From: Bacteroidota bacterium
GTDB lineage: Bacteria > Bacteroidota > Bacteroidia > Chitinophagales > BACL12
DNA: 64,000 nt
Reading direction: 5' to 3'
NCBI GenBank assembly: GCA_016124275.1
Contig: WGOA01000019.1
Location: 1-64,000, forward strand
Shown: in pieces, positions 1 through 64,000 of the stretch
How positions within the stretch are numbered: the first letter of the stretch is position 1
How the letters are laid out: every line of letters begins with the position of its first letter
Made by a program: the position numbers and the translations under genes
Notes under the pieces: model-generated
Database searches by the model: none
Told to the model about the DNA's origin: nothing
Seen by the model: the letters and a program-made list of their open reading frames with translations, nothing else

Positions 1-1032
1 CCAATCTGGCAAAACATCTACGGGCTGAAGCGCGACGAAGAAGCCTTTTCCGTAGAGTACATCAGTGATGGGACCATCGCAGTTAGCGGCTGGACCAACC
101 AACTCTCTGCTTTAGGCGTCAAGGATGCATTTCTCTTCAAGACTGACCTGGCGGGTAACCTCTTGTTCTCCCGTGCCTATGGTGGACCCAATGATGACAT
201 CGGGTACTCCGTCAAAGAAAGTGTGTCCATCGCTGGTGTAGGTGGAGAGTTAATCATGGCCGGAGCCTTTGGCATCAACGCCGCCCTTCCCTTTGACGAT
301 CGGGACATCTATACCGTTCGTACCAACCCGGCTGGTCTTGCCCCCTGCGCCAAGAACCCCAAGTTCCGCGAACTACCTGTGCTTCCGGCCTTCAACACGT
401 TTATTCTGCCGGCCAACAACACGGCATTCAACAACAACCTGGCACCTGCCGATCCCTTTGTGCCCTTCACCCAGCAGAACCGCTGCTGCACCTGCGCCGA
501 CATGGTGGTCAGCTTCACTTACAGCCCAAGCATCTTCTGCTCCGGTACTGTCGTGAACTTTGCCAACACCAGCACTTGCGTGGACAACTTCCGCTGGTTG
601 GTCAACGGCGTTCTGGTAGGTTCCACGGCTAACCTGAGCTATGTTTTTGCCACCCCGGGTATTTACACCGTTACCCTCCAGGGCAACAATGCAGGTTGCG
701 TAGCCCTGTCGTTCTCGCAGACCATTTTGGTCTCTTGCGGTCCAGCGCCACGCCTGGAAGATGAAGCCAGCCTGAATGCCCTTCAACTCAGCCCGAATCC
801 GGCCATAACGCAAGTTACGTTACAGGCAGAACTGGGCGAAGGGGCTACTGAGTCTGCACAAGTGTTGGTCATGGACATGACCGGACGAGTGGTTTACACG
901 CAGAATCATCCAGTTGACGATCAGCGCCTCAACCTGCAAATCGCTACCGCGGATTGGGTAGAAGGAATCTACCTGGTGCAGGTCCAAAGCGGAACCTTTG
1001 AACAAACGCAGCGTCTGATGATCGCGCATTAA
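1..1032 (+). CDS. PKD-domain T9SS-secreted protein, 3' part (start outside window)
   Basis: The reading frame is open from base 1, so the 5' end lies outside the window. The first visible residues (PIWQNIYG, then DEEAF and SGWTNQ) align with the middle of the next gene (1441-3372), so the two are tandem paralogs. Visible in order: the end of a repeated beta-rich region with GWTNQ/GGP motifs, a Cys-rich RCCTCADM linker, a PKD-like domain (VVNFANTSTCVDNFRWLVNG and onward), and a type A T9SS sorting domain beginning near SPNPAITQV and ending in QRLMIAH. The protein is predicted to cross the outer membrane by T9SS and be surface-attached or released. The specific role is unknown. Confidence 0.85.
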   Translation, partial: PIWQNIYGLKRDEEAFSVEYISDGTIAVSGWTNQLSALGVKDAFLFKTDLAGNLLFSRAYGGPNDDIGYSVKESVSIAGVGGELIMAGAFGINAALPFDDRDIYTVRTNPAGLAPCAKNPKFRELPVLPAFNTFILPANNTAFNNNLAPADPFVPFTQQNRCCTCADMVVSFTYSPSIFCSGTVVNFANTSTCVDNFRWLVNGVLVGSTANLSYVFATPGIYTVTLQGNNAGCVALSFSQTILVSCGPAPRLEDEASLNALQLSPNPAITQVTLQAELGEGATESAQVLVMDMTGRVVYTQNHPVDDQRLNLQIATADWVEGIYLVQVQSGTFEQTQRLMIAH

Positions 1033-1074
1033 TCCGCGCTGTTCCAGACGACACACAAGTCCTCCCTGTTCGCT

Positions 1075-1110
1075 GCTGCGGCTGGTCCTCGTGACCAGCC
1101 GCAGCTCTTT
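1075..1110 (+). terminator. Hairpin terminator after the first T9SS gene
   Basis: A perfect 13-bp inverted repeat (1075-1087 with 1093-1105) has a 5-nt loop and is followed by a short T-rich stretch (TCTTTA). It lies 43 bases past the stop codon. The T-tract is weak, so termination efficiency is uncertain. Confidence 0.6.
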
Positions 1111-1440
1111 ATACGAGCCTCCAGGTACCACAATCATTTTTGCTCAACGCGCGGCAATCTATTTGCGTTGTATTGATTGCTAAAATAGTCAATGTGATTT
1201 ACAAATCCGTTTTAAGTGCGTTATGGTAAATTGTTTGTTTTAGCGTATTAAATTGATTATCAATAGGATAGGATTGAAGAAGAGTCTTTATGTTGCACAA
1301 AAATGCTGAAGTTTACCCATTATAGGGAGTTAAATTTGTTCTTTTTTGCGGCCTGTTCAAGGTTGAATTTTGGGTCATGCGCAGGAAAAGTTGCGCAGCG
1401 AATCATATCCTTTTCCACGGAAACCTAAAACGCTTTAACC
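1106..1440 (+). promoter_or_regulatory. AT-rich promoter region of the second PKD/T9SS gene
   Basis: This gap is much more AT-rich than the flanking genes and holds no credible ORF. A match to the Bacteroidota -7 element TAnnTTTG is at 1331-1338 (TAAATTTG), about 100 bases before the start codon. No convincing -33 TTTG at the normal spacing was found, so the promoter call is tentative. A small palindromic pair (GCGCA near 1380 and TGCGCA near 1391) lies in the presumed 5' UTR. Confidence 0.35.
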
Positions 1441-3372
1441 ATGAAAACTTTCCAGCAATTGACCCAATCCCTTTTCGCGATCTTATTGTTCATGCTGGTC
1501 CTCCCAGCCTCCGCTCAGTACTTTAATGAGACCATTGATTTGCTCAAAGAAGACATTGCGCGAAACGTAGAAATGGACCCCAGCGATGGGGGTCATGTAA
1601 CCACAGGATATTCACGCGCTGTTGCCTCTGGAGCGGTGCCGCCAGTGTTTGCCAATCTGGTTAAGTACGACGTCGTCGGCACGGTCATGTGGTCGCGTTT
1701 GTATGATTTTGGAACGGGCTTAGCCCGGGGCAATGACGTAGAGAAGACCGCAGACGGAGGATTCATTATTGCCGGCCACGCTATCAGCCCGGTAAGCGGT
1801 GTTCCTTCTGCTGTTTTGATCAAAACGGATGCCTTGGGCACAGCCCTTTGGTCGCAGTTCTACGATTTCTCGGGTCCTTATTCAGAAGCCTTTTCGGTGG
1901 AAGAAGTCATCATTCCCGGTTTGGGTTCAACCTACGCGGTCACCGGCTCCTATCGCAACCCGTTTAACGGTACCCTGGATGTCTTCGTCCTGCATGCTGA
2001 TGCAGCGGGCTTTATCCTGACCATGAGCCAGTTTGATACGGGTTTGGACGAAGAAGGCCAGAGCATTAAGCCAGGTCCGGGATTGTTCGGCGGCTTTGGG
2101 CCGGCTTATTACGTGAGCGGGTATTCCACGTTTGGAGCCGCTGCCGGCAAAAACGTTTTCGTCACCGGCTTGAGTCCTGCCATGACCATGATCTGGGGCG
2201 AAGTGTACGGTGGTCCAAAAGACGAGGAAGGTCGCGCACTTGAAGTGCTTCCCAGCGGCGAAGTTCTGGTCAGTGGTTACTCGACCAGTTTCAGCAATGG
2301 TCGCTCCGACTTTTTTGTTAGCCTGTTGGATCCCTTTGGAACGCCCATATGGCAAAACATTTACGGTCGCAAGAAAGACGAAGAAGCTTTTTCGATTGAG
2401 TTGTTCAGTGACGGCACGTTTGTCACCGCTGGTTGGACAAACCAGACATCAACCGGTTCCCGGGACATGGCTGTTCTTCGCGCTGATTTGACAGGTGCGC
2501 CCATCTTCTCGCGCGTTTTCGGTGGCGTTCGCGATGACATTGGTTACTCGGTCAAGGAGAGCTTGAGTGCTGCTGGCGCAAGCAGCCAAATCTTGTTGGC
2601 GGGTACATACGGCATTGCTCCCACCGCCGTTACGGATGATCGGGACATCTACACGGTCAAGACCAATCCTTCCGGCGATAGTTCCTGTCCGCGAAACCCC
2701 AACTTCCTCCGGTTGTTGGTTATGGCCAACTTTGACAACTGTATGCTTCCGGCTATGAGCTTGGCATACAGCACGCCCGCACCTGTGTTGGATCCGCACG
2801 TTCCACCTGTTGTAACGGATCGCTGCTGCTCTTGCGCCGACATGACCGTTTCTTACACCTCCGCTCCTTTGGTGTTTTGTGCGGGTACCCCGGTCACCTT
2901 TACCAATACCAGTGCCTGTGTTGACGAATACCGTTGGTACGTCAATGGCACTTTGGTTAGCTCAAGCCTTGATTTGATCTACACGTTTGCTGCACCAGGC
3001 GTGTACACCATTACACTTTACGGCCGCAACGCTGGTTGCCCTGTCAAGTCTTACACGACCAGTATTCTGGTTTCTTGCAGTCCTGCACCAAAGATTATCG
3101 AAGAGGTCATTCCCGGATCCCTGACCCTGGCACCCAACCCTGCACAGAGCGATGTGCTGCTTAAAGCACAGCTCGGTGAAGGCTCCGGCAACCTTGCCTA
3201 TGTTACGGTTACCGATATGACTGGCCGCAAGGTTGCGGAACTTCAGGCACCGGTGCAGGATGGCCTTGTACAAATCCAGCTTCAAACAAACTCCTGGACG
3301 GAAGGCATGTACTTGCTGACCTTGTGGAGCGATAACGCAACCCTGACCCAGCGCTTGCAGGTAGCCCGTTAA
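1441..3372 (+). CDS. PKD-domain T9SS-secreted surface protein (tandem paralog)
   Basis: 643 aa. A signal peptide (MKTFQQ, hydrophobic core, PASAQ cleavage region) is followed by about 370 residues of repeated beta-propeller-like units with recurring motifs such as ADGGFIIAGH, SGEVLVSGY, SDGTFVTAGW and GGxxDDxG. Then come a Cys-rich RCCSCADM linker, a PKD domain (about 460-540) and a type A T9SS sorting domain (APNPAQSDV to QRLQVAR). It is a close paralog of the truncated gene at 1-1032 and shares its domain order, pointing to recent tandem duplication. It is probably exported by T9SS and displayed at the surface; no enzymatic motif is visible. A strong terminator follows, so it is likely a single-gene unit. 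Confidence 0.85.
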   Translation: MKTFQQLTQSLFAILLFMLVLPASAQYFNETIDLLKEDIARNVEMDPSDGGHVTTGYSRAVASGAVPPVFANLVKYDVVGTVMWSRLYDFGTGLARGNDVEKTADGGFIIAGHAISPVSGVPSAVLIKTDALGTALWSQFYDFSGPYSEAFSVEEVIIPGLGSTYAVTGSYRNPFNGTLDVFVLHADAAGFILTMSQFDTGLDEEGQSIKPGPGLFGGFGPAYYVSGYSTFGAAAGKNVFVTGLSPAMTMIWGEVYGGPKDEEGRALEVLPSGEVLVSGYSTSFSNGRSDFFVSLLDPFGTPIWQNIYGRKKDEEAFSIELFSDGTFVTAGWTNQTSTGSRDMAVLRADLTGAPIFSRVFGGVRDDIGYSVKESLSAAGASSQILLAGTYGIAPTAVTDDRDIYTVKTNPSGDSSCPRNPNFLRLLVMANFDNCMLPAMSLAYSTPAPVLDPHVPPVVTDRCCSCADMTVSYTSAPLVFCAGTPVTFTNTSACVDEYRWYVNGTLVSSSLDLIYTFAAPGVYTITLYGRNAGCPVKSYTTSILVSCSPAPKIIEEVIPGSLTLAPNPAQSDVLLKAQLGEGSGNLAYVTVTDMTGRKVAELQAPVQDGLVQIQLQTNSWTEGMYLLTLWSDNATLTQRLQVAR

Positions 3373-3420
3373 GGCGTACGCACCGCTACGCGGATCCTGT
3401 TTCTGAGTTGGGTCATTGGT

Positions 3421-3459
3421 CCTCCGGCCGCTCTGAATGAGCGGTCGGAGGCTTTTTTT
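3421..3459 (+). terminator. Rho-independent terminator
   Basis: A 12-bp stem with one mismatch (3421-3432 with 3440-3451) has a 7-nt loop and is followed directly by seven Ts. It lies 49 bases after the preceding stop codon. Confidence 0.85.
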
Positions 3460-3517
3460 ACGGCTGGTGGCCAGGCGGGGCAATGCAAGGCAATCCGCCC
3501 TGCTCAACCTGCGCCTC

Positions 3518-4972
3518 TTAACCCGCCCCCCGAACCCGCCGCGGTGACTTGCGCAGGCGCTTTTCCTCCGCTTTTTCGCGCAGCCATTGAATGGCAGAAA
3601 TCTCGCGCGTGGCGTCAATGCGGGCCAGCAGCCGATCCAGTTTTTCGGATGGACCCGGCGGCAGATTGGTCAGTTTTTTCAGAAACTGAATCAGGTTCAG
3701 GTTAATAGTCTTGTGGTAACCAGATAAAACCTTATTGCGCCGCATAAAAACGCTGAAACTGTCAAAGAGCGAAGAGAGCGCATCCGTTTCGCCCGTTTCG
3801 TAATAAACTTTCAGCAGGAGTACCTTGGAATCAAGGTTGTAAAAAACATCGTCGTAATCCACCTCCTGGAGCAACTGCAACACCTGATCGTATTGGCCAA
3901 CCGTATAGTAATATACGGCAAGGTTATAGGTGTAGGCATTCTCGCGGAAGGCAGCAGGCAATTGCTCTTTGTACTGCCGGATAAATTTTTTAACCCAGCG
4001 GTAATCGCCAACGCGCAGCCCCACGGTAACCATGTTTTTGTAGTTCGAAGGGGACAGCTGCCCTTGGTCCAGCAGCACATCGCGCTTAAGGGCCTCCTGG
4101 TACAGCCCTAACAATTCCTGCAGGTATTCCGGTGCGCCCCGGTTGGCCTGGCGGATGCAGAAGTTGATGGCGTGGATATAAACTTCATATTGTTCTTCTT
4201 TAGCCAAAAGCAGCGCGCTGCGCTCCATCCAGCCCCGGAGTTCGCGGTAGGCCAACTCGGGCTCCTGCCCCCGAAGCATGCGCAAAATTGCGCCGTACAA
4301 GGCCACGGCGGGTTCGCCGGCATACGCTTCGTGTGCCAGCAATCCTTCCAGTTGATCCAGCAGCGCAACATCCTCATCCACCTGTAGGATGTGTTTCAGA
4401 TTCAGGATTTCGCAGGCCAGGCGCAGGCGGCTGGCCAGGTAATACGCATCAAGCGAGGACAGCGCAGCCACCGGTGCCAGCTTCTGCGAGCGAAAGTCCT
4501 GCCGCGCATTAAAGCGATGCTGCGCCATTTCCAAAGCATAGCGATCATAATGGTACTGGCCGTCGCGCATGCGCTGCTCGTCCAGGCTTTTCCGGCTCCT
4601 GTTGAGCGCGTAGCGCAAGTGCTTGTCCTGCCGGCGGCGCTCCAATTCTTCCAGCAACAATTGATCCTGCCTATGGGGATTGCGGCTCAGCGCTTCTTGT
4701 TGCAGGTAGCCTTCCAGACGTTTGAGCAGTTGGGAACTCAGGGTTCGAAAGGCCGGGTCGTCATAGGCAACTTTCGGGTACAACCGCTCCCAAACCGCAG
4801 TTCTATCCGGCTCCAGGATGCCGGGATAAAAGAAATCTTCCTCAAGCACTTGAAAGAACCGCACCAGCTCGGGCACTGGGTTGAAGTAAGCCGATTGGAG
4901 GTAATCCCCGAATCGGCCGCGCTCCCGCGGCGTTAAAGCGTGGAGCATTCGGAGCAGTTTGCTGTCTTTCAC
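3518..4972 (-). CDS. Uncharacterised helical protein, 484 aa
   Basis: Starts MKDSKLLRML and shows no signal peptide or membrane segment. It is Leu/Arg/Glu/Gln-rich with many predicted amphipathic helices, including a charged stretch near 110-160 (LEELERRRQDKHLRYALNRS). The C-terminal half has TPR-like spacing of aromatic and small residues (for example YNLAVYYYTVGQYDQVLQLL and KVLLLKVYYETGETDALSSL). It is probably a cytoplasmic helical-repeat scaffold. I do not recognise a named family. It is convergent with the upstream T9SS gene and divergent from the next gene, so it is probably transcribed alone. Confidence 0.75.
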   Translation of the reverse strand: MKDSKLLRMLHALTPRERGRFGDYLQSAYFNPVPELVRFFQVLEEDFFYPGILEPDRTAVWERLYPKVAYDDPAFRTLSSQLLKRLEGYLQQEALSRNPHRQDQLLLEELERRRQDKHLRYALNRSRKSLDEQRMRDGQYHYDRYALEMAQHRFNARQDFRSQKLAPVAALSSLDAYYLASRLRLACEILNLKHILQVDEDVALLDQLEGLLAHEAYAGEPAVALYGAILRMLRGQEPELAYRELRGWMERSALLLAKEEQYEVYIHAINFCIRQANRGAPEYLQELLGLYQEALKRDVLLDQGQLSPSNYKNMVTVGLRVGDYRWVKKFIRQYKEQLPAAFRENAYTYNLAVYYYTVGQYDQVLQLLQEVDYDDVFYNLDSKVLLLKVYYETGETDALSSLFDSFSVFMRRNKVLSGYHKTINLNLIQFLKKLTNLPPGPSEKLDRLLARIDATREISAIQWLREKAEEKRLRKSPRRVRGAG

Positions 4973-5246
4973 AATGTGTAATTGATCAAAGATGTTTCAC
5001 AAACTACAAAATTGGCGGGAATTCCGGGAAGTGAAACTTTGCAAGGGTTTGATTATGAGTAAATTAAACGTTAGAGCTCCATTGGCTATTCACTTAAAGT
5101 TCCCACATTCACGGTGAAATGTACAGCGCCCTTCGCCTTGAATGCGTCATTTTTGAACCAGGTATTCCCTCCGGATGCCTCGGAGTTTTTAGCGAAGCCC
5201 CGTGAAAACCGCGGGTATACCCGTACCTTACCGAACAGGAGTTTCT

Positions 5247-7523
5247 ATGAAAACGATCATTAACTACGCGGGTTTGTTGGGCTTCGTCCTCTTTTGGGCA
5301 GGCCAGACCACGCAGGCACAACCCGGAAGCACGGTCTGCAACCCGATTGGCCTGGGCGAAATTCCCTCAAGCTTTGCGCTGGAGATTACCGATAACAATT
5401 TTGGCAGCGGCTCGGAGCCGGACATCTGGCCTGATTGCGGCGGCGGGGCAAACAGCAAATTCTACTTTTTCCGCCTTCCGGAGGGCTTCACCAACGCTAC
5501 GATTCAGCTCATTCCGCAAGAAACGCGGGTGTTTCAATTGGCGCTTTTGGATACTGCTGCCTGTTTCTTCCCCGGACCAGGTCGGTTCATTCCCGGCACT
5601 GACGACTGTGCAGCCATTCCGGGCGAAACGCTGCAGATTCCCGGAGCCGATGTGTGCCTGACCAACGGCGGGGGATTCTTCTTGAAAGTTTCCGGACAAA
5701 CCGGTAGCTATCAGTTGCGGCTCCGGGCGCTGTTGCCCACTTGTGATGATGGCTGTGTCAACGGCACGGAGACGGGTGTGGACAGCATTGCGGCGCCCAC
5801 CATCATCAGTTCTTCCGCAGATTCTACGCTCTGCTCGGGCGATTTGGTTTTTCTCCAAATTGCCAGCGCCTCCACGTACAGCAGCATCGTTTGGTCCGGC
5901 ATCGGCGCGGGCAGTCTGATAACCGTCAACAAACCTGGGGTTTACATTGCCAATGTCAGCAATGCGGCCGGTTGTTCGGGCCAGGGGCGTATTGTGCTGA
6001 ATTACGACGCTGACTGTGTATGGCCTGGCGATGCGGATCGCAACCAAACCGTCCAGGCCCGCGACATTTTGCCTATGGGCATAGCGTTTAACCGCACAGG
6101 CCCTTCGCGGCCCATAACCAGCGTTCCTCCCTTGGCTTTTGAGGGCCAAAGCGGGCCTGATTGGCCCATGGATCTGCCCGGGATTTACGAGGGCATCAAC
6201 TTGAAATTTGCGGATAGCGATGGCAACGGCGCCATCAACGCCGACGATGTGCTGGCCTTGAGCCTGAATTACGGCAAACAAGTTCCGTCCATGCTGCCGG
6301 AAAGCGGGCGTTGGGGGGATTTTGACGGCAGCGGCGGCGCAGAATGGGCGCGGGCCAGTTCCACCGACCCGCCGCTCTTTATTGTTTTTGACCAGGACAG
6401 CGTCGAAGCTGGCGACACCCTGCGCGGCAGCGTGCTGTCCGGCACGGCGCTGGAGCCCGTTAGCAACCTGTACGGCTATGGGCTCAACCTGACCTTGCCC
6501 ATGGCCTTCATAGATTCTAATTATTTCGAATTGGATTTTTCGCCCAGCTGGCTTGACGATGATGGCGACGTTAGCGGCTTTCACCAGTTTGTGCCCGCGC
6601 TAGGTTATGCGGATATTGGCTATACCCGCACCGACCAAACTCCGCGCAGCGGCAGCGGAGTGTTGTTCAATTTCGGCGTTATCGTGGTTGATAATCTGGA
6701 TGGGGTACGGGTAACGAAAACCCGGCAACTTCCTTTCAATTTTCAGGACCTGCTGGCGCTTGATGTTGGCGCGGACAGTGTCTTTCTCAACCCCTTGCCG
6801 GATACCGCTACCGCGCTGCAGTTTTGCGACAGCCGCGGACTGAGCACCGCTTCAGAATTTATTGATGCGTTTCGGGTCAATACCCGAACGGTAAACAGCG
6901 GCAACAACGGCGGCTACCGCTTCCTGACGGTCAACGCAAATTTTCTAAAGGCGGGTACATCGTACAATTTCGGATTCAGGCCGGGGTACATCGGCCCGGC
7001 TACGAACCAGCATTGGCGAGCCTGGTTGGACGTGAACGCAGATGGTGATTTCGATGATCCGGGTGAGTTGCTGGTGGACCAGGTGCGCAACGGATTTTTC
7101 CAGCGAAGCATTACCGTGCCCGACTCATCAGCCATCGGTTGGACCCACCTGCGCATCCAGATGAAACGCTGGGATGGCGTTGCACCACAGCCTTGTGAGG
7201 ACTTTGCCTTTGGCGAGGTAGAAGATTTCTTTGTGGAGATCCGACCGTCCGGACCGCGTTTCGGCGAGGAGCAGCTTCCCGGCACATTGCAGGTCTGGCC
7301 AAACCCGGCCCAGGATCGTGTTCGCATTGCGGTCCCGGCTTCAGAAGGCCAAATGGACCGGCTCCGTTTGGTCAATGCACAGGGTCAAGGACTGGAGCTG
7401 CAATTGCCCGAGCCGGGCAACAGCGCAATGCTTGACTTGAGCGCGTTGCCGCGCGGTTGGTATGCCATTCACGCCAGCGGCCCCCATGGTGTCTGGACGG
7501 GCAGGGTGGTTTTGTTGCCCTGA
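5247..7523 (+). CDS. GEVED-domain, dockerin-like T9SS-secreted protein
   Basis: 758 aa from ATG 5247. This start is preferred over an upstream in-frame ATG at 5202 because it has an AGGAG-like site 6 bases upstream and begins a clean signal peptide (MKTIINYAG, cleavage after TTQAQ). A beta-rich N-terminal region is followed by an Ig/PKD-like segment, two EF-hand/dockerin-like calcium motifs (DADRNQTVQARD and DSDGNGAINADD), and a GEVED domain (WRAWLDVNADGDFDDPGE and FGEVEDFFVEI). It ends in a T9SS sorting domain (VWPNPAQDRV to GRVVLLP). It is probably a cell-surface or secreted protein that binds calcium; the ligand is unknown. Confidence 0.85.
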   Translation: MKTIINYAGLLGFVLFWAGQTTQAQPGSTVCNPIGLGEIPSSFALEITDNNFGSGSEPDIWPDCGGGANSKFYFFRLPEGFTNATIQLIPQETRVFQLALLDTAACFFPGPGRFIPGTDDCAAIPGETLQIPGADVCLTNGGGFFLKVSGQTGSYQLRLRALLPTCDDGCVNGTETGVDSIAAPTIISSSADSTLCSGDLVFLQIASASTYSSIVWSGIGAGSLITVNKPGVYIANVSNAAGCSGQGRIVLNYDADCVWPGDADRNQTVQARDILPMGIAFNRTGPSRPITSVPPLAFEGQSGPDWPMDLPGIYEGINLKFADSDGNGAINADDVLALSLNYGKQVPSMLPESGRWGDFDGSGGAEWARASSTDPPLFIVFDQDSVEAGDTLRGSVLSGTALEPVSNLYGYGLNLTLPMAFIDSNYFELDFSPSWLDDDGDVSGFHQFVPALGYADIGYTRTDQTPRSGSGVLFNFGVIVVDNLDGVRVTKTRQLPFNFQDLLALDVGADSVFLNPLPDTATALQFCDSRGLSTASEFIDAFRVNTRTVNSGNNGGYRFLTVNANFLKAGTSYNFGFRPGYIGPATNQHWRAWLDVNADGDFDDPGELLVDQVRNGFFQRSITVPDSSAIGWTHLRIQMKRWDGVAPQPCEDFAFGEVEDFFVEIRPSGPRFGEEQLPGTLQVWPNPAQDRVRIAVPASEGQMDRLRLVNAQGQGLELQLPEPGNSAMLDLSALPRGWYAIHASGPHGVWTGRVVLLP

Positions 7524-7546
7524 GGGATGCGTGCTAACTTGTTGGC

Positions 7547-8845
7547 ATGTTAATCAACTCCAACCTGTTGCGTGTACTTTTTGCAGCGCTGTTGCCCTTG
7601 TGGTTCACCCTGGGCTCTTGCAAAGAAGAAGAAAGCCCTTCGCCCGATTACCGCCCTATCGTGGCCGTGCACGGCTACCTGGGCTCCGGCGACACCTGGG
7701 CAGCGCATTTCAAGGCTTTTTCCGCGCGCGGCTACGCCGACGACCGGCTCTACGCCTTTGACTACAACAGCCTTGGCGACGACGCACTTTCGTTAACCCG
7801 CCTGGATGCGTTTATTGACGAAGTGTTGGCTGCAACAGGAGCGGAGCAGGTTGACCTGATGGGACATTCCAAAGGCGGCGGGCTCGGCTATACTTACCTC
7901 AGCGATCCGGACAGGGCGGCTAAAGTGGCGCACTACGCGCACATTGGCAGCTTCCGCACCGATTCGGCTGCAGGGCCGTCGGCCAACATGCCCACGTTGA
8001 ACATCTGGTCGCCTGATGATTTGGTCATCAGCGACAAGGGCGATATTCCCGGTGCGGTGAACGTCAACATTGCGGGTGCAGACCACTACCAAATTGCTAC
8101 GCATCCCGATGGTTTTGCCGCGTTGTGGAAACATTTTAACGAGGTCGCGCAGGTGCCAGCCGCCAGCAGCAACAGCGGCGCTATTCGGGTAGCGGGCAAG
8201 GCCCTCACGTTTGGAGAAAACACGCCCCTTGCCGGAGGTACGGTGGAAGTGTGGGCGCTCGACGCGCAAGCGCAGCGCTTAACCACGGCAGCTGCACTGA
8301 CCCTGACCACCAATACTGACGGCACCTGGGGTCCGGCTGAGATGCCCGACGCTGCTTACCTGGAGTTTCGCGTCAAGGGAGCAAGTGCCTCAGCGCGCGC
8401 CATCAATTATTTCCGCACGGCAGGCGCAGAAACCGACCGCTGGATTTACCTGCGCACCATTCCCCCGCCGATTTCTGTTGCCGGGCTGCTGCTCTCCAGT
8501 TTGCCGCAGGATGATAACCAAACCGTTTTGGCGGTGTTTTCTTCCAGCCAGGCTGTCTTGTCCGAGCGTGACAACCTGGACGTGGACGGTTTTGACCTGG
8601 CTACCCCGGCCCTCGCTTCGCCGGACCAAACCACCATCGCTTACTTTTTGTACGACGATGGGGACGCCAGCAGTTCAGGCGACATTAACCCGGTGTTTGC
8701 GGGTTTCCCGTTTCTGAACGGCGTGGATTTGTTCTTCCCCACTGCGGCCCCTCAAACCATCCTGCTCACGTTCAACGGCCGCCAATTGCCGGTGCGCAAC
8801 CTGCGTTCCGACACAGACGGGCCCATTGTGGCGGTCTTCGATTAG
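7547..8845 (+). CDS. Lipoprotein alpha/beta hydrolase (lipase/esterase-like)
   Basis: 432 aa. A lipoprotein signal peptide has lipobox LGSC with Cys25, so the enzyme should be anchored in the envelope. The hydrolase fold shows an oxyanion HG pair at 42-43, nucleophile elbow GHSKG with Ser108, a likely acid in SPDD (157-158) and catalytic His180 (ADH). Residues after about 205 form a separate beta-rich extension of unknown function. It resembles class I lipases or triacylglycerol/PHA esterases with accessory domains; the substrate cannot be read from sequence. It starts 23 bases after the GEVED gene on the same strand and may be cotranscribed. Confidence 0.8.
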   Translation: MLINSNLLRVLFAALLPLWFTLGSCKEEESPSPDYRPIVAVHGYLGSGDTWAAHFKAFSARGYADDRLYAFDYNSLGDDALSLTRLDAFIDEVLAATGAEQVDLMGHSKGGGLGYTYLSDPDRAAKVAHYAHIGSFRTDSAAGPSANMPTLNIWSPDDLVISDKGDIPGAVNVNIAGADHYQIATHPDGFAALWKHFNEVAQVPAASSNSGAIRVAGKALTFGENTPLAGGTVEVWALDAQAQRLTTAAALTLTTNTDGTWGPAEMPDAAYLEFRVKGASASARAINYFRTAGAETDRWIYLRTIPPPISVAGLLLSSLPQDDNQTVLAVFSSSQAVLSERDNLDVDGFDLATPALASPDQTTIAYFLYDDGDASSSGDINPVFAGFPFLNGVDLFFPTAAPQTILLTFNGRQLPVRNLRSDTDGPIVAVFD

Positions 8846-8903
8846 CGGTGTTTTTCAAAGCGCCTCAGCAACGCTAAGCCTGGCATCAACTCCGGCATTC
8901 GCT

Positions 8904-9740
8904 TCAACCCCTTCGCTCGCGTTTGTATTGCTCCGCGCGGCGCTGGCCCTTCGCCTCCATGCTGCGTTTGAGCGGCCGCATCAGCACCGGAAACATGCTG
9001 GCCATTTTGGCCAGCCAGCCGCGGTGCGCGGGCACGATGCATTCCGCGGGCCGGGTTTTCAACGCGCTGAAAATGGCGGCTCCAATGCGGGAAACCGACA
9101 GCGCTCCAGGCCCTGAAAACGTAATCGAGGCCTCCGGGTAATCCAATTGGGTATCCAGCATGGGGGTGTCCACCAAATCCGGGCATACGCAGGTCACCGC
9201 AATACCGTGTTCCGCCAGTTCCTGGTTTGCCACCAACGAGTAAGCCCGAACCCCGAATTTTGACGCGGAATACGCGCCGATACCGGGCACGGGAGCCAGG
9301 GCGGCCATGCTGGCAACGTTGATGATATGCCCTTTCACCCCGGCCCGAATCATGCGCGCGGCAACCAGGCTGGTGCTGTACAACACGCCTTTCAAATTGA
9401 TGTCGATATGCCGGTCAATGAGCTCTGGTGTGGCGTTCTGTATCCTGCCCGGCACGATAATGCCGGCATTGTTGATCATGACGTCGGGTACGCCAAAATG
9501 CCCTTCCACCTGATCCAGCATGGCATCCCAGGCAGCCGGATGGCGCACGTCCATGGCCAACAGCATCAGTCGCTGCTTATCCGCCATGCCGCCAAGCGCG
9601 GTTTGCAGCGCATCGTAGCGAACGTCCAGCGCTACCAGCCGCCACTGCTCCGCCAAAAAGCGTTTCGCCAAATGCAGGCCAATGCCGGACGCAGCGCCGG
9701 TCAGGACCACCACCTTGCCTTGCGATAAAACAGGACTCAT
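8904..9740 (-). CDS. Short-chain dehydrogenase/reductase (SDR family)
   Basis: 278 aa. A classical SDR: nucleotide-binding TGAASGIG (14-21), NNAG (90-93), catalytic Ser144, Tyr157 and Lys161 (YSASK). The protein is soluble and cytoplasmic and should reduce or oxidise a carbonyl/alcohol with NAD(P)(H). An Asp at the end of beta-2 (VALDVR) hints at NAD(H) over NADP(H), a weak inference. The C-terminal 60 residues are basic and include a segment (LAKMASMFPVLMRPLKRSMEAKG) like that of membrane-associated retinol or lipid SDRs. Substrate unknown. It is downstream of the sulfatase gene on the same strand. Confidence 0.85.
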   Translation of the reverse strand: MSPVLSQGKVVVLTGAASGIGLHLAKRFLAEQWRLVALDVRYDALQTALGGMADKQRLMLLAMDVRHPAAWDAMLDQVEGHFGVPDVMINNAGIIVPGRIQNATPELIDRHIDINLKGVLYSTSLVAARMIRAGVKGHIINVASMAALAPVPGIGAYSASKFGVRAYSLVANQELAEHGIAVTCVCPDLVDTPMLDTQLDYPEASITFSGPGALSVSRIGAAIFSALKTRPAECIVPAHRGWLAKMASMFPVLMRPLKRSMEAKGQRRAEQYKRERRG

Positions 9741-9803
9741 GGCAGAAAGGTAAGGCGAATTGCCAGACCAAAGCGCTGGTTAAAGCGCATGCCAGGGCCC
9801 GGG

Positions 9804-12800
9804 TTAGGGGACCACCTGGAAGGGCTTGCTCTGCGCTCCGGCTGAACCGCGCACCGTGCACCAGTATTGTCCGGGCGAAAGGCCCTCGGTGGAAAACACA
9901 ACGCTATTGGGCCCTTCTGTCTGCGAGGCCTTGCGCTGCGCAATCAGGTTGCCGTTTGCCTGGTGTATTTCTATGAACAAACGTTCAGAAACGCTGCCCA
10001 CCCAGGAAATTTGAATGAATGCCTGCGCTGGATTTGGATGAATGCTCATGCCAAAAGCAACCGGAGTCTGGACTGTGGCCGAATCGCTGTTGGTGCTGAA
10101 CGCGTACCATCCGTTCAAGCCGGGCGCTGCGGCACTTCCCGGAAACTGGTTGCTGCACATGCTGGTCACATCCACCAGGTAGAGCGATGCGGAGTCCAGG
10201 TTGCTGAGCAACAGGGAAGCTTCTTGCGTGAATCGCGTGTTGAGCCATGCGCCGGACTTGCGGTAGGTCACCTGATAACCCAGATCAGCGCTTGGGTTAG
10301 GCAGCCAGGTTATCCGGGCCTGGTTAGTGGTTACGTCCACGGCCTGGATTCCTCTGGGGGAGAAGCACTGGCCGGAACTCACCCGGAAAGGGTAGGACCA
10401 ATCGCTTTGGGCATTGGCGGTGAAAGCCGTGTCGCAAAGCGTGCGCACCTGTACATCAAATTCCTGAATGGGTTGAACGGGACTGATGGTGTAGCTGGTC
10501 AGCAGCGTGTTGTCATAGACCCATGCGCTGTCCAGGCCAATGGTTGGGCGGTACCGAACCGCGTAACCCTCGCTTCCAAAAACGGCATTCCATTCCACCT
10601 GAATTTCTTCGGTCATCACCGAAGTTTTCCGGATGTGGTTTGGAGCCTGGCAAGGCCCATCGATAAACAGGGAATCGGGCAGTACTACCGCCGCGCTGAA
10701 GGTGTTGGCACAGAGGTTTGCCGTATCATTTCCGTAGAGCAAGGATCCGGTAAGGGTGTAGATGCCAGGCAGGGCATAGGCGTGGCCAGCGGGCTTGGGA
10801 TCCGTGCTGACCCAGCCATCGCCAAAATCCCAGCGGTAACCCTGAACCTTTTCAGGAATAGAAATAACTATGTTTTCAATCGAAACATAGTTATTATTAT
10901 TGTTTACGGTAAATGTCAGACTGGGTAATTTTTCCGGATTGACCGTTATCGGAATGAAGTCCTGGGCCAGTATAACGCCTGTTGCCGCTTGAACCAATTC
11001 CGCAAAAACCAGCAAGGGGGCAGACACCTCATAGTTTGCCAGGTTTATCAGATCGCGCACGCGCTGCGTGAATTGGTTGCCGTAGAACTTTTCATCGGGC
11101 CTTCTGCTGGTGTAATAGCGGAGCGTGGTGCCCTCGGGCAGCGCCGTGAGGAGTGTTCCCCGCTCGTCCATAATCAGGGAGCGAATGCTCAGCGTATCCT
11201 CAAGTTCATACACGCAGGGAAGCCCATCGTGCGCGATTTCGATGCGGTTTACCGCGCAGGTAAAGAGGGTGCTATCGGCAATCCATTGGCTGAGGTATTG
11301 TTTTACACTCTTGTATCGCGGATCTCCCGCCAGGTTGGTCCATTCGTTTTTGTCTTGTTCCCGGTCTGCGCCAATCCAGTACAGTTCTTCTTCTACTTTA
11401 GCGTCAGCGGTATCGCAAAGGCCTGCGCTTATCGAAGTCATGCCCCTGTATTTGATGTAGTGGAACTGCTCGTCGCGAACGGAAAACTGCACGTAGCATG
11501 ACGTGGTTCCATTGGGCTTGCGAAGGCTCGTCAGCACCGGCCGGTTAATCATCAGCGAAGGCTGATCCAAAAAGGGCATCAGGCTGATTCCATCGTGGTA
11601 AGGGCGTCCTTCGGGGAGCCGGGGCCCCTTAAGACCGGCCAGGTCCAACACCGTTGGAAAGAGATCCAGCGTGCTAACGGGGCTAAGCACTTGTCCGGAG
11701 AAACTTTTTTTGGGGTGCCGAATGACCAGCGGAATGCGATTGACCGTTTCCCACAAAGCGAATTTGTGCCAGTGTTTTTTTTCCCCAAGCGAGTAACCGT
11801 GATCGCTCACCAGGATAACCACCGTATTGTCAGCCAGCCCGGTGCTGTCCAGGGCGTCCAGCACTTTTCCAATCTGGGCATCTACGCTCTTCACCGCAGC
11901 CAGGTAAGCGATGACAGCATTGGCTCGCTTAGCATCGGCGAGCACCTGGCGGCGTTCCAAATCTGTGAGGGCAGTATCCAAAACGGGTAAGAAAGGCAGG
12001 GAATCGGCCCATTGCTCAAACGCGCCTTCTTGGTTTCCATCGGTGGCTAAGAGCTTCCCAAAGTTTGGCAAGGCTTCATAGTCGGCCCATTTTGGCTCCG
12101 GTTGCGGCGGCATCACCGTCCCGTTGGGCGGCCATTGGTTATTCGGGAGGTTGTAAGGGTAATCAAAAGGTAGGTCCAGAAATTCTGGTGGGTGCACATA
12201 GTCGGCGCGAAAGTACTTTTTGGGCAGCGTCAATGGCTTGTGTGGGAGAAAAATGCCCAGCGCCATAAACAGTGGACGGTTGCAGAATAGCCCAGGGTCG
12301 CGATCGTATGCGCTTAGCAGCCCGACTGCCGTGTCAACCGCCAGGTAGTCGATGGTATAGGGCTCCAGCGTGTCATTAAACGGAGACCAGATGTAGCCGG
12401 ATACTCCTTCGTTTTCGTAGAGATCTTTAATGTCTCTGTCGGGAACAAATGCGATGTAGTTGCTCCAGCTTAGTTTGCGCGAGCAGGGGTCTGTCTGCAG
12501 CGTATCAAAGTCGTTGTCGAAGCCTTCGTTTTTCCAACCAAAGTAAACCTTATTGATGCCTACCGTGTAGTAGCCCGAATCCCGCAGCACCTCGGGAATG
12601 GTGTAAACGATGGTGTCTTTGGCCAGTACCTGAAAATTCTCCCTGAAGACGGTTTGAATTTCTTCGTTGTCGTAAATTCCGGTATAGTCGGGGTCTTTGC
12701 CCGTCATAAAACTGGCCCGTGATGGGCCTGATTTGGGTGCGGTGCAATAGGCGGACTGAAACACAACCCCCGTCCGCGCCAGGCGATTCAAGTTTGGCGT

Positions 12801-12962
12801 TTCTACCTGTGGGTGGCCGTCTATCAGGTAATCCTGGTAGTCGTTTAAGTCGTCCACCACGATCATCAGAATATTGGGCCGTTCCGCGCTTTGCGCAAAC
12901 AGCGTCAACCCGGTTGGCACAAACACTACTGCCCATAGTAAAAGTGCTAAGCGCATAGCCAT
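9804..12962 (-). CDS. Modular T9SS-exported sulfatase (Ser-type) with PKD, FnIII and sorting domains
   Basis: 1052 aa from ATG 12962, chosen because it begins a signal peptide (MAMRLALL to LFAQ); the open frame extends further upstream but without signal features. The sulfatase domain has metal-binding NILMIVVDD (Asp37/38), active-site motif S-G-P-S-R with Ser78 in the formylglycine position, and VSDHGYSLGEKKHWHKF. Ser rather than Cys there implies maturation by an anSME-type radical SAM enzyme (family knowledge). Beyond about 560 come a PKD domain (YRWDFGDG), two fibronectin III modules and a T9SS sorting domain (HPNPAQAFI to KPFQVVP). Nearest relatives are iduronate-2-sulfatase-like enzymes; a sulfated polysaccharide substrate is likely but unproven. 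It follows the DUF4468 gene by 29 bases. Confidence 0.85.
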   Translation of the reverse strand: MAMRLALLLWAVVFVPTGLTLFAQSAERPNILMIVVDDLNDYQDYLIDGHPQVETPNLNRLARTGVVFQSAYCTAPKSGPSRASFMTGKDPDYTGIYDNEEIQTVFRENFQVLAKDTIVYTIPEVLRDSGYYTVGINKVYFGWKNEGFDNDFDTLQTDPCSRKLSWSNYIAFVPDRDIKDLYENEGVSGYIWSPFNDTLEPYTIDYLAVDTAVGLLSAYDRDPGLFCNRPLFMALGIFLPHKPLTLPKKYFRADYVHPPEFLDLPFDYPYNLPNNQWPPNGTVMPPQPEPKWADYEALPNFGKLLATDGNQEGAFEQWADSLPFLPVLDTALTDLERRQVLADAKRANAVIAYLAAVKSVDAQIGKVLDALDSTGLADNTVVILVSDHGYSLGEKKHWHKFALWETVNRIPLVIRHPKKSFSGQVLSPVSTLDLFPTVLDLAGLKGPRLPEGRPYHDGISLMPFLDQPSLMINRPVLTSLRKPNGTTSCYVQFSVRDEQFHYIKYRGMTSISAGLCDTADAKVEEELYWIGADREQDKNEWTNLAGDPRYKSVKQYLSQWIADSTLFTCAVNRIEIAHDGLPCVYELEDTLSIRSLIMDERGTLLTALPEGTTLRYYTSRRPDEKFYGNQFTQRVRDLINLANYEVSAPLLVFAELVQAATGVILAQDFIPITVNPEKLPSLTFTVNNNNNYVSIENIVISIPEKVQGYRWDFGDGWVSTDPKPAGHAYALPGIYTLTGSLLYGNDTANLCANTFSAAVVLPDSLFIDGPCQAPNHIRKTSVMTEEIQVEWNAVFGSEGYAVRYRPTIGLDSAWVYDNTLLTSYTISPVQPIQEFDVQVRTLCDTAFTANAQSDWSYPFRVSSGQCFSPRGIQAVDVTTNQARITWLPNPSADLGYQVTYRKSGAWLNTRFTQEASLLLSNLDSASLYLVDVTSMCSNQFPGSAAAPGLNGWYAFSTNSDSATVQTPVAFGMSIHPNPAQAFIQISWVGSVSERLFIEIHQANGNLIAQRKASQTEGPNSVVFSTEGLSPGQYWCTVRGSAGAQSKPFQVVP

Positions 12963-12991
12963 GGTTATCGAGGTGCCCGGTTTTGAGTGAA

Positions 12992-13549
12992 TCACCAGTC
13001 GTCTTCGTTTGTTTCGTTTTTCTGCGCTTTGGCCATATGGGCATTCAACGAGGCAATAAACTCCATGCAAAAGGTGTGTACCTGTTCCGTGTAATCTTTG
13101 GTTTCGGCATTGGCGTAAGTAGCGGGCTCCAGCCATTGTTCCAGCGGGTAATAAGTGGCCCGCTCCAGATTCAGGTTGCTGATCCGGTAGCGGTAGCGGC
13201 CGTCTTTGAACCAAAGCGTCAGGGTGTACTTGACCAGCATCTGGCTGCGGATGCGCTGTTTGTCCACGGTTCGGAAGAGGGGAATGCGGTGTTTGCCTTC
13301 TATTTTTCCCTGTTCAGCGTCCTGCACGGTGTAGAAGCCAGCGGGATCCTTGATCTGGGATTTAACCCATTCCCCCGCACGGGCATAGCCATCGGCTTTT
13401 GTCAACCCTTCCATTTCCACAATACCCTCGTAGGTCCAAAGACCGGAAACAGAATCAATCGGGTAGGGATGTCCGGCCCCTGGTTTTTGCGCAAAAGTGA
13501 TCAGCGGAAGCAGCATCAGGACCAAAGCACCAAAGAGGTTCTGTTTCAT
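12992..13549 (-). CDS. DUF4468-like secreted protein
   Basis: 185 aa from ATG 13549 (MKQNLFGALV), which begins a signal peptide ending near ITFAQ; an upstream ATG at 13585 adds 12 residues without signal character. The body alternates charged strands and Trp/Tyr-rich segments (SGLWTYEGIVEMEGL, RAGEWVKSQ, YTLTLWFKDGRYRYRISNL), typical of the TBP-like DUF4468 fold in Bacteroidota periplasmic proteins. Function is unknown. The gene probably leads a minus-strand unit with the sulfatase. Confidence 0.7.
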   Translation of the reverse strand: MKQNLFGALVLMLLPLITFAQKPGAGHPYPIDSVSGLWTYEGIVEMEGLTKADGYARAGEWVKSQIKDPAGFYTVQDAEQGKIEGKHRIPLFRTVDKQRIRSQMLVKYTLTLWFKDGRYRYRISNLNLERATYYPLEQWLEPATYANAETKDYTEQVHTFCMEFIASLNAHMAKAQKNETNEDDW

Positions 13550-13754
13550 AAGGTTTGCACGCGTTAAGGCTATAGTTAAGGCCATAAGCTACACAAGATA
13601 TCAAAGCCCGGACCATGGAGAAAAACGAATGCAGCACAATTAGTATGCGTGCGGTTTCAGAACCCATTTGAACCGATTGCCCCAAAGTTGTCGGGCAAAC
13701 CTCATTTTTATTTTAGACTTAATTCATAAATTATTCAAAATCAGGACAAAAAGC

Positions 13755-13763
13755 TTATCCACA
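13755..13763 (+). promoter_or_regulatory. Consensus DnaA box upstream of gyrB
   Basis: TTATCCACA is an exact match to the consensus TTATnCACA. It sits at the edge of an AT-rich run (about 13705-13750) in the 315-base divergent gap between the DUF4468 gene and gyrB. No second box was found nearby, so an origin is not established. Nothing else convincing was seen in the gap. Confidence 0.5.
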
Positions 13764-13826
13764 AGCGTGGAATCCGCCGGTAAAACACTGGGCGATTCGG
13801 CTGTTTTGGCGTAACTTTACCTTGTT

Positions 13827-15859
<2,033 letters not shown>

Positions 15860-15913
15860 CGGAGGGCCAAAACGTCGCAAAAGCCTCGTTAATGGGGTCT
15901 TTTAGGGTACCCC

Positions 15914-16630
15914 TTAGAGGGACCCCGGGCTGTGCGTCTTCTCCTGATACCGCGCAAACATCAGTTGATCCCCGTCCAGGTCGTAGGCGCTTAACCAGCC
16001 CATAGCATCATCGCGGTCGGCATACACGCAACCGGTATCCAAATCAAGCGCGGGGCGTTTGTTCTCCCAGCTTCGCTCAAGCACCCAGCGCTGTTGAGGT
16101 GTATGTCCGTGCAACACCCGCAGGCCAGGAAAGCGGCGTTCCATTGCTGCCTCGTCCAGCCAGTTGCGAATCCAGAGCATGGCGGACTCATCAGGTGCCA
16201 GCGGATCTTCAGCGGTCAAATCCAGCCCGGCGTGTACACAAACATAGTTTTCACTATGATAAATGACAGGCAGCTGCTCCATCCAGGCCAGGTAGTGCTC
16301 CGGCACTTCAGTAAGCCGACTTGGATCCAGCCCAAAACTTTGCAGCGTTTGAAGACCGCCGTTGCGCACCCAGCGGTTGAGGGTATCTAATCTGGGTTTC
16401 CGGCAGGCATCGATCATCAAAGCCTCGTGGTTGCCTTTGAGGCAAATGCAGGCTATACCTTGCTGCGGCAAACGCATGAGCAAATCAATCACCCCTTTGC
16501 TGTCCGGACCGCGGTCGATGTAGTCGCCGAGAAAAATCAGCGTGTCTCCCTGCCCAACCCCCAATTGCTCCAAAAGTGCTTCCAGCGTTTGAAGGCAACC
16601 GTGTACATCGCCAATTGCGTAGCGGGCCAT
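15914..16630 (-). CDS. PP1-like serine/threonine phosphatase / bis(nucleosyl)-tetraphosphatase-like metallophosphoesterase
   Basis: 238 aa. Carries the calcineurin-like signature in order: GDVHG (near 7), GDYIDRG (near 35), GNHEAL (near 65), and later His residues CVHAG and LHGHTPQ that complete the di-metal site. It resembles the bacterial PrpA/ApaH-like group. Cytoplasmic; hydrolyses phosphoesters, either phosphoproteins or dinucleoside polyphosphates, which sequence alone does not decide. It lies 9 bases after the stop of the upstream beta-barrel gene on the same strand, suggesting cotranscription. Confidence 0.85.
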   Translation of the reverse strand: MARYAIGDVHGCLQTLEALLEQLGVGQGDTLIFLGDYIDRGPDSKGVIDLLMRLPQQGIACICLKGNHEALMIDACRKPRLDTLNRWVRNGGLQTLQSFGLDPSRLTEVPEHYLAWMEQLPVIYHSENYVCVHAGLDLTAEDPLAPDESAMLWIRNWLDEAAMERRFPGLRVLHGHTPQQRWVLERSWENKRPALDLDTGCVYADRDDAMGWLSAYDLDGDQLMFARYQEKTHSPGSL

Positions 16631-16639
16631 GGACAGCGC

Positions 16640-17326
16640 TCAAAGACCGATCAACACGGAAACGCGGTAGTCCACAGGAAAGAAATAGAGCGAATTGCCC
16701 GGATTGAGTGAAATGGGGTAAAGCAACTGCAACTGGACCATGCTGCGGGCCAGGATGCCTTCAGAAGAACCTCCAGGCCGATTCAATCCAGAGGCCGGTC
16801 GTCCATCCAGAGGCATGGCGTAGCCTAACCCAACAAGCGCACTGGGAAAATTCAGGGTGGCAGTGGAATTGTCGCTTCCGATGTACTGGGCTTTGAGAAA
16901 TTCGTACTCCGCATGAGCGAAAATGCCCAACAACAGGTCTTGCTGCGCAAAGACCCGCCCGCCATAAATATTGGCTTTGTACTCATCAAAGGGCAGCCGG
17001 TTGTTGATGTAGCGGTAGGTGCTGCCAACGCCCACCCTAAAACTGCTGGTCATTTGATAGGCCACCATGGGAGACAGGTCAACAAAGATGACGGTGCCCA
17101 GCGAAGCTCCGATGCTGCCCCCGGCATACATGCGGTTTATGTCCCAAAACGATACAGGGCCACTGGGTTCTGGGCGCAACGTATCCGGGTCATAGGTCCG
17201 CTCGCGCACCTGTAGGGTTGGTTCACGGTCTTCGCGCAAGTCGCCGTCCGGATTGCGCACCTGGGCAAAAGCGCCGGGTGAAAGGCACAAAAGAAGCCCT
17301 ATCAAAACAAGGATGTTCAAATACAT
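16640..17326 (-). CDS. Outer-membrane beta-barrel protein of unknown function
   Basis: 228 aa from ATG 17326 (MYLNILVLIG), which starts a clear signal peptide ending at GAFAQ; upstream in-frame ATGs give no signal. The mature part begins acidic and disordered, then shows alternating amphipathic strands with Gly/aromatic turns (YAGGSIGASLGTVIFVDLSPMVAY, FRVGVGSTYRYINN, FPVDYRVSVLIGL), typical of small outer-membrane barrels. No ligand can be inferred. It is followed by the phosphatase gene. Confidence 0.7.
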   Translation of the reverse strand: MYLNILVLIGLLLCLSPGAFAQVRNPDGDLREDREPTLQVRERTYDPDTLRPEPSGPVSFWDINRMYAGGSIGASLGTVIFVDLSPMVAYQMTSSFRVGVGSTYRYINNRLPFDEYKANIYGGRVFAQQDLLLGIFAHAEYEFLKAQYIGSDNSTATLNFPSALVGLGYAMPLDGRPASGLNRPGGSSEGILARSMVQLQLLYPISLNPGNSLYFFPVDYRVSVLIGL

Positions 17327-17395
17327 TAAATTCTTCACGGGAATAGGCTGTTCAGCGTTGCCCATCGCAGTATTTGCTGGGTCAGGAAGGTACCT

Positions 17396-17439
17396 CAGTA
17401 AGCCATCAAACGAACGCCAGTAGGCCATCAAACGAACGC
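17396..17439. repeat. Two tandem 22-bp repeats
   Basis: Copies at 17396-17417 and 17418-17439 differ at one position (CAGTA[A/G]GCCATC...). They lie between the aconitase stop and the barrel gene start. They are AT-balanced and not obviously structured. Confidence 0.8.
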
Positions 17440-17482
17440 AAGCGCCAATTTATTGGCCATCCAAAGGTACCCCGCTAACCGC

Positions 17483-19753
17483 TTAGTTCAACCCTTGCGT
17501 TTGCTTGATCAGGTTGAGTGCCCCACCCGCAACGAACCACGCAATTTGCGATTCATTAAAGGTGTGGTTCACCGCAAAGCGATCCTGGCGTCCATCGTCG
17601 TGGTGCAACACCATGGTCAGGGGCACCCCTGGCGTGAAGTGCTCCAACCCCAGAATGTCGATGCGGTCGTCTTCTTCCACTTTGTCGTAGTCGGCAGGGT
17701 TGGCAAAGGTCAGCGCCAACATGCCCTGCTTTTTGAGGTTGGTCTCGTGGATCCGGGCAAACGAGCGCACCAGGACAGCGCGAACCCCCAGGTGGCGCGG
17801 TTCCATCGCCGCGTGTTCCCGCGAAGACCCTTCGCCATAATTTTCATCGCCGACAATGATGGAGCCGATGCCGCGCGACTTGTACACGCGCGCTGTGGCA
17901 GGCACTTCCCCGTATTCGCCCGTAACCTGGTTCTTGACGTGATTGGTGCGCTCGTTGAAGAAATTCAGGGCGCCAATCAGCAAATTATTGGAAATGTTAT
18001 CCAGGTGGCCGCGGTACTTTAACCAGGGACCTGCCATGGAAATATGGTCCGTGGTGCACTTGCCTTTGGCCTTGATCAACAGGCGCAGATCTTTGAGGTC
18101 CGTTCCTTCCCAGGGCGCAAAAGGCTCCAGCAATTGCAGGCGATCGCTGGCCGGATCAACAGCCACCTTGATCGCGCTGCCGTCAGCAGCCGGCTCCTGA
18201 AAACCGCGGTCTTCGTAGGCAAAGCCATTCGGGGGAAGTTCAAGTCCGCTGGGCGGGTCTAATCGAACTTCCAGGCCGTCTTCGTTGATCAGCGTATCCG
18301 TGAGCGGGTTAAACGTGATATCCCCGGCGATAGCCATGGCGGTAACGAGTTCCGGCGACGCCACAAACGCGTGCGTATTCGGGTTGCCGTCGTTGCGCTT
18401 GGCGAAGTTCCGGTTGAAGGAGGTGATGATGGTGTTCTTGCGCTTGGGATCGTCGCTGTGGCGTGCCCATTGGCCGATGCAAGGGCCGCAAGCATTGGCC
18501 AGCACCACTCCGCCCATGTTTTCAAAAGCCTCCAATTGCCCGTCGCGGGCCACGGTAAAGCGCACTTGCTCGGAACCTGGCGTAATGGTGAATTCGCTTT
18601 TCACCTTCAGCTTTTTGGCCACCGCCTGGCGGGCCAGCGATGCGGCGCGGTCCAGGTCTTCGTACGAAGAGTTGGTGCAGGAGCCGATCAAGCCCACTTC
18701 AATATCGCGCGGCCAGTTGTTTATCAGCGCGGCGTCTTTCAGCTTGCTGATGGGCCAGGCCAAATCTGGCGTGAATGGGCCGTTTACGTGCGGCTCCAAA
18801 CTGGTCAGATCAATTTCGATGACCTGGTCAAAGTATTTTTCAGCGTTGGCGTACACCGCCTCATCGCCGTTCAGGTGAGCGGCAATGCCGTCAGCCAGCG
18901 CAGCTACATCCGCGCGATCTGTTGACTTCAGGTAGCGGCTCATCGCATCGCCGTAACCAAAAACCGAAGTGGTGGCCCCAATCTCGGCGCCCATGTTGCA
19001 GATGGTCCCCTTGCCGGTGCAGCTAATGCTCTGGGCCCCTTCGCCAAAATACTCCAGGATGGCGCCCGTACCGCCTTTCACGGTCAGGATGCCCGCCACT
19101 TTGAGGATGACGTCCTTTGCGGAAGTCCAGCCGTTCATTTTACCCGTCAGGCGCACCCCGATGAGCTTAGGCATTTTCAATTCCCAGGCCATCCCCGCCA
19201 TTACGTCCACGGCGTCTGCGCCGCCAACACCGATGGCAATCATGCCCAATCCGCCTGCGTTGACCGTATGCGAATCCGTTCCAATCATGAGCCCTCCGGG
19301 GAAGGCGTAATTCTCCAGAACAACCTGGTGAATGATGCCGGCCCCTGGTTTCCAAAAACCGATGCCGTACTTGTTGCTCACAGAGGCAAGAAAATCGTAC
19401 ACTTCCTTGTTGCTGCTTATGGCGGTGGCCAGGTCTTGCTCCGCGCCCGACTCCGCCTGAATCAGGTGGTCACAATGCACAGTAGAAGGAACGGCCACTT
19501 TGGTCTTGCCCGCCTGCATGAACTGGAGCAGCGCCATCTGGGCCGTGGCATCCTGCATCGCTACCCGATCCGGCGCAAAGTCGACGTAGTCCTCCCCGCG
19601 CTTCAATTCCACCGTGGGTTGCCCGTCAAAAAGGTGGCTGTACAGGATTTTCTCCGTCAGGGTCAACGGGCGGTTGAGAAGCTGACGAGCCTTGTCAATG
19701 TGGCCGGGCATGCGGCTGTACAAAGCCCGGATCATGTCGAGATCAAATGCCAT
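17483..19753 (-). CDS. acn: Aconitate hydratase
   Basis: 756 aa. TCA-cycle enzyme that isomerises citrate to isocitrate through cis-aconitate. The 4Fe-4S ligands are visible: one Cys in [11 protein letters not shown] and two in [11 protein letters not shown]. Other signatures are [28 protein letters not shown] and the swivel-domain [15 protein letters not shown]. Length and sequence resemble the mitochondrial-type aconitase found in Bacteroidota rather than AcnB. Cytoplasmic. Neighbours are unrelated; the gene appears to have its own promoter in the short gap before the divergent permease gene. Confidence 0.95.
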
Positions 19754-19892
19754 CTTTGGGGTAGCTTTAACAGGTTAGATTTCAACGGCGAAGGTAACCA
19801 TTTTCTGCGTCAAAAAACAGCGTAATTTCGCTAAAAATGACAAGACATTGCTCGGGCGCCGTTGGCCCTTCCCTCGGAATACGCTGATAATC

Positions 19893-21125
19893 ATGAACTT
19901 CCGGGATAATCTTTCCATGTCGCTTCGGTCCATTGGCACCAACCAATTACGGACCATTCTGACCATGCTCATCATTGGTATCGGCATTTGTGCGCTGGTG
20001 GGCATTCAGACTTCGCTCAGCGGTCTTCGGCAATTTCTGAACAGTGATTTTGCCAGCATGGGCTCTAACTCGTTCAATATCCGCTGGGGGGGTGCCGGGG
20101 CAGAGGGCAACGATGGGGGCGAGGCTAGTGCGCCTACGCCCATTACGTACCGGCAAGCCATGGCTTTTCAGGATAAATTCGGTTATCCCTCCGTGGTTTC
20201 CGTGTCGGTGTTGGCCAAACAGTCGTCCGCGACCATTAAGTACCTGGGCAAGAAAACCAATCCCACCATCTCTGTTTTCGGTGTGGATGATGCCTACCTG
20301 GACATTTCCGGCTACGAAATTGGCCGCGGTCGTTGGTATTCCTCGCAAGAGTTAACCCGAAATGCCATGGTCACCGTACTCGGCGGTGGGGTAGCAAAAA
20401 GGCTCTTCGGCGACAACACCAATCCCATCAACGAATTCGTGAACATTGACGGGCTTCGCTTTCGCGTCATCGGCGTTTTGGAATCCAAAGGGGTAAGCAT
20501 CGTGGCCTCCGACGATATCGCGCTGGTGCCGCTCAGCACGGCAAGAGCCTACATGATCCGGGAACAGGCACAGTTTGCCATTACGGTCAAAGTGGGCAAA
20601 CCCACAGAAATTGACGCGGCCATTGGCGAGGCCACGGGGCTGTTCCGCCAGGTCCGCGGGTTGAACATTAAAGAAAAGGATGATTTTGAGATTACCCGCA
20701 GCGACAGCATCGCCGCTATGCTCGTTGATATGCTGGGCAAAATAGGTATCGGGGGAACGGCCATCGGGCTGTTCACAATTTTAGGGGCAGCCATTGGCCT
20801 GATGAACATCCTGTTGGTTTCTGTCAACGAGCGCACCCGCGAAATCGGGCTCAATATGGCCATTGGCGCCCGCCGCAGCTCCATCATGATGCAGTTTCTG
20901 ACCGAAAGCGTGCTGATCTGCATGATCGGTGGCTTTATCGGTATTGTGCTGGGCATTTTGATCGGCAACCAAGTAGCCCTGGGCATCGGCTCCCAATTCA
21001 CCATGCCCTGGATGTGGATTGGCATCGGCCTGAGCATCTGTGTGGTGGTAGGTCTCGGCGCGGGCATTTACCCGGCCATTAAGGCTTCCAGACTGGATCC
21101 TATCGAAGCGCTGAGGACGGTGTAA
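19893..21125 (+). CDS. MacB/FtsX-type ABC transporter permease
   Basis: 410 aa from ATG 19893 (MNFRDNLSMSLRSIG); an upstream TTG at 19848 would add 15 non-conserved residues. Architecture: an N-terminal transmembrane helix (about 20-42), a large periplasmic MacB-like core domain (about 45-280) and three C-terminal transmembrane helices forming the FtsX domain, with the NERTREIGLNMAIGA and ASRLDPIEALR motifs typical of MacB permeases. Such proteins couple cytoplasmic ATP hydrolysis to periplasmic work in export or lipoprotein handling. No ATPase gene is adjacent, so the partner is elsewhere. A terminator follows. Confidence 0.88.
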   Translation: MNFRDNLSMSLRSIGTNQLRTILTMLIIGIGICALVGIQTSLSGLRQFLNSDFASMGSNSFNIRWGGAGAEGNDGGEASAPTPITYRQAMAFQDKFGYPSVVSVSVLAKQSSATIKYLGKKTNPTISVFGVDDAYLDISGYEIGRGRWYSSQELTRNAMVTVLGGGVAKRLFGDNTNPINEFVNIDGLRFRVIGVLESKGVSIVASDDIALVPLSTARAYMIREQAQFAITVKVGKPTEIDAAIGEATGLFRQVRGLNIKEKDDFEITRSDSIAAMLVDMLGKIGIGGTAIGLFTILGAAIGLMNILLVSVNERTREIGLNMAIGARRSSIMMQFLTESVLICMIGGFIGIVLGILIGNQVALGIGSQFTMPWMWIGIGLSICVVVGLGAGIYPAIKASRLDPIEALRTV

Positions 21126-21199
21126 ACAGCATCGGCCATTCGGAGACCAGGCTAAGGGGCGCAACGCAACGCAGGTTTTCTTACCCATGCCCGCCAAAC

Positions 21200-21231
21200 A
21201 AAAAGCTCCGCCGGTTAGGGCGGAGCTTTTT
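21200..21231. terminator. Bidirectional rho-independent terminator
   Basis: A perfect 13-bp stem (21200-21212 with 21219-21231) with a 6-nt loop starts with five As and ends with five Ts. It can therefore terminate both the permease gene (+) and rplI (-), which converge here. Confidence 0.88.
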
Positions 21232-21267
21232 GTTTGTCAACGGAACACCATCCAGGTTAACCCCGGA

Positions 21268-21717
21268 TTACTTTTCGTCTTCTACTTCGAAGTTCACATC
21301 GATAACTACCTCGCGGTGCAAGGCAACCTTGGCTACGTAAGCGCCCAGGCTGCGAATGTCATCGGGAACGGTGATTTGCTTGCGCTCCAGGTCAATGCCC
21401 AGTTGGCGCTTGATGGCTTCAGCCATTTGAATGTTGGTGATGCTGCCGAAAATCTTGTCGGACTGGCCGGTCTTCGCACCAATTTTGATCACCTTGCCTT
21501 CGAACTGCTTGACCACGCTCTGCAGCGATGTCATCAGTTTTTCACGGCGGCGCACCGATTGCTTGGCACCTTCAGCGGCTATTTTGCGGTTGCTGGGGTT
21601 GGCTACCACGGCAAGGCCTTGGGGAATCAAAAAGTTGCGGCCATAACCGTCGCGAACTTTAACCTCTTCGTGAGCATTGCCCAGGTTGTCAACGTCTTGG
21701 GTCAGAATAACTTGCAT
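21268..21717 (-). CDS. rplI: 50S ribosomal protein L9
   Basis: 149 aa, the normal length. N-terminal L9 signature MQVILTQDVDNLGNAHEEVKVRDGYGRN with FLIPQGLA, then a long central helix and a C-terminal domain. Last gene of the rpsF-rpsR-rplI group, 62 bases after rpsR and ending at the shared terminator. Confidence 0.97.
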   Translation of the reverse strand: MQVILTQDVDNLGNAHEEVKVRDGYGRNFLIPQGLAVVANPSNRKIAAEGAKQSVRRREKLMTSLQSVVKQFEGKVIKIGAKTGQSDKIFGSITNIQMAEAIKRQLGIDLERKQITVPDDIRSLGAYVAKVALHREVVIDVNFEVEDEK

Positions 21718-21779
21718 AACGGCGGGATTCTGTAGGGATCAGGTTCGTGGAGCAGCGCTGCGCTTCGGGAGAAGGCGGC

Positions 21780-22049
21780 TTACTTCATTAAGTCGGTGAC
21801 GTAGGGCAGCAGACCAATCTGGCGGGCGCGTTTCACGGCCTGGCCAACTTTGCGCTGGTATTTGAGGGAGTTGCCGGTGATGCGGCGAGGCAGCAATTTG
21901 CCTTGCTCGTTGAGGAAACGCATCAGGAAGTCCGGGTCTTTGTAGTCAATGTACCGGATGCCGTATTTCTTGAAACGGCAAAATTTCTTGTCTCGGCGGC
22001 CGATTTTCGGCGCGGTCAGGAAGCGGATGTTCTTGTTGTTCGCGGCCAT
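21780..22049 (-). CDS. rpsR: 30S ribosomal protein S18
   Basis: 89 aa. Contains the S18 core [42 protein letters not shown] and [10 protein letters not shown]. It binds S6 on the small-subunit platform, and the rpsF gene lies 5 bases upstream. No ssb gene lies between rpsF and rpsR, unlike in Proteobacteria and Firmicutes. Confidence 0.97.
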
Positions 22050-22054
22050 GGCAA

Positions 22055-22447
22055 TCAGGCTTCTTTGTTTTCAGCAGCGGCAGCCGTCATGTCGGCAACA
22101 AATGCTTGTTTCTTCTTTCCAATTTCACCCTTGCGCCGCTTTTCGTTGTATTCCACGGCGAATTTGTCCAAACGGGTAATCATTTGGCGAATGATCACGT
22201 CGTCGCGCTTGAACTGGATTTCCATCTGATCGACGATCTCGCCGGGACCCGTGAATTCCACCAAGTGGTAAATACCCGTGGTTTTCTTTTGGATCGGGTA
22301 GGCCAATTGGCGCATACCCCAGGCTTCTTCGTTCACGATGGAGCCTCCTGCGGCCGTCACCATGTCCCGGTATTTTCCCGTCGTAGCGCGGACTTCCTCT
22401 TCCGAAATGACCGGATTGAGGATCATGATGAGTTCGTAATTATTCAT
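22055..22447 (-). CDS. rpsF: 30S ribosomal protein S6
   Basis: 130 aa from ATG 22447 ([10 protein letters not shown]), the conserved start; the longer open frame from 22501 adds residues alien to S6. Signatures [15 protein letters not shown] and GIYHLVEF are present. The C-terminus has an acidic/Ala tail. First gene of the rpsF-rpsR-rplI operon. Confidence 0.96.
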
Positions 22448-22619
22448 AAAGGCTGGCAAAATTGGGATGGCAAAGATAGGGAAATCCGGGATTCTGCCCA
22501 AAATTTTAGGCCGGGATGCAAAAATAGGCAGATTCTACCGCATTTTTTATCCCCAAAGGGCTGCATAAGGGCTTTGAAGCCCCTTCGCCACGCCCCGCAT
22601 TGCCTATATTTAACGCCCG

Positions 22620-24443
22620 ATGAGCGACTTTATCGTTTCTGCCCGCAAGTACCGCCCGGTCCGCTTTGGCGACGTTGTGGGGCAGGAGCACATTACCACC
22701 ACGCTCCGAAATGCCATCCGCTCGGAGCAACTGGCCCATTCCTTCCTTTTTTGCGGCCCCCGCGGGGTGGGCAAGACCACCTGTGCCCGCATTTTGGCCC
22801 AGAGCATCAACTGCCAGACCCCGGTTGACGGCGTGGAGCCTTGCGGCACCTGCGGCCCCTGCAAGTCCTTTCGCGAGTCCAGTTCGTTTAACATCTATGA
22901 AATAGATGCCGCCTCCAACAATTCCGTCGAAGACATCCGCGCCCTCACCGAGCAGGTGCGTTTTCCACCCCAGGCCGGCCGCTACAAAGTGTACATCATT
23001 GATGAGGTGCACATGCTCAGCCAGGCGGCCTTTAACGCCTTTCTAAAGACGCTGGAAGAGCCCCCGTCTTACGCCATCTTTATTCTGGCCACCACGGAGA
23101 AGCACAAGATTATTCCCACCATTCTCTCCCGCTGCCAGATTTTCGATTTTAACCGGATTCAGGTCGCCGACATCGCGGGGCATTTGCAGGGCATTTGCGA
23201 AACGGAAAAAATCCCCTTCGAACCCCAGGGATTGCACGTCATTGCCCAGAAAGCAGACGGCGGCATGCGCGATGCGCTCTCCATGTTTGACCGCATTCTG
23301 GCTTTTAGCGGAGGCAGCGTGCGCCTGCCGGAAGTGCTGGAAAACCTGAACATTCTCGATTACGACGTCTTCTTTGGTCTCGTTGAAGCCTTTGCGGCCG
23401 AAGACCTGGCTACCGTACTGCAGACCTTTCAACGCGTGTTGGAACGCGGGTTCGAAGGGGACGTTTTTCTCAGCGGCCTGGCGGAGCATCTTCGGAATTT
23501 ATTGGTGGCCAAAGACCCCGCAACCCACAACTTGCTAGAACTCAGCGAAGGCTTGCGCGAGCGCTACATCAGTCAGGCCAGCTGGGCGTCCGGCTCGTTT
23601 TTGGTCAGCGCCCTGAGCCTGTTGAATCAAGCCGATATCCATTTCAAGGCAAGCCGCCACAAGCGCCTGCACGTGGAAACTGCCCTGGTCAAGCTCACGT
23701 ACCTGCACCGCGCGGTGGATCTGAGTGCAGAATCGGCCCCTGTGCCGGTAAAAAAAAAACAGCCTGACGAGCCCAGTTCCGCGCTGAAACCTCCACAAGG
23801 TTCGGGCGAAGGGGGATCCGCTGGTCCAGCGACATTTTCGGCAGGGACCCCGGCACCGGCTGCCTCCTCGCCCGCTGCTGCTGCCCAGCCTGCACCCGCC
23901 AAGCCCGCACCTGCCGCACCCAGCCCGGTTGCCAAACCCAGCGCCAGCGGCGTCAAGTTGCCCAACCTGCGCGATCTGGCCGCGTCTCTCGAGCGAAAAC
24001 CCGAACCCGCCACAGCGGCAGGTAGCCCTTCGCCCGGAACCATAGCGCCTTTTGCCCCCGAAGCGCCTGGGGTCATCGACCTCCCTGCCTTGCGCCAAGC
24101 CTGGACGGAACACGCTGCCGGGCATGCTCAAAACAACCGGATGTCGCTGGCCAAGCTCATGGAGGCCGCGCGCCTGGACAAAAAAGATGACGCCAGCCTG
24201 TTGGTGCTGGTGGACAACAACATCCAGCAAGAATTGCTCCGCGAGGAAATGCCCGCCTACCGCGAAAAACTCTTCGCCGCAGGATTGCACGTCCAAGCCA
24301 TTTCCATTGAAATTGTTCCCGATTTGCAGGCAGCAGCCCAAGCCGTGCCCTACTCCTCGCAGGACCGGCTGGCCCGCATGGTAGAGAAAAATCCATTGTT
24401 AAATGACCTGCGCGAGAAACTCGGCCTGGAGCTGGATTTCTGA
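22620..24443 (+). CDS. dnaX: DNA polymerase III subunit gamma/tau
   Basis: 607 aa. Clamp-loader ATPase. Walker A GPRGVGKTT (46-54), zinc-module cysteines Cys65, Cys75, Cys78 and Cys81, Walker B IIDEVHMLS, and sensor-1 region FILATTEKHKIIPTILSRC. The AAA+ and oligomerisation domains end near residue 370. A Pro/Ala-rich linker (about 380-470) and a tau-like C-terminal domain follow. A run of ten As at 23750-23759 (codons 377-380) lies at this junction, and both alternative frames stop soon after it, so a shorter gamma form is plausible (see findings). Alone on its strand between rpsF and the peptidase gene. Confidence 0.95.
   Translation: MSDFIVSARKYRPVRFGDVVGQEHITTTLRNAIRSEQLAHSFLFCGPRGVGKTTCARILAQSINCQTPVDGVEPCGTCGPCKSFRESSSFNIYEIDAASNNSVEDIRALTEQVRFPPQAGRYKVYIIDEVHMLSQAAFNAFLKTLEEPPSYAIFILATTEKHKIIPTILSRCQIFDFNRIQVADIAGHLQGICETEKIPFEPQGLHVIAQKADGGMRDALSMFDRILAFSGGSVRLPEVLENLNILDYDVFFGLVEAFAAEDLATVLQTFQRVLERGFEGDVFLSGLAEHLRNLLVAKDPATHNLLELSEGLRERYISQASWASGSFLVSALSLLNQADIHFKASRHKRLHVETALVKLTYLHRAVDLSAESAPVPVKKKQPDEPSSALKPPQGSGEGGSAGPATFSAGTPAPAASSPAAAAQPAPAKPAPAAPSPVAKPSASGVKLPNLRDLAASLERKPEPATAAGSPSPGTIAPFAPEAPGVIDLPALRQAWTEHAAGHAQNNRMSLAKLMEAARLDKKDDASLLVLVDNNIQQELLREEMPAYREKLFAAGLHVQAISIEIVPDLQAAAQAVPYSSQDRLARMVEKNPLLNDLREKLGLELDF
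23750..23759 (+). promoter_or_regulatory. A10 slippage site in dnaX
   Basis: Ten consecutive As read in frame as gtA AAA AAA AAA. A one-base insertion or -1 shift leads to TGA at 23765-23767; a one-base loss leads to TGA at 23785-23787. Thermus dnaX makes gamma by transcriptional slippage at an A9 run (established). Use of this site here is inferred. Confidence 0.55.
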
Positions 24444-24472
24444 AGAACGCGCCTTGGTTAATCCCGATCCCG

Positions 24473-27400
24473 ATGCCATTACAGCATATGAAAGATTACG
24501 TCCGAAACAGCAAAGATGTTGAGCGCGGTTTCTTTGCCATAACATTCATTATGGTTTTGTTTTTCATGCTTCCGCTAAGTGCGCAGGTATCCATCAGTCC
24601 AAGACCTGCGCCGGAGCCCGTTCCAGGCTTGGAAGATGAAGTGGTGCCTTACACCTACGTTGAAGTTCCCAACGATCCTACCGGCACTCGGATCTACACG
24701 CTGGGTAACGGACTGACCGTGTACCTATCGGTGAATGATGACGAGCCTCGCGTGCAAACCTATGTAGCGGTGCGCGCCGGCTCCAAGAACGATCCGGCTG
24801 AAACTACCGGTTTAGCGCACTACCTGGAGCACATGTTGTTCAAAGGCACGGACAACATCGGCACGCAGGACTGGAAGCAGGAGAAGGGTTTGTTGGAGGC
24901 CATTTCCAAGCTCTATGAAGAGCATCGCCAGACCGATAATCCGGAAGAAAAGGCGCGTATCTACAGCGAAATTGACCGGATTTCCGGGCAGGCGGCTAAG
25001 CTGGCCATTCCCAACGAGTACGACAAAATGCTGTCGGCGATGGGCGCCAAAGGCACCAATGCCTGGACTTCCTTTGAGCAGACGGTGTACACCAACGACA
25101 TCCCTTCCACCGAATTGCAACGCTGGTGCATGGTAGAAAGCGAGCGATTCAAGACACTGGTTTTGCGCCTTTTTCACACCGAGCTTGAAACGGTTTACGA
25201 AGAGTTCAACCGCGCACAGGACAACGATGGCCGCAAGGCGTTTAAGTCGCTGGCTTCGTCCATGTTTCCGGATCATCCTTACGGAACGCAGACCACCATC
25301 GGCGAGGGAGAGCACTTGAAGAATCCCTCGATGGTGAACATTGAGCAGTACTTCAATCAGTACTATGTGCCAGGAAACATGGCTATTTGTATGGTTGGAG
25401 ATTTAGACATGGAGGAGACTATTGCGCTGATTGACCGCCATTTTGGAACCTGGGTATCCAAAGATGTTTTGGCGTGGAAAGTGCCTGGAGGCGACGCACC
25501 TAAGGGGGTTCAGCGCAGCGAAGTTTTTGGGCTCGAATCCGAGAGTTTGCTCATCGGCTACCGCTTGCCGGGTGCCAATGCATTCGATCTGGCGGTGGCC
25601 AACATTGTGGATGGCATCCTCCAGAATGGCAAAGCGGGCCTTATGGATTTGAACCTCATTCAAGAGCAGAAGGTCCTGGAAGCTAGCAGCTCGGTGTACG
25701 ATCTGCACGATCATTCCATGCACATCTTTTCAGCAAAGCCCCGTGAGGGACAAAGCCTGGAAGAGGTGGAAAGCCTGATTCTGGCTCAAATTGAGCAGGT
25801 TAAGCGCGGCGATTTTCCGGATTGGATGCTGCAGGCTGTAGTCAACAATGAAATGCTGGCCCTGACGCGTCGCTTTGAGAGCAACAGCGGTCGGGCTAAC
25901 GCTTATGTCACGGCATTTACGTTGGGCATCTCGTGGGAAGAGTACCTGAACCAGTACAACTTTATGAAGCGCATTCGAAAGAATCAGATTCAGGAGTTTG
26001 CGAACAAGCATTACGGGAACAACTTTTCTGTGGTACACAAACGCCAGGGTGAGGATCCTGACGTGTACAAGGTGGAAAAGCCTGTCATTACGCCCATCGT
26101 TGCCAACCGCGATGAAGTTTCGCCCTTTGTCCAGCGGTTTTTAAATAAAAAAGTGGACCGCGAGACTCCGGTTTTTGTGGACTACAAACGCTCCATCAGC
26201 GATAGCCAACTCAAAAACAAGGTGCCCTTTAGTTTCATTAAGAACAGCACCAATGATCTGTTTACGCTTTCCTACATCCTGGACATGGGCCGCGACCACG
26301 ACGAATTGCTGCCCCTGGCCGTGGATTACCTGCCTTTTTTAGGCACGGATACTTGCAACGCTGCTGCGCTGGCGCAAGCCTTTTTCCGGTTGGGTTTGAA
26401 CTTTACCGTGAGCAGCGGACGCGACCGGGTGTATGTGTCGCTTTCGGGTCTGGATGAGAACCTCGAAGCTGGTTTGTCGCTGTTTGAGTATGTCTTGGCA
26501 CATGTACAGCCGGATCCGCAAGCCTGGAGCGACATGGTGGACGGCATTTTGAAAGCCCGGGCCAATGCCAAAACCCAGAAGAACACGATTCTATGGCAGG
26601 CCATGTACGACTACGCCCGCTACGGAGAACAAAACCCCTTCCGCAATCGGATGACCGAAGCCGAATTGCGGGCTGTGGACCCTGCGGTGCTGTGCGCGCG
26701 CGTTCAGCAAATGATGCAGTTTGAGCACCGTATATTTTACTATGGTCCGAGCAGTGCGGATAAAGTTTCGAAGTTGTTGGATGAATACCACGCCGCACCG
26801 TCCAAGCGCAAGCCAATCCCCGAACCGCTGGCTTACGTGGAACAGCCTACCAACCGCAACCTGGTCTATTTTGTGCACTACGACATGGTGCAGGCGCAGA
26901 TCGTCATGATGGCGCAGGGTCAGAAGTTTAACAAAGCACTCTTGCCCATGGCGGAGTTGTTCAACAATTACTTCGGAAGCGGTTTAAGCTCCATTGTCTT
27001 TCAGGAAATTCGGGAAACCAAGGCCTTGGCCTATTCTGCTTTTGCCTCCTACACCACCCCGCAAAAACCCGATGAGGCTCATTACCTGCGAGCGTTCGTA
27101 GGCACCCAGGCGGACAAGCTGCCGGAGGCCGTTTCAGCCATGTACGCCCTGCTGCAAAGCATGCCGGAGGCCGGTCCCCAGTTTGAGGCTTCCCGGGAAT
27201 CCGTGCTTAAACAGATTGAAACGGATCGCATTACCAAGGCGGCGATGTATTGGAACCGGGATGACAATTTGCGCAAAGGGCTTAAGGCTGATGTGCGCGA
27301 GGACATCTACGCCTCCGTTTCTGCTGCGGACATGGCCGCATTGCGCAGTTTCTTCCAGAAGGAGATTGCCGGAAAACAGCACACTTACCTGGTCATGGCC

Positions 27401-27484
27401 GACCGCAGCAAAGTGAATATGGATTTGCTTCGGGGCCTGGGCGAATTCCGCGAACTTTCGCTGGAAGAGGTGTTTGGCTACTGA
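24473..27484 (+). CDS. M16-family (pitrilysin/insulinase-like) zinc metallopeptidase
   Basis: 1003 aa. An N-terminal hydrophobic segment (about 20-38, ending LSAQ) suggests export to the periplasm; the start may be ATG 24473 or 24488. The inverted zinc motif HYLEH (116-120) is intact, with a downstream Glu in LETVYEEFNR (near 243) as third ligand. The second, inactive M16 half includes the region with AQIVMMAQGQKFN and FGSGLSSIVFQEIRETKALAYSAFASY, the R/Y substrate-binding part. One chain therefore carries four M16 lobes, as in pitrilysin. It probably degrades peptides. It starts 29 bases after dnaX. Confidence 0.9.
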   Translation: MPLQHMKDYVRNSKDVERGFFAITFIMVLFFMLPLSAQVSISPRPAPEPVPGLEDEVVPYTYVEVPNDPTGTRIYTLGNGLTVYLSVNDDEPRVQTYVAVRAGSKNDPAETTGLAHYLEHMLFKGTDNIGTQDWKQEKGLLEAISKLYEEHRQTDNPEEKARIYSEIDRISGQAAKLAIPNEYDKMLSAMGAKGTNAWTSFEQTVYTNDIPSTELQRWCMVESERFKTLVLRLFHTELETVYEEFNRAQDNDGRKAFKSLASSMFPDHPYGTQTTIGEGEHLKNPSMVNIEQYFNQYYVPGNMAICMVGDLDMEETIALIDRHFGTWVSKDVLAWKVPGGDAPKGVQRSEVFGLESESLLIGYRLPGANAFDLAVANIVDGILQNGKAGLMDLNLIQEQKVLEASSSVYDLHDHSMHIFSAKPREGQSLEEVESLILAQIEQVKRGDFPDWMLQAVVNNEMLALTRRFESNSGRANAYVTAFTLGISWEEYLNQYNFMKRIRKNQIQEFANKHYGNNFSVVHKRQGEDPDVYKVEKPVITPIVANRDEVSPFVQRFLNKKVDRETPVFVDYKRSISDSQLKNKVPFSFIKNSTNDLFTLSYILDMGRDHDELLPLAVDYLPFLGTDTCNAAALAQAFFRLGLNFTVSSGRDRVYVSLSGLDENLEAGLSLFEYVLAHVQPDPQAWSDMVDGILKARANAKTQKNTILWQAMYDYARYGEQNPFRNRMTEAELRAVDPAVLCARVQQMMQFEHRIFYYGPSSADKVSKLLDEYHAAPSKRKPIPEPLAYVEQPTNRNLVYFVHYDMVQAQIVMMAQGQKFNKALLPMAELFNNYFGSGLSSIVFQEIRETKALAYSAFASYTTPQKPDEAHYLRAFVGTQADKLPEAVSAMYALLQSMPEAGPQFEASRESVLKQIETDRITKAAMYWNRDDNLRKGLKADVREDIYASVSAADMAALRSFFQKEIAGKQHTYLVMADRSKVNMDLLRGLGEFRELSLEEVFGY

Positions 27485-27738
27485 TTCTGATTGGTCAAGC
27501 GGCTTTGCATCAGCGAAAGTGCGGCATTGAAGCAGGCAGAAGTGTGGTAGAGTGTAGTAGAAGTGTGGCAGACTGCCCCGTAATGCCTAATTTGCAGGCC
27601 GTTAAGTTTCTTGCTTTAAGCGCCGCGGGTACCTGCTTGCCAAGCAGGAAACCGAGTAGGACCAAGCAGGAAGCAAAGCAAGAAACCAAGCAGGACCAAG
27701 AGGCCCAAACCCAAAGACCCGAAAACAAGCGCTGCGTT
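27485..27738 (+). repeat. Repeat-rich leader before the acyltransferase gene
   Basis: Two sets of degenerate direct repeats are visible: about three copies of an AGTGTGGTAG-like 10-mer at 27541-27571, and several CCAAGCAGGA-like copies at 27641-27700. A perfect 7-bp hairpin (27632-27638 with 27642-27648, loop GCC) sits between them. The stretch is open in the downstream gene's frame but encodes nothing conserved. Confidence 0.55.
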
Positions 27739-29070
27739 ATGGCGGAAATTATTCGCATGCCCAGGATGTCAGACACCATGACCGAGGGGGTGCTGGTAGA
27801 ATGGCACAAGAAAGTCGGCGATGCCGTCAAGTCCGGTGATATTCTGGCTGAAGTAGAAACGGACAAGGCCACCATGGATCTGGAGAGCTTCCAGGAAGGC
27901 ACCTTGCTCCACCTGGGGGTGGATAAGGGCGCTGCTGTCCCGGTTGACTCCATTATCGCCATTTTGGGCAAGTCAGGCGAGGACATCAGTGCTATCCTGG
28001 CCGGAGAGAAAGACAAGGGTTCGGGCGAAAAGGCCCCTGCACCCGAAGCGGCTTCAGCTCCGGTGTCCCCGGCTCCTGCACCCGCCCAGCCTGCCCAGCC
28101 TGCTGCTGCTTCGGCTGCGCAGACCACTGGCTCTTCTGCTCAGGCAACCGCCGCAACAGCGCCAGCTCCGGCCGCCGCCGCCAGCGCCGACAACGGCCGC
28201 ATTAAGGCCAGCCCGCTGGCCAAATCGCTGGCCCGCGAACGCGGATTGGACATCGGTCAGATTGCCGGAAGCGGCGAACAGGGGCGCATTGTCAAGCGCG
28301 ATGTGGAATCTTTTGTGCCAGCTGCGGCCGCTGTAAGTTCGCCGGCCGCTGCCAAGCCCGCGGTGGTCCTTCCCCCGGTTATTGGGCAAGAGCAATACAC
28401 GGAGCAGGCGGTGAGCCAGATGCGCAAAACCATTGCGCGCCGTTTGGCCGAAAGCAAGTTCTCAGCTCCGCACTTTTACCTGACCATGGACATCAACATG
28501 GCCCAGGCTGCTGCCGCGCGTGCGAAGATCAATGAGGTGTCGCCGGTCAAGATTTCCTTCAACGACATGGTGGTCAAGGCAGTGGCAGTTGCGCTGCGCC
28601 AGCACCCCGGGGTTAACAGCTCCTGGCTGGGCGACCGCATCCGCACCAACCAGCACGTGCACATCGGTGTGGCTGTTGCCGTTGACGAAGGGCTGCTGGT
28701 GCCGGTCATCCGTTTCGCCGACAGCAAGGGCCTGGCCCACATCAGTGCCGAGACCCGCGAACTTGCCGAAAAAGCCCGCAACAAGAAACTGCAGCCCAGC
28801 GAATGGGAGGGCAACACCTTCACCATTTCCAACCTCGGCATGTTCGGCATTGAGGAATTCACCGCCATCATCAACCCGCCAGATGCCTGCATCATGGCCG
28901 TTGGCTCCATCCGCGATGTGCCCGTCGTGGAAAACGGCGCGGTCGTGCCCGGCCAGCGCATGAAAGTGACTCTCTCCTGCGACCACCGTGTGGTGGACGG
29001 TGCCGTTGGTTCCAAGTTCCTCAACACGTTCCGGGAACTGCTCGAAGAGCCCGTGCGTTTGTTGGTCTAA
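27739..29070 (+). CDS. Dihydrolipoamide acetyltransferase (E2) of pyruvate/2-oxoacid dehydrogenase
   Basis: 443 aa from ATG 27739 (MAEIIRMPRMSDTMTEG), the conserved lipoyl-domain start; the longer frame upstream encodes only repeat sequence. One lipoyl domain has acceptor Lys43 in ETDKATMD. An Ala/Pro-rich linker follows, then the E1/E3-binding domain (IKASPLAKSLARERGLDI and GEQGRIVKRDV), a second linker and the CAT domain with catalytic DHRVVDG near the C-terminus. The MPRMSDTMTEG sequence favours pyruvate dehydrogenase E2. E1 and E3 genes are not adjacent. Its TAA overlaps the ATG of the next gene by one base, implying coupling. Confidence 0.93.
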   Translation: MAEIIRMPRMSDTMTEGVLVEWHKKVGDAVKSGDILAEVETDKATMDLESFQEGTLLHLGVDKGAAVPVDSIIAILGKSGEDISAILAGEKDKGSGEKAPAPEAASAPVSPAPAPAQPAQPAAASAAQTTGSSAQATAATAPAPAAAASADNGRIKASPLAKSLARERGLDIGQIAGSGEQGRIVKRDVESFVPAAAAVSSPAAAKPAVVLPPVIGQEQYTEQAVSQMRKTIARRLAESKFSAPHFYLTMDINMAQAAAARAKINEVSPVKISFNDMVVKAVAVALRQHPGVNSSWLGDRIRTNQHVHIGVAVAVDEGLLVPVIRFADSKGLAHISAETRELAEKARNKKLQPSEWEGNTFTISNLGMFGIEEFTAIINPPDACIMAVGSIRDVPVVENGAVVPGQRMKVTLSCDHRVVDGAVGSKFLNTFRELLEEPVRLLV

Positions 29071-29507
29071 TGGATCCCAATTCATCGACTGACCCCGCGG
29101 CGCAGGCATCCGCCGACCCGGCCGCGCAGGCATCCGGCGCCCCCGCGGTCAAAAAGACGCTGGTGCTCGGCGCCACGGAGAACCCTTCGCGTTACGCTTA
29201 CCTGGCCACGGACCGGTTGTTGCAACATGACCATCCCGTCGTGCTCATCGGGGCCCGCCCGGGACAAGTGTTGGGGCAGACCATTCTGACCAACCATCCG
29301 GACCTGGAAGGCATCCACACCGTGACGCTGTACCTCAACCCGCAGCTTCAGGCCGAATACGAGGACTACATCGGAGCGTTAAAGCCCACGCGCGTCATAT
29401 TCAATCCGGGCACGGAGAACCCCGACTTCATGGATCGGCTGGAAGCAGAGGGCGTGGAGGTTTTGGAGGCTTGTACGCTGGTGATGCTGGGCGCGGGGAT
29501 GTATTGA
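29070..29507 (+). CDS. CoA-binding (Rossmann) domain protein, YccU-like
   Basis: 145 aa. An N-terminal low-complexity tail with repeated DPAAQAS units (residues 8-23) precedes a CoA-binding domain: TLVLGATENPSRYAYLATDRL, GARPGQVLGQ, PTRVIFNPGTENP, and C-terminal EACTLVMLGAG. Such proteins bind CoA or acyl-CoA; the physiological role is unclear. Its start overlaps the acyltransferase stop (TAATG), so the two are translationally coupled, consistent with a CoA-related link. Confidence 0.85.
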   Translation: MDPNSSTDPAAQASADPAAQASGAPAVKKTLVLGATENPSRYAYLATDRLLQHDHPVVLIGARPGQVLGQTILTNHPDLEGIHTVTLYLNPQLQAEYEDYIGALKPTRVIFNPGTENPDFMDRLEAEGVEVLEACTLVMLGAGMY

Positions 29508-29552
29508 GGGGAAGGCATCGCTGAAAGCTCCCTATCCTGCGTTGCGCCTCAT

Positions 29553-29570
29553 TTTTAGTCCAGTCTAAAT
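29553..29570. promoter_or_regulatory. Candidate MntR/DtxR-family operator at the mntR promoter
   Basis: The 18-mer TTTTAGTCCAGTCTAAAT is an imperfect palindrome 14 bases before the GTG start of the regulator. It matches the palindrome at 34292-34309 at 14 of 18 positions. An extra TTTTAGA half-site follows at 29577. Autoregulation is inferred. Confidence 0.65.
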
Positions 29571-29584
29571 CGTAATTTTAGATC

Positions 29585-30256
29585 GTGACCAACGCCCCCA
29601 CCTCCCTGACCGAAGAGAATTACCTCAAAGCCATTTTCGCCCTATCTGAAAAGGAGGCGGAAGCCAAGGTGAGCACCAACGCTATAGCAGCGCGGGTCAA
29701 CACCGCAGCAGCGTCGGTTACGGATATGCTCAAGCGCCTGGCAGAGAAAGGCTTGGTTCAATATGAAAAGTACCACGGCGCGCAGTTAACGCTGCGGGGC
29801 GAATCCATCGCCAAAGACCTGGTGCGAAAACACCGCTTGTGGGAAGTTTTCCTGATGCAGAAGCTCGGCTTTGCCTGGGATGAAGTCCACGCCATGGCCG
29901 AAGACCTGGAGCATGTGGACCATCCTGAACTCATCCAGCGGTTGGCAGAATTTCTGGGCAACCCGCGCTTTGACCCGCACGGCGATCCCATTCCCGATCA
30001 GCACGGCAACATCGCTTACCACGAAGAGCTCTACCTCAGCCAACTGCAAACCGGCGACCGCGGTTTGGTCGTTGCCGTGGAGCAGGACGACGCTGAATTC
30101 CTCCGCTACCTGGTCAAAGTGGGCCTGGTGCTCAACGCTGAAATTGAGATATTGGAAACAGAGGAATACGACGGCTCCCGCCTGGTCCGGATCGGCAAAC
30201 ACAAGCGCACCATCACGGAGAAAGTGGGCCAAAAATTATTAGTTCGAAAGGTTTAG
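29585..30256 (+). CDS. mntR: MntR/DtxR-family metal-dependent transcriptional regulator
   Basis: 223 aa from GTG 29585. N-terminal winged helix (NYLKAIFALSE, VNTAAASVTDMLKRLAEKGLVQYEKYHGAQLT), dimerisation/metal domain (RKHRLWEVFLMQKLGFAWDEVHAMAEDLEH) and a C-terminal SH3-like/FeoA-type domain to the end. In EDLEH the position equivalent to DtxR Cys102 is Glu, as in manganese-responsive MntR, which favours Mn(II). It should bind DNA when metal-loaded and repress uptake. It converges on the metal ABC operon, and the two end genes overlap by 4 bases. Confidence 0.88.
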   Translation: MTNAPTSLTEENYLKAIFALSEKEAEAKVSTNAIAARVNTAAASVTDMLKRLAEKGLVQYEKYHGAQLTLRGESIAKDLVRKHRLWEVFLMQKLGFAWDEVHAMAEDLEHVDHPELIQRLAEFLGNPRFDPHGDPIPDQHGNIAYHEELYLSQLQTGDRGLVVAVEQDDAEFLRYLVKVGLVLNAEIEILETEEYDGSRLVRIGKHKRTITEKVGQKLLVRKV

Positions 30257-31128
30257 GTCGGGCTGGCAACGGATGGTGTAACCCGCCAGCGCTTGCGCAT
30301 GAATTGCACGTTCATCACCCCCAAAAACTCCACCCCGAGCACCACGGTCATAGCCCCGGCTATGTTTGCGTTCAGGGCCGCAGCCAGAAAGTAGCCGCCC
30401 ACGCTGGCGCTTATGCCAATCAGGGCTGCCAGCAACAGCATCATCGGCAGCCGGTCGGTGAGTAAGTGCGCGATGGCTGCCGGTCCCACCAGGAAAGCCA
30501 CCACCAAAATGGCCCCCACCGATTCAAACGACACCACAGAGCTGAGCGAAACCAGGCTCATCAGCACATAATGCCACGCAACGGTGGAAAAACCCAGCGC
30601 CCGCGCAAAAGCGGGATCAAACGTGGTGAGAAAGAACCCGCGGTAGCCGAAGGTCAACACCGCCACTACCAACAGAAGGTTGGCCAGCAGGATAGCCGTT
30701 GACACCGGCATGCCCAACACCGTCTGGTCAAAAATGACGAAGGCCAGTTCGCCGTACAACACACATTCCTGGTCCAGGTCGGCATTGCCCGCCAGCGATG
30801 AAACCAGAATCACCCCCACGGCAAACAAAAAGGTAAACACAATGCCCATAGCCGCATCGCCCTGCACCCCTGCGCGGTGCTGTACCGTCTCGATGGCCCA
30901 GGTACAAAGCAGACCCACCACCGCCGCACCCAACAGCGCTGGTACAGAGCTCAAACTTCCGGTCATAAGAAAAGCTACGGCAATGCCCGGCAATACGGCG
31001 TGCGAGATAGCATCGCCAATCAGCGACAAACGGCGCAGCAACAAGTAGCAGCCCAGCAATGCGCCGGTAACCGCCACCAGCGAGCCGGTGAGCATGATCC
31101 AAAAAGCATCTAAAAATTCCGTGTTCAT
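30253..31128 (-). CDS. Metal ABC transporter permease (second permease, YtgD/MntB-like)
   Basis: 291 aa, ABC-3 family. About eight hydrophobic segments; family motifs LIGDAISHAVLPGIAVAF and SFESVGAILVVAFLVGPAAIAHLLTDR are present. It imports Mn/Zn/Fe with the neighbouring ATPase and binding protein. Last gene of the operon, 3 bases after the fusion permease; its stop overlaps the mntR stop. Confidence 0.9.
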   Translation of the reverse strand: MNTEFLDAFWIMLTGSLVAVTGALLGCYLLLRRLSLIGDAISHAVLPGIAVAFLMTGSLSSVPALLGAAVVGLLCTWAIETVQHRAGVQGDAAMGIVFTFLFAVGVILVSSLAGNADLDQECVLYGELAFVIFDQTVLGMPVSTAILLANLLLVVAVLTFGYRGFFLTTFDPAFARALGFSTVAWHYVLMSLVSLSSVVSFESVGAILVVAFLVGPAAIAHLLTDRLPMMLLLAALIGISASVGGYFLAAALNANIAGAMTVVLGVEFLGVMNVQFMRKRWRVTPSVASPT

Positions 31129-31131
31129 GGA

Positions 31132-32427
31132 TTATCGCGGTATATCCCGGTCGTGCGGATCGCGCTCCGGATAGCCCAATGCGGCCTCCAGTTGGGCCTC
31201 CAGTTCGGGGGTGATCAGGTGTTCCATGGCCTCGGCGTCGTCGTGCACGTGGTCGGGTGCCAGGCGCAGGTATTCGGTCAGGTAGAGCTCCCAAAGTCGG
31301 TGTATCCGGGCCAGTCGCGCGCCCTCGCGAAGCCCTTCGCCCGACAATCGGTAACCTGATGCACCGTACTGCAACAGACCACGCCGTTGCAAGGTGAAAA
31401 GGCTCAGGCGGAGTTGCCACGGGTTAAAGGCCCTTCGACCCTGAACTGCTTCAATGTGCATGCCCGCCGTAAAATCTCCGAGCGACTCGCCACTGTGGTA
31501 GATTGTTTTCAATACGTTTTCCTCGCGTATTTTCCAGGCGTGACGGAGCTTGTCCCACAGCCTTGCCAGGCCACCGCGACGCGGCGCAAAGACCATAGAA
31601 AAAAATGCGATAGCGCTCAGCACCACAATAATCCAGGGCCCGGTAGGCATGTTGGGCTGTTGGTACGAAACAAACGAACCGAGCACAGAGGCCAGCGCGG
31701 CAAAGGCGGCGCCCAACAACACCATAGCTCCCAAGCGATCGGTCCAGAAACGGGCTGCTGCCGCGGGCGTGATGAGCAATGCCGCCATAAGCACCACGCC
31801 AACGGTTTGAATGCCCGTGACCACAGCCAGAACGGTGAGCGTTGATAAGAGCAGTTCAAGCCGGCGCACAGGCAGGCCGGCCGCTTGCGCAAAATCCGGG
31901 TCAAAGGAGAGGAGCGTGAACTCCTTGAAAAACAAGGCCACCAGCCCGCAGAGCAGCAAACCTGTCAGGCCAAAGACCCACAAATCACCGGGAAGGATGG
32001 CCGCCGCCTGCCCAAAGAGGAAGTGTTTCAGGCCGCTTTGCGAGCCGTCGCCGCTTTGTTGAATGTAGGTGAGCAACAGCACCCCGGTACCGAAGAACAC
32101 GGACAATACCAGGCCAATGGCGGCATCCGGTTTCAGGCGGCTGTTGCGGTTAATCCAATCAATGCTCAGCAAAGCCAGCCATCCGCTAACAAATGCCCCC
32201 GGGAGCAATACCCACAACGAGCGCGATCCTTGCAGCATAAACGCCAGGCAAATGCCCGGCAATACCGCATGGGCGATGGCATCGCCCACCAGGGCTCGCT
32301 TGCGCAGAAAAGTGAAATTGCCGATCACCGCTGCCGCTATGCCCACCATGATGGTCCCAAACACAACATAACGTATGTTGGGTTCGGAAAGACTCAGGAA
32401 GTGTAAAAGCTCTTTTAGCGACAACAT
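31132..32427 (-). CDS. Metal ABC permease fused to a DtxR-like repressor domain (YtgCR-like)
   Basis: 431 aa. Residues about 1-285 are an ABC-3 permease (LVGDAIAHAVLPGICLAF, GIQTVGVVLMAALLITPAAAARFWTDR). After a short linker, residues about 295-431 form a DtxR-type winged helix and metal/dimerisation domain (ARIHRLWELYLTEYLRLAPDHVHDDAEAMEHL to GYPERDPHDRDIPR), parallel to the standalone regulator and keeping the EAMEH Mn-type ligands. The SH3-like domain is absent. The same fusion and gene order occur in Chlamydia ytgABCRD, where the YtgR part is cleaved off as a repressor (established). Cleavage here is untested. Confidence 0.9.
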   Translation of the reverse strand: MLSLKELLHFLSLSEPNIRYVVFGTIMVGIAAAVIGNFTFLRKRALVGDAIAHAVLPGICLAFMLQGSRSLWVLLPGAFVSGWLALLSIDWINRNSRLKPDAAIGLVLSVFFGTGVLLLTYIQQSGDGSQSGLKHFLFGQAAAILPGDLWVFGLTGLLLCGLVALFFKEFTLLSFDPDFAQAAGLPVRRLELLLSTLTVLAVVTGIQTVGVVLMAALLITPAAAARFWTDRLGAMVLLGAAFAALASVLGSFVSYQQPNMPTGPWIIVVLSAIAFFSMVFAPRRGGLARLWDKLRHAWKIREENVLKTIYHSGESLGDFTAGMHIEAVQGRRAFNPWQLRLSLFTLQRRGLLQYGASGYRLSGEGLREGARLARIHRLWELYLTEYLRLAPDHVHDDAEAMEHLITPELEAQLEAALGYPERDPHDRDIPR

Positions 32428-32442
32428 ATTCCAAAATACGAT

Positions 32443-33228
32443 TCACTCCCTCAACGGCAAACCCTTGCTTCCTGCCAGGTTCCCCACGGCCTGCAGCAGC
32501 GTAAGTTTACCTCCGTAAGTTTCCTGCAGCATCTCATTGGTGAACACTTGTTCACGCGGACCCGCTGCAACCAGTCGGGTGTTGAGCATGATCATCCAGT
32601 CAAAATAGCGGGCCGCGGTTTGCAGATCGTGGTGCACCACCAGGATGGTTTTGCCGCTGTCGCGCAAGCGGGTGAGCAATTCCAGCACGGCCTCTTCGGT
32701 GCTGGCATCCACCCCGGCAAAAGGCTCGTCCATGAGGTACAAGTCGGCCTCCTGCGCCAGCGCGCGGGCCAGGAAAACCCTTTGCTGCTGGCCTCCGCTG
32801 AGCTGCGCAATTTGGCGGCTGGCAAAGGCCTCCATGCCCACCTGATGCAGGCAGTCGCGGGCAATGCGGCGGTCGCGGTCGCTTAGGCGGCGAAACAAAC
32901 CCCGCTGCCGGTAGCGGCCCATCAGCACCACGTCCAGCGCGCTGGCGGGAAAATCCCAGTCCACACTCTCGCGTTGGGGCACGTAACTGATTCGCCCGCG
33001 AACTTCTTCCAAAGACTTCCCGAAAATGCGCACATAGCCGCTGGCCGTAGGCAGCAATTCCATGATGGCCTTGATCAGCGTTGACTTTCCGGCACCGTTT
33101 GGACCCACAATGCCAGCCAATACGCCGGCTGGAATGGCAAAATCAACGTCCCACAGCGCGGGTTTGCGCTGATAGGTTACCGTGAGATCGTGCACTTCCA
33201 ACGCGGGTTCAGAAACCGGAGTAGTCAT
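32443..33228 (-). CDS. Metal ABC transporter ATP-binding protein
   Basis: 261 aa. Walker [11 protein letters not shown]-loop region YVPQRE, signature LSGGQQQR, Walker [11 protein letters not shown] and switch His in VHHDL. It belongs to the Mn/Zn/Fe ABC-importer ATPase group (MntA/TroB/YtgB). It lies between the binding protein and the fusion permease, with gaps of 9 and 15 bases, in one operon. Confidence 0.93.
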
Positions 33229-33237
33229 GCGGTCAAG

Positions 33238-34248
33238 TTAAGGAGTTTGGCGCTGCGGCGTTGCAGGCGTTTGGTCTTGCGCCGCCGCGTCGATTCGGCT
33301 CTGCCCTCCGGCAACTCCACCAGTACCAAGGGCCGCGGCAATCAGCGCTGCATTGTGCCGCAGCATGCCCACGTACGTTCCTTCGGGGCTGCCTTCCGGA
33401 CCCATGGCATCGCTGAAAAGCTCGCCACCAATGACCAGTGGATGCCCCTTTTGCCGGCACCCTTCCACCACCGATTGCAGCGAACGATGCGGCACGCTGC
33501 TCTCCACAAACACCGCCGGAATTTTGCGTTCACTGAGCAGGTTGACCATGTCGGTCATGTCCCGCAACCCAAATTCTGCCACAGTTGATACCCCCTGAAG
33601 CCCCATGACCTCAAACCCATAGGCCGCTCCAAAATATTCAAAGGCATCATGTGAAGTAACCAGGACCCTGTTTTCCTGGGGAATAGCCGCGTAAACATCC
33701 CGCAACTCCTGATCCAGCGCAAGGAGCGTTTCGCCATACCGGGCCGCGCCAGCCAAAAACGGTTCGCGGTGCTGCGGAAACTGCTTGCTCATTCGGAGAG
33801 CCAAGGCCTGAACACCAGACTCCCAGAGCGCTGCATCAAACCAAATATGCGGGTCCAGCGCATCGCTGGCGCTGGAAACCTTCCGGAGCCTATTCGGATC
33901 CAGCCCTTCGCCAAAGGACAACACTGGTTTGGTCTGCGCCATGTTTTGCAACACCTCCTGCATTTTTCCTTCCAAATGCAAACCGTTGTACACAATGAGG
34001 TCAGCGCGCCGCAACCGGGCTATATCGCCCTGCGATGCCGTGTAGCTGTGCGGATCCACCCCAGGGCCCATAAGCGCATGAACCTGCACGCGCTCGCCAC
34101 CAATTTGGCGAACGGCATCGGCCAGCATGCCCGTGGTCACCACCACGTTCAGCACAGCCTGCTCTTTTTCGGGCGAAGGAGTTTCGTTCCCCGCGCAGCC
34201 GCTTGCCAGTAATCCGGCCAATGCGGCCCACAGTACCATCGTTTTCAC
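33238..34248 (-). CDS. Metal-binding lipoprotein, cluster A-I substrate-binding protein (YtgA/TroA/MntC-like)
   Basis: 336 aa from GTG 34248, which gives MKTMVLWAALAGLLASGC, a proper lipoprotein signal; ATG 34239 or 34284 are alternatives, but 34284 lies only 7 bases from the operator palindrome. Lipobox LASGC. Metal ligands of the family are visible: His in VDPHSYTAS, His in LDPHIWFD, Glu/His region FVESSVPHRS and Asp in GGELFSDAMG. It delivers Mn/Zn/Fe to the permeases. First gene of the operon. Confidence 0.88.
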   Translation of the reverse strand: MKTMVLWAALAGLLASGCAGNETPSPEKEQAVLNVVVTTGMLADAVRQIGGERVQVHALMGPGVDPHSYTASQGDIARLRRADLIVYNGLHLEGKMQEVLQNMAQTKPVLSFGEGLDPNRLRKVSSASDALDPHIWFDAALWESGVQALALRMSKQFPQHREPFLAGAARYGETLLALDQELRDVYAAIPQENRVLVTSHDAFEYFGAAYGFEVMGLQGVSTVAEFGLRDMTDMVNLLSERKIPAVFVESSVPHRSLQSVVEGCRQKGHPLVIGGELFSDAMGPEGSPEGTYVGMLRHNAALIAAALGTGGVAGGQSRIDAAAQDQTPATPQRQTP

Positions 34249-34291
34249 AAACGCAAAGGTACATCTAAAATTGAAGGTTGCCAAAAAATAA

Positions 34292-34309
34292 TTTTAGATT
34301 AGTCTAAAA
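34292..34309. promoter_or_regulatory. Perfect palindromic MntR/DtxR operator
   Basis: TTTTAGATTAGTCTAAAA has perfect 7-bp arms (TTTTAGA/TCTAAAA) and a 4-nt centre. It lies 44 bases before the binding-protein GTG start and 49 bases before the divergent thioesterase start. It is related to the 29553-29570 and 59652-59669 sites. Confidence 0.75.
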
Positions 34310-34357
34310 ATAGAACAGCGCCCCTTTGGCAGCACTCCCGATAAGCACCCTATTTTC

Positions 34358-34759
34358 ATGTCCGTGATAATCTGTTTTCAACCCGGCGACGTTCAGCACT
34401 TTGAACGCCTGGTTACCAAAGAGCACCTCGCCGCCTTTGAGTCGGGGCAGGTGCATCCGGTCTACGCCACCTTTGCCCTTGCCCGCGATGCCGAATGGGT
34501 GTGTCGCCTTTTTGTCCTGGCCATGAAGGAAGCCCACGAAGAAGGCATTGGCACTTACGTCAGTGTGGAACATTTAGCTCCGGCCCGGCTGGGAAGCACC
34601 GTGGTCTTCAAAGCCACCTTGCTGACCGTGCAGGGCAACCGAGTCCGTTGCCGCTATGAAGCGTTTGTGGGGGAAGAGCTTATTGCCCGTGGCGAGCAGG
34701 AGCAGCGGATTCTGCATAAATCCAAAGTGGAAGCTATGTTATCGGGGGAGGGGGAGTAG
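34358..34759 (+). CDS. Hotdog-fold thioesterase-like protein
   Basis: 133 aa. Resembles the fluoroacetyl-CoA thioesterase-like hotdog group: HPVYATFALARDAEWVCRLFV, EGIGTYVSVEHLAPARLGSTV and VRCRYEAFVGEELIARGEQEQRI. It is likely a small cytoplasmic acyl-CoA thioesterase or housekeeping hydrolase. Substrate unknown. It is divergent from the metal importer, so the palindrome at 34292-34309 could affect it too. Confidence 0.75.
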   Translation: MSVIICFQPGDVQHFERLVTKEHLAAFESGQVHPVYATFALARDAEWVCRLFVLAMKEAHEEGIGTYVSVEHLAPARLGSTVVFKATLLTVQGNRVRCRYEAFVGEELIARGEQEQRILHKSKVEAMLSGEGE

Positions 34760-34873
34760 CGTTCTTATGAATGGTACTTGGAGATAGCTTAACCCCCGAT
34801 CGTTTGCACCCCTAATCGTTGCGGTTAGGGCACACCAGTCAGAAAAGTGGGTGGAAAAGGATAAATTTATACC

Positions 34874-35113
34874 ATGAATTGGCAAGATTATATAGTATCG
34901 GACAAAGAGGTTTTGTTAGGCAAACCGACGATAAAAGGTACAAGAATTTCTGTTGAACATATTGTTGGCCTTCTCGCACAGGGCTGGACAGAAAATGAAA
35001 TTCTTGAGAACTTTCCACGCCTGACAAAAGAGACCCTTCAAGCTGTATTTGCTTACATCCAGGAATGCATGCATGACGGTTTACTTTTTACCCCGACAAA
35101 AAAGACAGCTTAA
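34874..35113 (+). CDS. DUF433 antitoxin-like protein
   Basis: 79 aa. Full DUF433 pattern: DKEVLLGKPTIKGTRISVEHIVGLLAQGWTENEILENFPRLTKE, a small DNA-binding fold usually paired with a DUF5615 PIN-like toxin (VapB45/VapC45-like pairs). The expected partner begins 8 bases downstream but is truncated (35122-35169), so this looks like an orphan antitoxin. It is AT-richer than neighbouring genes, consistent with acquisition. Confidence 0.88.
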   Translation: MNWQDYIVSDKEVLLGKPTIKGTRISVEHIVGLLAQGWTENEILENFPRLTKETLQAVFAYIQECMHDGLLFTPTKKTA

Positions 35114-35121
35114 CAGACTTC

Positions 35122-35169
35122 ATGAAATTGTTAGCCAACGAAAACTTTCCATTAAAGACTATCCAATAG
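35122..35169 (+). pseudogene. Truncated DUF5615 PIN-like toxin (15 codons)
   Basis: ATG 35122 encodes MKLLANENFPLKTIQ and then TAG. LLANENFP is the characteristic N-terminus of DUF5615 toxins, normally about 110-120 aa. The remaining domain is absent before smpB, so the gene is deleted rather than simply stopped. Confidence 0.75.
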
Positions 35170-35218
35170 TTAAGTAGCCCTTCCCCCGAAAGAAAGTCCG
35201 ATATTTACGGTCCTTTTT

Positions 35219-35665
35219 ATGGTAGCTCTGGTTAACAAGCGCGCTCGATTTGAATACGAGATTTTAGAGACGTACACCGCCGGCATGGTGTTGTACGGTT
35301 CTGAGATCAAGTCTATCCGGGATGGCAAGGCCAACCTGTCGGACAGCTATTGCCAGTTTATGGGCGAAGAGCTTTGGGTGCGCAACCTCCACATTTCGGA
35401 GTACGAATGGGCCAATCGGGACAACCACGAGACCAAGCGAGACCGAAAATTGATGTTGACCAAGCGCGAAATGCGCAAACTGCACACGCGGGTTAAGGAG
35501 CGGGGGTTGACTATTGTAACGCTAAAGCTGTTTATTGGGCAGCGGGGTTTCGCCAAGCTGGAAATTGCCCTGGCGCGAGGCAAAAAGACGCACGATAAGC
35601 GCAACACCATTAAGGAGCGCGACATAGTAAAAGATATGGATCGGGAGAAAGCGAGGTTTAAGTGA
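35219..35665 (+). CDS. smpB: SsrA-binding protein SmpB
   Basis: 148 aa, normal length. Signatures NKRARFEYEILETYTAGMVLYGSEIKSIRDGKANLSDSY, RDRKLMLTKREM and a basic C-terminal tail (KKTHDKRNTIKERDIVKD). It binds tmRNA and carries it to stalled ribosomes for trans-translation. No tmRNA gene was recognised nearby. Flanked on both sides by damaged toxin-antitoxin modules. Confidence 0.96.
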   Translation: MVALVNKRARFEYEILETYTAGMVLYGSEIKSIRDGKANLSDSYCQFMGEELWVRNLHISEYEWANRDNHETKRDRKLMLTKREMRKLHTRVKERGLTIVTLKLFIGQRGFAKLEIALARGKKTHDKRNTIKERDIVKDMDREKARFK

Positions 35666-35695
35666 GGGGAAAATTTTTGGCTTAATCAGCTCTTC

Positions 35696-35818
35696 TTACT
35701 TTCTTCCTTTCCACTTTTTAGGATGGAGTGCAGTGTGAAACACAGCCCGCACAATAACCACTTGCTTCCCCTCATCAACCGTAAAGTGCACCATGAATGG
35801 AAAGTCTTTGAATCCAAA
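35696..35818 (-). pseudogene. Truncated RelE/ParE-family toxin, C-terminal fragment
   Basis: The frame right after the antitoxin stop encodes 40 residues, FGFKDFPFMVHFTVDEG to AVFHTALHPKKWKGRK, then TAA. This is the C-terminal strand-and-tail of ParE/RelE toxins (family knowledge: FPYLVFYEVDE-like, then HTxRDPKKW). The N-terminal half, including the start, is missing. Confidence 0.75.
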
Positions 35819-36028
35819 TTAAGACTTATCTTTAAAATTGAATTGCTTGCGGGCCTCTTTCCAGGGAACCATTTCTTCTGATTTTCCCGTCTTTATACGC
35901 TCCCTGACGATAGCTTTATCTTCATCCGGGATCTCCACTGATTCTGAAACTTCAAAGCCCAGTTGCCTGACAAGTTCCATAAAGAAACCAAATTTTTTAT
36001 CAGGTATTTTAAGCGTTACTTCTTTCAT
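35819..36028 (-). CDS. Antitoxin-like protein of a RelE/ParE-type module
   Basis: 69 aa. MKEVTLKIPDKKFGFFMELVRQLGF, then an acidic helix with SESVEIPDEDKAIVRERIKTG and a WKEARKQFNF end, typical of short addiction-module antitoxins. The toxin remnant starts immediately after its stop. It probably still binds its own promoter but has no intact partner here. Confidence 0.65.
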   Translation of the reverse strand: MKEVTLKIPDKKFGFFMELVRQLGFEVSESVEIPDEDKAIVRERIKTGKSEEMVPWKEARKQFNFKDKS

Positions 36029-36101
36029 GATCTTTACTTAAAGATACTCTTGGCTTTTCGAATTTGGTAAGGAAGAAATTCAAAAGTAGAGGGACTCCTC
36101 C

Positions 36102-36752
36102 CTAAAAAACCTTACCCTTCAACATCGGTACAAATCGAAAATTCTCAAAATCTTCGCGAACAAATTCGCCACTGGGCGCTTTGGTAATTCGAATCATCAT
36201 GGTGCCGTTTTCGCTGTCCAACGGCAAGACCAGAAAGCCACCAACAGCGAGTTGCTCCAGCAGCAGGCGCGGTATTTCCGGGGCGGCGGCGGTGATCAGA
36301 ATCCGATCGTAGGGGGCGAAGGAGGGCTGGCCGAGAAAGCCGTCGCCAAAGAACGTTTTGACCTTGCTGTAGCCGAGCATTCGCAGGCGTTCCTTAGCTT
36401 CTTCGAACAAACTCTTGTGCCGCTCAATGCTGAACACTTTGGCACCCATGGCGGCCAGAATGCTGGCCTGGTAGCCTGAGCCCGTGCCAATTTCCAGCAC
36501 TTTCATGCCGGGTTTCAGCTCCAGCAGGCTGCTCTGGTAGGCCACCGTGTAGGGCTGCGAAATGGTTTGGCCGGCACCGATGCGGAACGCTTTGTCTTCG
36601 TAGGCGTGCTCCAGAAAGGCCGGGTCCAGGAACAGGTGCCGCGGTACACTGGCGACAGCGGCCAGCACGCGCTCGTCCTGAATGCCTTTGCGCCGGAGTT
36701 GGTCCACCAGTTTTTTGCGCATGCCCTGGTGCTTGTGCGAATCGCCTACCAT
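36102..36752 (-). CDS. pcm: Protein-L-isoaspartate O-methyltransferase
   Basis: 216 aa from ATG 36752 (MVGDSHKHQGMRKKL), the family-like length; the open frame further upstream is anti-sense to the phosphohexomutase gene. SAM-binding motif VLEIGTGSGYQASILA, acceptor-site ISQPYTVAYQ, and FFGDGF and AAPEIP motifs are visible. It repairs isoaspartyl damage in proteins. Divergent from the phosphohexomutase, with about 155 bases between. Confidence 0.92.
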   Translation of the reverse strand: MVGDSHKHQGMRKKLVDQLRRKGIQDERVLAAVASVPRHLFLDPAFLEHAYEDKAFRIGAGQTISQPYTVAYQSSLLELKPGMKVLEIGTGSGYQASILAAMGAKVFSIERHKSLFEEAKERLRMLGYSKVKTFFGDGFLGQPSFAPYDRILITAAAPEIPRLLLEQLAVGGFLVLPLDSENGTMMIRITKAPSGEFVREDFENFRFVPMLKGKVF

Positions 36753-36908
36753 AGGCGACAAACATACGCTGCTTGCTCCCGCGAAGGGGGTTTTTTTCCA
36801 CACAGCCTGTTGTGAGTTGTGCCAGGCTGCCGGTCCTGCGTGGGTTTCCTTAATTTTGCGGGCGAAAGGCGACATTTTTCGACACAACTTTTTTATCCGC
36901 ATCCAACC

Positions 36909-38315
36909 ATGCAACCCATTTCCATCAAATTCGGCACCGACGGCTGGCGCGCCATCATTGCGCGCGAATACACCACCGACAACGTTGCCCGGGTCACTGT
37001 AGCTGCGGCGCAATGGCTCAAAGGCATGAGCGACACTCCCTCCGTGGTGGTAGGCCACGACTGCCGGTTCGGCGGGCCCATGTTCGCGGAAACGACTGCC
37101 CGGGTTTTTTGTGCCATGGGGGTAAAGGTCAAATTGGCGAAAGGCTTTGTCAGCACGCCCATGATTTCGCTGGGGGCCAACAAACTGGGCTGCGAAGCGG
37201 GCATCGTCATCACGGCCAGCCACAACCCACCGGAATACAACGGCTACAAGCTCAAGAGCGGCTATGGCGGCCCCACCATTCCCGAAGAGATTGCCAAAGT
37301 GGAGGCCATGATCCCGGATCAGGCGCGCATTCCCGCCGAAAGCGTGGATGATTTCGCCAAAGCCGGCATGCTGGAGTACGTTGACCTGGAGACCATGTAC
37401 CTGGACCATGTCCGAGCCAGCTTCGATCTGGAAACCATCAACAATTCAGGCAAAGTCCTGGCTTTTGACGCCATGTACGGAGCCGGTCAGCGCGTGGTGC
37501 CGGCATTATTGCCCGGGGCCGTGTTGCTGCACTGCGACGACAACCCCGGTTTCAAAGGGCAGGCCCCGGAGCCCATTCACCGTAACCTGCTGGAGCTTTC
37601 TGCGCTCGTGGCCGGCGACCCCGGCATCGACATGGGCCTGGCCAACGACGGCGACGCCGACCGCATCGGCATGTACGACGGCCAGGGTCAGTTCGTGGAT
37701 TCGCACCACATCATCCTGCTGCTCATTCATTACCTGCACAAGTACAAAGGCCTGACCGGCAAGGTGGTCATCGCGTTTTCGGTCAGCGACAAGGTTAAAA
37801 AGCTCTGCGCTGCCTACGGTCTGGAGGTGGAGGTCACCAAAATCGGGTTCAAGTACATCTGCGGCAAAATGGTCACCGACGACGTGCTGCTCGGCGGCGA
37901 AGAATCGGGCGGCATCGCCGTCAAAGGCCACGTGCCGGAGCGCGACGGCGTCTGGTGCGGCCTCTTGCTGCTTGAATTCATGGCCAAAACGGGCAAAAGC
38001 CTGCGCGAGTTAATCGAAGAGGTGTACGCCATTGTGGGGGCCTTCTCCTTTGACCGCAACGACCTTCACCTGGACGAAGCCCTGAAGCAGCGCATCGTGG
38101 CCAATTGCGAATCGGGCGCCTACAAGGCCTTCGGCCCTTACACGGTAGCCCGCACCGAAACCATTGACGGCTACAAGTACCACCTGGACGACAACCGCTG
38201 GATCATGATTCGCGCGTCGGGAACTGAGCCGGTTTTGCGCGTTTACGCGGAAGCGCCTGACCAAGCTGAAGTCAATCGTGTGCTCAAGGCTGCCAAGGAC
38301 ACCCTTTTGGGGTAA
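36909..38315 (+). CDS. Phosphoglucomutase/phosphomannomutase
   Basis: 468 aa from ATG 36909 (MQPISIKFGTDGWRA). Catalytic phosphoserine loop TASHNP with Ser104, metal loop DGDADR (247-252), sugar loop GGEESGGI and phosphate loop RASGTEP. It interconverts hexose 1- and 6-phosphates for glycogen, cell-wall or exopolysaccharide synthesis. Length and motifs fit the short alpha-D-phosphohexomutase branch of Bacteroidota; the substrate preference (glucose or mannose) is not decided by motif. Followed by the DUF2279 gene after 8 bases. Confidence 0.92.
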   Translation: MQPISIKFGTDGWRAIIAREYTTDNVARVTVAAAQWLKGMSDTPSVVVGHDCRFGGPMFAETTARVFCAMGVKVKLAKGFVSTPMISLGANKLGCEAGIVITASHNPPEYNGYKLKSGYGGPTIPEEIAKVEAMIPDQARIPAESVDDFAKAGMLEYVDLETMYLDHVRASFDLETINNSGKVLAFDAMYGAGQRVVPALLPGAVLLHCDDNPGFKGQAPEPIHRNLLELSALVAGDPGIDMGLANDGDADRIGMYDGQGQFVDSHHIILLLIHYLHKYKGLTGKVVIAFSVSDKVKKLCAAYGLEVEVTKIGFKYICGKMVTDDVLLGGEESGGIAVKGHVPERDGVWCGLLLLEFMAKTGKSLRELIEEVYAIVGAFSFDRNDLHLDEALKQRIVANCESGAYKAFGPYTVARTETIDGYKYHLDDNRWIMIRASGTEPVLRVYAEAPDQAEVNRVLKAAKDTLLG

Positions 38316-38323
38316 TTTGGCGC

Positions 38324-39433
38324 ATGCTTTTGGTCAAAATAAGGGTAGGGGAGCTCCTGCAAGACTTATGGTCGCTGGGCAGCGCATTGTTACTGACCAG
38401 CGCGCTGCTTTGCGCGGTTTGCGCATCGGTGGCTGCTCAGGCAGTTGCTCAGCCGGTCGTTGACCGAACCGAGGCCCCTTCGCCCTACGACACCGCCAGC
38501 CTCAGCGGCTTCAACCGCTTTTTCATTCCCGCCGAAGAGCCTAAGACCGGCAGGGTCATCGGCGTCAGTGGCACGATCACGGGGCTGTACGCCGGGGCTT
38601 CGGTGGCGCTCTACAACTACTGGTACCGCGACTACGATTTGGGCCGTTTCCGCACCTTCAACGATAACGCGGAGTGGCTGCAAATGGACAAGGGCGGGCA
38701 CGTGCTGGGCGCTTATTTCCAGACCTTTTGGGCCTATGAACTGTTCCACTGGGCGGGCATGCCCAAAGGCAAAGCCATTGGCTATGCGGCGCTCACCAGC
38801 ACGGTCATTCAGGGAACCATTGAGGTTTTTGACGGTTTTTCGGAGGAATGGGGCTTCTCCGGTGGCGACATTTTGGCCAATACCACCGGAACCGTTTTGG
38901 CCGCCGGGCAACAGGCGCTCTGGGACGAGCAGCGCATGCGGGTCAAGTTTTCGTTTTACCCGGTGGACTATGACGGCATTAACGATCCGCAACTGGTCGC
39001 CCGATCGCAAGAACTGTACGGCACCGCGTTTGCGGAAACCCTGCTCAAGGACTACAATGGCCTGACGTACTGGCTCAGCGTCAACCCGAGCAGCTTTTCG
39101 CCCGCTTTAGACAAGGCCCGCTGGTGGCCCGACTGGCTCAATGTGGCCGTGGGCTACGGGGCCGAAGGGCTCTACGGCGGTTTTGACAACCACTGGTGCG
39201 CCGACGCCGGCCTCAAGCCGGAGCAATGCCCGGAAGCCCAGCTCATCACGCGTTTTGATGTGCCTCGCCAACGGCAGTACTTCCTCTCGCTTGACGTGGA
39301 CCTGACCCGTATCGAGACGCAAAAGCCCTTCCTCCGTACCCTTTTTGGGGTCATCAGCGTCATTAAAGTGCCCTCCCCGGCCCTCGAGTATCGTTCGGGT
39401 CAGGGTTTTAAAGGGCATTGGATTTATTTCTGA
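38324..39433 (+). CDS. DUF2279 protein, predicted periplasmic/membrane
   Basis: 369 aa. Contains the DUF2279 core: LQMDKGGHVLGAYFQTFWAYELFHWAGM, TSTVIQGTIEVFDGFSEEWGFSGGDILANTTGTVLAAGQ. The N-terminus has a signal-like hydrophobic stretch (about 20-36, ASVAAQ). No lipobox Cys is evident. Function unknown; common in Bacteroidota genomes. It follows the phosphohexomutase by 8 bases and may be cotranscribed with it. Confidence 0.8.
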   Translation: MLLVKIRVGELLQDLWSLGSALLLTSALLCAVCASVAAQAVAQPVVDRTEAPSPYDTASLSGFNRFFIPAEEPKTGRVIGVSGTITGLYAGASVALYNYWYRDYDLGRFRTFNDNAEWLQMDKGGHVLGAYFQTFWAYELFHWAGMPKGKAIGYAALTSTVIQGTIEVFDGFSEEWGFSGGDILANTTGTVLAAGQQALWDEQRMRVKFSFYPVDYDGINDPQLVARSQELYGTAFAETLLKDYNGLTYWLSVNPSSFSPALDKARWWPDWLNVAVGYGAEGLYGGFDNHWCADAGLKPEQCPEAQLITRFDVPRQRQYFLSLDVDLTRIETQKPFLRTLFGVISVIKVPSPALEYRSGQGFKGHWIYF

Positions 39434-39608
39434 TGGTTTTGGTTAGCGGTCTTTCTAATGTTCATCATTGCGGGACTTATCCGCATTCGGCGTAATTTGT
39501 CGGCATTCATATCGCGGCGCTTGCTTCAAGACGCTAACTCAACGAAAGGGTTTTTCAGCGTACTGACAAGCGTGCGCGAAGGTTAATGTTACCCATCCTA
39601 CGTAAGCC

Positions 39609-40289
39609 GTGAGCGAAAAACTGAAGATACTTACCGATAAAATATACGAAGAGGGCGTTTTTAAGGCGCGCGAAGAATCTGAAAAGATGTTGCGCCATGC
39701 CGAACAGGAAGCCGCCCGTATTCGCGAAGAGGCAGAGCGCGAGCGGACCCGGATCCTGGAACAGGCCCGGGCCCAAGCCGAAGCACAGCAGCGAAAAACC
39801 GATGCTGAGCTGCGCATGGCGGCCAGAAAAGCCATCGCGCAGGTGCAGGAACACCTCAATGACCTGATTACCGAAAAGGCGCTGACGGCACCGCTGGCTA
39901 AAGGGCTTGATGACCATGAAATTCTCGCGCGCGCCATGGAAGCCTGTGCGGGAGCGTTGACCCGGCACGCAAGCGGCTCATGGACCATCGCTCTTCAACC
40001 GGAACAACTTGCCCCTGTTGAAGCGGCGCTGCAGGCCGGCAAACACCGAGCCCTTGCCGGGCATTTGGTGCTGGCCGGTTCTGGTGGAACAACCAATGGC
40101 TTTGAAGTCTTTCCAGATGGCCAGGGGTACAGTATTCGCTTTGATCAGCACTTTTTTACCGCCTTTTTTTCGCAGTTTTTGAGCGTCGAAACCCGCGGCT
40201 GGCTGGCCGCGTCGCAGGCGCCAGCGTCGTCAGCACCAGCATCGTCAGCACCAGCGTCGTCAGCACCAGCGTCGCCGCAAAACCCATGA
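39609..40289 (+). CDS. V-type ATPase subunit E-like (peripheral stalk)
   Basis: 226 aa. An N-terminal long charged helix (EEGVFKAREESEKMLRHAEQEAARIREEAERERTRILEQARAQAEAQ) is a coiled coil as in V-type subunit E; the C-terminal domain binds the catalytic head. The tail after about 205 is a repeated PASSA sequence from a 15-bp DNA repeat. First gene of the seven-gene V-type ATPase cluster and overlaps the next gene by 4 bases. About 175 bases separate it from the upstream gene, and it has no evident strong RBS. Confidence 0.75.
   Translation: MSEKLKILTDKIYEEGVFKAREESEKMLRHAEQEAARIREEAERERTRILEQARAQAEAQQRKTDAELRMAARKAIAQVQEHLNDLITEKALTAPLAKGLDDHEILARAMEACAGALTRHASGSWTIALQPEQLAPVEAALQAGKHRALAGHLVLAGSGGTTNGFEVFPDGQGYSIRFDQHFFTAFFSQFLSVETRGWLAASQAPASSAPASSAPASSAPASPQNP
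40221..40274 (+). repeat. 15-bp tandem repeats in the subunit E tail
   Basis: About 3.6 copies of a CCAGCGTCGTCAGCA unit (one copy has A for G) encode repeated Pro-Ala-Ser-Ser-Ala. The repeats are in frame, so copy changes would lengthen or shorten the tail without frameshift. Confidence 0.8.
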
Positions 40290-41086
40290 AGTACTACGGA
40301 TTAATCAGCGGCTTGCCCGTTCCCAAATCAGGCCAGGGGCTGACCTTTAGCATACCCGACTTGCGCTCGCAAGTTGAACCTTACCTTCAGGATGCCCATC
40401 TGGCGGCATTCCGGCATTTTTTTTACCGCATTGACCTGGCCAACCTGGAGGCGATGATGCTGCAACACGACCGCTTTAAAGCCGGTGGAAATTTGGATCA
40501 GGAGCAACTTCGGCGCCTTTGGCACCGTGAGGCCGGCGCCACCTGGTCCTTGTCAGACCCGGATGAGCCCGAAGCAGAAACGCCGGTCGAAAGGCTGCAC
40601 GGCTTCTGGCAACGCTATTACGACCAGCTCATCGCCTACGATGCCGACCAATTGCAGCGGTTGTTTTCGTACGAAATCTCGCTGAAGAACTTCAGCGCCG
40701 GTTTCCTCCGCACGGCACTTCAAGAGCCCGAGGAGCCGCACTATCTGGAAGGGGGGCGCTTTGATCGTTTTGCCTACAACAAATTGCAAGTGGCAGACAT
40801 TCAGGCCGAGCACCCGGCCATGGCGGCCACCCTCAACAGCCTCACCCTGCCCGATCCCGACCAGCGCGAGCGCAGCCTGACCGAAACCAAATGGACCTAC
40901 TACGACCACGTGGTGTTCTTTGACCCTTTCGGCCTGCAAGGCCTGTTTGCCCTGATGCTCCGCTACCTGGACATGGCCGCCTGGCAGGAGCGCGACGCCA
41001 ATTTGGGTGCGCAGCAGCTCTCCGCATTCAGTGAGCAGATCAGGCAGCGCATCGAAACCTCCTTCACCGTTTCTTCCCTCGCATGA
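40286..41086 (+). CDS. DUF2764 protein of the V-type ATPase operon
   Basis: 266 aa. Starts MKYYGLISGLPVP, then a helical protein with several aromatic-rich segments. The position between the E-like and A genes and the start MKYYxLISGLPxL are the hallmark of DUF2764, found in V-type ATPase operons that lack a separate subunit C (family knowledge). It may stand in for the C/d-type coupling subunit. It overlaps both neighbours by 4 bases, indicating tight coupling. Confidence 0.82.
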   Translation: MKYYGLISGLPVPKSGQGLTFSIPDLRSQVEPYLQDAHLAAFRHFFYRIDLANLEAMMLQHDRFKAGGNLDQEQLRRLWHREAGATWSLSDPDEPEAETPVERLHGFWQRYYDQLIAYDADQLQRLFSYEISLKNFSAGFLRTALQEPEEPHYLEGGRFDRFAYNKLQVADIQAEHPAMAATLNSLTLPDPDQRERSLTETKWTYYDHVVFFDPFGLQGLFALMLRYLDMAAWQERDANLGAQQLSAFSEQIRQRIETSFTVSSLA

Positions 41087-42858
41087 ACAACTCCTCCACA
41101 GGTCTGGTCAAAGGCATCATCGCCAACTTGTTGATGGTGGAATTCGATGGCCCCGTAGCCCAAAACGAAATCTGCTACGTAGAGCACCAGGGCCTTTCGC
41201 TCATGGGCGAAGTCATCAAAATCAGCGACCGCATCGCATACGTGCAGGTCTTTGACAGCACCCGGGGCATCCAGGGGGGCACCACCGTGCGCTTCAATGG
41301 CAACATGCTGGAGGTGGAATTGGGTCCCGGTATCCTGTCGCGCAAATACGACGGTTTGCAAAACGACCTGGACGCGTTGGAAGGCATTTTTCTGGAGCGC
41401 GGCATCCGTTCGCGGGCGCTTGATCCGGACGAGCGCTGGGATTTTGAGCCCTTGGCCAAAGTCGGGGAGCGCGTTCGCGCCGGAGACTGGCTCGGTCAAG
41501 TTACCGAGAACCACCAGCCGCATAAAATCATGGTGCCGTTTCGTTTCAAAGGTTTTTATACGGTCGAAAAGCTCTCGGCTCCGGGCAACTACCGCGCAGC
41601 CGATGAAATTGCCGTGCTCCTCGACGAGCGCGGGCAGCGCCATTCGGTAACCATGATCCAGCGCTGGCCGGTCAAGCTGCCGCTCAACCTCTACCGCGAC
41701 AAACCGCGGCCGCACAAATTGCTGGAGACGGGTCTGCGCACCATGGACACCCTTCACCCGATGTTGGAAGGTGGCGTGGGCTTTGTTCCGGGGCCCTTCG
41801 GCAGCGGAAAAACGGTACTGCAGCACGCCATTTCACGGCAGGCCGCAGCCGATGTGGTCATCGTTGCCGCATGCGGCGAGCGCGCCAACGAAGTGGTCGA
41901 AATCTTTACGGAGTTCCCGGAACTGGATGACCCGCACACCGGTCGCAAACTCATGGAGCGCACGGTCATCATTGCAAACACTTCCAACATGCCGGTGGCG
42001 GCCCGAGAAGCATCGGTGTACACCGCCATGGCCATTGGCGAGTACTACCGCCAAATGGGCTTGCGGGTGCTTTTGCTGGCCGACTCCACCAGCCGTTGGG
42101 CGCAAGCCCTGCGCGAGATGAGCAACCGCCTGGAAGACCTTCCCGGTCCCGATGCTTTTCCCATGGACCTGAGCGCCATCATCAGCGGCTTTTACGCCCG
42201 TGCAGGTATTGTAACGCTGCACAACGGGCAAGAGGGTTCCATCACCTTTATCGGCACGGTATCGCCGGCGGGCGGCAACCTGAAAGAGCCCGTGACGGAG
42301 AGCACCAAAAAGGCAACGCGTTGTTTTTACGCCCTTTCGCAGAAACGCGCCGACAGCAAACGCTACCCGGCTGTGGACCCGATCATGAGCTATTCCAAAT
42401 ATTTGGAATACCCGGAGTTCGTTGAATACGCGGCTGAACACATTCATCCTCGTTATATAGAATTTGCCCGTACCATAAAAAATATTCTGTTGCGCGGCAA
42501 CGAAGCAAGCGACCAGATCAACATTTTGGGCGACGACGGCGTTCCGCTTGACTACCACATCCGGTTGTGGCGCGCAGAATTGCTGGATTTCAGCATCCTG
42601 CAGCAGGATGCCTTCGATACCGTGGATGCCATGACGCCGATTGCCCGCCAAATGGAAATGGTGGCGTTGGTGCTGGAGATCTGCCAGCGAGAGTTTCCCT
42701 TTGAACACTTTGAAGAAGTGAGCCGCTTTTACAAAAAGCTCATCAACACGCTTAAACAAATGAACTATTCCCCCTTTAATTCTGAGGCCTACCAGCAGTA
42801 CCGCCGGCAGACCGAAGACATGGTGCGGGAACAAACGCAAGCCTTGCAGGCAATGTGA
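41083..42858 (+). CDS. ntpA: V-type ATPase subunit A (catalytic)
   Basis: 591 aa. Nucleotide-binding Walker A GPFGSGKT (237-244) with Lys243, Walker B region VLLLADSTSRWAQALREMSNRL, and catalytic motifs PGDAFPMDLS-like in GPDAFPMDLSAIISGFYARAG. It has the A-subunit bulge domain (about 110-200). It hydrolyses or makes ATP in the peripheral head. Length is typical. It overlaps the DUF2764 gene and precedes B by one base. Confidence 0.95.
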   Translation: MNNSSTGLVKGIIANLLMVEFDGPVAQNEICYVEHQGLSLMGEVIKISDRIAYVQVFDSTRGIQGGTTVRFNGNMLEVELGPGILSRKYDGLQNDLDALEGIFLERGIRSRALDPDERWDFEPLAKVGERVRAGDWLGQVTENHQPHKIMVPFRFKGFYTVEKLSAPGNYRAADEIAVLLDERGQRHSVTMIQRWPVKLPLNLYRDKPRPHKLLETGLRTMDTLHPMLEGGVGFVPGPFGSGKTVLQHAISRQAAADVVIVAACGERANEVVEIFTEFPELDDPHTGRKLMERTVIIANTSNMPVAAREASVYTAMAIGEYYRQMGLRVLLLADSTSRWAQALREMSNRLEDLPGPDAFPMDLSAIISGFYARAGIVTLHNGQEGSITFIGTVSPAGGNLKEPVTESTKKATRCFYALSQKRADSKRYPAVDPIMSYSKYLEYPEFVEYAAEHIHPRYIEFARTIKNILLRGNEASDQINILGDDGVPLDYHIRLWRAELLDFSILQQDAFDTVDAMTPIARQMEMVALVLEICQREFPFEHFEEVSRFYKKLINTLKQMNYSPFNSEAYQQYRRQTEDMVREQTQALQAM

Positions 42859-42859
42859 T

Positions 42860-44179
42860 ATGGAGGTCAGAAAACACTATTCCCGCATTAAGAACATAAC
42901 CAAAGCTACGTGCACGGTTCAGGCTGATGGCGTGGGCAACGAGGAGCTTGCGCTGGTCGGCGACCGGCTGGCGCAGGTGGTAAAGATCGTGGGCCAGGAC
43001 GTTACGCTGCAGGTTTTCGGGGGAACGGAGGGCATCTTTACCAACAGCGCCACCACGTTTTTGGGCCAGTTTCCCTCCCTGCGCGTGGGCGAAGACCTGG
43101 CGGGCCGCTTCTTCAACGCCTATGGCGAGCCGATTGACAACGGTCCCTCGCTAACCGGTCCCTTGCGCGAGATTGGCGGTCCCACCGTGAACCCGGTGCG
43201 GCGGTTGCAGCCCTTTCAGCTTATCGCCACCGGCATTGCCGGCATTGACCTGAACAATACCCTGGTGGCCGGCCAGAAGATTCCTTTCTTCGCCGACGCT
43301 GATCAGCCCTACAACGAAGTCATGGCCATGGTGGCCCTTCGCGCCAAAACAGACAAAATCATCCTGGGCGGCATGGGCCTGACCAATGATGATTACCTGT
43401 ATTTTAAACAGTTGTTTGAGGGCGAAGGGGTGCTGGACAAAATCGTCTGTTTCATCAACACCACCAGCGATGCGCCGGTCCAACGGCTTCTCATCCCCGA
43501 CATGGCCCTCACCGCGGCAGAGTATTTTGCGGTAGAGCACCAGCAGAGCGTATTGGTGCTGCTCACCGACATGACGCTTTTCGCCGATGCGTTGAGCATT
43601 GTCAGCAATCGCATGGACCAGATTCCGTCCAAGGACAGCATGCCCGGTTCGCTGTACAGCGATCTGGCCCGAATCTACGAGAAGGCCGCGCAGTTTCCGG
43701 ATGGCGGTTCCATAACCATTATTGCGGTGACGACCCTTTCCGAAGGGGACATTACCCATGCTATTCCGGACAACACAGGATACATTACGGAAGGGCAGTT
43801 GTTCCTGCGCAAAGACAGCGAGGTCGGTAAAGTTATTGTGGACCCCTTCCGGAGTTTGAGTCGTCTCAAGCAATTGGTCATCGGCAAAAAAACCCGCGAG
43901 GACCACCCGCAGGTCATGAACGCCGCCGTGCGCCTTTACGCGGACGCGGCCAATGCCCGCACCAAGCTGGACAACGGCTTTGACCTGACCGAATACGACG
44001 AGCGCACGCTGCGCTTTGCCCGGGCTTATTCCACCCTGATTTTAAGCGTGGACGTTAACCTGGATACCGAGGCCATGCTCAACCAAACCTGGGACTTGTT
44101 TTCGGAACATTTCTCCCGGGAAGAATTGGGCATCAAGGAACAATTTTTGGATCGTTTTTATCACCCGCCGGTTGCCTGA
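42860..44179 (+). CDS. ntpB: V-type ATPase subunit B (non-catalytic)
   Basis: 439 aa. Starts MEVRKHYSRIKNITKATCTV and carries the B-subunit core (EDLAGRFFNAYGEPIDNGP, QKIPFFADADQPYNEVMAMVAL, VLLTDMTLFADALSIVSNRMDQIPSKDSMPGSLYSDLARIYEKAAQ). It lacks a canonical P-loop, as expected. Shorter than the eukaryotic subunit B. Coupled to subunit D by a one-base overlap (GATG). Confidence 0.94.
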   Translation: MEVRKHYSRIKNITKATCTVQADGVGNEELALVGDRLAQVVKIVGQDVTLQVFGGTEGIFTNSATTFLGQFPSLRVGEDLAGRFFNAYGEPIDNGPSLTGPLREIGGPTVNPVRRLQPFQLIATGIAGIDLNNTLVAGQKIPFFADADQPYNEVMAMVALRAKTDKIILGGMGLTNDDYLYFKQLFEGEGVLDKIVCFINTTSDAPVQRLLIPDMALTAAEYFAVEHQQSVLVLLTDMTLFADALSIVSNRMDQIPSKDSMPGSLYSDLARIYEKAAQFPDGGSITIIAVTTLSEGDITHAIPDNTGYITEGQLFLRKDSEVGKVIVDPFRSLSRLKQLVIGKKTREDHPQVMNAAVRLYADAANARTKLDNGFDLTEYDERTLRFARAYSTLILSVDVNLDTEAMLNQTWDLFSEHFSREELGIKEQFLDRFYHPPVA

Positions 44180-44765
44180 TGCCCTTCACCTTTCAATACA
44201 ACAAGACTTCGCAGCATCAGTTGGGCAAGCAACTGAAAATGCGGCAAGCGGCCTTGCCGGTCTTGAAGAACAAAGAGAGTGCCCTGCGGGTAGAGGTGGC
44301 CCGCTACCGGGCTGAGCGGGAGCGCATTCAGGTTGAACTGGAGGCGTTGCAGGAACAGGCAAAGAACCTGCATGCGCTGTTGGGGCCCTTCCCCATGAGC
44401 CTGTTTCTGCAGGCCGAACCTGTCATGAGCCGGCGCAAAATTGCCGGGGTGTTAATTCCGGTGTTTGAATCGCTGACGCTTGCGATCAAGCCTTCGCTGC
44501 TGCACTCGATGCCGCCCACGCAAAGCGATGTGGTGTTGTTTTTGCGCCAATGGGCCCTTGTGCTGGCCCAGGAGCACACAGCAGCGAGGCAGGTGACCAT
44601 TTTGGAGCGCGAACGCAAACGCACCACTCAAAAAGTAAACCTATACGAAAAAGTGCAGATTCCACAAATGGAAGAAGCCCTAAAAAAAATCAAGCGCTAT
44701 TTGGAAGATGAACAGAACCTGGCCAAGTCAGCACAAAAATTAGTAAAAGCCCGCAAGGAAAGCGC

Positions 44766-44769
<4 letters not shown>
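44179..44769 (+). CDS. ntpD: V-type ATPase subunit D (rotor shaft)
   Basis: 196 aa. A long helical protein (FQYNKTSQHQLGKQLKMRQAALPVLKNKESALRVEVARYRAERERIQ and a matching C-terminal helix KVNLYEKVQIPQMEEALKKIKRYLEDEQNL), forming the antiparallel central shaft. Start overlaps B and stop overlaps I by 4 bases. Confidence 0.9.
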
Positions 44770-47140
<2,371 letters not shown>

Positions 47141-47303
47141 GAGTCAGCTTATTCCTAGTAGTGTTTTTTAACATTTCGACGGACATAAGTACATTTTTTT
47201 TCGTGTCTACTTTTTCGGTTCAACCTAGAAGTTGAAAACCATGGCAATGTTCAACACTGACGTTGAATCGTTAGGAGGAGTCTGAATTTTTTTACCCCCA
47301 TTA

Positions 47304-48017
47304 TCACCCCTGACGCCGGGCGCGGAACAGCACATAATCGAAGATGCGGCCCGGTTTGAGGCAGCGCTGATCCTCAATCTGCCAGCCGCGAGCTTCCAGG
47401 AACCTGCGGTACTCCATAGCGCTGTGCTGGTGAGGGTGGAGGGCGTCGCCGGGAAGGGCACGAAACAGCGCGCGCAGGAGCGGGGAGCGATGCGCATCCA
47501 CACCGAGCAGGAGCCAACCGCCTGGGCGCACGGCAGCAGTCAGGGCGTCAAGGGCGGCATCGAGATCGTCAACGTGGTTGATGGCGTTCAGGCAGCAGGC
47601 CCCGTCAACCTGTTGAGGGTGGCGGTAGCCTTCGAGCGGCGCGGAAATGTATGCAACTCCGGGTACCTGCAGCGCAGCGAACGCGGGCAATTCCACCGAA
47701 TAACGGTCAAGCAGGGGGTCAAGCGCGGTTACGTTGTGGCCGTCGAGCGCAAGATTGATGCCGGCGGGGCCGCATCCAGCGTCCAGCAGGCGTTGCGGTT
47801 CATCGAGCAGTAGCGCGTGGCGGTGCGGGGCCAGGAGGTCAAGCCAGTAGCGGCGTTTCCAGGTGCGGTATTCGCCGGGCGATTTGTTGCCGAGGTAGCG
47901 TTTCCACCAGCGTCGCTCCAGGACCTGCGCCATTCGCCAACGCCAACCGGCGCGCCGGGTGGCTGAGCTTTTTGTTTCGGGCGAAGGGCCTGCGTGGGGA
48001 GTGCGGGAGCCGGGCAT
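47304..48017 (-). CDS. SAM-dependent methyltransferase (class I)
   Basis: 237 aa from ATG 48017; an inner ATG at 47933 (MAQVLERRWWKRYLG) may be the true start because the first 28 residues are low-complexity. Motif I LLDAGCGPAGINLAL, acidic loop TALDPLL, motif VDGACCLNAINHVDDLDAALD and AVRPGGWLLLG. The substrate is not apparent. It stands alone on its strand, divergent from the Smr protein gene. Confidence 0.8.
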   Translation of the reverse strand: MPGSRTPHAGPSPETKSSATRRAGWRWRMAQVLERRWWKRYLGNKSPGEYRTWKRRYWLDLLAPHRHALLLDEPQRLLDAGCGPAGINLALDGHNVTALDPLLDRYSVELPAFAALQVPGVAYISAPLEGYRHPQQVDGACCLNAINHVDDLDAALDALTAAVRPGGWLLLGVDAHRSPLLRALFRALPGDALHPHQHSAMEYRRFLEARGWQIEDQRCLKPGRIFDYVLFRARRQG

Positions 48018-48095
48018 ATCTTTGAAGGCTAAGACGATTGCTTCGCAAGGTTAGCACAAATTGGCGGTTGTGCGCGGCAGTCTTTACGAGGGGCC

Positions 48096-49169
48096 ATGGA
48101 CGAGTACAAAAACGGCGAGGAAGTTTTTCTGATCCATTCCAGGCAGTATGCGTGGATTGTGGAGCGTCGCGATGACGAGACCTGGGTTGTGGACCTGGAT
48201 GGCGACCTGATTCCGGTGCACGTGGACGATATGGTCCCGGCTAAGGAAGCCGATTGGGCCGAAGAGGAGTCTGTCGATGCAGGGTCAGCAGGAACTAGCG
48301 CGGCTGAGGCCAGCCCGGGCGGGCAGCCCGAGACGAGCGTAGCTGAAGGCTTCGCACAAGTTTTTGTACCCTTGGGACAAGGCCGTTACCAGCGCTGGCT
48401 GGTCAATGGCACTCCGCAGACATTCCGGATCCTGGTGGAGCAGTCAGACCAGCAAGTGGCTGCGGCCGACATGCCCCCAAACGCCAAACTGGACCTTGGC
48501 CCGATGCATCGCGATGACCTGCACGAGCAGGCCGCGATGACGCTGACGTGTCGCTACACGGAAGGACCGCACAAAATAGAACGATCGTTCCAAAAGGATT
48601 TGCGCATCAGAGTCGCAGCCTTCGCGAAGCGGGAGGCAGCGGCAACAGCAGCAAGAGGAGCGGCAGCAGCAGCAAGAGGAGCAGCAGCGGCAGGACAGGC
48701 CGGAGCCGTCGCCGCCCCCCTGATCTTCAGCGTCTTTCAACAACCCCCCGGCGGCGCCGCCGACTTCAGCACGTACTCGCCACCCGATCTGGAGCAACTC
48801 GGGCAGGGCCGCAAGAAGGGCAGCGCGGGACCGGGCGGCACCGGCCAGGGCGGCGCGCAACGAGGTCGCGCGGGGCGCGAGGCCCTTCCCCCGGAATTGG
48901 ATTTGCACATTGAAAAACTGGTGGAGCACCCGGAGAAGCTGCATCCGGCGGAAATGTTGGCCGTGCAACTGGCCAGGGCGACGCAGTACCTGGACCGGGC
49001 GGCGTGGAGCGGGATGCACAAAGTTTACCTGATTCATGGGCTTGGAACCGGGCGATTGCGCGAGGAATTGCACGATATGTTGCGGCGGCATCCGCGGGTG
49101 AAAGGCTTTCAGAACAGCCACTTTCCGCGCTACGGTTTTGGGGCCACGGAGGTGGTGCTGGACCATTGA
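48096..49169 (+). CDS. Smr-domain protein with DUF2027-like N-terminus
   Basis: 357 aa. N-terminal small beta-domain and a central barrel similar to DUF2027 (GEEVFLIHSRQYAWIVERRDDETWVV; FVPLGQGRYQRWLVNGTPQTFRILV), a 60-residue Ala/Arg-rich repeat linker (about 176-215), then an Smr endonuclease domain with LDLHIEKL and HGLGTGRLREELHDMLRRHP. Found widely in Bacteroidota; its biochemical role is unclear, possibly ribosome or nucleic-acid quality control. Confidence 0.85.
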   Translation: MDEYKNGEEVFLIHSRQYAWIVERRDDETWVVDLDGDLIPVHVDDMVPAKEADWAEEESVDAGSAGTSAAEASPGGQPETSVAEGFAQVFVPLGQGRYQRWLVNGTPQTFRILVEQSDQQVAAADMPPNAKLDLGPMHRDDLHEQAAMTLTCRYTEGPHKIERSFQKDLRIRVAAFAKREAAATAARGAAAAARGAAAAGQAGAVAAPLIFSVFQQPPGGAADFSTYSPPDLEQLGQGRKKGSAGPGGTGQGGAQRGRAGREALPPELDLHIEKLVEHPEKLHPAEMLAVQLARATQYLDRAAWSGMHKVYLIHGLGTGRLREELHDMLRRHPRVKGFQNSHFPRYGFGATEVVLDH

Positions 49170-49220
49170 GCGGTTAGCGGGTTTGAGCCTGCGGCCGTAC
49201 CTTTGGGGCTCGTTCTTTTC

Positions 49221-49656
49221 CTGCCGATTCCTGCTCTCCCCGGAACGTTCCATCGCTCTGGCTTCGCGCCGGGGAGGAAAGTCCGGATAACACAGAGCGC
49301 CGCACCTCCTAACGGGAGGGCGCCGTCGGCGCGAGCCGCCGGTGACAGCCAGTGCCACAGAAAATGACCGCCCGCTTGCGGGTAAGGGTGAAAACGGGGG
49401 GTAAGAGCCTCCGGCAGCCGCGGGCAACCGCGCCTGCGGGTAAACCTTGCGGGTTACAAGGCCAAATAAGCTCCGGTGCGCGGAAACGCGCGCAGGGTGA
49501 CTCGTCCAAACGGGGGTTCCGCCAGCCGGAGCCCGCTGCCGGAGCGGGTAGGCCGCTGGAGGGCGCGGGCGACCGCGTCCCGAGATAAATGATGGAAGCC
49601 CGGCCCAAAGCCGGGTACAGAATCCGGCTTACAGGTCCGGGGGGAGCAGGCGGCAG
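49221..49656 (+). ncRNA. rnpB: RNase P RNA, class A
   Basis: Conserved core elements are visible: GAGGAAAGTCCGG and ACAGAGC near 49274, ACAGCCAGTGCCACAGAAA near 49345, GGTAAGGGTGAAA near 49380 and the 3' ACAGAATCCGGCTTACAGG. The 5' CCTGCTCTCCCCGGA (49230-49244) pairs with 3' TCCGGGGGGAGCAGG (49636-49650), forming P1. Six further pairs, CTGCCG (49221-49226) with CGGCAG (49651-49656), extend it across a 3-nt bulge. It matures tRNA 5' ends. The 3' end is only 19 bases from the regulator start. Confidence 0.95.
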
Positions 49657-49675
49657 AAAAGCCTAATTTTACACC

Positions 49676-51034
49676 ATGGCCAAGATCCTGATCATCGACG
49701 ACGAAAAGCCGATACGGCGCACGCTACGAGAAATTCTCGAATACGAAAAATATCAGGTTGACGAGGCTGAAGACGGCAAGGCCGGCCTGCAGAAGCTGGA
49801 GGAAAACGCCTACGACGTGGTCATGCTCGACATCAAAATGCCCAAAATGGATGGCATGGAGGTGTTGGAGAAAGTAGCCTCCGAAAATTCCGACCTGCCC
49901 ATCATCATGATTTCCGGGCACGGCAGCCTGGAGACCGCCGTGGAAGCCGTCAAAAAAGGCGCCTTCGACTACATCGACAAGCCGCTGGACCTCAACCGCG
50001 TGCTGATCACCATCCGCAATGCGCTGGACAAAAGTACCCTGGTCACCGAGACCAAAGTGCTCAAGCGCAAGGTCACCAAAACCCGTGAAATCGTCGGTGA
50101 CAGCCCGGTCATCAACCACATCCGCGAGACCATCGAGCGCGTGGCCCCCACCGATGCCCGCGTTTTAGTTACTGGCGCCAATGGCACCGGCAAGGAGCTG
50201 GTGGCCCGCTGGATTCACGAGCAGAGCAACCGGTCCCAGGGCCCATTGGTTGAGGTGAACTGCGCGGCCATTCCCTCGGAATTAATTGAATCGGAACTTT
50301 TTGGGCATGAAAAGGGCGCGTTCACGTCAGCCATCAAACAGCGCATCGGCAAGTTTGAGCAGGCAACGGGCGGCACGCTTTTTCTGGATGAGATTGGCGA
50401 CATGAGCCTCTCCGCCCAGGCCAAGGTGTTGCGGGCTTTGCAGGAAAACAAGATCACCCGCGTTGGCGGGGACAAAGAAATTACGGTGGACGTTCGCGTC
50501 ATCGCGGCCACCAACAAAGATCTTCTGCGCGAAATCGAAGACAACCAGTTCCGGATGGACCTTTACCACCGACTGAGCGTCATTCTGATTCACGTGCCGT
50601 CGCTCAACGAAAGGCTGGAAGATATCCCGCTTCTCGCCGAGCGCTTCGTCAAAGAAATTTGCGAAGACCACGGTATGACGCGCAAAATCATCACGCCCAA
50701 AGCCGTCCAGGAACTGCAACAAATTCACTGGACCGGCAACATTCGCGAACTGCGCAACGTGCTTGAACGCCTGGTCATTCTCAGCGGAGAAAAGATTACG
50801 GAAGACGAAGTGCAGCTCTACGCCAACCCCGGCCACAGCCGCCAGCGCCAGCGCGAAATCTTTGAGCGTTACACCAAGTTCCAGGATTTTAAAGAATACA
50901 TGGAACGCGAATTCATCGCCTACCGCCTCCAGCGCAATGCCTGGAACGTCAGCAAAACTGCTGAAGAGTTGGACATCCAGCGCAGCCACCTGTACAACAA
51001 GATTGAGAAGTTCGGGTTGAAAAGGGTGGGGTAA
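49676..51034 (+). CDS. Sigma-54-dependent response regulator (NtrC family)
   Basis: 452 aa. Receiver domain with acidic Asp8/Asp9 and phospho-acceptor Asp52 (MLDIKMPKMDG); AAA+ domain with Walker A GANGTGKE (near 170), GAFTSA sigma-54 contact loop and Walker B FLDEIGDMS; C-terminal Fis-type helix-turn-helix (WNVSKTAEELDIQRSHLYNKIEKFGL). It should activate sigma-54 promoters when phosphorylated. No kinase is adjacent. It starts 19 bases after rnpB, so the RNA may share its transcript. Confidence 0.93.
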   Translation: MAKILIIDDEKPIRRTLREILEYEKYQVDEAEDGKAGLQKLEENAYDVVMLDIKMPKMDGMEVLEKVASENSDLPIIMISGHGSLETAVEAVKKGAFDYIDKPLDLNRVLITIRNALDKSTLVTETKVLKRKVTKTREIVGDSPVINHIRETIERVAPTDARVLVTGANGTGKELVARWIHEQSNRSQGPLVEVNCAAIPSELIESELFGHEKGAFTSAIKQRIGKFEQATGGTLFLDEIGDMSLSAQAKVLRALQENKITRVGGDKEITVDVRVIAATNKDLLREIEDNQFRMDLYHRLSVILIHVPSLNERLEDIPLLAERFVKEICEDHGMTRKIITPKAVQELQQIHWTGNIRELRNVLERLVILSGEKITEDEVQLYANPGHSRQRQREIFERYTKFQDFKEYMEREFIAYRLQRNAWNVSKTAEELDIQRSHLYNKIEKFGLKRVG

Positions 51035-51173
51035 GGGTTAGAATGGTGATTCGGTCTTGGTGTGGGGTTACTATTTCTTTACAATTTGTTGATGTTAATT
51101 TAACACTGGATGCATTGGATTCCAGGTAAGTAGCTTTACATTCACTATATCGTTAACTTAAATTTTTCTAGCC

Positions 51174-51257
51174 ATGAGAGGTTATGGTATTGTATTAGCC
51201 CGGTTCTCTTTCTCTCTTTATCTCTTTCTCTCTTTCTCTCTCCTATGTATCCCCTAA
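51174..51257 (+). other. Out-of-frame signal-peptide ORF feeding the beta-helix gene
   Basis: ATG 51174 encodes MRGYGIVLARFSFSLYLFL and onward, a good signal peptide start, then hits TAA at 51255. It differs by 2 bases from the beta-helix frame. Removing one TC unit from the tract fuses it to MYPLNAQC, whose NAQ makes a natural cleavage site. Confidence 0.7.
51204..51243 (+). repeat. CT-rich microsatellite (candidate phase-variation tract)
   Basis: An almost pure TC/TTC tract, 40 bases with a single A (51220), lies inside the signal-peptide coding stretch. Changes of one dinucleotide alter the reading frame of the downstream gene. Confidence 0.85.
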
Positions 51258-53773
51258 ATGCCCAGTGCGATTTGCCTGTAGGGTGGGATCCTACCACGTT
51301 TGTGTACAATGTTTCAGCGTCTTCTTCCAGTATGCCAGCCACGTTAACCGCGGAGGATGTAGAAATTCAAACACCATTTGACATTGACCAGAATGCGACA
51401 TGGAGCAATTGCAAAGTTGGTGTAACAGACGGCGATGCCATTACCGTAAAGAGTGGAAATACTTTAGTGATTCAAAATGGCACTTTAGTGACCACTAAGG
51501 CGGACGCATGGTCAGGCATTGTTGTGGAAAATGGTGCTACGCTGGTTTTTGCAGGATATTCCATTATCTGCCGGGCTGAGACAGCCATCACGGTAAATAT
51601 TACTTCATCAGGTGATGTAACGGTTTCAAACTCTGATTTTATTCAGAATTACCGGGGAATGCTTATATCAGCCTACACGGCAGGCGTACATCCGGCAAGC
51701 ATTCAGGGTGCTCGTTTTTTCGGAGGATACCCTACGGCATTGCCTTCAGGTTTGCCAACAACCTATGGAAGTATTGGGCTAGAAGTAGTCGGCGTGAACG
51801 ACGGTGGTTCGCCAACAACACTAGGTTTAGTCGTTGGCAATCCTGGTGCAAATTGGAATTTGTTTCAGGATTTGGACCGCGGTATAGTAGCAACCAATAG
51901 TACGCTTTGGGTAAGACACACCGAATTCAAGAACATTTTTGATGTAAACCCTCCATTAACTGGGATTGGTATTCTTGGAGCAGTTCAAGGCACATCAACT
52001 CCGGATATGCTTATTGGTACTTCGGTTGCCAACTTGAACGTATTCGGCGATTGCCAGACCGGAATCCGGTTGACGGGTTTTAATGAGGTCACCATAACCG
52101 ATAATGTACTGAGTTTGGTTACCGGTGATTTTCATTCCGGCATTGAGGTCTTTGATACCCAGGGTGAATTGATCATTCGGGAGAACGACTTGTCGGATTT
52201 TGATGAGTCAGGTATTTATTTAGAAGATAACGGTCTTTCCTCATTGCTCGTGAAAGACAATGAAGTCTCCAGTACAGCAGTAGGTTGTACTATAACCGCC
52301 ATTGAACTGGTAGAGCCGATGGCGCCGGGAAGTGTGAGCTTCGCGGTGCGCGACAACATCATTGATGATGTCCAAATGGGCATAAGAGCTACAAATACCG
52401 AGGACATTGAGATAAGTGGGAACACAATTACATTTACCCAGCCCTTTGGTTGTTCTGGCGATTTGGCTTTCGGGATCCGGGTAGAAGGAGCTATAAATGG
52501 ATTAATTGAGGAAAACACTGCAGACGGTCTGTGTAGTGCCAGCAACAATCCAGAGATCATTGGAATAGCAGCCAGGAATTCTCCAGGTGTTCTGTTCCGC
52601 GCTGATACCGTCTTGCATTGCGGCTTCGGCTTTTTGGTTGCTGATGACTGCGAGGAAGGTAATGCAGTTTGTAATGTAGTAATAAACTGCAACAAAGGCT
52701 TTGGTTTCCAGAGTGTTGCCACCGGAGAAGAATTTGGCCCTGTAGAAAACGTCAGTTCAATGGGTGATCCAAGTGACAATGCATGGTTTCCTGCCTCCAC
52801 TGCAAACAGGACGTATACGTTTGCCATAACATTTGGTCCACCTTTTGTATGGTGGTATCGAGGTGCAGGCAGTACACCAGCTGCAGGAACCGAGCATGAT
52901 GCTAGCATTGACAATACCTCTGCGATGATGGGGGATGAAATTGCACCTCAACCTGTACTAAATGCAAACATTGACCTTTGCGGCCAAGTTATGTGTAGTT
53001 CTGGAGATTCTGAACGAGCCATAGCTCATTCGGTTATACCTACCTCCATCCTGAATAAGTTGCGGGAGGATTCTACCTTGAACACAGTTTCTAATTCATC
53101 TTACAGCTACTTGCAAGTCGCAAAGCTGAGGGGCCAGGATGAAACGGTTGTTACTCATTTGCTGTCATTGACCATCATTGCTGCCTTGGATGCTATTGAA
53201 AAACTTGTTCAGTTGAACGAATTGGAGAATGCTTCTATTGGTTTATCCACAATTTCTCCTATCAATACACAAGAAGACCTTCAAAAAGGGGTTTTGAGCC
53301 TACTTATTGCTGGGAAACAAGTACAGATGGAAACTTTTACGGCGGCGGAGCCTAGAGTGCTTTCATACCTAAGTAATGACCAGATTAGTGATTTAGAATC
53401 CATAGCAAGCCTGGATGCAACAGGGTATGGGATTGCAGTTCTTATGGCGAAAGCTATATTGGGCATTAATGATTGGAGCGTTGAAGGTTTTCTGGAAAAG
53501 GCGTTTAGTCAGGACGGATTAGTTTCGGATGAATTAAAGATTTATCCGAACCCATCCAAAGGCTTGGTGTACTTTGAAGCAATAGAGCCGATTGCTTTGA
53601 TTCAGGTTTTCGATGCACACGGTCAGTTGCAAATAGTTAGAAGTGTTACCTCTGAAATGGGCATTCATCATCTAGACCTCAGCAATTTGCAATCTGGCAT
53701 TTATTTAATCAACGCAACAGCATCAATTTCCAGTAAGGTGTTTAGTGCCACGCTGGTGATCGCCCCTAACTAA
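51245..53773 (+). CDS. Parallel beta-helix T9SS-secreted protein (currently out of frame with its signal peptide)
   Basis: 842 codons from ATG 51245. Repeated strand-turn units (VEISGNTIT-, DNVLSLVTG-, ENDLSDFDESGIYLEDN-like) mark a right-handed parallel beta-helix (PbH1), followed by a Cys-containing helical region and a T9SS sorting domain (YPNPSKGLV to SATLVIAPN). MYPLNAQC at the start has no complete signal peptide; the signal lies in another frame at 51174 (see that entry). AT-richer than its neighbours. It heads a two-gene module with the propeller gene at 53845. It is probably an adhesin or surface structural protein; role unproven. Confidence 0.8.
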   Translation: MYPLNAQCDLPVGWDPTTFVYNVSASSSSMPATLTAEDVEIQTPFDIDQNATWSNCKVGVTDGDAITVKSGNTLVIQNGTLVTTKADAWSGIVVENGATLVFAGYSIICRAETAITVNITSSGDVTVSNSDFIQNYRGMLISAYTAGVHPASIQGARFFGGYPTALPSGLPTTYGSIGLEVVGVNDGGSPTTLGLVVGNPGANWNLFQDLDRGIVATNSTLWVRHTEFKNIFDVNPPLTGIGILGAVQGTSTPDMLIGTSVANLNVFGDCQTGIRLTGFNEVTITDNVLSLVTGDFHSGIEVFDTQGELIIRENDLSDFDESGIYLEDNGLSSLLVKDNEVSSTAVGCTITAIELVEPMAPGSVSFAVRDNIIDDVQMGIRATNTEDIEISGNTITFTQPFGCSGDLAFGIRVEGAINGLIEENTADGLCSASNNPEIIGIAARNSPGVLFRADTVLHCGFGFLVADDCEEGNAVCNVVINCNKGFGFQSVATGEEFGPVENVSSMGDPSDNAWFPASTANRTYTFAITFGPPFVWWYRGAGSTPAAGTEHDASIDNTSAMMGDEIAPQPVLNANIDLCGQVMCSSGDSERAIAHSVIPTSILNKLREDSTLNTVSNSSYSYLQVAKLRGQDETVVTHLLSLTIIAALDAIEKLVQLNELENASIGLSTISPINTQEDLQKGVLSLLIAGKQVQMETFTAAEPRVLSYLSNDQISDLESIASLDATGYGIAVLMAKAILGINDWSVEGFLEKAFSQDGLVSDELKIYPNPSKGLVYFEAIEPIALIQVFDAHGQLQIVRSVTSEMGIHHLDLSNLQSGIYLINATASISSKVFSATLVIAPN

Positions 53774-53789
53774 TTTTAGTAATCATAGT

Positions 53790-53833
53790 AGAGGTTGGGA
53801 GTCTAAAGTTACTTCCAACCTCTGCTTATTTTA
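53790..53833 (+). terminator. Hairpin with T-rich tail before the propeller gene
   Basis: A 9-bp stem (53790-53798 with 53815-53823) with a 16-nt loop is followed by TTATTTTATTT. It ends about 12 bases before the next start codon. Confidence 0.6.
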
Positions 53834-53844
53834 TTTACCGCGGA

Positions 53845-55299
53845 ATGAAGGTTTTGCTTCTCACAATTTGGCTGGTATCCGTTGCCTTAGTTCAAGGACA
53901 GGATATGAGGGATCACTGGATTTTAGGAGATTCTATGCATTTAAAGTTTACAGATGCTGGCTTGGTATTTTTACGTCAGATTCCTTTTGAAGCAAGAGAA
54001 TCTCTATGTTCAATTTCAGATACATCAGGGAATCTGCTATTGTTTGCCCATGAGGGCATGGTATATGATTCATCATATAATGTTATCCCTGGTGGAGATT
54101 CTCTTTTTTTTCCTCCATTGAGTACCTCTTCAACACAGGGCGTTATTATTGTTCCATATTTAGATCATTTCGTCCATGTTAACAGAATCACATCGGGGTA
54201 CCCTGATGGGGTCTTGTCATATTCAATAATACAATATGATAGTTTATTAGATTCGTATTGTATTCCAGAAGGATCAAGGATGAAAATTGTTCAGCCTCAA
54301 CTTTTTGCAGAGCAAATGCAGGCAATCAAACATGCGAATGGAAGAGACTGGTGGTTTTTAGGACGTAAGTTGATAAATACTACTATACCTAGGAGTAATT
54401 CTTTTGTAGTTTATCTCCTTTCTTCGTCAGGACTGGAGTTAGTTCATGACATAAGCATTGGTATGGAATCTAACATTTGGGGTGAGTTAGCAACGAATTC
54501 AAATGGAAGTATGCTAGCCTTAGCCTCTTTTACCGGAATGCTGCAGCTTTTTGATTTTGATAGATGCACTGGTTTAGTAACGAATGCTAGGACGTTGATT
54601 AATGACTCAACTTCTACTTATTATGGTTGCGCTTTCTCGTCGGATGGAACAAAACTTTATATTGCTAAAAGCAATCGTGAGGTTTTAGAGCAAATTGATC
54701 TAAGCGAGAGTGCATTTCCCGTGTCAACAATTTTTTCCGCAAACTTTGGTTTGAATAATGGGGCTGGCCAACTGGAACTAGGACCGGACGATAAGATTTA
54801 CTGGATTCAGAGTGTTCAAAGTTTCATATTTGATTCTGTCCCTGCCATGTATTTAGGAGTTATCAATAATCCAAATGAGCCTGGCTTGTCCTGCAATTTC
54901 GATTTGGATGGCGTTTGGCTTGGAGGAATAGTTAACCGTCGAATAGGCCTCCCCAACCACCCCAACTATTATCTCGGCCCGTTAGTAGGTAGCCCCTGCG
55001 ATACCCTTATGGATCCGGACACCACCACCGCGATTCAACCGATCCATGTTGCTTCGGTAGAACCCTGTTTCGAGCTAAGAGCATCAGGCAGCGGATCAAT
55101 AACGCTGAAGATTGAGCCATCCTTTATGAATTCCACTATAGAGTTGTACAACAGCTCTGGCACGCAAGTCTTTACAGGACAGGTTAACACAACAAACAGT
55201 ATGTTAAGTACGGCTAGCTGGACACCGGGTATGTATGTCGCGCGTCTCCGTACGAGAGACGGAAGGTGCCCTGCTCAAAAGTTTGTGGTAGCACCGTAG
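53845..55299 (+). CDS. Beta-propeller-like T9SS-secreted protein, copy 1
   Basis: 484 aa. Signal peptide (MKVLLLTIWLVSVALVQGQ), then a body starting DMRDHWILGDSMHLKFTD with repeated propeller-like blades (LFDFDRCTGLVTNARTLINDS, GCAFSSDGTKLYIAKS, QLELGPDDKIYWIQ). It ends in a T9SS sorting domain (to KFVVAP). It is a close paralog of 56754-58220, which shares start motif and blades. The 3' third is nearly identical between the copies while the 5' parts diverge. Likely a surface or periplasmic protein of unknown ligand. Confidence 0.82.
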   Translation: MKVLLLTIWLVSVALVQGQDMRDHWILGDSMHLKFTDAGLVFLRQIPFEARESLCSISDTSGNLLLFAHEGMVYDSSYNVIPGGDSLFFPPLSTSSTQGVIIVPYLDHFVHVNRITSGYPDGVLSYSIIQYDSLLDSYCIPEGSRMKIVQPQLFAEQMQAIKHANGRDWWFLGRKLINTTIPRSNSFVVYLLSSSGLELVHDISIGMESNIWGELATNSNGSMLALASFTGMLQLFDFDRCTGLVTNARTLINDSTSTYYGCAFSSDGTKLYIAKSNREVLEQIDLSESAFPVSTIFSANFGLNNGAGQLELGPDDKIYWIQSVQSFIFDSVPAMYLGVINNPNEPGLSCNFDLDGVWLGGIVNRRIGLPNHPNYYLGPLVGSPCDTLMDPDTTTAIQPIHVASVEPCFELRASGSGSITLKIEPSFMNSTIELYNSSGTQVFTGQVNTTNSMLSTASWTPGMYVARLRTRDGRCPAQKFVVAP

Positions 55300-55329
55300 G
55301 AAGCTCCTCCCAAAAGTAAGCAGACAACC

Positions 55330-55350
55330 CTACTCCCCCTCCCTCTTCTC
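55330..55350 (-). pseudogene. Duplicated last codons of rnz
   Basis: 21 bases identical to 58249-58269, the final six codons and stop of rnz (EKREGE). They sit 30 bases after propeller copy 1, a scar showing that this copy once ended beside rnz. Confidence 0.75.
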
Positions 55351-55443
55351 TGACCTCCCCCCAAGATCCTGTACTGTTTAAAAGTAGAGTTTTCGGGTAA
55401 CAAAATGCCGCATCTGACGGCCAAATTCTTAACCTTGTTACCC

Positions 55444-55710
55444 ATGAAGAAGTCCAAATTCACAGAGAATCAGATTGCCTTTGCCCTTCGCCAGGTGGAG
55501 GGTGGCATTCGCGTGGAGGAGATCTGTCGGCAGTTAGGGATCTCCCAGGCCACCTTTTTCAACTGGAAGAAGAAGTTTGGCAATATGGGCGTTAGCGAGT
55601 TGCGGCGCCTGCGTCAAATGGAAGAGGAGAATCGAATGTTAAAGAAGCTGGTTGCCGACCTAAGTCTGGACAAGCAAATGCTTCAAGATGTCATAAAAAA
55701 AAAGCTCTGA
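55444..55710 (+). CDS. IS3-family transposase OrfA
   Basis: 88 aa from ATG 55444 (MKKSKFTENQIAFAL). Helix-turn-helix (VEEICRQLGISQATFFNWKKKFG) and leucine-zipper-like tail (RQMEEENRMLKKLVADLSL). A run of nine As and a G at 55695-55704 near the stop is a programmed -1 frameshift signal, expected to produce an OrfAB fusion. Confidence 0.92.
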   Translation: MKKSKFTENQIAFALRQVEGGIRVEEICRQLGISQATFFNWKKKFGNMGVSELRRLRQMEEENRMLKKLVADLSLDKQMLQDVIKKKL

Positions 55711-55715
55711 AGCCC

Positions 55716-56552
55716 GTGTATCGCAGGCAGATGGCAGTTTGGCTCGAGGATCACTACCGGGTCTCTCTAAGGAGAGCCTGTTCAAGCGTGTTGTTGAGCA
55801 CCTCCTCGTTCTATTACAAGTCGCATAAACGCAGTGATGCCGCTCTTCGATTGCGGATCAGGGACATCGCTCAAACCCGGTTTCGGTATGGATTCAATCG
55901 AATCCTTATTCTGTTGCGGCGTGAAGGATTTTGCGATAATCACAAGCGCGTATACCGGATCTACAAGGACGAAGGCCTGAACCTGCGCAGTAAACGCCCC
56001 AGACGAAGCCGCAGTGCCGCTCATCGATTGGATCGAATGGAGAACTCAAGCATTAACCAAGCATGGAGCATGGATTTTGTTAGCGATGCCTTGTTTAACG
56101 GCAGTCGTTTCCGCATCTTAGCTGTAGTGGACAACTACAGTAAAAAATGCCTGAGCCTTTTGGTCGGAAAATCCTTGAAGGGCAGTGATGTCCGGGATGA
56201 GTTGGACCGGATTAAGTTAGTAGAGAATCAGGTGCCGGTCCGTATTCAGTGTGACAATGGCTCTGAGTTTGTTTCTAAGGAAGTGGATCGCTGGGCTTAT
56301 GACAACAAGGTTACCCTTGACTTCTCCAGGCCTGGAAAACCTACGGACAATCCTTACGTTGAATCCTTCAATGGTAAATTCCGGGATGAATGCCTATCGC
56401 CAAACTGGTTCATCAACCTGGAACATGCAACGGAGAAAATAGAAGACTGGCGATGGGAATACAATCACTTCCGACCGCACAGTTCTCTACAAGACCTATC
56501 ACCCATAGAATTTATAAATCATCACCAAATCTTATCCGAAACTCCAGTTTAA
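55716..56552 (+). CDS. IS3-family transposase OrfB (DDE catalytic part)
   Basis: 278 aa from GTG 55716; translated in practice as part of the OrfAB fusion, whose -1 frame stays open from the A-run. rve-type catalytic residues: Asp in WSMDFVSD, Asp in QCDNGSEF and Glu in NPYVESFNGKFRDE, with WEYNHFRPHSSLQ at the C-terminus. It appears intact, so the element may be active. Confidence 0.93.
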   Translation: MYRRQMAVWLEDHYRVSLRRACSSVLLSTSSFYYKSHKRSDAALRLRIRDIAQTRFRYGFNRILILLRREGFCDNHKRVYRIYKDEGLNLRSKRPRRSRSAAHRLDRMENSSINQAWSMDFVSDALFNGSRFRILAVVDNYSKKCLSLLVGKSLKGSDVRDELDRIKLVENQVPVRIQCDNGSEFVSKEVDRWAYDNKVTLDFSRPGKPTDNPYVESFNGKFRDECLSPNWFINLEHATEKIEDWRWEYNHFRPHSSLQDLSPIEFINHHQILSETPV

Positions 56553-56561
56553 TGCGTAACA

Positions 56562-56695
56562 GAGAATGGGAGAGGTTCACCACGTTGGTCGTTATTGACT
56601 TGAATGGCGCAGAAGCAGGGGTGTACATGGTAAAAGCTCGTTTAGCAACTTCACAAGAAGTTCTAAGCACAGTTTTCGTTAAAGTTGCAAACTAA
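56562..56695 (+). pseudogene. 3' remnant of a second beta-helix T9SS gene
   Basis: After the IS right end the frame continues as VVIDLNGAEAGVYMVKARL to VFVKVAN, which is the end of a T9SS sorting domain and similar to that of the gene at 51245-53773. The N-terminal body is absent. It precedes propeller copy 2 by 58 bases, as the intact copy precedes propeller copy 1 by 71 bases. Confidence 0.75.
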
Positions 56696-56703
56696 TTCAT
56701 AGT

Positions 56704-56744
56704 ATTCAGGGAAGGTTTCCAAGCCTTCCCTGAATAATCTTTTT
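56704..56744 (+). terminator. Strong hairpin before propeller copy 2
   Basis: A perfect 12-bp stem (56704-56715 with 56724-56735) with an 8-nt loop is followed by AATCTTTTT. It ends about 10 bases before the next ATG, an unusual position for a terminator. Confidence 0.75.
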
Positions 56745-56753
56745 GTTAAAACA

Positions 56754-58220
56754 ATGAAATCACTAGCATTAGTGTTAATCTGCTGCATAAATAGTTTGTA
56801 TGCGCAGGATATGCGGGACCACTGGATTTTAGGTGATTCTATGCATTTAAAGTTTACTGATTCTGGGTTGGTTTATTTCGAGACTGTTCCTTTTTGGTCT
56901 AGTGAATCTTTAAGCTCAATTTCGGATTCCCTAGGGTCACTCCTTTTTTACGGTGGAGATGCAAAAATTATGAATCGGAATAATGTGACAATGGATGGAT
57001 GTGATAGTTTGTTTGAAACTGGCGGATACACTGGCACAGTTACTCAAGGAGCGCTAATCTTGCCGTTGAATTATATAAATAATACATACATTTATGTATT
57101 TTTATCACGTGCAGGCTTGCCTGCCACATCTTTATCTACCAATATTGTTGATATGAATTTGCAATCTTCATTAGGGGGCGCAGCAAGTGAACACAGAAGA
57201 GTAAAAAGTATCGAATATTTATGTGGCGAACAATTGCAGGCTGTTAAACACGGAAACGGAATGGATTGGTGGGTTATCACAAGAAAGTTAATTGCACCTT
57301 CCATTGGAGTTTCAAGAGATTTTGTTGCCCTGCTTTATAAGGAAGGAGAATTGATCGACTCAGTCATCTCATCTGTTGGTATCCAAAGTGGGTATGTAGG
57401 AGAAATGTCAATTTCTCCATCAGGAAGTAAGATGGCCCTTGCCTCGTACAATACTGGAGTGGTTCAGCTTTTTGATTTTGATCGCTGCTCGGGATTAATT
57501 TCTAACCCAAAAACGCTTATCAATGACTCCACTTCATATTATGGGTGCGCTTTCTCGCCTGATGAGTCTAAATTGTATGTGTCTAAGTTTGCTAATGAGG
57601 TGCTTTTTCAATTAGATATTTCCACCGAGCCAGTTACGACGACGGAAATCTTCAATGGAAATTACGGCGTAGATAACATAGCGGGGCAACTTGAGTTAGG
57701 CCCTGATGGGAAAATATATTGGATACAAAAGGTTCAAGGTTCGGGGTTTGATCCCTTACCAGCAATGTATTTAGGCGTTATAGACAATCCCGATGCACCG
57801 GGCCTCAGTTGCCTTTACAAACCTCATGGAGCTTGGCTAGGTGGTCGGGCGAACCGCTCTCTAGGCCTCCCCAACCACCCCAACTATTATCTTGGCCCGT
57901 TAGTCGGCAGCCCTTGCGACACGCTTTCTGATCCGGACACCACCTCCGCGATTCAACCGATCAATGTTGCTCTGGCAGAACCCTGTTTCGAACTAAGAAC
58001 AACGTCTGGCAGCGGATCTTTAGCGCTGAACATTGAGCCATCCTTTCTGAATTCCTCCATAGAGTTGTACAATAGCTCTGGCGCGCAAGTCTATGCAGGG
58101 CAGGTTAACACAACAAATAGTATGTTAAGTACGACTAACTGGACACCGGGTGTGTATGTCGCTCGTCTTCGGACACCGAACAGAAGCTGCCCTGCTCAAA
58201 AGTTTTTAGTAGCACCATAG
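56754..58220 (+). CDS. Beta-propeller-like T9SS-secreted protein, copy 2
   Basis: 488 aa. A signal peptide (MKSLALVLICCINSLYAQ) is followed by DMRDHWILGDSMHLKFTD and the same blade motifs as copy 1, and a T9SS sorting domain ending KFLVAP. Function unknown, but the repeated pairing with a beta-helix gene suggests a surface module. It borders rnz, which is convergent. Confidence 0.82.
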   Translation: MKSLALVLICCINSLYAQDMRDHWILGDSMHLKFTDSGLVYFETVPFWSSESLSSISDSLGSLLFYGGDAKIMNRNNVTMDGCDSLFETGGYTGTVTQGALILPLNYINNTYIYVFLSRAGLPATSLSTNIVDMNLQSSLGGAASEHRRVKSIEYLCGEQLQAVKHGNGMDWWVITRKLIAPSIGVSRDFVALLYKEGELIDSVISSVGIQSGYVGEMSISPSGSKMALASYNTGVVQLFDFDRCSGLISNPKTLINDSTSYYGCAFSPDESKLYVSKFANEVLFQLDISTEPVTTTEIFNGNYGVDNIAGQLELGPDGKIYWIQKVQGSGFDPLPAMYLGVIDNPDAPGLSCLYKPHGAWLGGRANRSLGLPNHPNYYLGPLVGSPCDTLSDPDTTSAIQPINVALAEPCFELRTTSGSGSLALNIEPSFLNSSIELYNSSGAQVYAGQVNTTNSMLSTTNWTPGVYVARLRTPNRSCPAQKFLVAP

Positions 58221-58248
58221 GGTGCACTGCAAAAAGTACGTGGCCATA

Positions 58249-59181
58249 CTACTCCCCCTCCCTCTTCTCCACCTCAAAAACCTGCCCCTCCAGCGCCAAC
58301 TCCGTCGCCGGGAAAACCGCTTGCGCTTCCGCCAACAGCGGCGCCAGGTTTTCATAGCGCGACGAGAAATGCCCGATCAACAAGCGGCCAACACCCGAAT
58401 CAGCCGCGAGCAACGCAGCCTGCCTGGCGGTGCTGTGAAAGCGGTCGGCAGCGCGGTGGGCGTCGGCTTCGGCGTAGGTGGCTTCGTGGTAGAGCAGGTC
58501 AACACCCTGAACCACCTCGCGCAAGGAAGGGAGATAAGCCGTATCGGAACAATAGGCGTAGGAGCGGGGCTTCCACGGGGCAAGGGTCAGGTCCTGGTTG
58601 CGGACAATTCGCCCGGCAGCGTCCGGTACATCCAAACCCAGGCGAAGGCGCTCCATGTCGGCGTGGGCGATGCCCAGGGAGCGGGCCTTTTCGCCCTGGA
58701 TGCGGCGTTCGCCAGCGCGCTCGCGGACTAGAAACCCGGTAGTGGGCGTCGGGCCGTGGTTGAGGGGGAAACTCAGCGCTTCAAGCTGATGGTCGGAGAA
58801 CAACGTGTTCAGGCCATTGGCATGCGTGGGAATGACTTCCAGCGGGTAACTGAGCGCGCCTTTGCTGTAGCGCATTTGAAGCTCCAGAATGGGCAACAGC
58901 TCGGCGGGGGCGTACACGGTCAGCGGGCGGACGCGGCCCAACAAGTGAAAACTGTTCAGCAGACCTACCAGCCCAAAGTAGTGGTCGCCGTGAAGGTGGC
59001 TGATGAAGATGGCTTCCAGTTTGCCGGGGCGGACATGGCATTCGGCCAGGCGCATTTGCGTGCCCTCGCCGCAATCCAGCATGAACAAGCGCTCACCTGC
59101 CTGCAATACCTGCGAAGAGGGATGTCGGCCATAAGCCGGCAGGGCAGAATTGCTGCCCAATATGGTTACCTGAAAGGGCAT
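58249..59181 (-). CDS. rnz: Ribonuclease Z
   Basis: 310 aa, normal length. Starts MPFQVTILGSNSALP; zinc motif HLHGDH with His62, His64, Asp66 and His67 (SHLHGDH), plus TDTAYL-like SDTAYLPSL, HEATYAE and GHFSSRY motifs. It removes tRNA 3' trailers. Its last codons are duplicated at 55330-55350. Confidence 0.94.
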   Translation of the reverse strand: MPFQVTILGSNSALPAYGRHPSSQVLQAGERLFMLDCGEGTQMRLAECHVRPGKLEAIFISHLHGDHYFGLVGLLNSFHLLGRVRPLTVYAPAELLPILELQMRYSKGALSYPLEVIPTHANGLNTLFSDHQLEALSFPLNHGPTPTTGFLVRERAGERRIQGEKARSLGIAHADMERLRLGLDVPDAAGRIVRNQDLTLAPWKPRSYAYCSDTAYLPSLREVVQGVDLLYHEATYAEADAHRAADRFHSTARQAALLAADSGVGRLLIGHFSSRYENLAPLLAEAQAVFPATELALEGQVFEVEKREGE

Positions 59182-59218
59182 GTTGGAACGGGCAGAGCGA
59201 GGGCGGTGGCCAGTTGGA

Positions 59219-59608
59219 TCAGGCTTCGTCCTGGCCGTTGACCCCTTCGATCTCCCGTTGAACCTCTTCCATCAAAATGTAATCGTTGGCCTCCTCTTCA
59301 GAGCCGGCAATCATCAGGATTTCGTCCAGTTGCGAGATCTTGATCAGCTTCATCACAGCTTCCTGCACGCCGGTGAGCACAAAGGTGCCTCGGGCATTTT
59401 TGCACAACCGGTTGCCAATCAGGATGGCGCCCAGTCCGGAAGAATCCACGAAACTGACGGCCGAAAGGTCCACAATCATGTTGCGGAAGCCCTCGTTGTT
59501 CAACAAGACAAACTCGGTTTTCAGGTTGGGGGCAATCCCTGTATCCAGCCGGCTCTCCTGAAGTTCAAAAATCAGGTAACGCTCGCGCTTGTCAACGGTG
59601 AATTTCAT
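59219..59608 (-). CDS. STAS-domain anti-sigma-factor antagonist-like protein
   Basis: 129 aa. STAS core with LSAVSFVDSSGLGAILIGNRLCKNARG; the conserved Ser in DSSGL is the residue phosphorylated in SpoIIAA-type antagonists. The C-terminus is acidic and extended. It is paralogous to 59758-60093. No anti-sigma kinase or phosphatase is adjacent. A DtxR-like palindrome lies 44 bases upstream. Confidence 0.88.
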   Translation of the reverse strand: MKFTVDKRERYLIFELQESRLDTGIAPNLKTEFVLLNNEGFRNMIVDLSAVSFVDSSGLGAILIGNRLCKNARGTFVLTGVQEAVMKLIKISQLDEILMIAGSEEEANDYILMEEVQREIEGVNGQDEA

Positions 59609-59651
59609 AAGGGTTGGATTTCAAAAAGCCTGTGCAAAGAAACGAACACAA

Positions 59652-59669
59652 TTTTAGACAGCCCTAAAA
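59652..59669. promoter_or_regulatory. Third DtxR/MntR-like palindrome, upstream of a STAS gene
   Basis: TTTTAGACAGCCCTAAAA has perfect 6-bp arms and shares 13 of 18 positions with the 34292-34309 palindrome. It lies between the two STAS genes, 44 bases before the start of the first. It may be a genuine regulon member or chance. Confidence 0.4.
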
Positions 59670-59757
59670 AGTACTGGGGAGAACAAATTGGGCAGGCCAG
59701 GGTCACATTCCTGTCAAAACTTGTTCCGGGCGAAGGGGCCCTTCGCCCGAACAACGA

Positions 59758-60093
59758 TCAGAGCAGGCCAAGTGCTTCCTCCTCCGAAACGGCCAGATTG
59801 AGGATTTGGTCCAATTGCGAGATTTGGATGAGCTTCATAACCGCTGGACGGGCATTGCACACCACTAATTTGCCCCCGGCATCTTTGCACTGCCGATTGG
59901 CTAAAAGAATGGCACTCAGGCCGGAAGAATCTACAAAAGTGACCGCATCCAGGTTCAAAACCATGCTTTTGAAGCCTTCGTTGCCCAAAACGGCCATTTC
60001 GGCCTTCATTTCCGGGGCAACCAGGGTGTCGAGCTTGGGTTCCAGGAGGCGGAAGACAATGTGCTGGTCTTTTTTATCGGCGCTATACTTCAT
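59758..60093 (-). CDS. STAS-domain protein, second copy
   Basis: 111 aa. MKYSADKKDQHIVFRLLEPKL and the STAS core (LDAVTFVDSSGLSAILLANRQCKDAGGK) with the same DSSGL serine. About 45 percent identical by eye to the neighbouring STAS protein, so a tandem duplicate. Likely works in partner-switching regulation; partner genes are not in the window. Confidence 0.88.
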   Translation of the reverse strand: MKYSADKKDQHIVFRLLEPKLDTLVAPEMKAEMAVLGNEGFKSMVLNLDAVTFVDSSGLSAILLANRQCKDAGGKLVVCNARPAVMKLIQISQLDQILNLAVSEEEALGLL

Positions 60094-60361
60094 GGTTGGC
60101 TGGTGATTGTGGCAAGTATATGGGTTTTTGGAAAAATAACAGGGAAAGGATTCAACAAAATAGCCACATGTGCGTAAGCCTTTTAACGGGGATGATTTTG
60201 CGCCCTGGTGAAACCTGCGGAGCAGGTGGTTTGTTATGAAAGTAAGTCTGGTTAAATAATGGGTGCAAATCCTGTTATTTTACTCGGGCGGTGCTTAACT
60301 TGATCGAAACTGCCATTCTGCCTGTCTGCCGCATTGGCGCAATATTTGAGCTCTCAATCCC

Positions 60362-62905
60362 ATGGACGCAAAATTCTCACCAAAAGTCAAAGAAGTGATC
60401 AGCTTTAGTCGCGAAGAGGCTTTGCGTCTGGGTCACGATTACATTGGCACGGAGCACTTGTTGCTGGGCCTGATCCGCGAAGGAGAGGGGCTGGCCATCA
60501 AGGTGCTGCGCTCGTTAGAAGTGGACATCCTCAACCTGCGCAAGTCGCTCGAGGAGGCCATTCGGGATAAAGCATCCCGGCAGCATTTCAACTCGGGCAG
60601 TCTTCCCCTGACCAGACAAGCCGAAAAGGTGCTCAAGATCACCGTGCTCGAAGCCAAAGTGCTGAAGGCCGACCTCATCGGAACCGAGCATCTGTTGTTG
60701 TCCATTCTCAAGAACAAGGACAACGTTGCCACCCAGATACTCAATCAGTTTGATATTGATTACGAAATATTTAAACAGGAACTCGACTACGTGAAAAGTA
60801 ACATCACCGACGAACTGTCCAATGACCAGGGGGACGAAGAGCCCTTTGAAGAGGACGAAGAGAAAGGCAAAGCGTACACCCAGCGCAAATCAGGCTCGGT
60901 AAAAAGTAAAACGCCGGTACTCGACAATTTCGGACGCGACATCACCAAGTTAGCCGAAGAAGGTAACCTTGACCCCATCGTGGGCCGGGAGACTGAAATC
61001 GAGCGCGTGTCGCAGATCCTGAGCCGCCGCAAAAAGAACAACCCGATTTTGATCGGCGAACCCGGTGTGGGTAAAACAGCCATTGTGGAAGGGCTTGCGC
61101 TGCGCATCGTACAGCGCAAAGTCAGCCGCGTGCTGTTTGACAAGCGCCTGGTCATGTTGGACCTGGCCGCCCTGGTGGCCGGTACCAAATACCGCGGTCA
61201 GTTTGAAGAGCGGATGAAGGCCATCATGAACGAGTTGGAGAAGAACCGCGACGTTATCCTGTTCATTGACGAGATCCACACCATTGTGGGTGCCGGCGGT
61301 GCCACAGGGTCGCTGGACGCTTCCAACATCTTCAAACCAGCCTTGGCCCGCGGCGAGCTGCAGTGCATCGGCGCCTCTACCCTGGACGAGTACCGCCAGT
61401 ACATCGAAAAAGACGGTGCCCTTGACCGACGTTTTCAGAAGGTGCTGATCGATCCACCCAGTGCTGACGAAACGGTTACTATCCTGACCAACATCAAAGC
61501 CAAGTACGAAGACTACCACAACGTGGAGTACTCGGAAGAGGCCATCAAGGCTTGCGTCAAGTTGAGCAACCGCTACATCAGCGACCGCTTTCTGCCGGAC
61601 AAAGCCATCGACGTACTGGACGAAGTGGGCGCGCGCGTTCACCTCAAGAACATCCATGTTCCCGACGAGATCGTTCAACTCGAAGCCAAAATCGAGGTGA
61701 TCAAAGAGGAGAAGAACAAGGTGGTCAAAAGCCAGAAGTACGAAGAGGCCGCCCGCCTGCGCGACACCGAAAAGCGTTTGCTCGAAGAACTCGACAATGC
61801 CAAGTTGGCATGGGAAGAGCAGGTCAAGACGCAGAAATACCCCGTCGGCGAAGACGACATCGCCGAAGTGGTGGCCATGATGACCGGTATTCCCACCAAG
61901 CGAATCGCCCAAAGCGAAGGCCACCGCCTGGTCAACATGAAAGAAGAATTGACGCGCGGCGTTATCGGCCAGGCTGAAGCCATCGAGAAAATCACGAAGG
62001 CCATTCAGCGCAACCGCGTCGGCCTCAAAGACCCAAACAAGCCCATCGGTTCGTTCATCTTCCTGGGCCCCACCGGCGTAGGCAAGACCGAGTTGGCCAA
62101 GGTGTTGAGCGAGTACTTGTTTGATTCGCGCGATGCGCTGATTCGAATTGACATGAGCGAGTATATGGAGAAATTCTCCATCAGCCGCCTGATCGGAGCG
62201 CCTCCCGGCTATGTGGGTTACGAAGAAGGCGGGCAGCTCACCGAAAAAGTGCGCCGCAAGCCCTACTCGGTCATCCTGTTGGACGAAATCGAAAAGGCTC
62301 ACCCGGATATCTTCAACATTTTGTTGCAGGTGCTGGACGACGGTCAGCTCACCGACGGTCTCGGCCGCCGCGTGGACTTCAAGAACACGCTGATCATCAT
62401 GACCTCCAACATCGGAGCCCGCCAGTTGAAGGACTTCGGCTCCGGCGTCGGCTTCGCCACCAATGCCCGCAAAGACGGCACCGATGCCCACGCCCGCGGC
62501 GTCATCGAAACTGCCCTCAAGCGCACCTTCAGCCCCGAATTCCTCAACCGAATTGACGATGTGATCATCTTCAACTCGCTGGGCAAAGAAGACCTGCACC
62601 GCATCATCGAAATCGCGCTCAAGCAGGTGCTCGGCCGCCTCGAAGTGCTCGGTTTTGCCCTGGAACTGACCGACGAAGCCAAAGACTTCCTCAGCGACAA
62701 AGGCTACGACCCTCAGTTCGGCGCCCGCCCGCTGCACCGCGCTATCCAGAAGTACCTGGAAGATCCGTTGGCCGAAAAGATCCTCGCCGCCGACATCAAG
62801 CAAGGCGACGTGCTGTCCGTGGAGCACGACAAGAAAGAGGACAAACTGGTCATTCGCCAGAAGCCTTCCAAGAAGAAGAAGGAAGAGAAAAGCGAGACCA
62901 ATTAA
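60362..62905 (+). CDS. clpC: ATP-dependent Clp protease ATP-binding subunit ClpC
   Basis: 847 aa. Two Clp-N repeats ([23 protein letters not shown] and [15 protein letters not shown]), AAA+ 1 with GEPGVGKTA and [13 protein letters not shown], a UVR-type coiled-coil linker ([23 protein letters not shown]) and AAA+ 2 with GPTGVGKTE and [23 protein letters not shown]. The C-terminal charged tail is Lys/Glu-rich. It unfolds substrates for ClpP. It begins with ATG 60362; about 268 bases upstream hold no recognisable gene, only a small hairpin near 60213-60227. A terminator follows. Confidence 0.95.
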
Positions 62906-62987
62906 AGTCGAAGGGCGTAGTCGGTTAGCGCAAGTTTAGCGACAACCCGGTTCGCGCCTATAGACTCTTAGACTGAACAAATGTTCA

Positions 62988-63022
62988 ATCCCCCTGCTCG
63001 AAGGAGTGGGGGGATTTTTTTT
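62988..63022 (+). terminator. Rho-independent terminator of clpC
   Basis: ATCCCCC (62988-62994) pairs with GGGGGAT (63009-63015), with inner CTC-GAAG-GAG pairing, and is followed by a T-run to 63022. It lies 83 bases after the clpC stop. Confidence 0.82.
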
Positions 63023-63061
63023 GGGGGGGGGAGTGAGGGGGAACTGCGAGGAAAAAAGGCC

Positions 63062-63172
63062 AAAAAAAATGGCTCCACACCCCGGAGGAAGTAGAGCCTT
63101 AGGTTAAGCAACCTGCAGAATAATCTTTATTCCGATTTGCTTTCAGGATAAAGATACTGCTCTGCATTGTAT
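63062..63172 (-). ncRNA. Candidate tracrRNA of the type II CRISPR-Cas9 system
   Basis: On the minus strand, reading 5' to 3': an anti-repeat region (complement of 63134-63170, including TGAAAGCAAATC), a nexus hairpin GAATAA/TTATTC with an AGA loop (63118-63132), a stem-loop AGGTT-GCTT-AACCT (63101-63114), and a terminator hairpin (63071-63098) followed by eight Ts (63069-63062). The anti-repeat complements a GATTTGCTTTCA-containing repeat of the kind I recall from Bacteroides type II-C arrays. The 5' end is a guess. It is transcribed away from cas9. Confidence 0.75.
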
Positions 63173-63272
63173 TAAGAAATAATTGGCTCATTTGAAATAG
63201 ATTTTTATTTTAATCACATTTAGGATATTGTTTACCATGTCCATATTATTGATTAAACAAAGGTTTCTATTT

Positions 63273-64000
63273 ATGGCATACCGACTTGGATTGGATATTG
63301 GCACCAGCTCCTTGGGCTGGGCACTTTTGGATGACAACCATATCGTGGATTGTGGGGTCCGCATTTTTGACATGGGCAATAAGGTTACCCAGCACGGGGA
63401 GGAGAGCCGCAGACGGGATCGCACTCTTGCCCGGAGCGCACGCCGGCGATTGCAGCGCTATAAGCACAGGAGAAAGAACCTGCTCGGTATTCTGGAAGAT
63501 CTTAATATGTTGCCTGATCCCAGTGAACTCAGCGATAGCTACAGGCTTTACCAATTACGCGCGCAAGCATTAGATCAGCAAATTTCACTTGCTGATCTCG
63601 GTCGAATTTGGCTGTATATCAACAAGAAGCGTGGCTTTAAGAGCAATGCGATTGTAGAGCGTTCCACAAAAGAGGACGGGGCTGTGGCTAAAGGTATTGC
63701 CCAGTTGAAATTGGACATGGCAGAGCACGGTGCCAGAACTGTCGGAGAATACTTTTTTGGTTTGAAGGCTGAACACCAACAAGGCAATTGGGAGCGCGGT
63801 CGGATTTTGGGCCATTGGATTGATCGCTCGCAGTACCTCGAAGAGTTTAACCTGATTTGGGAGGAGCAGAAGAAGTACTACCCCAACATCCTGACTACTG
63901 ATTTGCTCAAAATGGTTCGCGATAGAACGATTTTCTACCAGCGCAAACTGAAGTCGCAAAAGCATTTAATTAATAACTGTCGTTATGAAACCGATAAAAA
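63273..64000 (+). CDS. cas9: CRISPR-associated endonuclease Cas9, 5' part (runs off the window)
   Basis: 242 codons visible from ATG 63273 with no stop. RuvC-I motif RLGLDIGTSSLGWAL has catalytic Asp8; the bridge helix follows at about 45-75, rich in arginine (SRRRDRTLARSARRRLQRYKHRRK); then the YINKKRGFKSN segment at about 115-125 opens the REC lobe, as in compact type II-C Cas9. The HNH and PAM-interacting regions lie outside the window. It is AT-richer than the upstream core genes. The putative tracrRNA is directly upstream and divergent; cas1, cas2 and the array should lie beyond the window if the locus is complete. Confidence 0.95.
   Translation, partial: MAYRLGLDIGTSSLGWALLDDNHIVDCGVRIFDMGNKVTQHGEESRRRDRTLARSARRRLQRYKHRRKNLLGILEDLNMLPDPSELSDSYRLYQLRAQALDQQISLADLGRIWLYINKKRGFKSNAIVERSTKEDGAVAKGIAQLKLDMAEHGARTVGEYFFGLKAEHQQGNWERGRILGHWIDRSQYLEEFNLIWEEQKKYYPNILTTDLLKMVRDRTIFYQRKLKSQKHLINNCRYETDK

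Follow-up and report, generated by a model that had tools for sequence, protein, structure and literature searches.

A putative repeat-based switch at the signal peptide of a type IX-sorted beta-helix protein from an uncultured Bacteroidota

A gene encoding an 842-residue beta-helix protein in a Bacteroidota draft genome appears to be switched by a tandem repeat (phase-variable) and to belong to a family of surface proteins exported through the type IX secretion system (T9SS). We put the probability of this reading at roughly 70%; it is drawn from sequence, and slippage in vivo and reversibility are inferred. The gene occupies 51245–53773 on the forward strand of the window, the 64,000-nucleotide stretch of DNA analysed here, and lies in frame +2 relative to an upstream ATG at 51174–51176. 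That ATG opens a frame of 27 codons (51174–51257, +) reading MRGYGIVLARFSFSLYLFLSFSLLCIP and closed by the TAA at 51255–51257, which is the OFF frame in the present assembly.

Between the two starts runs a CT-rich tandem repeat of 41 nt (51204–51244, +) in which A 51220 is the sole purine. Tandem Repeats Finder describes it as 4.6 copies of TCTCTTTC with one interruption (93% match, score 67). Being almost entirely pyrimidine, the tract is free of stop codons in every frame, and each frame encodes a hydrophobic sequence rich in L, S and F. The first ATG of the beta-helix open reading frame (ORF), at 51245, lies 71 bases past ATG 51174 and yields no signal peptide; the N-terminal Sec signal peptide that starts at 51174 is out of frame and becomes complete only after a frame change. 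The preliminary description had placed a signal start at 51174, 2 bases out of frame across the tract, and had called the gene OFF; both statements agree with the 71-base spacing and with the TAA that ends the frame before it joins the beta-helix ORF. Its statement that the beta-helix frame has no signal peptide of its own needs qualifying. The frame is open back to 51134 and has no ATG, GTG or TTG from there to before 51245, so a usable start codon is indeed lacking, but the hydrophobic stretch VLFLSLSLSLFLSPMYPLNAQC is encoded across the tract in this frame too, and the start codon is the missing part.

Tract changes of −2, −8 or +16 bases each give MRGYGIVLARFSFSLYLFLS..PMYPLNAQC in frame with ATG 51174, whereas +8 or −16 bases do not join the two frames. 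Loss of a single TC, as first proposed, thus does fuse the frames at LNAQC, but uninterrupted TC extends for only about 7 nt at a time, which makes the octamer TCTCTTTC the likelier repeat unit, with −8 and +16 as equivalent outcomes; slippage of a TC dinucleotide as the sole mechanism was set aside. The period-8 self-match score is 21 for the real window; the highest value among 60 simulated windows of 64 kb is 10. The motif TCTCTYTCTCTCTYTC has a single occurrence in the 3.42-Mb genome and none in six relatives. The codons P-L-N-A (51251–51262, +) of ..SPMYPLNA|QC mark the region of the expected signal peptidase I site; cleavage there is inferred by comparison with paralogs, which have the A|Q junction in common (VDAQ, SNAQ, SDAQ, RAQC, QAQC).

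In the proposed mechanism, translation would begin at ATG 51174, with the array encoding the hydrophobic core of the signal peptide. At the present length it would end after 27 codons, and the protein would be either not made or not exported. A length change of 1 (mod 3), for example minus one octamer or one TC, would join the ATG to the beta-helix ORF, and the protein would then be exported through Sec, lose its signal peptide near NA|QC and undergo T9SS sorting. Mispairing of slipped strands as the DNA replicates would alter the array length and so produce reversible ON and OFF subpopulations. What speaks against switching is the array itself: its perfect part is 21 nt (2.6 perfect octamers), or 37 nt with one mismatch, and being short and interrupted it is the weakest switch of the set described below. 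The rate of slippage may be low for this reason, and the locus may be a slow or eroding switch. A scan of genome contigs found no second assembly of the species, and length polymorphism is thus not shown.

The protein itself has the sorting domain of T9SS cargo, as had been suggested. Pfam gives Beta_helix (3e-16) and Por_Secre_tail (9e-11), and TIGR04183 matches at 2.5e-10 with 40.2 bits, over the curated cut-off of 23. The T9SS type A C-terminal sorting domain spans 53540–53725 (+), its score of 38.6 bits over the cut-off, and the protein resembles other T9SS type A cargo (Por_Secre_tail/TIGR04183) in joining this domain to a right-handed beta-helix passenger. The presence of T9SS machinery is implied by at least 150 sorting-domain matches in the genome, the core genes being outside the basis of this inference. 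Surface location and display, and a role in adhesion or recognition, are likewise inferred; a PDB profile search with the beta-helix protein matched in the sorting domain only and gave no lead on function. Directly downstream, at 53845–55299 (+), lies a second gene for a secreted T9SS protein with an intact signal peptide (WILGD type, QDMRDHWILGDSMHLKF...). A WILGD-type T9SS gene also stands 3′ of the beta-helix gene at two paralogous loci on contig C22 and in genome G002 of another genus, which makes the beta-helix gene part of a recurring two-gene cassette. Farther along, an IS3-like transposase pair (55405–56695; orfA 55405–55710, orfB 55716–56552) sits between two paralogous WILGD-type genes, and the ORF at 56390–56695 ends in a readable remnant resembling a sorting domain, as if the element had landed in a WILGD-type gene.

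The genome contains seven other beta-helix homologs, two of them cut by contig ends; all five with a readable 5′ end carry a repeat near it. Two are adjacent paralogs on C22 with the same start. The first (C22:108.6k) has (AC)8.5 at +12 to +29 of its ATG, is in frame, and reads MKAATHTHTQNYAWVNWPSVFLMMCALLYSIGFSTPMRAQC from ATGAAAGCCGCA(AC)n. In the second (C22:103.2k) an (AC)10.5 array at +12 to +33 throws the start out of frame, reading MEAATHTHTHTDTEIRMG*, and an intact signal peptide and a 900-codon ORF continue in another frame. A 10-nt difference separates the pair across the CA array and its flanks, though they are not the same locus, and their arrays are the only two of (AC)6 or more (12 bp or more) in the 3.42-Mb genome. 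The CA tracts, 17 and 21 nt long, and the C9 and G9 tracts of relatives are of more typical length for switching tracts than the window array. A pairwise test (pS 0.76, saturated; pN 0.28) indicates that the CA paralog genes have been under purifying selection; being pairwise, it cannot by itself assign that selection to the OFF copy, and the support there comes from the intact frame, since both copies keep about 900 intact codons. The other three paralogs (C69, C45 and C66) carry G9, G9 and G8 in the 5′ untranslated region (5′UTR) about 45 nt upstream of the start, within a homologous 5′ region, where the repeat would act by tuning transcription or translation. In an alignment of that region, ATG 51174 falls on the start codons of C69 and C45 (GCC ATG MG). 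PolyG was rejected as a genome-wide signal: tracts of G8 or longer are frequent (185 overlapping matches), and most of those sampled look like GC-rich coding DNA. The polyG evidence was restricted to these three AT-rich 5′UTR copies and, given how common such tracts are, counts as the weaker evidence.

Repeats recur at this position outside the species. In G002, one homolog (C79) has (TCAAA)4.4 between the ATG and the hydrophobic core, in frame, and another (C81) has C9 there, out of frame, reading MKKQQSRSTPPHFCY*; no other C9/G9 tract occurs in G002. A homolog from another family of the order (G114:C43) has an in-frame C9 between ATG and core. Two G005 homologs lack any repeat at the 5′ end, which counts against the switch reading. 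Altogether, five paralogs and three homologs from two other genera share this location for a repeat that can shift the frame or sits in the 5′UTR; at least five types are represented, in mixed frames. In the window gene the repeat lies inside the signal-peptide core, and in the other genes with coding repeats it separates the core from a fixed start, so its length would decide whether an exported protein is produced. The six genes with coding repeats divide into three out of frame (the window gene, C22:103.2k and G002:C81) and three in frame (C22:108.6k, G002:C79 and G114:C43), as expected for snapshots of putative switching loci. A beta-helix gene without a signal peptide in a Saprospiraceae metagenome-assembled genome (L191) was not counted, as it has no repeat and its 5′ end looks truncated. 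Class-level matches are mostly larger multidomain proteins; four were inspected at the 5′ end, and a plain start nearby was seen only in G431, another family of the class, where a distant homolog (L230) has (GA)18(GT)5 at −172 to −126 of the ATG and was also left out of the count.

These mixed frames bear on the most serious alternative, that the frame break in the window is a one-off, caused by recent inactivation or by an indel introduced into the CT tract during sequencing or assembly, with the gene simply ON or dead. We consider this unlikely, yet it keeps some force: the genome is an unfinished draft (96 contigs, 93% complete), the window array is short and interrupted, and one paralog, C66, is truly decaying, with its start ATG lost and an internal TAA. 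Such an error or lesion would have had to spare an 842-codon ORF that is otherwise intact, among neighbouring window genes that read through normally. Moreover, C22:103.2k and G002:C81 are also out of frame exactly at different repeats in two genomes, where random error is improbable.

Whether such repeats are a general feature of T9SS genes was addressed with a control set from this genome: 80 further genes encoding a T9SS sorting domain, picked solely by sorting-domain score and scanned from −100 to +120 of the start. Arrays with units of 2, 4, 5 or 8 nt are absent from this span in all 80. Five have T8–9 tracts near the start, a point against the preferred reading, and one has an in-frame G9, which probably lies inside the gene. 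A further control gene (L146, G000:C7:53567-54717) has an in-frame hexamer, TTTATT in 3.5 copies, encoding the signal-peptide core (MRNVYLFLFLFFSYTW). Repeats at the 5′ end thus occur in 6/6 family genes against 1/80 controls (p = 1.5e-8), or in 3/3 against 1/80 when only independent repeat types are counted (p = 4e-5), so the repeats go with the beta-helix family and not with signal peptides or T9SS genes generally. Ordinary T9SS cargo genes of this genome, unlike the family, have a plain in-frame signal peptide without a frameshift-capable repeat. The claim of slipped-strand ON/OFF control gains support from the repeats of paralogs and homologs, from the homologous start and from this control, while length variation remains undemonstrated.

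The control also weighs against the idea, improbable in our judgement, that the repeats are neutral microsatellites drifting in loosely constrained n and h regions of signal peptides and in 5′UTRs, with no role in switching. The residues encoded by CT and CA repeats are tolerated in signal peptides, and the hexamer of L146 is an instance in another T9SS gene. Drift of this kind should not, however, have left 80 equally loose signal peptides of the same genome without such frameshift-capable repeats, nor does it fit the confinement of the genome's two CA arrays and its CT array to the beta-helix family or the recurrence of unrelated repeat types at one site across genera. Least credible is production of the protein at present by another route (a non-ATG start such as ATT, a frameshift by the ribosome within the tract, or reinitiation at ATG 51245 after termination): the open, hydrophobic upstream frame and the stop of the first frame about 10 nt past ATG 51245 would allow it, but that frame lacks ATG, GTG and TTG, the sequence before 51245 (CTCTCTCCT) contains no purine-rich ribosome site, the paralogs start at an ATG homologous to 51174, and a reinitiation product would be unexported.

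Extending the preferred reading, a phase-variable gene, to the whole family is a broader claim, and on it we are evenly divided: stochastic display of T9SS beta-helix proteins in which the export signal is split from its start, or the 5′UTR modulated, by any repeat available (CT octamer, CA, polyC, CAAAT or polyG), the type turning over among paralogs while selection keeps the position. Elsewhere in relatives, (AC)10 lies upstream of a lipoprotein gene (L097, G001:C337:8032-8051), and (AC)7 and (CAAAT)3 lie directly before the ATG of genes for putative secreted proteins (L091, G003:C406:16851-16864; L223, G005:C208:6075-6089). Given these repeats upstream of other exported-protein genes, the predicted switch may extend beyond the beta-helix family.

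Signal-peptide switching by slipped strands is textbook for pathogens with small genomes outside this phylum. Phase variation is presented as characteristic of small-genome pathogens in a recent primer (PMC11475388). In Neisseria opa genes, CTCTT repeats vary within the leader-peptide coding sequence, and each copy switches independently (PMC3745409). The window gene is similar in having a pyrimidine repeat within signal-peptide codons, a unit that is not a multiple of 3 and a multigene family. It differs in that opa encodes outer-membrane beta-barrels with a pentamer repeat, whereas here the product is T9SS-sorted beta-helix cargo and the unit an octamer; and where opa genes share one repeat, the sister genes here use CA, polyG, polyC or CAAAT. 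Helicobacter pylori oipA is turned ON and OFF by slipped-strand mispairing of CT repeats in its signal-peptide region (PMC10564699), a frame-based arrangement with a CT-rich 5′ repeat at the signal peptide like that in the window, but in an unrelated protein family and phylum; the window has an 8-bp repeat in only 4.6 copies, and its switching is inferred. The window protein shows no homology to the Opa or Hop outer-membrane beta-barrels, Pfam giving Beta_helix and Por_Secre_tail and the PDB profile search matching in the sorting domain only. By this comparison the family most likely works as opa and oipA do, with inferred slippage, on unrelated, non-homologous T9SS cargo.

No report of repeat-based phase variation with type IX secretion or in Bacteroidota was found in the literature searched; most subscription papers were outside its scope, so the absence of reports is weak evidence of novelty. 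It also leaves the preferred reading without a direct precedent in this phylum, which counts against it. Here an apparent switch occurs in T9SS cargo of an uncultured Bacteroidota, and unrelated repeats converge on a single position. If the reading is true, this would be, as far as the searched literature shows, the first slipped-strand phasome for type IX-secreted proteins; it would provide a sequence signature for finding phase-variable T9SS surface proteins and account for the pseudogene-like appearance of such genes, or their want of a signal peptide, in assemblies. Cell-to-cell variation of Bacteroidota surface display would then be testable directly from existing metagenome reads.

Other parts of the window hold further repeats. 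A perfect 29-bp direct repeat in 2.4 copies (47071–47140) lies at the end of an ATP synthase K-like ORF. A hairpin and T-run resembling a terminator (CCCCC..GGGGG TTTTTTTT GGGGGGGGG) immediately precede a G9 run (63023–63031). About 200 nt downstream of that run begins a Cas9-like ORF (MAYRLGLDIGTSSLGWALLDDNHIVDCGVRIF..., 63228–64000), which was identified by eye only and runs off the end of the window.
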